Under the pieces are notes generated by a model. That model did no database searches, was not told the DNA's origin, and saw only the letters and a program-made list of their open reading frames with translations. From Lachnospiraceae bacterium (GTDB lineage Bacteria; Bacillota; Clostridia; Lachnospirales; Lachnospiraceae): 32,335 nucleotides of DNA. The stretch covers positions 15,097 through 47,431 of the forward strand of contig JAAVAA010000040.1 of assembly GCA_014804285.1 (NCBI GenBank). The letters are read 5' to 3'. The translations under genes were made by a program, and so were the position numbers. Within the stretch, counting starts at the first letter, position 1; each line of letters begins with the position of its first letter. Below, piece after piece: positions 1 through 32,335 of the stretch.

Positions 1-162
1 GTGGATGGACCTGATTATCAGATTCTTATTGAGGCGGATTTTTTTGTAAATGCTTATGAGGGGGAGATGGATATCCAGACAATGCGAAATGTGTATGAAC
101 GCATTTTCTGTACAACAACAGGAAAGATGTTGTTTGAAAAAATGTATTTTTTTAATGGATAA
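1..162 (+). CDS. C-terminal fragment of an HD-domain (phosphohydrolase-like) protein, truncated by the window start
   Basis: Frame 1 reads VDGPDYQILIEADFFVNAYEGEMDIQTMRNVYERIFCTTTGKMLFEKMYFFNG*. 'IEADFxVNxYE' resembles the C-terminus of HD-family proteins in Lachnospiraceae (recalled, not searched). Confidence 0.5.
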   Translation: MDGPDYQILIEADFFVNAYEGEMDIQTMRNVYERIFCTTTGKMLFEKMYFFNG

Positions 163-213
163 TTATGTTATACTAAAGAGGTCACAACAAACAAATCAGA
201 CAGGGAGGTTTTT

Positions 214-1875
214 ATGTATCAGGAGAACAAAATTTGGATTGGAAAGTCAGAAGATGAGAAAATTTACATATATCCTAAGATGGCAAATCGTCATGGGATG
301 ATTGCCGGTGCAACGGGAACCGGAAAGACCGTAACCTTAAAGGTACTGGCTGAGTCCTTCAGTGATTGCGGAGTTCCGGTATTCCTTGCAGATGTTAAAG
401 GAGATCTGGCAGGAATCTGTCAGAGTGGAACGGCAAATGAAAATGTGCAAAAGAGAATAGATGCCATGGGTCTTATGGAGGAAGGATTTGCATTTCGTTC
501 TTATCCCACTACATTCTGGGATGTTTACGGTGAACTGGGACTGCCTCTGCGAGCAACCATTTCCGAGATGGGACCCCTGCTTCTTGCAAGGATTCTGGAA
601 CTGAACGGAACACAGACAGATATTCTGACGGTGATCTTTAAGATAGCGGATGACGAGGGACTTTTGCTGTTAGACAGTAAGGATCTGCGCGCTATGATAC
701 AGTACATATCAGAAAACGCAAAGGAATATGGAGAGAGATACGGCAATCTTCCCAAACAGAGTCTGGGTGCCATAATGCGCGCTGTGATAGCTCTTGAGTC
801 AGAGGGAGGGGAACTTTTCTTTGGGGAGCCGGCGCTGAACATTGCGGATTGGCTCTGTACGGACTGTAACGGTAAGGGAGCCATTCAGATTTTGGAATGT
901 GAGAAGCTGATCAATAATCCTACCATGTATTCTACTTTTATGCTGTGGATGCTGTCGGAGCTTTTTGAGTCCCTTCCGGAAGCCGGTGACAGGGAAAAGC
1001 CTAAGATGGTCTTTTTCTTTGACGAGGCACATCTTTTGTTTGATTCTGCTTCCAAAAGCCTCTTAGAGAAGATCGAACAGGTAGTGAAACTGATTCGTTC
1101 CAAAGGAGTGGGAATCTACTTTATTACTCAAAATCCCAAGGATATTCCGGATGGTATCATGGGTCAGCTTGGAAATAAGATTCAGCATGCACTGCATGCC
1201 TACACACCGGCAGAGCAGAAGGGGGCAAAGGCGGCTGCACAGTCCTTCCGGGAAAATCCTGCATTCAATACCTTTGAAGTGCTGACACAGCTTGGAATCG
1301 GTGAGGCATTGGTTTCTGTACTGGATGAAGACGGTATTCCTACCATTGTAAAGAAATGTAATATTTTGCCGCCCCAGAGTCAAATGGAGGCGTTGGATGC
1401 GGAGACGATCAAAAGAAAGACGGCGGACAGTCTTCTTTACAACAGATATGCTCAGATGATAGACCGTGATTCCGCTTATGAAATGCTGGAAAGAACCGTG
1501 CAACAACAGCAACAGGAGAGACAAAAAGCAGCGGAAGAGCAGGAGGCTTTAAAGCTTCAGCAAAAAGAACAGGCAGAGGCCGAAAAGCAGCGTCAAAGGG
1601 AAGAAGCGGCAGCTGAAAAGCAAAGGTTACGCGAGGAGGCAGCAGCCGAAAAGCAGCGTCAGAAGGAAGAAGCAGCAGCCAAAAAGGCGGAAGAAGCGAA
1701 GCAAAAGCAGGTGAAATCCGCAGTAAAAAGAGTGGCAGGATCAGCCGCAGGAAGTATTGGAAGAGAAGTTGGAAATAGTGTCGGGAAATCCATCGGCGGA
1801 ACCTTTGGAAAGCGGATTGGCGGCAACGTGGGCGCTTCACTGGGAAGAGGTATTCTGAGTACATTGTTTAAATGA
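214..1875 (+). CDS. HerA-like / DUF853 ATPase with a C-terminal coiled-coil repeat
   Basis: 553 aa. Walker A GATGTGKT, Walker B-like MVFFFDEAHLLF, 'YFITQNPKDIPDGIMGQLGNKIQHALHAYTPAEQKGAKAAAQSFRENPAF' typical of DUF853. RBS-like gggaggt upstream. Confidence 0.9.
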   Translation: MYQENKIWIGKSEDEKIYIYPKMANRHGMIAGATGTGKTVTLKVLAESFSDCGVPVFLADVKGDLAGICQSGTANENVQKRIDAMGLMEEGFAFRSYPTTFWDVYGELGLPLRATISEMGPLLLARILELNGTQTDILTVIFKIADDEGLLLLDSKDLRAMIQYISENAKEYGERYGNLPKQSLGAIMRAVIALESEGGELFFGEPALNIADWLCTDCNGKGAIQILECEKLINNPTMYSTFMLWMLSELFESLPEAGDREKPKMVFFFDEAHLLFDSASKSLLEKIEQVVKLIRSKGVGIYFITQNPKDIPDGIMGQLGNKIQHALHAYTPAEQKGAKAAAQSFRENPAFNTFEVLTQLGIGEALVSVLDEDGIPTIVKKCNILPPQSQMEALDAETIKRKTADSLLYNRYAQMIDRDSAYEMLERTVQQQQQERQKAAEEQEALKLQQKEQAEAEKQRQREEAAAEKQRLREEAAAEKQRQKEEAAAKKAEEAKQKQVKSAVKRVAGSAAGSIGREVGNSVGKSIGGTFGKRIGGNVGASLGRGILSTLFK

Positions 1876-1914
1876 TAAGTCTGATGGAAGTGAATAAATA
1901 AGAAGGAGAAGGAT

Positions 1915-3690
1915 ATGAAACAATTTCGAATTCTCTATAAAGATGATGAGGAATTTCTTGAAAAGCTTACGGAGATTAAGCAATGGCGCACTTCCCATTC
2001 GGGTTATGTTACCATATTCCGAATATATTCGGAGGATATGGAGCTTGAACATATCCGGCATATCTGCAATTGCCTGGATAGAGAAATGCCGGATGCGCTG
2101 TATTTGGGATGTACAACGAATGCCAATATTATGGATGGGGCATTGTCAGACATCAAAATTATTTTGACCTGTACCATTTTTGAGCATGAGACTACCCAGG
2201 CAGAAATTCTCCAGCTTCCCTTTTCGGAGGAAAATGCGGCTCAGGATGTGGCGGCACTGAAGAAATGCTGTGAAGCAAATCCGTGGGTTCAAGCAGTAGA
2301 AATGCATGCCACTATCATGGATATGTCTATGATGGAGTTTTGCAATGAAATGAGCCGGCTGCGGGAGGATATTCAGGTATTTGGCGGCGGTGCATTTAAC
2401 CCCGATATGGACGATGATACGGCGGTTGTCTTTTCCAAAGGAAACGATTTTTTGGAGCATGGTATCATCTTTCTGCTGTTGGGCGGAGAGGATTTTCATA
2501 CATACAGCACTTTTATTTCGGGATGGAAGCCATTAAAAAGAAAATTCAGGGTTACAAAGGCGGACAGAGAAATCTTGTATGAGCTGGACGGCAAACCTGC
2601 CCTGGATGTTTACCGGAGATTTTTGAATATCAACAAAAATGATAAGTTTTTTTCCAATACACTGGAATTCCCGCTCTTTTTGGAACATGGCGATGTTGAT
2701 ATTCTGCGCTGTCCTTTAGCGGTCAATGATGATGATTCTCTTGTGATGTCCTCTGACATGCAGGAGGATGCGATTGTCAGGCTGGCTTATGGCGATCCGG
2801 AAACCATTCTTACCAGTATCAGGGAGGATGGGCAAAAGATAGCAGACTTTTGTCCGGAAGTGATACAGACTTTTTCCTGTGCTGCCAGAAGAGCATTCTG
2901 GGGAGACAAAAATATTAGTGATGAGACGATCTTGTTTAACAGCGTTGCGCCTACAACGGGTTTTTATACACATGGCGAGTTTTTGCGCATGAAAGGCGAC
3001 ATGCTTAATTTCAACGTGACTCTTGTAATTGTTGCCATGCGGGAGGGAGATATCCCGAAGACAGGTAAAAAGGTGAATATTGCCAAGGCACAGATTGGCA
3101 ATGACAATAACGAAAAGATACCTATTATCAGACGTTTTGTTTCCTTTATCGAAGCATCCACTGCAGAGTTAGAAGAAATGAATATGAGGCTTGCTGTAAG
3201 TTCTGTTACGGATGGGTTAACGAAGCTTTATAACCGTGCGGAAATTGAGAGAAAAATCCGCAACGCTTTGGAAGAGCGCAGAAATCAGGGAATATGCAGC
3301 AGTATTTCCTTGATTATGCTGGATATTGATAATTTTAAAAAGGTAAACGATGTCTATGGGCATAAAGAGGGAGACCATGTGATTCAGGCACTGGCTGATG
3401 TCTTAAGGAAAACAACGATAGGGGTACCATCTAGCTGCCTTGGTCGTTGGGGCGGCGAAGAATTTATGATATTGCTGCCAGATAGTAATGCGGATGATGC
3501 AGCAGCCTTGGCAGAAAAAATCCGCCAGGAGTTTTCTTCGGTATCTTATGAAACTGCCGGATGCCAAACAGTCAGTATTGGAGTAACGCAGGCAAAGGAT
3601 GAAAATGCTGACGCACTTTACAGCAGGGTAGACAAGGCTCTTTATATGGCAAAAGAAGCCGGAAAGAACCAGGTCGTAAGGCTGGATTAA
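1915..3690 (+). CDS. FIST sensor domain-containing diguanylate cyclase (GGDEF)
   Basis: 591 aa. FIST-like 'YLGCTTNANIMDG' and 'TTGFYTHGEF', then GGDEF domain with 'GRWGGEEF' and 'DGLTKLYNR'. RBS aaggagaagg. Confidence 0.9.
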   Translation: MKQFRILYKDDEEFLEKLTEIKQWRTSHSGYVTIFRIYSEDMELEHIRHICNCLDREMPDALYLGCTTNANIMDGALSDIKIILTCTIFEHETTQAEILQLPFSEENAAQDVAALKKCCEANPWVQAVEMHATIMDMSMMEFCNEMSRLREDIQVFGGGAFNPDMDDDTAVVFSKGNDFLEHGIIFLLLGGEDFHTYSTFISGWKPLKRKFRVTKADREILYELDGKPALDVYRRFLNINKNDKFFSNTLEFPLFLEHGDVDILRCPLAVNDDDSLVMSSDMQEDAIVRLAYGDPETILTSIREDGQKIADFCPEVIQTFSCAARRAFWGDKNISDETILFNSVAPTTGFYTHGEFLRMKGDMLNFNVTLVIVAMREGDIPKTGKKVNIAKAQIGNDNNEKIPIIRRFVSFIEASTAELEEMNMRLAVSSVTDGLTKLYNRAEIERKIRNALEERRNQGICSSISLIMLDIDNFKKVNDVYGHKEGDHVIQALADVLRKTTIGVPSSCLGRWGGEEFMILLPDSNADDAAALAEKIRQEFSSVSYETAGCQTVSIGVTQAKDENADALYSRVDKALYMAKEAGKNQVVRLD

Positions 3691-3711
3691 GGAAGATCGG
3701 AAGGTGATAGC

Positions 3712-5385
3712 GTGAGTGATATTTTCAATAATGAATTATTTGAAGCGTTTGCGTCGGCATCTGATAATGTATACATCTATGTATGCGATATGAAGACGGA
3801 TATTTCGCGCTGGTCCAGGGCTGCCGTGGATTATTTCGGGCTGGAAGGGGAGTATCTGGAAAACGCGGGGGATGTTTGGGGACAACATATACATCCGGAT
3901 GACTTGAAGGTTTATATGGAGGATATCACAGGTGTATTTTCCGGCAAAAAGAAATATCATGACTGTCAATACAGGGCGCGGAATGCATTGGGCGCATATG
4001 TGTGGGTGGAATGTAAAGGCAGTGTGATCAAGGATGCGGAAGGAAATCCAATTATTTTTGCGGGACTTATGACAAGAATAGATGGGCAGAGCAAATACGA
4101 TTCTTTGACCGGACTTTTGACAACGCATGCGACGCACTATTTTGACTTTGCTTCACAGACCGGAATCGCTCTGCTGATCGGTATAGATGGGTTTCGAAAA
4201 ATTATAAGCAACTACGGATATAACATTGGGGATGAAATTTTAGTAAAATTTTCTAGGGAGATAAACGGTTTATGTAAATCCGGATGGAAAGTGCTTCGAT
4301 TCAGCGGAGATGAATTCCTTGTAATTGCTTTTGAATCTGATCTGCAGGAAGTGATGGATTTTTATGAGAGAATATGCCGGGAAACGGATATTGTGAAACT
4401 GGAAGACGGGCGGAAAGTAGGAATTTCTGTATCGGCTGGCGGAGTTTTCTTTCCCCAGGATGCGGATAACAGGGAAGTTCTAATTAATAAACTGGAGCAC
4501 TCGCTGGAGTATGCCAAGAATAACCAGAGAGGCAGCATGGTATTTTTTTCGGACGAGATTGCCGGAAAACATGAGAGAGGACTGGTTCTGCGGGAGGATT
4601 TAAAGCAGTGCATCAAAAATGATTTTAAAGGGTTTGAATTGTTCTTTCAGCCGTTTATCAATCCGGATACCGGAACGATTGCGGGCTGTGAATGTCTTCT
4701 GCGCTGGAAGGGAGAAAGAATTAAAGATTCTTATCCCATGGAGTTTATTAAGGTTTTAGAGGATTACGGTGATATTAATGAAGTAGGTTCCTGGGTTATG
4801 GAACAGGCAATCAGTCAGCAGGCTGCATGGCGTGATAGATACGGAGAGCTGCAGGTAAGCTTTAATGTATCTTATCAGCAGTTTATAGACGATGCCTTTG
4901 AGGAAAGAGCGATTTCCTGTGTGGAAAAGTACGGGGTAAATCCGAAATATATCATTATAGAGCTTACGGAAAGCTGCCATGTAGAAGCCCCCAAAGAGCT
5001 TGCGGCCGTGTTTGGCAGGCTGCGTGAACAGGGCTTTAAAATAGCGTTGGACGATTTTGGGACGGCGTATGCTTCTATGGAGATGTTAAAATGGCTGCCT
5101 GTGGACTATATTAAAGTGGAGCATTCCTTTATCAGGGAGCTTGCGCAGCCGGGGCACGACATGGATTATGTGATTGTTGACAGTCTGTTGGAAATGTGCA
5201 GGCGCTTAGGATATCATTCTATTATAGAAGGTGTGGAGAACAGTAAAGTAGCGGATATCGTGGGAGGACTGAATGCTACGCTGCTGCAGGGATACCATTA
5301 TTCACGTCCTGTCTGTCGGGAAGAATTTGAAAAGCTGCTGGAGGAGGATAGAAAGAAGGGTGTGCGCATCAAAGCAGTTCCTTAG
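3712..5385 (+). CDS. PAS-GGDEF-EAL domain protein (putative c-di-GMP phosphodiesterase, degenerate GGDEF)
   Basis: 557 aa. PAS-like N-terminus ('VWVECKGSVIKDAEGNPIIFAGLMTRID'), 'LRFSGDEFLV' in place of GGDEF, EAL domain with ECLLRW, NVS, IIELTES, DDFGTAYAS, IKVEHSFI and IIEGVE. Confidence 0.9.
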   Translation: MSDIFNNELFEAFASASDNVYIYVCDMKTDISRWSRAAVDYFGLEGEYLENAGDVWGQHIHPDDLKVYMEDITGVFSGKKKYHDCQYRARNALGAYVWVECKGSVIKDAEGNPIIFAGLMTRIDGQSKYDSLTGLLTTHATHYFDFASQTGIALLIGIDGFRKIISNYGYNIGDEILVKFSREINGLCKSGWKVLRFSGDEFLVIAFESDLQEVMDFYERICRETDIVKLEDGRKVGISVSAGGVFFPQDADNREVLINKLEHSLEYAKNNQRGSMVFFSDEIAGKHERGLVLREDLKQCIKNDFKGFELFFQPFINPDTGTIAGCECLLRWKGERIKDSYPMEFIKVLEDYGDINEVGSWVMEQAISQQAAWRDRYGELQVSFNVSYQQFIDDAFEERAISCVEKYGVNPKYIIIELTESCHVEAPKELAAVFGRLREQGFKIALDDFGTAYASMEMLKWLPVDYIKVEHSFIRELAQPGHDMDYVIVDSLLEMCRRLGYHSIIEGVENSKVADIVGGLNATLLQGYHYSRPVCREEFEKLLEEDRKKGVRIKAVP

Positions 5386-6661
5386 TTCTCCGGACAAGGT
5401 ACAAAGGAAGATTTGTAATATCCCCATCCTTTCGATAACCGCGTTTTGAGAAACGCAGCGCGTGTTCGGGATGGTGGTCGGCAATATATTTTTTGAAGGA
5501 CGGGGCGGATTTGTCTTCCCCGCCCTTTACTTCAATTGGGATAATCTCAGATCCATATTGCAGGACGAAATCTATTTCATGATTCTTATCAGAGAAATAG
5601 CGGGGGGCAATTTCGAACTGCCCTCGAAGCTGCTGCAGACAATAATTTTCAGTCAGAGACCCTTTGAATTGGTAGTCAGATTTCAAAAGGATAGCGCTGT
5701 TGTCAATACCGGCCATGTGCTTGAGGAGTCCGGTATCAAATACAAAAAGTTTAAACTGATCTAATTTGTCAAAGGCTGAAAGGGGATGTTCCATTTTGGA
5801 GACATTGTAAACACGGTTAAGCATACCGGCTGAGACAAGCCATTCAATAGCTTCTTCAAAATCACGTGCCCTGCCGCCTTCGCGGACAGCACCGTACATG
5901 AACTTCTCGTTGGGTTTGGCGAGCTGCGTGACAATACTGCGGAAGACCATGAGAATACGTCCGCTGTTTACTTTACCGTTGTGTTTTGAAAAGTCATTTT
6001 CATAGACTTCAATAAGCTCATGCTGTATTTGGGATATTTTCGCCGGATCTTTGTACTCAACCCATGAAGCAACACATTCCGGCATACCACCGATGATAAG
6101 ATAGTAGTTGTATGCTTCAAGAAGGCGATTGTGAAAAATATCTTCAATCAGCTGCTCTTTCTGTATATTTGAATAGTAGTCATAAAGGGGCGGATCAACC
6201 GCAGCTAGAAACTCATCAAAGGTCAGTGGAAAGATGTCGAGCAGATTTACCATGCCAACCGGATAAGATTTCGGCTTTGCAAGGAGTGTTCCAAGCAGGC
6301 TGCCTGCTGCAATGACGTGGTAGTCATTGGCTTTCTCCTTGAAATATTTAAGCGTATTCAGTGCCTCTGGGCATTCTTGAATTTCATCAAAAATAATAAG
6401 TGTTTCGCCTGGAAGGATTTTAACTCCGGCAATCATAGAAAGAAGATCGATAATCCGGTGAGGATTTTTGTTTGTCTCAAAGATGGATTTCAATTCATCC
6501 TCTTCGTCAAAGTTGAAGTAGACAAAGCTGTCATAGCAGTTCTGGCCAAATTCTTTCATAAGCCATGTTTTGCCGACCTGACGCGCGCCTTTTAACACCA
6601 TAGGCTTTCTTTCTTTGCTGGATTTCCAATTAATCAAGTCTTGAATAGCATTGCGGTTCAA
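5369..6661 (-). CDS. AAA ATPase with C-terminal DUF4143 domain
   Basis: 430 aa. 'RKPMVLKGARQVGKTWLMKEFG', 'LIIFDEIQECPEALNTLKYF', 'RYFSDKNHEIDFVLQYGSEIIPIEVKGGED' C-terminal nuclease-like motif. Likely TTG start after GGGAGGGG. Confidence 0.92.
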   Translation of the reverse strand: MNRNAIQDLINWKSSKERKPMVLKGARQVGKTWLMKEFGQNCYDSFVYFNFDEEDELKSIFETNKNPHRIIDLLSMIAGVKILPGETLIIFDEIQECPEALNTLKYFKEKANDYHVIAAGSLLGTLLAKPKSYPVGMVNLLDIFPLTFDEFLAAVDPPLYDYYSNIQKEQLIEDIFHNRLLEAYNYYLIIGGMPECVASWVEYKDPAKISQIQHELIEVYENDFSKHNGKVNSGRILMVFRSIVTQLAKPNEKFMYGAVREGGRARDFEEAIEWLVSAGMLNRVYNVSKMEHPLSAFDKLDQFKLFVFDTGLLKHMAGIDNSAILLKSDYQFKGSLTENYCLQQLRGQFEIAPRYFSDKNHEIDFVLQYGSEIIPIEVKGGEDKSAPSFKKYIADHHPEHALRFSKRGYRKDGDITNLPLYLVRRTKELL

Positions 6662-6699
6662 ATGAATTCCCCTCCCTTTTAAAGCGACTAATATTAGTA

Positions 6700-6747
6700 T
6701 TGCACATTTTTCTGATGTTTACAATTGAATTTTGCACATTTTTCTGA
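6700..6747 (-). promoter_or_regulatory. Candidate operator: direct repeats TTGCACATTTTTCTGA x2 upstream of the AAA/DUF4143 gene
   Basis: Identical 16-mers at 6700-6715 and 6732-6747 (32-bp period). On the minus strand a possible promoter TTGTAA-17-AATACT overlaps the first copy. Confidence 0.45.
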
Positions 6748-6828
6748 GAAATTCAAATGAAAAAAACACAAAATAGTAAATAAGTAGGAAAAGGGTGAAG
6801 ACAAAGAAGTTTAAAATTCAAACAGTCA

Positions 6829-6878
6829 TAACCCCTTAGAATACTTCATAGAATGTAAAAAAGCATTCTGAGGGGTTT
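6829..6878. terminator. Hairpin / possible bidirectional terminator
   Basis: AACCCCTTAGAATACTT ... AAGCATTCTGAGGGGTTT form an imperfect ~16-bp stem between the AAA gene promoter and the SpoIIID-like remnant. Confidence 0.45.
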
Positions 6879-6881
6879 CCT

Positions 6882-7013
6882 TTGAAAGATTATATCGAGG
6901 AGCGAGCAATCGATATTGCTAATTATATTATTGAAAATAACGCAACAGTAAGACAGAGCGCAAAGCAGTTTGGAATCAGTAAGAGTACGGTACATATGGT
7001 AGTAACAAAATAG
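6882..7013 (+). pseudogene. spoIIID: Truncated SpoIIID-like sporulation regulator remnant
   Basis: TTG-initiated frame LKDYIEERAIDIANYIIENNATVRQSAKQFGISKSTVHMVVTK* matches the N-terminal HTH region of SpoIIID as I remember it, then hits TAG at 43 aa. Below the ORF-track cutoff. Confidence 0.7.
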
Positions 7014-7059
7014 AACGGTTTGCGTGGCTAGTGAAATAGGGAAAGATATTATTAAAGAA

Positions 7060-7096
7060 ACTGGCAGTCGTGTTAAAAAGGACTGCCAGTTATTAA
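7060..7096. terminator. Intrinsic terminator-like hairpin
   Basis: ACTGGCAGTC-gtgttaaaaag-GACTGCCAGT perfect 10-bp stem. Lies beside the 3' end of the minus-strand RNase III gene. Confidence 0.6.
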
Positions 7097-7109
7097 AAAA
7101 GTATTGAGT

Positions 7110-8171
7110 TTATTTTAATAAAGTATATTTAAGCATTTGAAATGCAGCCTGTTTCTTGGCATATTTCTTAGAAGATGATTTTGCACAAAAGCATGTTGTG
7201 ATATCTATTATGCGACAAGTGCATTTCCAGATAGGGTTTCCATTGGTATCATATTCTTGTTCAAATTCATAAAAGGGGATTGAAAAATATCCTCTTCTTG
7301 CTAGTGTTTCCAGTTGACCGATGGCATCGTTTATATTTGGATTTGGAATTTCATCACGAATAGATAATAGCATGTTGTTTCGTTCTAATTCTTTATAAGC
7401 CAATGCGCATACTGCTTTTCGGGCTTCATTTTTTGAGGTGCCAAAACTTCTGAAAATTGTGTTTAGCTCGCCTAGTTTTAACAGGCATGTATGTTTTGAT
7501 TCGGGATTGCCATCGTAAGAGGACGAAATGCCGTCAAAAGGGACATACCATACTGCTTGTGAAGCCTTTTCAAAATGATACCATGGAACTATTCCATACT
7601 TTTTTAAGGCCCACTCCTGTATAAACTCAACATAATTGTTATCCATATCTTCTTCAAAATAACTGTCGGGATCAAGCATTATTTGAACAACATCCTGAAG
7701 AATTTCCATGTCCCAATTAGAATCCAATGCCACTGCACCGATAATTGCCTCAAACAGATCTTCTTTAACAGAAAGTGAGTTATTTACATTGCTTTGGATG
7801 TCACCGTTTCCCATAATGAGATAGTCGGCAAGATCCAAGACATTGATTCTGTCTGCAAGTGTTTTCTTTTGAACTAATTTTTTCTTGAGTTCTGTTAATT
7901 CAGCTTCATTTTTACTACATACAAACTCATCAAATTCTTCATTCGGATTAAAGTCCTCGTAATCACTGATAAAATAACCATGTTTTTCTGTCAGTAGTTT
8001 TACCACGATAAGATCCAGCACCTTGTCACCAATAAACTCTAATATCTCGTTGTTCTCTCCGCCGTTTTCTTTTGAATAAGAGCGTCTAATGAATGCTTGT
8101 TGTAACAAATCAGTATTTTGAAAATTGTAGCCGATTTGATCTTGGATAAATGTTAAATCCTTTTTGTCCAT
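7110..8171 (-). CDS. Accessory ribonuclease III family protein with two putative tandem dsRNA-binding domains
   Basis: 353 aa from ATG at 8171 (RBS AGGAGGT). RNase III signature 'ENNEILEFIGDKVLDLIVV'; second acidic motif 'EDLFEAIIGAVALDSN'; dsRBD-like 'SFGTSKNEARKAVCALAYKEL' and 'SSSKKYAKKQAAFQMLKYTLL'. Confidence 0.85.
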   Translation of the reverse strand: MDKKDLTFIQDQIGYNFQNTDLLQQAFIRRSYSKENGGENNEILEFIGDKVLDLIVVKLLTEKHGYFISDYEDFNPNEEFDEFVCSKNEAELTELKKKLVQKKTLADRINVLDLADYLIMGNGDIQSNVNNSLSVKEDLFEAIIGAVALDSNWDMEILQDVVQIMLDPDSYFEEDMDNNYVEFIQEWALKKYGIVPWYHFEKASQAVWYVPFDGISSSYDGNPESKHTCLLKLGELNTIFRSFGTSKNEARKAVCALAYKELERNNMLLSIRDEIPNPNINDAIGQLETLARRGYFSIPFYEFEQEYDTNGNPIWKCTCRIIDITTCFCAKSSSKKYAKKQAAFQMLKYTLLK

Positions 8172-8217
8172 AAAAATACCTCCTAGTATTTGTTTTGTAC
8201 TAAAAGGCATAATAATA

Positions 8218-8261
8218 GCCTGACAAAAATACTTCTGCGTGGCAGAGTAATATTGTCAGGC
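8218..8261. promoter_or_regulatory. Long hairpin upstream of the RNase III gene (candidate 5'-UTR processing element)
   Basis: GCCTGACAAAAATACTTCTGC-gtg-GCAGAGTAATATTGTCAGGC: about 18 pairs, two A.A mismatches, one bulge, no U-tract. Ends 46 nt upstream of the start codon at 8171. Confidence 0.6.
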
Positions 8262-8485
8262 ATGATAGATTAAATTAGATTCTTTGTTTTCGGGTGTTTA
8301 CTGATATTCACTTACATAAATAGGAATAAACACATATAAACAATGTTTCGAATTTAAAATATTATGCCATGCAATTAACATATCAGAATATAAGTATTTA
8401 GTCAATGACCTTTTACTATACTGTTTCTGTTGTAATTAAAGACTGAATAGGATAAAATGAGAAAAAGCGAAAGGATATTTGGAAT

Positions 8486-8788
8486 ATGTCGGATACTGTG
8501 TATACTATTAGCCAGCTTAAAGAAAGGCTGATACCAATTTTTATAAATAATAGCATAAGGAGAGCGGTTCTCTTTGGTTCTTATGGAAAAGGCTTGGCAA
8601 CAAAAGAAAGTGATATTGATTTGCTGGTAGACAGTGGTCTTAAAGGGCTTGGTTTTGTTGGACTGATAGAAGATATTCGAGCAGCCGTAGATAAAGATGT
8701 GGATATTTTCGACATTACTCATGTAGAAAAAGGATCTAAAATTGATTTGGAAATTCAAAGAACGGGAGTATTAATGTATGAAAAATGA
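8486..8788 (+). CDS. MNT-type minimal nucleotidyltransferase (MntA-like antitoxin)
   Basis: 100 aa. 'RAVLFGSYGKGLATKESDIDLLVD' = GSx10DxD nucleotidyltransferase motif. Overlaps the next gene. Confidence 0.9.
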   Translation: MSDTVYTISQLKERLIPIFINNSIRRAVLFGSYGKGLATKESDIDLLVDSGLKGLGFVGLIEDIRAAVDKDVDIFDITHVEKGSKIDLEIQRTGVLMYEK

Positions 8789-9101
8789 TGTGATTATCGG
8801 AAAAATGCTGGGATATATTGAAAAAGTATTAAAATATACGAAGGGTATGGAATACGATACTTTTATAAAGCAGGAAGTAATAATGGAAGCCTGTATATTC
8901 AATTTGAGCCAATTAGGTGAATTGGCTGGTAAGGTTGACAATGAATATCGGGTGATTCACAAAGAAATTCCATGGAGTCAGATATATGGTTTGAGAAATC
9001 GAATTGTACATGATTATGAAGGTGTAAATTTTATGCTTGTATGGGAAATTATTTACAATGATTTACAAGAACTTAGAGAAATGTTAATAAGCATAAAATA
9101 A
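8778..9101 (+). CDS. HEPN-domain protein (HepT/DUF86-like toxin)
   Basis: 107 aa. 'IYGLRNRIVHDYEGVN' contains the RX4H HEPN motif. Overlaps the MNT gene by 11 bp. Confidence 0.9.
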   Translation: MKNDVIIGKMLGYIEKVLKYTKGMEYDTFIKQEVIMEACIFNLSQLGELAGKVDNEYRVIHKEIPWSQIYGLRNRIVHDYEGVNFMLVWEIIYNDLQELREMLISIK

Positions 9102-9241
9102 TTTGCAGGGAAGAATGGTAAGGACAGAGGGATGAGTGCAATTATTGAAATCATGTTGGCAATTAGGGAGAAAAATCCTGTTTATTATCATAAAGATAAG
9201 AAGCAGAGGTAATTTAGAAAATTTAAGTAGATAATAGAAAT

Positions 9242-9276
9242 GCTGAAAGCCTGTGATTATGGTTTTCAGCGTTTTA
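9242..9276 (+). terminator. Intrinsic terminator
   Basis: GCTGAAAGCC-tgtgattat-GGTTTTCAGC followed by GTTTTAT. Confidence 0.6.
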
Positions 9277-9379
9277 TATTGTTTCACGGAATTTAATTGA
9301 TTTTAAAAACGTATATTTTTAGAACCAGTAGTTTTTGATAATATTGAGTATGTGTTAGCTGTTTAAAACTTAAGTAAAG

Positions 9380-10234
9380 TCAATTAGTAAATACATCCAG
9401 AATTGCTTTTTTTGAGAATGGATGCAGTGTGTCGTCAGATTTTTCAGTATTTTTTTTGAGTAATTTTTTTAACTTGTCCAGATTGAGTTTCTTATTTGTA
9501 TGATTATTTATTCCTCCAATTAGAATTTTTATTTCTGCATTTCTCATGCCGGAAATGACATATGCCGCTTCAAAAGTTATTCTTTTTTCATCAAGTAGGT
9601 TTGCAATAGATTGAAGAAGATTATCAGGGAGTTTTATGATACGTATGTACTTACTCAGGGTAGATGTAGAAATACCAAGACTGTGGGCTGCTTCATCTCT
9701 GTTAGTGGGGCGTCTGGAACTTCTGGTAAAATTAGACACAAGTTGGGCGCAAGTATCTTCCTTAACTTCTGAATTGGACACAGGTTGGACACAAGTTTTT
9801 TCGCTTTTCGCAGCGGCTTTCTCCTCTAGATCCGTACGTTTCCCTTGGCGGGAGTTCATTTCCATTATTTTTTTATAGTATTTTACGGTCTCAAACCTTT
9901 GCGCATAGCTACACGCTGAAAAAGGCTGTTGCCTAAGGTTACTGTTAGAATATATTTTTGTTGCATCTTCATCAGACAACCCATTTCTTATGTCTGCATG
10001 AATGACCGTACATCCTAACATTTCTAGTGCTTTAATGCGGTTATGACCACAAAGGACTTCATATTTTCCATTATCTACAGGGCGAACAATAACTGAATCC
10101 ATCAGACCGGCTCTTTTGATACAGTCTGCCAACTGCTGCATCCAATCCTCTTCATGCATATATTTCTGGTCACCTTTAAAAGGAATCAATTTCTCAAACT
10201 CAATATCTTTGGATTCTCTGCACATATCCATTTC
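9380..10234 (-). CDS. ParB/Spo0J-like partition protein
   Basis: ParB N-terminal features 'LIPFKGDQKYM', 'VIVRPVDNGKYEVLCGHNRIKALEMLG', 'YSNSNLRQQPFSACSYAQRF'; HTH 'TNRDEAAHSLGISTSTLSKYIRIIKL'. ORF track begins with GTG at 10273; the ATGGATATG after AAAGGGGGAA is the more likely start. Confidence 0.9.
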   Translation of the reverse strand, partial: EMDMCRESKDIEFEKLIPFKGDQKYMHEEDWMQQLADCIKRAGLMDSVIVRPVDNGKYEVLCGHNRIKALEMLGCTVIHADIRNGLSDEDATKIYSNSNLRQQPFSACSYAQRFETVKYYKKIMEMNSRQGKRTDLEEKAAAKSEKTCVQPVSNSEVKEDTCAQLVSNFTRSSRRPTNRDEAAHSLGISTSTLSKYIRIIKLPDNLLQSIANLLDEKRITFEAAYVISGMRNAEIKILIGGINNHTNKKLNLDKLKKLLKKNTEKSDDTLHPFSKKAILDVFTN

Positions 10235-10263
10235 CCCCTTTTTATGGTTATATATTATCAACC

Positions 10264-10280
10264 TTTTGGACACAAGTCAA
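10264..10280 (-). promoter_or_regulatory. Promoter of the parB-like gene overlapping an ACTTGTGTCCAA motif
   Basis: Minus strand TTGACT-(17)-TAATAT. The motif ACTTGTGTCCAA (10266-10277) overlaps the -35 and spacer and recurs inside the gene. Confidence 0.5.
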
Positions 10281-10362
10281 AACAATGTACAGAACTCCGA
10301 TTATCTTATTGGATAAGGAAAGTATGTAAATATATATTCTTACCATGATACTATAAATAGGT

Positions 10363-10384
10363 CCTGTGCCAGCAATGGCATGGG
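10363..10384 (+). promoter_or_regulatory. 5' leader hairpin with GCAA tetraloop upstream of the DUF6809-parMR operon
   Basis: CCTGTGCCA-GCAA-TGGCATGGG, 9-bp stem including two G.U pairs, downstream of a TATAAT-like region and upstream of AGGAGG. Confidence 0.5.
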
Positions 10385-10417
10385 GATTTATTTCTTTTAA
10401 CAGGAGGTTTTAAAAAG

Positions 10418-10912
10418 ATGGGAATAAGTATGATTGAAAAAATCTACAACAGTTTGATGGATGATGAGGCGTATGGTGATCTGCCGGAGACAGAAGAAGC
10501 AAGAAAGAAATTAAAAACATATGTCATGAACAACCTTCTCAGTTCCGATGATGAAGAATCATACAGGCAGTGGATGGAATTAGAGAGAACCGTTTCAGAG
10601 TTTGGTATAGTGAACGAACAGCAGGGATTTATCTTTGGATTCAATTATGCAGTGGAATTACTCACAAAAGGAAGGAAACAATGTATTAGCGGAAAACTGG
10701 ATGAGAACATCAAAAGTGAATATTCTACATTAGCAGTAGGGAAGATCAATAAGATGGACAAGGTGGAAGATATCCTCAAAGAGTATGTTCCAGAAGGGAA
10801 ATTGAGTAATGCAATAGATACCTTTTGTTCGTGTCTGGATGAGACAAAATATGCAGTATTTGAGCAGGGGTTTCTTCGGGGAATTGCAGCAATGAAAGGT
10901 GGTAATATATGA
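10418..10912 (+). CDS. DUF6809-like protein
   Basis: 164 aa. 'MIEKIYNSLMDDEAYGDLPETEEARK...EQQGFIFGFNYAVELL' and 'AVFEQGFLRGIAAMKG' follow the pattern remembered for DUF6809. RBS AGGAGG. Confidence 0.65.
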   Translation: MGISMIEKIYNSLMDDEAYGDLPETEEARKKLKTYVMNNLLSSDDEESYRQWMELERTVSEFGIVNEQQGFIFGFNYAVELLTKGRKQCISGKLDENIKSEYSTLAVGKINKMDKVEDILKEYVPEGKLSNAIDTFCSCLDETKYAVFEQGFLRGIAAMKGGNI

Positions 10913-10951
10913 TAAATGGAATTATAAGTACGGGGAAGGAGAGGATTGGTA

Positions 10952-11878
10952 ATGGTCAGGTTAAGTAATGGAACTTGTGTGGTCGGGTTTGATGATGGAT
11001 ACCAGCTTGGAAAAACAGCAAATTTCATATTTGATAATGGCGTACATATGCTCGGAAGTGTAGAACCAACGCTGAAAGAAAATTCCCTGTTTTACGATGG
11101 GGAATTTTTTAAAGTAGGTGAGGGAAGGTCTGCTATTACAGATGACAAACTCTCGGATGATGCTGCAAGGCTTCGGACGATGGCGGGTATTGCAATGGAA
11201 TTAAGGAAAGAAGGAATCCGAAATGCGGATGTGGTGCTTGCAGTAGGATTACCTTTTTCAAATTATGGAAGGGATAAGCTTAAGCTGATAGATTATTACA
11301 GCCAGCATAAGGTGCAGGACTTTTCATATGAGGGTGAGGAGTATTCTGTCAATATAGTGAAAGTGATTGTATGTCCACAATGTTATTCGGCTATTGCATC
11401 AAGGCTTGGCAACATGAAGGGAGATTACCTGATCGTAGATATTGGCAGTAAGACCACGGATGTTGTGTATGTGCAGGATGGGCTTCCAGTAGAGAGTAGA
11501 TCTATCACAATTGAAAAAGCTATGGTGAAATGGATGAAAGAGATCCAGCATGAAATGAAAGTCCAGACAGGGAAAGAGATACCAGAACATGAAGTCATGA
11601 AGGTTGCCCTGAAAGAGGACAGTAACCTTCCAGCGGCATATGCGGAACTGATCAGGGGTATGCTGCGAGAAAAAATCCATTCCCTCGAATTGGAACTTGC
11701 AGAGCGTAGTTACGACCTTGATTATATCAACATCATCTATGTTGGCGGTGGTGCGCGGATAGCAAAGGATTATGCAGGGAAATACCGTGGGCATACAGCT
11801 TACGACTGTGATTTATGTGCCAATGCAAAGGGATATGAATTTCTTGCCAGGCAGATAGAAGGGAAGCAGGTGGGGTAA
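10952..11878 (+). CDS. parM: ParM/StbA-like actin-type plasmid segregation ATPase
   Basis: 'CVVGFDDGYQLGKTANF' phosphate-1-like, 'DYLIVDIGSKTTDVVYV' phosphate-2-like, 'IIYVGGGARIAKDY' adenosine motif. Directly followed by a ParR-like ORF. Confidence 0.88.
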   Translation: MVRLSNGTCVVGFDDGYQLGKTANFIFDNGVHMLGSVEPTLKENSLFYDGEFFKVGEGRSAITDDKLSDDAARLRTMAGIAMELRKEGIRNADVVLAVGLPFSNYGRDKLKLIDYYSQHKVQDFSYEGEEYSVNIVKVIVCPQCYSAIASRLGNMKGDYLIVDIGSKTTDVVYVQDGLPVESRSITIEKAMVKWMKEIQHEMKVQTGKEIPEHEVMKVALKEDSNLPAAYAELIRGMLREKIHSLELELAERSYDLDYINIIYVGGGARIAKDYAGKYRGHTAYDCDLCANAKGYEFLARQIEGKQVG

Positions 11879-12264
11879 TGGATGGAAAACAGAAATCTAT
11901 ATTTATCCGGTTCAATATGGATAATAGGGCGGATAAGGAATTATATTTAAAGCTGTCGGAGGGAGCAGATGATTCAGCTTCCTTGACTGCTTATGTGAAG
12001 AAAGTCCTTGAAGAATACTTCAGCCTAAACATTAAGATAGCAGACAGGCAGGAGTTCCATAACCAGATGCTTGTGGCAGTCCGGGAAGAAGTTCAAGTGC
12101 AGGGGATGAAGCTGGTTGGTGCATTACTTGCAGGAATTGGCTCTGGTAATATCCCAGTACAGCAGTTGAGTACTGTGCAGAATGAACAAAGGGAAACAAT
12201 ATTACCAGAGGCTTGTGAAGAATTACCAGATGGGCTTAGCGGTGTTCTTGACTTGATCAGTTAG
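11878..12264 (+). CDS. parR: ParR-like centromere-binding protein
   Basis: 128 aa. Overlaps the parM stop; N-terminal 'KSIFIRFNMDNRADKELYLKLSEGADDSASLTAYVKKVLEEYF' ribbon-helix-helix-like; position typical of parMR. Confidence 0.7.
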   Translation: MDGKQKSIFIRFNMDNRADKELYLKLSEGADDSASLTAYVKKVLEEYFSLNIKIADRQEFHNQMLVAVREEVQVQGMKLVGALLAGIGSGNIPVQQLSTVQNEQRETILPEACEELPDGLSGVLDLIS

Positions 12265-12291
12265 GGTATAGGATGTTGAGGGGGCGATATG

Positions 12292-12317
12292 GCAGGCACT
12301 CTAAATGGAGTGTCTGC
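12292..12317 (+). terminator. Hairpin after parMR
   Basis: GCAGGCACTC-taaatg-GAGTGTCTGC, 10-bp stem with one G.U; U-tract weak. Confidence 0.4.
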
Positions 12318-12512
12318 TGCATATCTGTTATTAAGTGCAAGTGACCTGTTGCGGATTCTGTAATTTTAGGATTTTTCGAAGAAAAAAATTGTATATCTGC
12401 AAGTAAATGTAGAATATGCAAAGCATTTAGTGAAAAAACAATGAAGATTTATTTCTATAAAATGAGATGATGCTGGGGGATATATCAATGAACATATCAA
12501 TAGTATTGCCAG

Positions 12513-13004
12513 TCAATCATCCAAACTGCCTAAAAGCTTAAAGCCATGGTCATATAGTAATCCATTGGTCTCTATGATATTCATATCCCGCTGTAGGGAA
12601 AATAAAATGATGGCATCACGTTCATCCCTCACATATAGTTCCCGGTTTCCAGATAATTTCAACATTGTCTGTGTTTCCTCATCGGAAAGATGCAGACCAA
12701 AGGCTATGGCAATCAGTTTGTCACGCGATGGTGTTTTGGTGCCGTCAAATATCTGGTATACATATTTCCGGTCGAGCTGTGATTCCCGGGCAACGTCAGC
12801 CTTTTTAAGCCCTTTCATATCTAACAGCATTTTCAGATGTGTGGGCAGATTGCGTGGAATCATATTTTTCCTATTTTTCTTTAGATAAGAATTAATATTT
12901 TTAACAATTTTTAGTTCACTATTTAATGCAGCACTTGAGACTTCTCCCCGAAAGAAGTTTGGGTCAGGATAAATATTTTTACCCCAAATTTTATTTTGAT
13001 TCAT
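12513..13004 (-). CDS. XRE-family helix-turn-helix regulator
   Basis: 163 aa. 'LKMLLDMKGLKKADVARESQLDRKYVYQIFDGTKTPSRDKLIAIAFGLHLS'. RBS GGAGATG. Confidence 0.85.
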   Translation of the reverse strand: MNQNKIWGKNIYPDPNFFRGEVSSAALNSELKIVKNINSYLKKNRKNMIPRNLPTHLKMLLDMKGLKKADVARESQLDRKYVYQIFDGTKTPSRDKLIAIAFGLHLSDEETQTMLKLSGNRELYVRDERDAIILFSLQRDMNIIETNGLLYDHGFKLLGSLDD

Positions 13005-13311
13005 GTCACATCTCCTTTCCCCAGTTATTATTTACTTGATTATACAGAACTCTATATGATGTGGCAAGTTTCAGTTTTTAATAATTACATGTATTAGGCA
13101 ATATAAATTTCCTAAAATGTCTGCTGGTAGGGGGAACTTTTGGGGAAAATTCCCATTATAATATTAATTAGGATAAGCAATTGGCAGGGATAAGATATCC
13201 TTTATAGGAAACGGAATCATAGGAGATGCCTATAGATATATTTTTACCATGGAACAAAAGTATTACCTGTGCGGTGATGCCGTAGGGCTTCATGAAGAAA
13301 GGAGAGGTTAT

Positions 13312-14004
13312 ATGACGTATGTAATTTCAGACATCCACGGAAACTTTGATAAGTATGAGGGTATGTTGAAACTAATTCAACTGTCAGATGAGGATGAGCT
13401 TTATGTCATTGGGGATGTGATTGACAGAGGGCTGGACGGAGTCAAAATACTTAGGGATATCATGGAACGCCCTAATGTCCATATGCTTTTAGGGAATCAT
13501 GAGCTGATGGCTGTTGAAGCAATTCTTGCTACAGACGGACTATCAAGGTGGAAAAAAATGGACCTGTGGATGTGGAACAGTGGAGCAGCAACATACAACG
13601 CCCTGATGGCACTTAATGTCGAAGAGAGGGATCGGATGGTTGCATTTCTTGTTAATCTGCCTGTTTCCATGGAGATTAGAGTAAATGGGCAGAATTTTCA
13701 TCTGGTGCATGGATTCCCAGCAGATGGTGAGAAAGATCAAGTATGGGCAAGGCCTGATCTAGATACCCCCAATCCGTTTACGGACAGTACCTTAGTCATT
13801 GGGCATACCCCGGTGGTACTGCTCCATGGGGATACGGATGAAGAAATCAACAGCTATATTGATGGCTTGGATAGAGTTGGGGAACATTTTAAGATTGAAC
13901 ATGCTGGTGGGTTCATTGACATTGATTGTGGATGCGGCAGTGGAATCCCGGAAGCCAGATTGGCTTGCTTAAGGCTGGATGATATGGAAGAATTTTATAT
14001 CTGA
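13312..14004 (+). CDS. Calcineurin-like metallophosphoesterase (Ser/Thr phosphatase-type)
   Basis: 'YVISDIHGNFDKYEGML', 'LYVIGDVIDRGLDGVKIL', 'MLLGNHELMAVEA', 'LVIGHTPV'. ATG at 13312 preceded by GGAGAGG; longer ORF starts at 13249. Confidence 0.92.
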   Translation: MTYVISDIHGNFDKYEGMLKLIQLSDEDELYVIGDVIDRGLDGVKILRDIMERPNVHMLLGNHELMAVEAILATDGLSRWKKMDLWMWNSGAATYNALMALNVEERDRMVAFLVNLPVSMEIRVNGQNFHLVHGFPADGEKDQVWARPDLDTPNPFTDSTLVIGHTPVVLLHGDTDEEINSYIDGLDRVGEHFKIEHAGGFIDIDCGCGSGIPEARLACLRLDDMEEFYI

Positions 14005-14089
14005 CTTATTTAATTAAACAGGGCAATACAATAAAACCCCTGTGCAATCAGCCTAAAGAAGTACTTATTTTGCAAAGGAGATTTTAGAA

Positions 14090-14305
14090 ATGATTATTGA
14101 AGAAAAAAATACCAATGGTGAAAGCAATTTTGGAGAAGATTTCGCAGTCCAGATTACAGACCCCATGCTGTATGACAGGCTTCATACCTTGTCAGCTGAA
14201 TATTCCGTATCTACCGGGCTGCTTGTCAATATAGCCATAAAACGGCTGCTTGAGGATGTTGACTTTGTGAGGAATCTCCGTGCCGGTAAATTAGAATTAG
14301 AATAA
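14090..14305 (+). CDS. Small protein, possibly ribbon-helix-helix
   Basis: 71 aa, RBS AAAGGAG; 'VQITDPMLYDRLHTLSAEYSVSTGLLVNIAIKRLLEDV' fits a CopG-like fold. Confidence 0.5.
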   Translation: MIIEEKNTNGESNFGEDFAVQITDPMLYDRLHTLSAEYSVSTGLLVNIAIKRLLEDVDFVRNLRAGKLELE

Positions 14306-14309
14306 ACTG

Positions 14310-14645
14310 CTAATTGGCATCTTTTTCAAAATAAGAAAAGATAGCCCGCAAAACATTAATTGCCATTTGTTTGCGTTCCAATGGCTGGCGGTCAATGATC
14401 TGCTTGAATTGTTCCATAATATTGGAATCATTATCGGATACGGAATCAGACAGCATGTAATCGACAGTAACACCAAGCCTGTTGACAAGCCTTATAAGGG
14501 TGTCAAGCGTGAGGCTGCGTTCCCCGCGCTCAATGGCACCCATATAGGTATCTGATATGTCAATGTCTTCTGCAAGCTGGGCTTGTGTAAGGTTTAGACG
14601 CCGGCGTTCTTCTCTTATTCTTTCGCCTAACCTCTTATAGTCCAT
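14310..14645 (-). CDS. XRE-family transcriptional regulator
   Basis: 111 aa. 'LGERIREERRRLNLTQAQLAEDIDISDTYMGAIERGERSLTLDTLIRLVNRLGVTVDYML'. Confidence 0.93.
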   Translation of the reverse strand: MDYKRLGERIREERRRLNLTQAQLAEDIDISDTYMGAIERGERSLTLDTLIRLVNRLGVTVDYMLSDSVSDNDSNIMEQFKQIIDRQPLERKQMAINVLRAIFSYFEKDAN

Positions 14646-15337
14646 GTGATCACCCCATTTATATTTTATTGGGATTATTTGAAATTAAGAACCAACTAAA
14701 AGGGGTATCAGTATTGACTATAAGAGGTGTTTATGATATCTTTATAAAGAATGAAAAGTAATAAAAGTGTGTGAGGATGATATGCAAGGTTGAAGCAGAC
14801 AGGTGGAAACGTGTCAAAATTGTTATAATTGTAGAATATACTGTGAAATTTATTGAAGGGATATTAAGTAAACAGTGAAGGAAAAATGAGCTGGAATAAT
14901 ACAATAGGAAAGCTAAATTGAAAAATGTCTGCTGGCAGTAAGCTAATAATTTGTAAATATAGTTATAACGTATTCTGTCGGTAAATAAAAAAGAAGAGGG
15001 AAAAAGACATCTGTTCATCACCCCTAAGGTTTCACAAAGATGTGAACTTTAAAAATTGAATTGGAAATGCCAAGATGAAGTTTGTCAATACTGCCGTTTA
15101 GTATGAGTATGATGGTAATGCATTTGGAATATGAATAAAAGCAGGTGTAAAATACAAGTTATACATATTAAGGTAATTGAAAATCAAGTTTAGACTTAAA
15201 AAGCTCTAGAATAATCTGGATAAAAGATAAGTCAAAGATTGAGTATTTTTGAGTTTGGTAATTGTTGATATTACTCAATATAATACTTTTCTATTTGGAT
15301 TATATCTATAAAATTAAGAAGGAGATTATTTACAAAC

Positions 15338-15646
15338 ATGAAAGAAGACAAACTAAACGAGGATATTGTCGTAACGACGGAGGAGGCTTTAAAGAATGCA
15401 ATAAAAGCTGGATATGGAACCATTTATATCAGAGGAGATTGTGCAAACGAAGTTGCAGGAAATATTAGACATAATAATACAGGAAATGCGCTTGCTAATG
15501 CTGGAATGGTACTTGGTCTCCTCTGCACTCCACTTTTTGTAGCAAGTGTTGCGGGAAAATTGCTAACGAAGGATATGTCAAAATATAAAATTATAGAGGT
15601 TAGCAATGATAATGTGCTAGTTAAACACAAATCAATTATAGAGTAG
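15338..15646 (+). CDS. Hypothetical protein with a hydrophobic segment
   Basis: 102 aa, RBS AAGAAGGAG; 'GNALANAGMVLGLLCTPLFVASVAGKLL'. Confidence 0.55.
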   Translation: MKEDKLNEDIVVTTEEALKNAIKAGYGTIYIRGDCANEVAGNIRHNNTGNALANAGMVLGLLCTPLFVASVAGKLLTKDMSKYKIIEVSNDNVLVKHKSIIE

Positions 15647-15755
15647 ATGTGGAGAAAGAAACAGAAATTGGGTTAAGATCAATCTAAAGATAAGGAATGA
15701 CTTGATTGGCATGCCAATGTGCTATTCCCTAAATTATGGAAGAAGGGACAGATAT

Positions 15756-15998
15756 ATGGGATTTTTTGATAAGTTAGATAAATTTATTAATGGAACGAGC
15801 GATCTTATTGCTAAAGTAGGGGAGCAAACCGCAAAGCAAATTAATAATATGAGCGATGAAGAACTTGATAAAAGGCATTCTGTATCGGCAGATGAAATGA
15901 GAATGAAGGCAGCTATGTTGCAAGTGCAGTCTGAAATGTTGAAAATGAAAAAGGAAGAACGAGAGATGCAGATGAAAAAAGAAGAACAGGAGATGTAG
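15756..15998 (+). CDS. Hypothetical coiled-coil protein, possibly a truncated gene
   Basis: MGFFDKLDKFINGTSDLIAKVGEQTAKQI...EMLKMKKEEREMQMKKEEQEM*; the frame stays open beyond two TAG codons to TAA at 16089-16091. Confidence 0.5.
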   Translation: MGFFDKLDKFINGTSDLIAKVGEQTAKQINNMSDEELDKRHSVSADEMRMKAAMLQVQSEMLKMKKEEREMQMKKEEQEM

Positions 15999-16170
15999 GC
16001 TGAAATAATGTAGATGAAACAAGAGCAGCATCATATAAATAATGAAAAGTATAGACTGGATAATAATTTTGTAAATGCTATATTGCGATAAAGAAATATT
16101 TTTGGTAGAGATTAAATCAGCATAGTCTAAAACTGGCATAGAAATTATGTTACAGTGAGGAGAAAATATT

Positions 16171-16608
16171 ATGGTGGTAACCTATAAAAAGCAACATAAA
16201 AAATTTAACTTCTTCTTTAAAATTAGTATGGTATTTCTAATTATTGGAATAGTACTACATATCCTTGATTGGACATTTTGGGGAGAATTAAGTTATTTTG
16301 CCTGCTGTGCTGTAATGCTAGTGGGAATAGTATATATTATATTGCACCACATCACATATTTTACTGGTAAAAAAATTGAACGTGTAATTAGCTTGCTTTT
16401 TTATACCGGCATAGCATGTTTGATGTTGAGACTGATTTCATTTTTAATTTTTAAAGAAGATTATTATGTGGGTATAAGTCCATTCATGGAAGTTCACAGT
16501 ATAGTTATTTCTAGTTTGAAAATTGGTACAATTTTTCTACCTTTATCGGTGGTAATTATGCTATTGAAATATAAAAAGCTATTTAAATTTTTGAACTTAT
16601 TCTCTTAG
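16171..16608 (+). CDS. Small multi-pass membrane protein, unknown function
   Basis: 145 aa with several hydrophobic segments; preceded by gaggag. Confidence 0.6.
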   Translation: MVVTYKKQHKKFNFFFKISMVFLIIGIVLHILDWTFWGELSYFACCAVMLVGIVYIILHHITYFTGKKIERVISLLFYTGIACLMLRLISFLIFKEDYYVGISPFMEVHSIVISSLKIGTIFLPLSVVIMLLKYKKLFKFLNLFS

Positions 16609-16935
16609 ATAATTTCAAAGTTAGTATTGAAGATCAGAATATCCGAAAGGATATGAGAAACGAATAGGAGAGGGGATAATGGAAATTGATGTTATTACAC
16701 AGAGAAATAGATGTACTTATAGAGAATAGGCAATGCTTTCGAACATCAGACTCTGCTTGGTATCATGCCACAGGATTACCAATATTTATATGCAACTATT
16801 GATATACAGATGCGAATTAGGTTGAAGGGAGTTATTCTTAGATGTCCTTACCACTATACACATAAAAAAGAATAAGTTAGTTCATAAGCAATGACTTTTA
16901 CCTACAAACTTATTATATTAGGAGGAAGAAGAAAG

Positions 16936-18447
16936 ATGTCAAAAAAAATAATATGTTTAATTCTAGCAATAGGAGTGGCTATATCATTATTAGCCTGTGG
17001 AGATGATAAATCGGAATTGTATGAATGTTCAGTTGATGGTTGCACTGAACAAGTATACAAAAATGGCTTATGTCCAGATCATTATGTCGAAATTAATGGT
17101 GAGTTAGATGTCAATGATGCAGAAGAGAAAACAATTGAAAAAGAAAGAAAAGAGGCTGCATACAAGGTAAGTACTACTGAAAATGATACCGACATTGGCT
17201 TGAAAAATATAAAGTTTGACACAGCAAAAGGAGATTTAAGTAATACAGAAAAACTGGTAGCCGAATACTTTAATAAAGATTATTTGTTTGTAAATAGCAT
17301 CGAGGCTTTACAGCGGTATAATAAGATATTTGATGGTTCTCTTATTCAGAGTTATGTATATATTGATAAGGTTATTTCGTATGAGGGTGATGATTATAAA
17401 TTACTTGTGTATCTAATAAATAATTCAAATGAATTGGCATATGAGTACACTGGTGAGACATTTGCTATGCCATCACGTAGAATGATTATTTCTGGAACTA
17501 CTGGTGATAGTAGATTTATTGAGGGCGATATCATTCAGATTAATGGCCGATATCTTGGGGTTACAACGGAAACTGTAGATGGCGAGAGTATTACTGTCCC
17601 TAATATTAATGTATATAAGGCTTATATGTATGATCCTAATGATGAAGCAGGTTGGTGGTATGTTGAGACACCCTCAAGATTTGACAAATTACAAGTGAAA
17701 GAAATTGCAAAATGTATTTTTGGCGATAATATAACGATACGAAATGATGAACCAGCCGACTATGGTGTTGAATCTGAAGATTACTACGGTTCTGATATAG
17801 AGAATTATAATGGTCCATGTTATGTATGTGAATTAGATAATCAGTCGAATGCTAAGTTCTCAAAGTATTTCTTCAATGAACGTTATGGAACAATGACTGA
17901 TGCAGTTCATGATAATTATGAATTGTCATTTTCAGGTGATTTCAAGCATTTTTATTTATTTATGTATGATGGAGGGATGGAAACTCTCACTCTTGAGTAT
18001 TATGACAATAATTTGAATAAGATATGGAAAAGAGAGTTTGAAAACACATCATCAGCTTCATATGATGTTACAAAAAATAATATATATCTTGTAGCAAATA
18101 ATGAATTCTATGTAATTAATACTGAAACTGGGGAAGACACATTTGCAAGTACATATATTGGAGACAAGCTTGACATAAGAAAATTCGAGAATGGTGTATT
18201 AACAATTTCTGATAAAAAAGCAGACGCATTTATGTATATGGGGCTAGACGGAAATGTTTTGTGGAGAGCAGATGCCAATGATGATATTCCAGAATATTCA
18301 TTTATTCAAGCTCAGGAAATTAATGATAGAATAGTTCTTTCAATAGAATCTTATGGTTCTTCTTATTATTATGTAATTGATAAAAATGATGGAACAATAA
18401 TATATAGTGGCTCTGTAGACACGCCTAACTTTAGACAGTATGGTTAA
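16936..18447 (+). CDS. Secreted lipoprotein with a Cys/His cluster, unknown function
   Basis: MSKKIICLILAIGVAISLLACGDD signal with lipobox LLAC; RBS AGGAGG; 'YECSVDGCTEQVYKNGLCPDHY' metal-binding-like; C-terminal 'GLDGNVLWRAD' and 'YYYVIDKNDGTIIY' beta-propeller-like repeats. Confidence 0.7.
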   Translation: MSKKIICLILAIGVAISLLACGDDKSELYECSVDGCTEQVYKNGLCPDHYVEINGELDVNDAEEKTIEKERKEAAYKVSTTENDTDIGLKNIKFDTAKGDLSNTEKLVAEYFNKDYLFVNSIEALQRYNKIFDGSLIQSYVYIDKVISYEGDDYKLLVYLINNSNELAYEYTGETFAMPSRRMIISGTTGDSRFIEGDIIQINGRYLGVTTETVDGESITVPNINVYKAYMYDPNDEAGWWYVETPSRFDKLQVKEIAKCIFGDNITIRNDEPADYGVESEDYYGSDIENYNGPCYVCELDNQSNAKFSKYFFNERYGTMTDAVHDNYELSFSGDFKHFYLFMYDGGMETLTLEYYDNNLNKIWKREFENTSSASYDVTKNNIYLVANNEFYVINTETGEDTFASTYIGDKLDIRKFENGVLTISDKKADAFMYMGLDGNVLWRADANDDIPEYSFIQAQEINDRIVLSIESYGSSYYYVIDKNDGTIIYSGSVDTPNFRQYG

Positions 18448-18470
18448 TTAGAATATAAAATTGGGAAATG

Positions 18471-18498
18471 GGTGAGATGTTCTTGATGAACACTCACC
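18471..18498 (+). terminator. Hairpin terminator after the lipoprotein gene
   Basis: GGTGAGaTGTTC-ttgat-GAACACTCACC, 11-bp stem with one bulge, 23 nt after the stop codon. Confidence 0.5.
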
Positions 18499-19050
18499 TA
18501 ATTGCTTATGTGACACGGGGCAAAGGAATCAGCATCAAAGAAATACTATAACCCAATTGAGGATTTGGTAGGGTAAAATATGAAAACATACATTCTCTTA
18601 TAATGTTCTGTTGTTAAAATCCATACCACATTGTTATCGAATACATTAGGAAAATATTAATCTTTTTCAGCATAACAATTAATTTTATATATGTTGCATT
18701 ATTCATCTGGTACGTTTTAAGTGTTCATAAATATCGTCTGTCAGGTAAACATTATCTCGATTTACATTTATTTTCAATTAAATTCATTTTCTTGCTTTAA
18801 TTCTGATCGGTCAGAAAAATCATAATCTATTTTTATTGGGTACACAATTCCGAAAAAGAAAATTAAAAAAAGAACTGACTATATTGTCAGATACCTTACC
18901 TCATTCATATAGCTTCCACATAAACATGAACAAGTTTTTTTACACCGTATATGATGTGTATAAAAAGATATATTCTATAAATAGTGCTAGATGACAGATA
19001 GCCAACGGTAGTCTATGATGTGATGAATGTAAAAGGGAAGGAGGGAACTA

Positions 19051-19167
19051 ATGGGGAAAACAAAAGTAGTAGAAAGTATTTTAAAAATAATTTCGGCACT
19101 GGTTGCCGCAGCCATGTCTGTTGTCAAATTATTTGATACCATTAACAAGACAAAAAAGGAAGCGTAA
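19051..19167 (+). CDS. 38-aa hydrophobic/amphipathic small protein
   Basis: MGKTKVVESILKIISALVAAAMSVVKLFDTINKTKKEA* with strong RBS gggaaggaggg. Below the ORF-track cutoff. Confidence 0.55.
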   Translation: MGKTKVVESILKIISALVAAAMSVVKLFDTINKTKKEA

Positions 19168-19189
19168 CAGAATAAATGACTTAGTAAGA

Positions 19190-19209
19190 GGATTTCCATG
19201 TGGAAATCC
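19190..19209. promoter_or_regulatory. Perfect hairpin upstream of the DUF932 gene
   Basis: GGATTTCC-ATGT-GGAAATCC. Confidence 0.4.
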
Positions 19210-19272
19210 ATTGTTTATTTATTATTCCGTTGCGTTAATCAGAAAAATGAAAGTGATAAGGAGAGATTTGAA

Positions 19273-20205
19273 ATGGCACATATGATTGAACAGATGTTTT
19301 CGGTAAGGGAAAAACCATGGCATGGGCTTGGCACTATTGTTATGGAAGCACCAGCATCAGCAGATGCACTCCGGCTTGCAGGGCTGGGCTGGAATGTGGT
19401 GCAGGAGCCGATCTATACTAGTTCAAAAGAGAAAGTGGAGGGGTATAAATTAAATATAAGGGATTCTGACAGGAAAGTGCTGGGTGTGGTATCCGACCGC
19501 TACAGGGTAGTACAAAACGTGGATGCATTTAGTTTTACTGATGGACTACTCGGACAGGGTGTCCGCTATGAGACTGCTGGATCATTACAGAATGGCAAAA
19601 GGGTATGGCTTCTCGCAAAGCTTCCGAAAGAATATATCATCGCAGGGGAAAGGGTCAGCCCCTATCTTGTTTTTTCCAACACCCATGATGGTTCAAGCTC
19701 TGTAAAGGTAGCCATTACCCCGGTAAGAGTAGTCTGCAATAATACGCTCAATTTAGCATTAGACACAGCAAAAAGGAGTTTTTCTATGATCCATACAGGG
19801 AATGTGCAGGACAAGATACAGGAAGCAAAGGATACGCTCTTCATGACAGAAAAGTACATGGATAATCTGGGCGTTGAATTTGAGCAGCTCCGTAGGCAGA
19901 AAGTGACAGACGCACAGGTGAAGGAATATGTTGAACTTTTATTACCAATGGAGGAAGAGCCTACTGCAATGCAGGTTAAGAACACCCAGCGACTTCGCCA
20001 GGATATGATGAAGCGGTATTATGATGCACCTGACCTGCAGAAAGTGGGGAACAATGCATACAGGTTCATTAATGCGGTGTCAGACTTTGCGACACACAGC
20101 GCACCTTTACGCAGGACTGCAAATTATAATGAGAACCTGTTTGCACGTACGGTTGACGGAAACCCATTGATCGACAAGGCATACCAGCTTGTGAAGGCTG
20201 CCTGA
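19273..20205 (+). CDS. DUF932 domain phage/plasmid-like protein
   Basis: 'MIEQMFSVREKPWHGLGTIVMEAPASADALRLAGLGWNV', 'VFSNTHDGSSSVKVAITPVRVVCNNTLNLAL'. Confidence 0.9.
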   Translation: MAHMIEQMFSVREKPWHGLGTIVMEAPASADALRLAGLGWNVVQEPIYTSSKEKVEGYKLNIRDSDRKVLGVVSDRYRVVQNVDAFSFTDGLLGQGVRYETAGSLQNGKRVWLLAKLPKEYIIAGERVSPYLVFSNTHDGSSSVKVAITPVRVVCNNTLNLALDTAKRSFSMIHTGNVQDKIQEAKDTLFMTEKYMDNLGVEFEQLRRQKVTDAQVKEYVELLLPMEEEPTAMQVKNTQRLRQDMMKRYYDAPDLQKVGNNAYRFINAVSDFATHSAPLRRTANYNENLFARTVDGNPLIDKAYQLVKAA

Positions 20206-20431
20206 CCAGCAGATGCAATGGAAAAGTATATGCAGTGCTGATGGAGATTACTGATCGTGAAGTGTTTGGTGTATATATTGAAAGGTCTAAAACCTTTTGG
20301 CCTTATGGAAACGGAAAGGGAAATAGCATATCACGAAACAAGAACTGGGAAATATATGCATCACAAAACAAGAATTTCTGTACCAGACAGCATATATGGA
20401 AAGGAAAAAGAAATAAAAATGACAGAGGTAT

Positions 20432-20469
20432 GGGGATAGTGGAGACTGTTCTGGTCTTTCACTATCCTC
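20432..20469 (+). promoter_or_regulatory. Strong leader hairpin upstream of the YqaJ exonuclease gene
   Basis: GGGGATAGTG ... CACTATCCTC, ~10-bp stem with one G.U, 33 nt before the ATG at 20502. Confidence 0.45.
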
Positions 20470-20501
20470 ATTATCTTTGTGGTGAAAAAAGGAGGCATAT
20501 T

Positions 20502-21431
20502 ATGTTTGAAAAAATACCATTGGCAGGAGTAGATCATACTGGATGGCTTCATCTAAGGAAAACTGGCATCGGGGGTTCTGATGCAGGTGCAATCTGTGGC
20601 GTAAACCCTTACAGCAGTGCAATGAAGGTTTTTAAAGATAAGACCAGTGATGAAGTTGAGGCTCAGGAAAATGAAGCAATCAGAATCGGGCATGACCTTG
20701 AGGATTATGTTGCACAGAGATTTACTGAAGCGACAGGATTAAAGGTGAGGAAATCAAATTATATGTATCGGAGCGTGGAGCATCCGTTCATGATCGCAGA
20801 TGTTGACCGATTTGTAGTCGGGGAGGATGCAGGTCTGGAATGCAAGACAGCCAGCGCTTATAATGCGGACAAATGGGCAGATGGTAATATTCCGCTTCAT
20901 TATATTATGCAGTGTTACCATTATATGGCGGTCACTGGGAAACGCACATGGTACATAGCGGCGGTCATCTTAGGCAGGGAATTTACATACCGGAAATTAG
21001 AATGGGATGATGCATTGGTGGAGCGTCTGATAGCCATAGAGGATAATTTTTGGAATAACCATGTCATCTCGGGAACTATCCCGCCACCGGATGGAAGCAA
21101 GGCTTGTGATGAGGTGATCCAGCAGTATTTCCATACGGCGAAAAAGGAAAGCATAATTAAGCTGGTAGGGTTTGATGAAAAACTGAGAAGACGTGAGGAG
21201 CTCCTTGGTTTTATTTCTGAATTACAGGAAGAACAGAAACAGATCGAACAGGAAGTGAAGCTGTTCATGCAGGATAACGAATATGCAAACAGTGAACATT
21301 TTCGTGTCTCATGGAAGAACGTTGATTCCACGAAGCTGGACACAGGGCGGATCAAAGAGGAAATACCAGAGATCTATGCGGATTATGGTAAGGTTTCCCA
21401 TTGCAGGAAGTTTGTAGTAAAAGTGGCATAA
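20502..21431 (+). CDS. YqaJ-like viral recombinase / lambda-type exonuclease
   Basis: 'WLHLRKTGIGGSDAGAICGVNPYSSAMKVFKDKT', 'RIGHDLEDYVAQRF', 'MIADVDRFVVGEDAGLECKTAS', 'HYIMQCYHYMAVTG'. RBS GGAGG at 20491. Confidence 0.93.
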   Translation: MFEKIPLAGVDHTGWLHLRKTGIGGSDAGAICGVNPYSSAMKVFKDKTSDEVEAQENEAIRIGHDLEDYVAQRFTEATGLKVRKSNYMYRSVEHPFMIADVDRFVVGEDAGLECKTASAYNADKWADGNIPLHYIMQCYHYMAVTGKRTWYIAAVILGREFTYRKLEWDDALVERLIAIEDNFWNNHVISGTIPPPDGSKACDEVIQQYFHTAKKESIIKLVGFDEKLRRREELLGFISELQEEQKQIEQEVKLFMQDNEYANSEHFRVSWKNVDSTKLDTGRIKEEIPEIYADYGKVSHCRKFVVKVA

Positions 21432-21449
21432 AAAGGAAGGGAGAGAAAA

Positions 21450-22199
21450 ATGGAGAAAAATCTGATCAGGCTGCTTAAGGCGGATGAGATCGAATGCAGG
21501 GTGTCCATGATCAATGAAAGAGGCCTGAGCCTTTTGCTCTACAAAGATGCAAGGGTGGACCAGCGCATCCTTGATGAGACATTTGGTCCTTTCGGATGGA
21601 AGAGAAGCCATCAGTGTATTGATGGTAATCTCTATTGTACAGTAGAAATTTTAAATAAAGATACTGGAGAATGGGTATCGAAACAGGATGTCGGAACTAC
21701 TGGTTATACAGAAAAGGAGAAATCGCAGGCATCGGACAGCTTTAAGAGGGCTTGCTTTAACTGGGGGATCGGAAGGGAACTGTATTCTGCCCCTTTCGTA
21801 TGGATACCTGCCGGAAAAGTATCTATACAGGAAAAAGGCGGCAAATTATGCTGTTATGACCATTTTGAGGTCAAGTCCATTGGGTATAACAGTGACAGGG
21901 AAATATCCAGCCTTGTTATCGTAAATGATAAAGGGTCGGCGGTCTATGAACTGAAAGCAAAAGCGGATACTGGGAATAAGAAGGAAAAAGAGTCGCCAAA
22001 GCAGAACCAGAATAAAGTTTTACAGGAAAGCCGCCTTTCCAAGGAGCAGATGGATTCTTTAAAGGCGGAGCTTGGAAGGACTGGTGTTGCGATGGAAGAT
22101 GTCAAGGAGCGGTATAAGATACAGACACCGGAGACAATGGGTGAGGAATTATACAAAAAAGTGATGGCTGCACTGTCAAAGACAAAGTCAGCGGCGTAA
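21450..22199 (+). CDS. Rad52/Sak-like single-strand annealing protein
   Basis: 'LRLLKADEIECRVSMINERGLSLLLYKDARVDQRILDETFGPFGWKRSHQ' and 'KEKSQASDSFKRACFNWGIGRELYSAPFVWI'; next to a YqaJ-like nuclease. Confidence 0.82.
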   Translation: MEKNLIRLLKADEIECRVSMINERGLSLLLYKDARVDQRILDETFGPFGWKRSHQCIDGNLYCTVEILNKDTGEWVSKQDVGTTGYTEKEKSQASDSFKRACFNWGIGRELYSAPFVWIPAGKVSIQEKGGKLCCYDHFEVKSIGYNSDREISSLVIVNDKGSAVYELKAKADTGNKKEKESPKQNQNKVLQESRLSKEQMDSLKAELGRTGVAMEDVKERYKIQTPETMGEELYKKVMAALSKTKSAA

Positions 22200-22211
22200 A
22201 GGAGGAAAGCA

Positions 22212-23108
22212 ATGGATTATGATGAGTTCAAGGAAGAAGTTTTAAAGGAATTGAGAGAAACGCATGGGGATGGGATGGAAATAACATTATTAAAGGTAAA
22301 GAAGACTAACGGTGCAGATTATGAAGGCGTAAGTTTCCGGGTCAAAGAAGCTGGGGATGGCATAACAGCATCAGCTATTTTCAGGATTGCTCTTCTTTAT
22401 GATGAATATGTTGAGGGGGAAATGGATATCGCTGCCTGTGCAGAGGCATTGTGGGAGGCACATGAAAAGAGTAAGAATCTGGAAGGTCTGCAGCAGTTCG
22501 TGGAAAGCATCCCGAGCTGGGAGACCACCAGAAGGAACGTATACCCGGCTCTGTTGTCAATGGAGAAGAATATAGACCTGCTGCCTAAACTTGTAGTATT
22601 CCCGATGCTGGACCTTGCGGTGATATTTGTCATCCGTAGGGAAATGACTGGTGGCGGAGACAGCATTGTGAAGATCACTACGGAGCTGTTAGAGGATTAT
22701 GGAATCAGCAGGCAGGAGCTTTATGATGCTGCCATGGAAAATTTAAAGAATGATGGTTACTACTTCCAGGACATGGATGATGTTGTGAGAGAAATTTCCC
22801 TGCTGGACGATGCGGAAAAACCAATGGGAACAGGTATGTATATTTTGTCAAATTCATCTAAACTGTATGGGGCTGCAGGGATCTTGGACAAGGATCTGGT
22901 AAATGAATTTGCCAAGGGCAGGGATATGTATATCTTACCTTCATCAGTGCATGAGACAATCTTTGTTTCTACTGAGAAATACTGTGCTGAGGAATTAGAC
23001 CAGATGGTGGCAGAGATCAATGAACTAGAGGTGCTTAAGGAAGAGCGGCTTGTTGACCACTGCTATTTTTATGATGGAAAAACAGGCGAGATCAGGATGA
23101 GACCATGA
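22212..23108 (+). CDS. DUF5688 family protein
   Basis: 298 aa. 'GADYEGVSFRVKEAGDGITASAIFRIALLYDEYVEGEMDIAACAEALWEAHE' matches my memory of DUF5688. RBS AAAGGAGG. Confidence 0.75.
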   Translation: MDYDEFKEEVLKELRETHGDGMEITLLKVKKTNGADYEGVSFRVKEAGDGITASAIFRIALLYDEYVEGEMDIAACAEALWEAHEKSKNLEGLQQFVESIPSWETTRRNVYPALLSMEKNIDLLPKLVVFPMLDLAVIFVIRREMTGGGDSIVKITTELLEDYGISRQELYDAAMENLKNDGYYFQDMDDVVREISLLDDAEKPMGTGMYILSNSSKLYGAAGILDKDLVNEFAKGRDMYILPSSVHETIFVSTEKYCAEELDQMVAEINELEVLKEERLVDHCYFYDGKTGEIRMRP

Positions 23109-23120
23109 CCCATAGTGGAA

Positions 23121-23150
23121 AGGCTGGGGAGATTATTATTTTCCCAGCCT
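23121..23150 (+). terminator. Intergenic hairpin
   Basis: AGGCTGGG-gagattattatttt-CCCAGCCT perfect 8-bp stem, no U-run. Confidence 0.35.
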
Positions 23151-23180
23151 GTAACAAGGGACAAAGTAGGGAGGTTTGCT

Positions 23181-23486
23181 ATGGTGGATCAGGATTATGG
23201 GAGATATAGTGACATATTCATATTTATCCCAGAAAAAAGGCAGGTCATCCGTATTGCCGAAGGGTGTGGTGATAATCTTTTATGGGAAGATATTGAAAAT
23301 GGGTATGTGGATTACATTTACTATGCACAGCATGAACTTAATGTTGATATACCGGAAGTGGACGGTGGGATGGTACTGTTGGAAGAACCGTTGAGGGATA
23401 AGTACCAATGTATGGCAGACTGCATACCGGATGTGCTGGACATGGCATATGGCAGTCGTATAATCAGGTACATAGCATTGGCTTAG
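23181..23486 (+). CDS. Hypothetical protein
   Basis: From ATG 23181 with GGGAGG upstream: MVDQDYGRYSDIFIFIPEKRQVIRIAEGCGDNLLWEDIENGYVDYIYY... Confidence 0.6.
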   Translation: MVDQDYGRYSDIFIFIPEKRQVIRIAEGCGDNLLWEDIENGYVDYIYYAQHELNVDIPEVDGGMVLLEEPLRDKYQCMADCIPDVLDMAYGSRIIRYIALA

Positions 23487-23633
23487 GGAGTGTAGCATGG
23501 AAATGAGACGATATTGAGGAATTTGGTGAATGGTGTTACTACAGGGATTTTTAAGGAAAAACGGATTGTGTGTCGGCATATGGTAAGGTATAATAACCTA
23601 AAATCATAAGAAGATAGAGGGATGGCGGTGGAT

Positions 23634-23792
23634 ATGGATAAAGAGAATGACAAGAGAAAAGCCCAAATGGCGCTTGTAGGTATCCTAAGCATGGAAAAAA
23701 GGCTGCCGGAGGATTTCGACTTAAAAAAGGAACTTAATATGGCAAGGGATGAAAAGTATAGCGACTTTGATTTGGAACAGGATATTACGTGA
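23634..23792 (+). CDS. Small hypothetical protein (52 aa)
   Basis: MDKENDKRKAQMALVGILSMEKRLPEDFDLKKELNMARDEKYSDFDLEQDIT*; preceded by GGGATGG; hydrophilic, below the ORF-track cutoff. Confidence 0.4.
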   Translation: MDKENDKRKAQMALVGILSMEKRLPEDFDLKKELNMARDEKYSDFDLEQDIT

Positions 23793-23887
23793 TTTCTAGT
23801 TTAAATCAATGCTCTGATGGGTAAAAATTCTATGAAAAAATGATGTTTTATGATATTATGAATACGAGAAGATGTATTTTAAGGTAG

Positions 23888-24799
23888 GTGAGAAGATTGG
23901 AAAAAATCAATATTGAAACGATAGGAAACATGAAACAGGAAAAGACAGAAATTGTGAAGCGTACAGTCAAGGACAGTGTATTTACAGATCTGTTCCAAGA
24001 TAAAAAATATTTGCTGCAATTGTATAAAGCCCTTCATCCGGAGGATAATGATGTTACAGAGGATAAACTGACGGATATTACAATCAAAAATGTTTTGACT
24101 GATAATATTTATAATGACCTTGGGTTCGTGGTGGGTGATAAACTGATGATCCTTGTGGAAGCACAGACCACATGGACAATGAATATCATAGTCAGAGGTT
24201 TGATGTATATGGTGCAGACCTGGCATGAATATTTGGGAAGGACAAAACAGAACCTTTATAAGAGCAAGAAGGTGAAGCTGCCAATGCCTGAACTCTATGT
24301 GATCTTTACAGGTGACAGGAAAACAAGACCATCTGAGGTTTCCCTTTCTCAGGAATTTTTTGGTGGTCAGGACTGTTGCATTGACGTGAAAGTAAAGATG
24401 ATATATGATGGCAAAGAAGGGGATATCATCAATCAGTATGTTTTGTTTACCCAAATATGTAATGAGCAGATAAAGTTACATGGTCGGAAAAAGGAAGCTA
24501 TTACGGAAGCAATCCGTATCTGCAAAGACCGGAATGTGCTTACAGGATACCTGAGTAAGAAGGAAAGCGAGGTTGTGGATATAATGATGGTATTATATGA
24601 TGAAGAAGAAATCATGCGCTCTTACGTGGAAAGTGAACGATATGAGGCTGGACAAGAAGCACGGTATGATGAAAAGATTGAAACAGCTAAAGAAATGATA
24701 GAGAACCATGAGCCGATAGAAAAGATCATCAAATACTCCCGGCTGCCAGAAGAGACTATTTTGGAATTGCAGAAGGAACAGGAACTACAGCCAGTATAG
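23888..24799 (+). CDS. Rpn-family PD-(D/E)XK nuclease / putative transposase
   Basis: 'RTVKDSVFTDLFQDKKYLLQLYKALHPEDNDVTEDKLTDITIKNVLTDNIYNDLGFVVGDKLMILVEAQTTWTMNIIVRGLMYMVQTWHEYL'. Exact start uncertain. Confidence 0.85.
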   Translation: MRRLEKINIETIGNMKQEKTEIVKRTVKDSVFTDLFQDKKYLLQLYKALHPEDNDVTEDKLTDITIKNVLTDNIYNDLGFVVGDKLMILVEAQTTWTMNIIVRGLMYMVQTWHEYLGRTKQNLYKSKKVKLPMPELYVIFTGDRKTRPSEVSLSQEFFGGQDCCIDVKVKMIYDGKEGDIINQYVLFTQICNEQIKLHGRKKEAITEAIRICKDRNVLTGYLSKKESEVVDIMMVLYDEEEIMRSYVESERYEAGQEARYDEKIETAKEMIENHEPIEKIIKYSRLPEETILELQKEQELQPV

Positions 24800-24826
24800 T
24801 TAAAGATAATATTAATATGGTATGAG

Positions 24827-24866
24827 AAGCAGGAAATCTTATTATGCAAGGTATCCTGCTTTTTTA
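24827..24866 (+). terminator. Intrinsic terminator after the Rpn gene
   Basis: AAGCAGGA ... TCCTGCTTTTTT. Confidence 0.65.
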
Positions 24867-24889
24867 TGTGTAGCTAAGATAAACAGAGT

Positions 24890-25024
24890 AATCAGTTCAA
24901 AAACGACCATTAATGGAACTGATTTTATAGGTTGGAGAATCTGCTTAAAATAGATGGTTTTGTGGGTGGTTTCGTTCCAGAATCCGTTCCAAAATCAAAG
25001 TCTTATATCTTATACGTTTTGGAA
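24890..25024. promoter_or_regulatory. Cluster of inverted/direct repeats upstream of the serine recombinase (candidate res-like site)
   Basis: AATCAGTTC(24890-24898)/GAACTGATT(24916-24924); CGTTCCA at 24973 and 24985; TTCCAAAA(24988-24995)/TTTTGGAA(25017-25024). Confidence 0.4.
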
Positions 25025-25052
25025 ACATCATTTATATAGGAAGGAATGGGTT

Positions 25053-25625
25053 ATGAAAAATTATATATTCGGATATGCAAGGGTATCTACAGAAGCCCAG
25101 AATCTTGACAGACAGATTGATGCCCTTAAAAAATATGGTGTTGATCATATTTACAATGAAAAAATGACTGGTACAAAAAAGAACCGTCCAGAACTGGATA
25201 AGATGCTGGATCGGATGACAGAGGGGGATACTGTTGTAATAGAATCATTGTCACGTCTTGGGAGAAGTACCAAAGATTTGATTGAACTGACGGAATTATT
25301 CCAGAGCAAGGGTGTCCATCTCGTGTCTCTGAAAGAAGCCATTGATACGAGTACTTCTACAGGGAAGCTTTTGTTTACCCTAATGAGTGCAATAGCCCAG
25401 TTTGAGCGTGATGTGATAGCCGATAGAACTCGTGAGGGATTGCGCTCAGCCAGAGCTAGGGGCAGAATGGGAGGGAGACCAAAAACAGATCCTAATATTA
25501 TTAAGAAAGCTGTTAAGTTGTATCGGACAGGACAGTATTCAATTAAGGAGATTGAGGAACTGACAGGAGTTAAGAAATCTACTCTTTATAGAAATCTAAA
25601 GATGGGTACAAATGAAGAGCGGTGA
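25053..25625 (+). CDS. Small serine recombinase (resolvase/invertase family)
   Basis: 'IFGYARVSTEAQNLDRQIDAL', 'DTVVIESLSRLGRSTKDLIEL', 'LFTLMSAIAQFERDVIADRTREGL', C-terminal HTH 'YSIKEIEELTGVKKSTLYRNL'. RBS AGGAAGG. Confidence 0.95.
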   Translation: MKNYIFGYARVSTEAQNLDRQIDALKKYGVDHIYNEKMTGTKKNRPELDKMLDRMTEGDTVVIESLSRLGRSTKDLIELTELFQSKGVHLVSLKEAIDTSTSTGKLLFTLMSAIAQFERDVIADRTREGLRSARARGRMGGRPKTDPNIIKKAVKLYRTGQYSIKEIEELTGVKKSTLYRNLKMGTNEER

Positions 25626-25630
25626 AATAT

Positions 25631-25886
25631 ATGGATAAAAATGGATTACTGGAAATCATTGCCGCATATAGGACTGGTGATGAGCTGGATGAAGTTCTGA
25701 ATAAGGATCAAGATTAGCAGAAAGCATTGCTACAGCAGAAGGAAATCTTTGCTATGTTAGAAGAAGTGAATCTTACAACAGAGCAGAAAAGAGTGTTTGA
25801 TCAGGCAATAGCAGCAAACAATCATACTGGTGCAGTGCATGGAGGATGGGATCAGGCTTCGAATGGAGATGGAAAAAATCATATAA
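25631..25886 (+). pseudogene. Decayed DUF6809-like gene
   Basis: MDKNGLLEIIAAYRTGDELDEVLNKDQD*QKALLQQKEIFAMLEEVNLTTEQKRVFDQAIAANNHTGA, then a shifted frame gives ...MEDGIRLRMEMEKII*. One in-frame TAG (25715) plus an apparent frameshift near 25845. Confidence 0.5.
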
Positions 25887-26083
25887 CTGAAAGAAGGACG
25901 GAGCAATTCTGTTCTTCTTTTTTTACATTTTGCAATTATTAATACCTGTTTTGTATAGAATAATTCATATGTATTGATTTGGTAATGGTTTAGCACTATA
26001 ATTGATGTAGAAGATGAAAATTATATGGGATATGAAGTATGGACTAGTAATCCCAAAAGAGATATTTGGCAAAGGAGATTATT

Positions 26084-26386
26084 ATGGCAAGTACAATTCA
26101 GGTGAGGGTGGATGATGAGTTAAAAAAGAAATCAGATATGCTGTTTAAAGATCTTGGTACTGATACAACAACTGCGATCAGGATGTTTTTAACACAGGCA
26201 GTTGCAAATAACGGATTTCCTTTTGAAATCAGGAAAAACAGCAGGGCAGAATATAATCCATATGAGGCAATGACAGAAGAGGAAATGCTGGCAAAGCTAA
26301 AGCGTTCCAGAGAGCATTGTGAGGAAGGGAGATACCGTGAAGCAGATAAAGTGATTTCTGATCTGAGGGGGAAGTATGGATTATAA
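26084..26386 (+). CDS. RelB/DinJ-family antitoxin
   Basis: 'MASTIQVRVDDELKKKSDMLFKDLGTDTTTAIRMFLTQAVANNGFPFEI'. RBS AAAGGAG. Confidence 0.93.
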   Translation: MASTIQVRVDDELKKKSDMLFKDLGTDTTTAIRMFLTQAVANNGFPFEIRKNSRAEYNPYEAMTEEEMLAKLKRSREHCEEGRYREADKVISDLRGKYGL

Positions 26387-26690
26387 AGTGATCATTACAG
26401 AAGATGCAGAAGCAGATATGGATAAGTTCGTGCATTATCTTTTGTTTGAAAAGAAGAATCAACAGGCAGCATGTAATTTGATAGATGATTTTGAATCAGC
26501 CATAGCAATTTTGGCTCGTGTGGCAGAAAGTTTAAAGATGTGTGAGAATCAGCATTTGAAAGATCTTGGGTATAGACGGATCAACTTTATATCTCACAGA
26601 TATTTTATGCTATACAGAGTAGAAAAAGATAGAGTCTTTGTAGATAATATTTTTCATGAGTTACAAGATTATGAGAATAAGATGATTTAG
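26376..26690 (+). CDS. RelE/ParE-family toxin
   Basis: 'MDYKVIITEDAEADMDKFVHYLLFEKKNQQAA', 'LKDLGYRRINFISHRYFMLYRVEKDRVFVDNIFHELQDYENKM'. 11-bp overlap with the antitoxin gene. Confidence 0.92.
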   Translation: MDYKVIITEDAEADMDKFVHYLLFEKKNQQAACNLIDDFESAIAILARVAESLKMCENQHLKDLGYRRINFISHRYFMLYRVEKDRVFVDNIFHELQDYENKMI

Positions 26691-26778
26691 TTTTTGTTTT
26701 AGAAGCATGTGATTAATTTTGAATTTGCTTCATTCTCATATCAGATATTGTTTTGAAAAAGAAGAGAGTACGTTTTGT

Positions 26779-26883
26779 GGCGTTAGTTTGAAAATATGTT
26801 GGTATGAATCGCCATAGGTTAATCTGGTTTGGCGAAATTTCTGACGCTGGCAATGAGTACCAAAATATTTTCAAACTAACGCC
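26779..26883. repeat. 105-bp MITE-like element with 26-bp terminal inverted repeats
   Basis: GGCGTTAGTTTGAAAATATGTTGGTA (26779-26804) vs reverse complement of 26858-26883: 25/26 identical. Internal TCGCCA(26809-26814)/TGGCGA(26830-26835). Confidence 0.6.
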
Positions 26884-26894
26884 TTTGAGTATAT

Positions 26895-27468
26895 TTGCGA
26901 ACAATTGATAAAGAAGAACTGTTATGTATTGAACGGATCACTAAAAAGAAACCTGTTTCAAGAAGCATTTCAAAAGTTGATATTCATGATTTGAAAACAT
27001 TAATTCCATTTAAGTATCATCCATTTATGTTATATGAAGGACAACGCTTCATGGATATGGTTGAGAGTGTACATGTTAATGGTGTAATAGTTCTTATCGT
27101 TGTTCGTCCTGCAACTGAAGAAGGGAAATATGAGATTCTTTCAGGTCATAATCGTGTAGAAGCGGAATGGGTAGCGAAAGCTTGAAAATTAGCGATCATA
27201 AAATGGTTGAAAAGATTCTTGCTGGGGGTAAAAAATCAGTATTAAGCAGGCAAATATGCTCATAGAGAAAACGAAAAATGGAAAGTTAACTAAGGATTCT
27301 ATCAATGAAATATTTAGTTCTACTAATCTTGGTTTTGGATTTGAATCTATCAGGTTAAGTGAGCAGTTTTTATCAAAACACTTTAAACCGAAATAAACTG
27401 CAAATGAAATTGAGGAGATAATCAATAAGGCTTTGGAAAATTATTTTTCATTAGGGAATAGAAAATAA
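26895..27468 (+). pseudogene. Degenerate ParB-like gene
   Basis: ParB N-terminal '...LIPFKYHPFMLYEGQRFMDMVESVHVNGVIVLIVVRPATEEGKYEILSGHNRVEAEWVAKA*', then frame-disrupted, then C-terminal 'LTKDSINEIFSSTNLGFGFESIRLSEQFLSKHFKPK*TANEIEEIINKALENYFSLGNRK*'. Confidence 0.75.
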
Positions 27469-27525
27469 ATAAATTTTTGTATATAGTATAATTAAGGATG
27501 TATTTAGAATGAGAAAGGTTAAGCT

Positions 27526-28932
27526 ATGTGTTATAAAAATGAAGTTTTAAGACCGATAATGGTCAATGGAGAGTTCTTTGACATTTTTCCTAAAAGCGGT
27601 CATCCCATGATCATATCTTATGTAAAAATGGATAAAGAAATTTTGGCTAGTGAAAAAGCTGGGGGAATTGTTTCCTCAAATAAAAAAAGGAAACAAAAAT
27701 TGTGTTCTATTAATGAATTAAAAAGAAAGTTTGATGAACTTTTATGCTGTGAAGAAGAGATTATTAATCGTTATGGAACATACAATATAGGTATAGATCT
27801 TGATAATAGTGTTTTATCTAATGCAAAGATAATGGATTTGCCATTTCAAATTAATATTCAAGCTGAGGAAAGGGAACTTCTTATTGAACAATTAATATTT
27901 GATATTTTATATTATAAATATCGTAAAGATAGTCCGTTAATGACATTGCGACAATATAGCATTTATCAAAGTCAGTATAGTTGGAGCGGTGACCAGACAG
28001 AAGCTAATCTAAGAATCGAAGCGGTGAGAAAATGTATTTCTAATGCATTAAAAAAGGACATAGCAGTTAAAAATAGTCAAGGATTGAGAGAAGAAATAAT
28101 GGAGATGGGTGTCAATCCCGACGTATATTTCGAAGATTATGGACAATTGAGCACACCATTTTCGAATGGGAAAAGACAAGAAATTCGGAAGAAATCTAAG
28201 GTACAGTGGGATCAAATTTTTTACAATGGTAATGGAAAATTGATCACATGCAAACAATATGATAGGAGTTTTAGTAGTAATGGAAATTATAGTCATAAGG
28301 CTTTGGTAAATTTTTTTGATACATACGACGGTTATGTAAATGAAGTCTTTATGCAACCAACAGCCAATAGTAAAGATTATTTTTTAAAATCGTTAGATTT
28401 TTATGCTCTTGAGAAATATAAACGAATAGATTTTATTTATAAGCTTGCAGTAAGACTTGGGGATATAAATATGCCAGTTATTTCCAAACATCATATTTTA
28501 GTCAAACGATTTCATCCCTGTGTTTGTGATGTGATTAATAAAAATGATTCGTTGGAATTTGCCCCTAGGATAGAGTATTATAGCCCAATGCTTATGCTTG
28601 AGGAAGTGTGGCAGAAAAATAAATTATATAATGAGCCTATGTATGAAGATAAATGGCAAAAGTACTACTTTATTAGGGCGAAGGTATATGAACTTTTTAA
28701 ATATCATTGCCAATTTGTATCGGATGACTATGATGATATTTCAGATTTTATTAGCAAGCATTATAATATATTACATTATCATGAGCCGAACAAAGTATGG
28801 ATTCAGGAAGAAAAGAAGCTTAAAGCTGATCGCGAGAGGCGAATAATAAAAGCTTTAGAAATTAACGAGGCTCTTTTTGGGAAATCTGATAAGCGTAATC
28901 CGCGAAAGTGGGAGGCTCCTGCCAATACCTAA
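27526..28932 (+). CDS. Hypothetical protein, no recognised family
   Basis: 468-aa intact ORF, promoter-like sequence upstream (TATAGTATAATTAAGG). No recognisable catalytic motif. Confidence 0.65.
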   Translation: MCYKNEVLRPIMVNGEFFDIFPKSGHPMIISYVKMDKEILASEKAGGIVSSNKKRKQKLCSINELKRKFDELLCCEEEIINRYGTYNIGIDLDNSVLSNAKIMDLPFQINIQAEERELLIEQLIFDILYYKYRKDSPLMTLRQYSIYQSQYSWSGDQTEANLRIEAVRKCISNALKKDIAVKNSQGLREEIMEMGVNPDVYFEDYGQLSTPFSNGKRQEIRKKSKVQWDQIFYNGNGKLITCKQYDRSFSSNGNYSHKALVNFFDTYDGYVNEVFMQPTANSKDYFLKSLDFYALEKYKRIDFIYKLAVRLGDINMPVISKHHILVKRFHPCVCDVINKNDSLEFAPRIEYYSPMLMLEEVWQKNKLYNEPMYEDKWQKYYFIRAKVYELFKYHCQFVSDDYDDISDFISKHYNILHYHEPNKVWIQEEKKLKADRERRIIKALEINEALFGKSDKRNPRKWEAPANT

Positions 28933-29016
28933 TTATTATACGTTAGAAGATGAGATAAAGGATATGCTGTAATGTTAAATTGAAAGTAAAAAGGTAAGAG
29001 TGAGAATATTCATGCC

Positions 29017-29050
29017 AAAAGAATGCCCCTATTATACGGGGCATTCTTTT
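29017..29050. terminator. Bidirectional terminator
   Basis: AAAAGAATGCCCC-tattatac-GGGGCATTCTTTT perfect 13-bp inverted repeat with A/T tails. Confidence 0.75.
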
Positions 29051-29202
29051 GAGTTTTCGATCTTCAATTCTCCGGCTGATGATCTTATTGCCTGCTCAAC
29101 TTTTTTTTCATTTACCTCAATAAATATCTTCAATATGTAATCGGCGGTCACATCCGCTGGATTGGGGTTATGAAATCGATAGTTCAATTTTTGTTTTTTC
29201 AT
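29032..29202 (-). CDS. Small conserved-looking protein (56 aa) downstream of the relaxase
   Basis: MKKQKLNYRFHNPNPADVTADYILKIFIEVNEKKVEQAIRSSAGELKIENSKECPV*; RBS GAGAGGAGG. Below the ORF-track cutoff. Confidence 0.7.
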   Translation of the reverse strand: MKKQKLNYRFHNPNPADVTADYILKIFIEVNEKKVEQAIRSSAGELKIENSKECPV

Positions 29203-29367
29203 AGCGGTGCGCCTCCTCTCTTAATAGCCTTTGTCCATTTTATGAATACAGTTCTTAAAATAGACGCACAAGAAATATCAATTTACCGTTTTTAGTATCC
29301 TGCTATAATAATATATTATTGTAATGGAGAGACATACGGAACAGCTGCCTTTAAGACTATAACTACA

Positions 29368-30150
29368 TTATCTGGATAACTCCATTTCCCGATTAGGGCT
29401 TTGCACTAATTGCTTTTGGCGGATACGGTCTTCATTACGTGACTTAATTAATCGCTTTTTATTGCCAGCAGCTGTCTTTTCTCCCCGTTGTTCCTTTTGA
29501 TAATCAATTCGACTCAGATGAATGGTAGGTTCTCGGTTGTATATACCTTGTATTTCAAGACTTTCGTGGCTCACGTGTATATCTAATCCATTTCGTTCAT
29601 ATGCCCGGTTCTGTACATTCGCCCATTCAGCGCGCCAAATATCAAGGTACTCCTTTTTGTCCCATTTTCTATCCTTTTTTTTACTAAAACCATTTTGATC
29701 AATAGTTCTGGTTGGCACAATGATGTGGACATGTGGATTGTTCCGCTTGGGATCAATTTCGTTTCTACCTTCATGAATGGCTGTGATCGCACATAAACCT
29801 TGCGAAATGAAATTACTTTGCACATATTCACTGACTATTCGCTTTTGTTCATGAAGTGATAATTCATTTGGTAGTGATCCCTTAAATTCACGTGCAGTGC
29901 GAGCATCATATCGAGACTCCGCTTTATCAATTTCGTCACAAAGGAATTGTAAATCATAAAATTTAAGAGGGGCTTTATCTGGAAGAAAAATTTCAAATAG
30001 TAAGAGATCTTTTCTTCTGTTATAATAAGTTTTGTTATTGTACCCATCATGTAGTTTCCTTCCGCTGATATAGTTGACAGATTTTACTACCGAACGGTTT
30101 TTCCTACGACTGATAATACCAACTTCTAGATGGTAATTTGCCATATTCAA
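29368..30150 (-). CDS. MobA/MobL-type relaxase (MOBQ-like)
   Basis: 'ANYHLEVGIISRRKNRSVVKSVNYISGRKL', 'NNPHVHIIVPTRTIDQNGFSKKKDRKWDKKEYLDIWRAEWANVQNRAYERNG' = MobA/MobL HxH motif region. Confidence 0.9.
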   Translation of the reverse strand: MNMANYHLEVGIISRRKNRSVVKSVNYISGRKLHDGYNNKTYYNRRKDLLLFEIFLPDKAPLKFYDLQFLCDEIDKAESRYDARTAREFKGSLPNELSLHEQKRIVSEYVQSNFISQGLCAITAIHEGRNEIDPKRNNPHVHIIVPTRTIDQNGFSKKKDRKWDKKEYLDIWRAEWANVQNRAYERNGLDIHVSHESLEIQGIYNREPTIHLSRIDYQKEQRGEKTAAGNKKRLIKSRNEDRIRQKQLVQSPNREMELSR

Positions 30151-30179
30151 ATTCCACTCCTTTCAATGCTCTTGTAATA

Positions 30180-32096
30180 TCATTTGGTTGTCTTTTCTTC
30201 CTGTCCACTTACACATGTCTCATTAGATTGTGCTCTATTTTTAGCTTTTTGATTTAATTGTTCCATCAATTCTTTATCTTCTGATAGAACTAATAAAAAC
30301 GATTCAAGGAAATTAAGTGAAATGGTAGTTTCATCTGTTCCATCTGATTCCAAACATAAAATTTCTGGGAAATAGTTACTGACAAGATTACCGATAAGGT
30401 AACATTGTCGCTTTCTTTTTTTCTCTTGAGCTTCTCGATTATTTCTATCTGTTATCCGTTTCTGTCGTTCAAGCGTTTCAATTAGGTCTTTCACTGCTCT
30501 TATCCTTTCTTCAATAGTTGGTAATTCTTTAATTTCTTTTGGCATTATTTCTGGTGTCTTTTGAACAATGCATGTGCAGACTGGTTCAACTGTATTCGCT
30601 ATCTGTAATCTATCCGGATGCTCCATTACGGTTGCATATATAATAGAAGAATTAGGTTTATATGGCTGATCAAATAGGTTGCAGCTTGCTTGGATTTTGT
30701 TAATGCGGCAAAATCCAAAGGGTGATAGTAACAAAACATCGTTCAAAGACGAAAACTCATGAGGAGGAATTCTATATTCCAGAGTTTCACTTATTTGCCG
30801 ATTATAACGTACGTCGTTCAATTCATCGTCCCAAGATTCACCAAAGCTTTCTTGTATACCCTTTTGAGTTCCAATCAGAGAACTAAAATATTGCTGAGTC
30901 TCAGCATCATTTGCGTGTAAAATAGCTTGGAATTGACAATTGTCTAGAATAATTCTTCTATCATTTTCGCCATAAATTTTGTCAAGTTGCGCGAGACTTT
31001 GAATAACAATGCAGATATTAACATTCCGGCTTCGCAGTGTAGATATTGCGTCTGTCATTAATGGGAGTTTACCGAATCTTGCAAATTCGTCCATCAGTAG
31101 CAATGTTGGTATATTATTTACGCCTTCAAAGCTGTATTTATCTGGACGACGTTCCAAATGCCGAATCAGTTGTGTGTACATTAAATTAATTGCACCGCTC
31201 CACTGTTCAATCTGTTCTTCTGGAATTTGTATAAAAATATTATATTTATCCAGATCTTGCCAAGTAAAATAGTCAGTCTCATTTTGAGTTACTCGAAATG
31301 CATTATTGATATATGGGTCGGCAGCGAATAGCATTAGCTTGTTACGTATGCCCCTGTCAAAATTTGCTAGTGTCTCAGATTTCATTTCCAACATTTCGCC
31401 AAGATACATTTTTGAGATATCTTCATTGTTTTGTTTAATTTTTTTTATCAAATCGGTTGTGCTTGTAGAAACAATGGCAATCAGCGTATCACTGAAATTC
31501 AAACCAAGTTTATAATAATAATGAATAGCTGCTGCTAATATTCCTTGCTCGCTTTCGGACCAAAAAGGCTGATTATCATTTGGAATGTCTGGTATATTTG
31601 CCCTAACAATCTCCCATATTCTGTTAGTTAAATTCCCATCTTCATCTTGGCGTAAACAATAAAATGGGTCATAAGAGGTGGAATATTTAAAAGGATTAAA
31701 AATTATATATGGGCGTTTAGCAATACCTCTAGCATATAATTTTGCATAATAATCACATAATTCGCCTTTGATATCGGTAGCGCAAATTGCACCAGACCAA
31801 GTAGCTAAGGTTGGCTTAATAATACCGGTACTTTTTCCGCTGCCATTGCCTCCGGCAATAAGAATATTTCCTTCTGTACCTTGTGAAAAGCCAACATATT
31901 GTGTTGGATCGCTATTGCTGTTGAGTCCGAAACAAAAACCACGGTCATGGCTTCTGCTAAGGGATAATGGGAGAGGGATACAATTATTATTTTGCGCAGC
32001 TTTTAATTCTTGCTTTGCAACTTGGTATTCAGAGTAATCATATTTGCCAGCTCGATATTTGCTATCACCAATCCAATAGTTATATTTCTTTTTCAT
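30180..32096 (-). CDS. VirD4/TraG-type conjugative coupling protein
   Basis: 'NILIAGGNGSGKSTGIIKPTL' Walker A, 'PTLLLMDEFARFGKLPLMTDAISTLRSRNVNICIVIQSLAQL'. ATG at 32096 preceded by AAAGGAGAG; track ORF extends to 32189. Confidence 0.93.
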   Translation of the reverse strand: MKKKYNYWIGDSKYRAGKYDYSEYQVAKQELKAAQNNNCIPLPLSLSRSHDRGFCFGLNSNSDPTQYVGFSQGTEGNILIAGGNGSGKSTGIIKPTLATWSGAICATDIKGELCDYYAKLYARGIAKRPYIIFNPFKYSTSYDPFYCLRQDEDGNLTNRIWEIVRANIPDIPNDNQPFWSESEQGILAAAIHYYYKLGLNFSDTLIAIVSTSTTDLIKKIKQNNEDISKMYLGEMLEMKSETLANFDRGIRNKLMLFAADPYINNAFRVTQNETDYFTWQDLDKYNIFIQIPEEQIEQWSGAINLMYTQLIRHLERRPDKYSFEGVNNIPTLLLMDEFARFGKLPLMTDAISTLRSRNVNICIVIQSLAQLDKIYGENDRRIILDNCQFQAILHANDAETQQYFSSLIGTQKGIQESFGESWDDELNDVRYNRQISETLEYRIPPHEFSSLNDVLLLSPFGFCRINKIQASCNLFDQPYKPNSSIIYATVMEHPDRLQIANTVEPVCTCIVQKTPEIMPKEIKELPTIEERIRAVKDLIETLERQKRITDRNNREAQEKKRKRQCYLIGNLVSNYFPEILCLESDGTDETTISLNFLESFLLVLSEDKELMEQLNQKAKNRAQSNETCVSGQEEKTTK

Positions 32097-32252
32097 GTCA
32101 GTTTGCTCTCCTTTCAATTTTTGAAAATATAATGTATTATAAGCGCAAACAGTTTTTTTAGCGATTGGGAAGAATTTACGATTTTGCATACTGTGAAAAA
32201 ATAGTTTGAAATAGAGCGGAAGTTTGACAGTTAAATAATATAAAAATACCCT

Positions 32253-32279
32253 GCAGGCCGCAAAGTACCTGCTTTTTTT
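32253..32279 (+). terminator. Intrinsic terminator-like hairpin
   Basis: GCAGG-ccgcaaagta-CCTGC followed by TTTTTTT. Confidence 0.6.
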
Positions 32280-32335
32280 ATGTCAAATATTTTGTATTGT
32301 ATGATAGTATTATATAGTAATATATGATATAATAA

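Follow-up and report, generated by a model that had tools for sequence, protein, structure and literature searches.

An accessory RNase III of gut and rumen Clostridia with two dsRNA-binding domains and a conserved leader RNA that may control its synthesis

An RNase III gene with a structured leader

The window, by which we mean the whole 32,335-nucleotide stretch analysed here, comes from a Lachnospiraceae bacterium (GCA_014804285.1, contig JAAVAA010000040.1). We confirmed the coordinates of an RNase III open reading frame on its minus strand, with the ATG at 8171 and the stop codon ending at 7110; its Shine–Dalgarno (SD) sequence, AGGAGG, lies at 8184–8179. The protein consists of an RNase III catalytic domain (RIIID) followed by two dsRNA-binding domains (dsRBDs), and the gene is preceded by a conserved leader of about 200 nt (Table 1). 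An earlier note, made from the DNA sequence, had described the gene as an accessory RNase III with two apparent dsRBDs; the conserved leader, and a small acidic gene that follows many of its relatives, are features beyond that description.

Table 1 Features of the RNase III gene and its leader in the window
Feature	Position	Strand	Basis or remark
Accessory RNase III gene	7110..8171	−	353 aa; Pfam, AlphaFold model, 92-member family
RIIID, residues ~3–166	7674..8165	−	Pfam, conservation, PDB fold matches
dsRBD1, residues ~177–266	7374..7643	−	Divergent, weakened KKxAK motif (SKNEAR); model, PDB profile search, hhalign
dsRBD2, residues ~280–352	7116..7334	−	Canonical, SSSKKYAKKQAA motif; Pfam dsrm, model
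Conserved structured leader RNA (5′ UTR), P1 start to start codon, ~200 nt	8172..8368	−	Alignment, covariation, no Rfam match
P1 5′ arm GGCAUAAU	8361..8368	−	Pairs with 8206–8213; covariation
P1 3′ arm AUUAUGCC	8206..8213	−	Last two bases (8206–8207) are the first two of P7
Long hairpin rod P2–P5, GNRA tetraloop cap	8270..8357	−	
P6 hairpin GCCUGACAA...UUGUCAGGC, variable inner hairpin	8219..8261	−	Inner hairpin terminator-like in some members
P7, CCUUUUAGUA (8207–8198) with UACUAGGAGG (8188–8179)	8179..8207	−	Covers Shine–Dalgarno AGGAGG
Promoter-like TTGACT-N17-TATGTT, TG before −10	8377..8405	−	Consensus match only

Catalytic domain and two dsRBDs

The RIIID was matched by Pfam Ribonucleas_3_3 (E 8.1e-19, residues 20–151) and carries the two acidic motifs and the catalytic Glu/Asp set of the RNase III superfamily. 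All six catalytic residues (E42, E45, D49, E89, D138 and E141) are kept in essentially all 92 family sequences, bearing out the intact acidic motifs that had been noted. dsRBD2 was matched by Pfam dsrm (E 9.3e-11, residues 284–349) and has a full KKxAKK motif. The same Pfam scan of the 353-aa protein gave no match for dsRBD1, which has an enlarged β1–β2 loop and a weaker lysine patch than dsRBD2.

An AlphaFold model (60 family sequences; pLDDT 92.9, pTM 0.81) places after the RIIID two α-β-β-β-α folds, at residues 180–264 and 280–352, and therefore two dsRBDs. The best PDB matches of this model in Foldseek were RNase III and Dicer chains. Searched against the PDB, the dsRBD1 family profile found the dsRBDs of PKR (4.2e-8), TARBP2 (1.6e-7) and Loquacious, and hhalign matched it to dsRBD2 (E 4.2e-7). 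Comparison of dsRBD1 with the genome's own housekeeping rnc by BLASTP gave nothing useful, and its profile matched a housekeeping Rnc alignment weakly (probability 7.6). The profile search and the predicted structure together settle the identity of dsRBD1 at the level of sequence and model, and the proposal of tandem dsRBDs stands. Judged by its sequence, the protein is a catalytically competent two-dsRBD RNase III that is predicted to cut dsRNA.

Bacterial RNase III is a textbook housekeeping enzyme, and the assembly holds a canonical rnc on another contig (C67) in the order plsX–acpP–rnc. In an rnc search of the assembly that copy scored 162.8 bits against 70.5 for the window protein, which also fell below the cut-off of the housekeeping Rnc equivalog TIGR02191 (122.5 bits against 166.25). 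Given this separate plsX–acpP–rnc locus, the window gene is an accessory copy, as had been supposed, and is not the core or the only rnc of its genome.

The window protein shares with bacterial Rnc (class 1; TIGR02191) a RIIID with a complete set of acidic active-site residues and, behind it, a dsRBD, and it matches the fold of RNase III from Escherichia coli, Thermotoga maritima and Aquifex aeolicus. It differs from housekeeping Rnc in having two dsRBDs rather than a single C-terminal one, QAFxRRSY in place of the QALTHSSY motif, an insertion between the first catalytic motifs, and a conserved leader RNA on its gene. The RIIID also occurs with extra dsRBDs in plant RTL2 (RNASE THREE-LIKE). 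Pithovirus and iridovirus RNase III, which have a RIIID and extra dsRBDs as well, were fold matches at only ~15% identity; these plant and giant-virus proteins belong to eukaryotes or to viruses of eukaryotes, unlike the bacterial protein of the window. Cyanobacterial HEPN–RNase III–dsRBD fusions have been predicted to be accessory dsRNA-cutting RNase III proteins of conflict systems (PMC3710099); they have a fused HEPN domain and one dsRBD, whereas the window protein is not fused to HEPN, and the window's HepT/MNT pair is a separate, non-conserved neighbour.

A family in gut and rumen Clostridia

A genome collection and viral contigs were scanned with two short peptide patterns specific to the family. 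One scan of the genome collection found 152 relatives, 80 of which were retained for analysis (L034–L113), and seven loci were found in viral contigs. Hosts include Lachnospiraceae, Oscillospiraceae, Ruminococcus, Butyrivibrio, Pseudobutyrivibrio and other gut or rumen Clostridia, and some copies are in prophages. Nearly all intact members are 340–410 aa long with an unchanged architecture, the frame is open over nearly its full length in almost all loci, and all 60 members scanned matched both Pfam RIIID and dsrm. The literature and databases searched held no report of an accessory, mobile, two-dsRBD RNase III family with its own RNA switch, and this two-dsRBD accessory family of gut and rumen Clostridia is apparently undescribed.

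A divergent branch has an N-terminal extension and no leader, and includes a gene on the Ruminococcus albus plasmid pRUMAL01 (L033, 7569–9086). The plasmid-borne protein, which is 506 aa with a long extension, has its catalytic Asp49 replaced by Asn (GNAVLN). Another variant (L144, 1522–2592, minus strand) encodes an RNase III of ~290 aa with a RIIID and apparently dsRBD2 only; a marginal leader match (20.6 bits) precedes it and a type A-like acidic ORF, of the kind described below, follows. In L006 (G106:C33) a decayed RNase III copy of 68% identity is broken by stop codons, a recent loss. One genome carries paralogous leader and RNase III units ~14 kb apart (L146 and L147, G494:C20), with a type A acidic ORF only after the first.

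A conserved leader RNA with mutually exclusive helices

The first sign of the leader was ~200 nt of near-identical non-coding DNA 5′ of the ATG in relatives of 80–84%; the element was subsequently found in nearly all of the family. Aligning 66 leaders gave support for six helices, namely P1, which closes the element, the P2, P3, P4 and P5 helices of the rod, and P6. Over the 45 pairs of P1–P6, 92.5% of cells were paired, falling to about 43% when the alignment was slid. Both sides had changed at 27 pairs, giving 169 double-change cells against a shuffled mean of 44.7, and on none of the five measures did any of 500 shuffles reach the observed value; relatedness is ignored in the shuffle test but not in the sliding test. 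P7 was 88.9% paired, with 42 double-change cells against 17.2 in shuffles (0/500). P1 and P7 have two C residues in common, so the two helices are mutually exclusive.

Across relatives whose proteins share 35–45% identity and third codon positions 36%, the rod retains 67% identity; it includes a conserved internal loop and a UAUGNAAGUG loop region that hardly varies. Its tetraloop is GUAA in the window (8312–8315) and GCAA or GAAA in most relatives. The predicted fold of the window leader lies 6.6 sd below that of dinucleotide shuffles (z −6.6). No Rfam 15 family matched the leader at gathering score (best E in a permissive search, 0.37), and the leader would add an RNA family absent from that release. 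The promoter-like site is positioned for an RNA start at P1, and upstream of family leaders strong matches to the −35 and −10 elements occur more often than in shuffled sequence.

The leader is bound to one gene

A covariance model built from the leader (R1) was used in occurrence scans. In 1.2 Mb of flanking DNA, 78 of 83 loci gave a match, each time immediately 5′ of the RNase III gene, and there were no matches away from that gene; matches on the minus strand overlap the same element, owing to the near-palindromic rod. About 15 of the 78 matches were absent from the model's own alignment, and one of the five loci without a match starts at a contig edge. The window's own genome has the leader at one locus. 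Among 200 genomes of the same family, three have it together with an intact accessory RNase III gene and a fourth gave a weak 31-bit match; at class level it was found in 6 of 392 genomes, and in one of these it occurs twice, with a separate RNase III gene each time. That weak match aside, neither the own genome nor any of the family- and class-level genomes showed a leader without the gene, and BLAST searches of collections of plasmids and phages likewise found none. From this gene-bound occurrence, and from a promoter-like site that would start the RNA at P1, we conclude that the leader is a cis element of the accessory RNase III gene.

The strict one-to-one pairing of RNA and enzyme, and conservation that goes beyond base pairing, would also be expected if the leader or processed pieces of it were a trans-acting partner of the enzyme, such as a guide or decoy within a ribonucleoprotein. 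We consider this quite doubtful, as P7 takes in the SD at a fixed spacing from the start codon and covaries, which is a mark of cis control, and the RNA has no variable guide-like segment and no gene-free copies. It is more improbable still that the gene is a redundant second RNase III retained by chance with no special role: its patchy distribution, with the leader in so few class genomes, is what such a reading would predict, but the active site, both dsRBDs and the leader have been kept over deep divergence, in frames that are nearly full length almost everywhere.

A likely translation switch and probable feedback

When either P1 or P7 was forced, the predicted energies of the 66 leaders differed on average by 0.16 kcal/mol (sd 4.9), and the thermodynamic model favoured P1 in 22 of them. 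Mutual exclusion of the two helices at nearly equal predicted energy makes a translation switch likely, with the reservation that these energies are model values. With the 5′ part of the leader removed, which is what cutting of the rod would do should the fragments separate, the median predicted probability of P7 was 0.998, and the median predicted openness of the SD fell from 0.105 to 0.002.

The rod P2–P5 and the hairpin P6 are RNAs of a kind that an RNase III is able to bind or to cleave. While P1 is in place, the ribosome-binding site would be freer and the enzyme would be made; plentiful enzyme would bind or cut the leader, P1 would be lost, and P7 would close over the SD and stop synthesis. 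The predicted closing of the SD on removal of the 5′ part fits such negative feedback by cutting of the rod, and the gene is probably autoregulated through its leader. Autoregulation by cutting of the own mRNA is established for rnc of E. coli, where the gene product cuts a structured 5′ leader and expression is lowered (PMC3997798), and for rnc of Staphylococcus aureus (PMC3386247). The E. coli element, rncO, is like the window leader a structured RNA at the 5′ end of an RNase III mRNA (a comparison made from the description of rncO). The window leader differs in being larger, deeply conserved and equipped with mutually exclusive helices, one of them over the SD; its cutting by the enzyme is presumed.

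Several observations sit less easily with this feedback. The intact window leader already prefers P7 in the model (probability 0.91, against 0.13 for P1), and the P1 arms could remain paired after a cut in the rod. A terminator-like hairpin lies inside P6 in 24 of the 66 leaders, against 3.2 expected from shuffles; in this third or so of the leaders transcription attenuation is possible as well, and transcription may be the controlled step. The leader sequence is also conserved well past what a simple dsRNA substrate would need, and another ligand is possible. A riboswitch-like sensor of a metabolite, a host protein or translation status, gating RNase III without self-regulation, would account for the very high conservation of the rod, its near-invariant loop and internal loop, and the mutually exclusive helices above the SD. 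Most ligand riboswitches recur on several genes of one pathway, however, and this leader is confined to the RNase III gene and absent from others; self-control of RNase III through its own mRNA, moreover, has precedent. We regard a sensor of this kind as the less probable account, while giving it some weight.

A small acidic protein follows many family members

In 43 of 91 loci an ORF for an acidic protein of ~55 aa begins no more than about 20 nt from the stop codon of the RNase III gene. Two types, both strongly acidic, can be distinguished, type A in about 35 loci and type B in eight. Neither type had a Pfam match, and the structure had no PDB match; the protein would add a small-protein family absent from Pfam. 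In two cases (L037 and L073) a nearly identical relative carries the gene in a form truncated by a junction just inside it.

The position of this ORF, its two sequence types and its occurrence nowhere else in those 43 loci could suggest a toxin–antitoxin arrangement in which the acidic protein restrains RNase III as a nucleic-acid mimic. That arrangement seems to us a poor fit. The window has no small partner ORF after the RNase III gene, and so lacks the partner of a type II toxin–antitoxin system; the nearest relatives also lack the acidic ORF. Type A, type B and absence are interspersed over the tree, with at least 18 changes, and in phage contigs and other genomes comparable small proteins are encoded after genes unrelated to RNase III. 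With this mixed distribution and its occurrence after unrelated genes, the acidic protein is an associated component and not an obligatory one.

Type A-like proteins belong to a wider small-protein family. Three were seen after unrelated genes (L128 5098–5247, L129 5980–6135 and L145 1492–1779), two of them in phage contigs; the preceding genes encode, respectively, a 369-aa HTH-like protein, a 231-aa protein of unknown type and a 286-aa repeat protein.

Genomic setting and the question of defence

The nearest neighbours of the 80 loci are varied and include resolvases, integrases, restriction enzymes, Fic and Abi-type genes. At E 1e-10, 115 and 71 PADLOC families were matched by neighbours, against 7 in a single control set, which was drawn from 20 arbitrary loci of five same-family genomes and contained about as many proteins; such family counts are a rough measure, and the excess is large. 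The RNase III protein itself matched none of the families of PADLOC-DB 2.0. Stand-alone defence or conflict genes are usually found in such surroundings, and location alone is no proof of defence; a defence role of the accessory RNase III is plausible. The suggestion in the earlier note that the enzyme acts in defence beside the HEPN/MNT pair was not supported by the neighbourhood survey, in which an MNT-like gene was near only 3 of 91 loci, making HepT/MNT a chance neighbour and not a functional partner. Apart from the small acidic ORF, the flanks held no candidate for a universal protein partner.

That the gene is borne by mobile DNA holds for the family, with its prophage-like contigs, its member on pRUMAL01 and its recombinase, integrase, restriction and Abi neighbours; the window copy itself may lie within one conjugative element. 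Copies in viral contigs adjoin serine recombinases at the prophage end. These prophage copies and the divergent plasmid member would suit an enzyme that serves the mobile element rather than the host, in counter-defence or in element housekeeping such as maturation of the element's own transcripts or removal of antisense RNA, and RNase III is employed by animal and plant viruses to weaken host RNAi (PMC4352025). We think such service unlikely, since most of the copies found lie in chromosomal contigs amid varied defence genes and not in one type of element.

Our main reading is instead that of an accessory RNase III in mobile, defence-rich DNA whose synthesis is controlled by its own leader RNA, to which we give a probability of about 0.5. 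The gene-specific leader with its likely translation switch is a stronger finding than the idea of defence. If the two are joined, dsRNA of phage or rival-element origin would tie up the enzyme and lift the brake on its synthesis, so that more of the dsRNA-destroying enzyme would be made. The leader would then report free RNase III as part of a dsRNA-sensing immune homeostat, in which invader dsRNA titrates the enzyme off the leader, opens the SD and boosts the two-dsRBD nuclease, with optional tuning by the acidic small protein; we offer this fuller scheme as speculation that is improbable as a whole. Eukaryotes treat dsRNA as a signal of infection through Dicer and PKR, and the system described here would allow a direct test of such a role for dsRNA in bacteria.

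Within the window, the RNase III gene is flanked on one side by a DUF4143 AAA ATPase gene (5369–6661, minus strand; PADLOC candidate PDC-S01) and on the other by the HepT/MNT pair (8486–9101, plus strand). ParB-like and ParM-like genes lie in the middle of the window (9380–12264), and a MobA/MobL relaxase and a VirD4-like coupling protein are encoded at its right end (29368–32189, minus strand); these genes are those of a conjugative or plasmid-derived element. Just downstream of the RNase III gene is a truncated SpoIIID-like ORF (6882–7012, plus strand; 43 aa, MKDYIEERAIDIANYIIENNATVRQSAKQFGISKSTVHMVVTK), at which the GC content drops from ~0.44 to 0.35. It is the sole SpoIIID match in the 89%-complete genome and, as this only match is truncated, the island may have broken spoIIID.

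Follow-up and report, generated by a model that had tools for sequence, protein, structure and literature searches.

What is the role of the inverted repeat that lies just ahead of an RNase III gene in this DNA? A preliminary description of the window (the whole stretch of 32,335 nucleotides analyzed here) read the repeat as an RNA hairpin at which the encoded enzyme may process and repress its own message. The model for this reading is rnc of Escherichia coli, which is subject to feedback through cleavage of its leader by its own enzyme, leading to message decay (PMC5371410, PMC8708148). According to a title cited in PMC5371410/PMC8708148, this autoregulation does not depend on rnc translation.

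An Accessory RNase III Gene Preceded by a Stable Hairpin

The gene lies on the minus strand (7110–8171) and comprises 353 codons from an ATG at 8171, preceded by the Shine–Dalgarno (SD) sequence GGAGG at 8183–8179. Pfam families PF14622, PF00636, and PF00035 all score above their cut-offs, which identifies a nuclease domain of the RNase III type and, at the C terminus, a dsrm domain. A model generated by AlphaFold2 (mean pLDDT 89) places two alpha-beta-beta-beta-alpha units after the nuclease domain, at about residues 180–264 (dsRBD1) and 280–352 (dsRBD2). Pfam detects only the second of these, and a profile–profile comparison matches the two units with 96.8% probability, versus 0.1% for the nuclease domain as negative control. 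The best Foldseek match is RNase III from E. coli. Acidic residues E42, E45, D49, D138, and E141 do not vary across 13 homologues, and we take them to be the counterparts of the catalytic residues in E. coli. The 353-amino-acid protein thus has the RNase III domain with its acidic residues and the C-terminal dsRBD that characterize the family, plus a second dsRBD. Its score against the housekeeping equivalog TIGR02191 is 122.5 bits, below the cut-off of 166.25, and a separate housekeeping rnc is present in the same genome (G000:C67), which confirms the earlier view that the gene is accessory.

The inverted repeat spans 8218–8261, with the ATG of the gene 46 nt downstream. RNAfold predicts 17 base pairs, arranged as nine outer pairs, a 3×3 internal loop, and 4 + 4 pairs around a one-base bulge, capped by a 3-nt loop. 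The region from 8165 to 8265 folds with −30.5 kcal/mol (z = −5.0), and none of 200 shuffled sequences folds equally well. The hairpin is present as first described, except that its letters had been quoted from the plus strand, whereas gene and RNA are on the minus strand. In the sense orientation, this arm, which we call P3, reads GCCUGACAAUAUUACUCUGC-cac-GCAGAAGUAUUUUUGUCAGGC. The possibility that it is a genomic repeat or MITE was rejected, as the hairpin occurs as a single copy in the genome.

A Conserved Leader RNA Includes the Hairpin as One Arm

The hairpin is not an isolated element. P3 belongs to a larger structured leader (approximately 8372–8176, minus strand) with a conserved folded RNA of approximately 170 nt. 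The whole 211-nt sense leader has a predicted energy of −59.7 kcal/mol (z = −7.45) and folds as a three-way junction composed of a closing helix (P1), a rod (P2), and P3. The transcript is predicted to begin at the 5′ strand of P1 (GGCAUAAUA, 8360–8368), and folding and alignment place the 3′ strand of this helix (UAUUAUGCC) at 8206–8214. P2 is an 88-nt rod (8270–8357) consisting of two 42-nt arms joined by GUAA, with internal loops of conserved size. The tetraloop at 8312–8315 is of the GNRA type, with the consensus GNAA, and is closed by near-invariant U·G, A–U, and U·G pairs (UUAU-GNAA-GUGA; alignment pairs 64–73 and 66–71).

Support for this architecture comes from 17 leaders that were aligned with MAFFT without structural information, the consensus structure being derived by RNAalifold from the same alignment. 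Among the 43 consensus pairs, 95.3% of cells hold standard pairs, compared to 41 to 50% for slid partners, a percentage that is partly given by construction. This does not apply to double-sided changes, which occur in 23 of the 43 pairs (11.6 ± 1.9 in shuffles). The covariation score for the same leaders and pairs is 0.428 vs 0.242. All five helices are supported, with 98.0, 94.1, 91.1, 94.5, and 98.3% of cells paired in helices 1 (P1) to 5 (P3), respectively. Moreover, each of the 17 leaders yields the same overall three-way-junction shape when folded alone. Compensatory changes in homologues, which the preliminary description had proposed to look for, are seen in silico in the hairpin itself, where five of the seven pairs of helix 5 carry double changes.

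The arms differ in how strictly their dimensions are kept. Those of P2 measure 42/42 nt in 12 of the 17 leaders and 43/42 nt in four, with L047 (36 and 43 nt) as the sole outlier. Its loop is GCAA, GAAA, or GUAA, conforming to GNAA in 17 of 17, and the U·G, A–U, and U·G pairs below it are found in 16, 16, and 17 leaders, respectively. P3, in contrast, ranges from 34 to 54 nt and shows the weakest constraint of the arms. It is thus P2, rather than the hairpin originally reported, that forms the constant element. In the two nearest homologues (L034 and L035, 82 to 85% identity), the leader of approximately 200 nt is nearly identical and has the same promoter, and more distant homologues (43 to 58%) have the same fold with different letters. 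Judged from sequence, the leader is an RNA family with the architecture of a switch, and it is larger than the hairpin.

A Predicted Promoter Precedes the Leader

A promoter scan places a sigma-A-type promoter at 8377–8405 on the minus strand, with TTGACT (8405–8400), a 17-nt spacer, and TATGTT (8382–8377) preceded by TG; the promoter is kept in L034 and L035. Promoter sequences that match the consensus in 9 or more of 12 letters and end 0 to 20 nt before P1 are found in 21 of 23 leaders, the exceptions being L038 and L006. The corresponding background is 4.2% in the same loci and 9.7% in shuffled upstream sequence. Because a promoter is predicted just before P1 in so many leaders, the hairpin is very probably transcribed. 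The predicted promoter is upstream of the entire leader rather than between 8171 and 8218, where a start would have left the hairpin out of the transcript. The gene is thus directly preceded by a structured 5′ UTR inside the predicted transcript, as is typical of an rncO-type arrangement.

Two Predicted Helices Compete for the Shine–Dalgarno Sequence

In the window, AUGCCUUUUAGUA (8210–8198) can pair with UACUAGGAGGUAU (8188–8176), forming a helix, P4, in which the SD sequence is covered. Some nucleotides of this P4 5′ strand also belong to the 3′ half of P1 (8214–8206), which is why P1 and P4 can never both be complete. In the members that we display, the 3′ strand of P1 is the 5′ strand of P4.

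P4 was assessed by folding leader fragments that lack the 5′ strand of P1. In 20 of 23 leaders, the SD sequence is then paired with a probability of 0.83 or more. When the strand upstream of the SD sequence is shuffled, equal pairing is reached in none of 300 cases for the window and in at most 13 of 300 for 15 of the 17 core leaders. The result of this test is weaker for L066 (44 of 300), L067 (36 of 300), and several leaders from viral contigs, and the P4 statistics are weak for L048, L049, L052, L054, L066, and L067. In the viral-contig leaders, P1 and P4 can be recognized by eye, for example as AAGAUAAAC/GUUUAUCUU together with CUUCCU/AGGAGG.

The energy difference between folds forced into either state (P1 as ON, P4 as OFF) lies between −3.6 and +6.4 kcal/mol, for totals of about 50 to 65 kcal/mol. 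For the window alone, the P4 fold is predicted to be slightly better than the P1 fold (−3.6 kcal/mol). The near-equal energies indicate a balanced competition, in which the default state is not decidable from energies. P1 could form before the SD sequence is transcribed, which would favor the ON state first. The computed folds thus show P1 and P4 in competition for the SD sequence. The features expected of a switch are seen here, as two mutually exclusive helices are present of which one masks the SD sequence, with P1 covarying and P4 predicted in 20 of 23 leaders.

At 8210, inside P1/P4, there is an in-frame ATG that lacks a preceding SD sequence and could mislead gene callers into placing the start 13 codons early.

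The Leader Accompanies a Rare Accessory Gene

This accessory gene of gut bacteria is rare. Of 397 genomes of the family, 10 have it, including three more distant or partial cases; for the order, the count is 12 of 392 genomes. Every homologous gene for which upstream sequence is available has a leader, including one in another family. A covariance model finds one leader in the genome of origin and, among 299 genomes of the family, matches only in the seven that carry this gene, once each, reverse-strand echoes aside. The reverse-strand matches (8256–8414 on the plus strand of the window, and others) were rejected as echoes of the paired strands. No credible match was obtained at 27 RNase III loci of relatives (L007–L033), which mostly hold the housekeeping gene. 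The model recovers at the right position a leader that had not contributed to it (L181 in G778, from another family of the class), with 136 bits and E = 3e-27. Leaders from viral contigs (L048–L056) score weakly (E values from 0.001 to 0.025), yet they are located exactly before the gene.

A divergent clade comprising L036 (Ruminococcus albus plasmid pRUMAL01), L044, and L045 encodes a longer RNase III with two dsRBDs. The leaders of these three sequences keep P1 and P4 with different letters and have a different interior, which is much longer in L036. In L045, for example, P1 is ACAUGGA(U)GGC/GCCUCCAUGU vs CCUCC-AUGUUU/AAACAU-AGGAGG for P4. The interiors of this clade (2206–2571 in L036, and those of L044 and L045) have letters resembling CCUGGU...GGGCAGAGAGG.

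Scanning viral contigs with a single protein sequence gave no loci, and scanning with alignments gave 10; the proteins of the divergent clade identified none in these contigs. Plasmid and phage records contain only distant RNase III proteins, the best being that on the R. albus plasmid. A search of viral contigs for the DNA pattern AACATTGTTT-N-TATGNAAGTG returned 88 stretches, and the 80 listed ones, which are without leader context, were set aside. They seem to be repeated occurrences of a single conserved sequence that has nothing to do with the leader, mixed with scattered chance matches.

Neighboring genes are not common to the loci, except for serine recombinases beside the gene in four viral contigs. 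In L047–L050, genes for large serine recombinases are located upstream of the RNase III gene, which suggests that this gene is cargo located at the border of a mobile element. No PADLOC model matches the RNase III protein, so that PADLOC does not assign it to a defence system, and in PHROGs it matches a family of unknown function. Overall, the accessory RNase III gene has the appearance of cargo that mobile elements carry on its own.

Several other genes of the window were noted. Divergently oriented to the RNase III gene, and about 80 nt past its promoter, lies a HepT/MntA-like pair (8486–9101, plus strand), with Pfam matches to HepT-like and Polbeta and scores below the equivalog cut-offs of NCBIfam. 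Downstream of the RNase III gene, an AAA_14/DUF4143 ATPase (5369–6661, minus strand) matches the PADLOC candidate defence model PDC-S01 with E = 3e-168. ParB-like, resolvase-type recombinase, relaxase-like, and VirD4-like proteins are encoded at 9380–10273, 24954–25625, and 29368–32189. These last genes, of which ParB was the one checked with Pfam, suggest an integrative or plasmid-like mobile element.

A Candidate Autoregulatory Switch and Its Alternatives

We infer from these data a translational switch, including its recognition and cleavage by the cognate enzyme, the assignment of ON and OFF states, the direction of switching, the sensor, and the feedback. Transcription would start at the 5′ strand of P1. 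As long as P1 is formed and closes the P2/P3 junction, its 3′ strand could not fully pair with the SD sequence, and the gene would be translatable. If P1 is lost, this strand would pair with the SD sequence to form P4, and translation would be shut. The encoded RNase III would bind the P2 rod, perhaps at its GNAA tip via the two dsRBDs, and would cut P2 and/or P3, such that the 5′ strand of P1 is separated, P4 forms, and synthesis stops. In such a feedback loop, the activity of RNase III would be weighed against how much other double-stranded RNA is available.

We assign a probability of roughly 0.5 to the proposal that P3 is an arm of a conserved cis-regulatory leader by which the encoded RNase III switches off its own translation via P1 and P4. 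The strongest argument, albeit an indirect one, is that the leader is found only with the RNase III gene, which favors autoregulation over a ligand-operated switch. In addition, the retention of P1 and P4 in divergent homologues with a different interior is expected if the interior coevolves with the cognate enzyme. On the other hand, the sequence conservation at the tip of P2 could equally mean that a ligand or another protein is bound, and the products of RNase III cleavage might stay annealed through P1, in which case no switching would occur. The preliminary interpretation is partly supported in that the family context fits autoregulation. However, the hairpin it singled out is not among the constant parts, which are P2 and P1/P4, and the sequestration of the SD sequence was missed.

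We also speculate on how the enzyme might operate the switch, in a reading that we hold to be less likely than not. By breaking its own leader it would remove the 5′ half of P1, and the 42 + GNAA + 42 rod would serve as a measuring substrate, with the two-dsRBD enzyme reading the loop and counting a fixed distance, the whole constituting a mobile unit.

Another possibility is that P2/P3 responds to a different factor, be it a small molecule, the housekeeping RNase III, or a protein of host or phage origin, which sets P1 vs P4, with the encoded RNase III as mere output. A closing helix and an SD sequestor that exclude each other are typical of translational riboswitches, and this leader likewise has an aptamer-like domain whose closing helix competes with an SD sequestor. 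The invariant tip, the conserved internal-loop letters, and the near-equal energies of the two states are also compatible with this view. However, in the searched genomes the leader is exclusively associated with this gene family and never with a metabolic or other gene. Its conserved core is a long double-stranded rod, which is a natural target of the encoded enzyme, and leaders of the divergent enzyme clade have another interior. Unlike riboswitches, the leader is tied to one protein family, has no Rfam match, and suggests no ligand. We therefore regard control by such an external signal as unlikely.

It is rather improbable that RNase III simply cuts P2 and/or P3 to cause degradation of the message, with P4 as a fixed SD-masking hairpin that ensures a low basal level. 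Although this mechanism is known for E. coli rnc (PMC8708148, PMC5371410), it leaves unexplained why the 5′ strand of P1 is complementary to the SD-masking strand, and why compensatory changes occur in the outer pairs of helix 1 and in divergent homologues.

We give little credence to the idea that cleavage by RNase III releases a trans-acting RNA from the leader, either P2 or P3, making gene and RNA a two-part mobile module. The constant 88-nt size of P2 would fit this idea, as would the fact that RNA and gene always occur together as a solitary unit with no common neighbor but recombinases, but the coupling of P1/P4 to the SD sequence of the gene points to control in cis.

Transcription attenuation with P3 as an intrinsic terminator can practically be dismissed: despite the terminator-like UUUUUGUUU that follows P3 in a viral-contig group (L048, L050, L052, L056) and UAUUUUUAUG past P3 in several other leaders, the window has only UAUUAUUAU there (the missing U-tract had been correctly noted before), a terminator scan for a G+C-rich hairpin with a U tract reports just the inner 5-pair stem and not the full P3, and P1, P2, and P3 are mutually compatible, so that no antiterminator is seen.

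Relation to Known Regulatory RNAs

By its organization, the leader belongs among RNase III feedback leaders and SD-sequestering switches. The nearest precedent is rncO of E. coli, which shares the structured 5′ UTR before an RNase III gene and negative feedback by the encoded enzyme, the latter being a proposal here. This likeness is one of organization. Competition between a closing helix and an SD-masking helix, the accessory nature of the gene, the three-way junction, and the fixed-length rod set the present leader apart.

RNase III enzymes of two further bacteria also cut their own mRNAs, as we propose here. Their sites are located differently, in the coding region in Staphylococcus aureus (PMC3386247), and both within the rnc cistron and upstream of it in Streptomyces coelicolor (PMC10126417). 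For the adhE and lambda cIII mRNAs, RNase III cleavage alters ribosome access by opening the ribosome-binding site (PMC5371410), whereas in our proposal it would close the site. The yeast enzyme Rnt1p chooses its substrates by a conserved AGNN tetraloop that caps a stem (PMC8708148). A comparable choice is only proposed for the enzyme examined herein, and its loop differs from AGNN, being GNAA in 17 of 17 leaders with conserved U·G pairs.

In the window, no Rfam 15 family scores above its gathering cut-off, with only sub-threshold chance matches to the leader. Searches of the open-access literature turned up no description of an RNase III riboswitch or of such a Lachnospiraceae leader motif. 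The leader thus adds a structured RNA family that is not in Rfam, and RNase III feedback gains a concrete switch that is testable with a single enzyme and a 200-nt RNA. Should the fixed rod and the conserved loop indeed guide the enzyme, it would be a bacterial RNase III that reads a loop, comparable in principle to Rnt1p of yeast. These findings also raise the question of why an additional RNase III, equipped with two dsRBDs and apparently under tight control, is carried by mobile elements.
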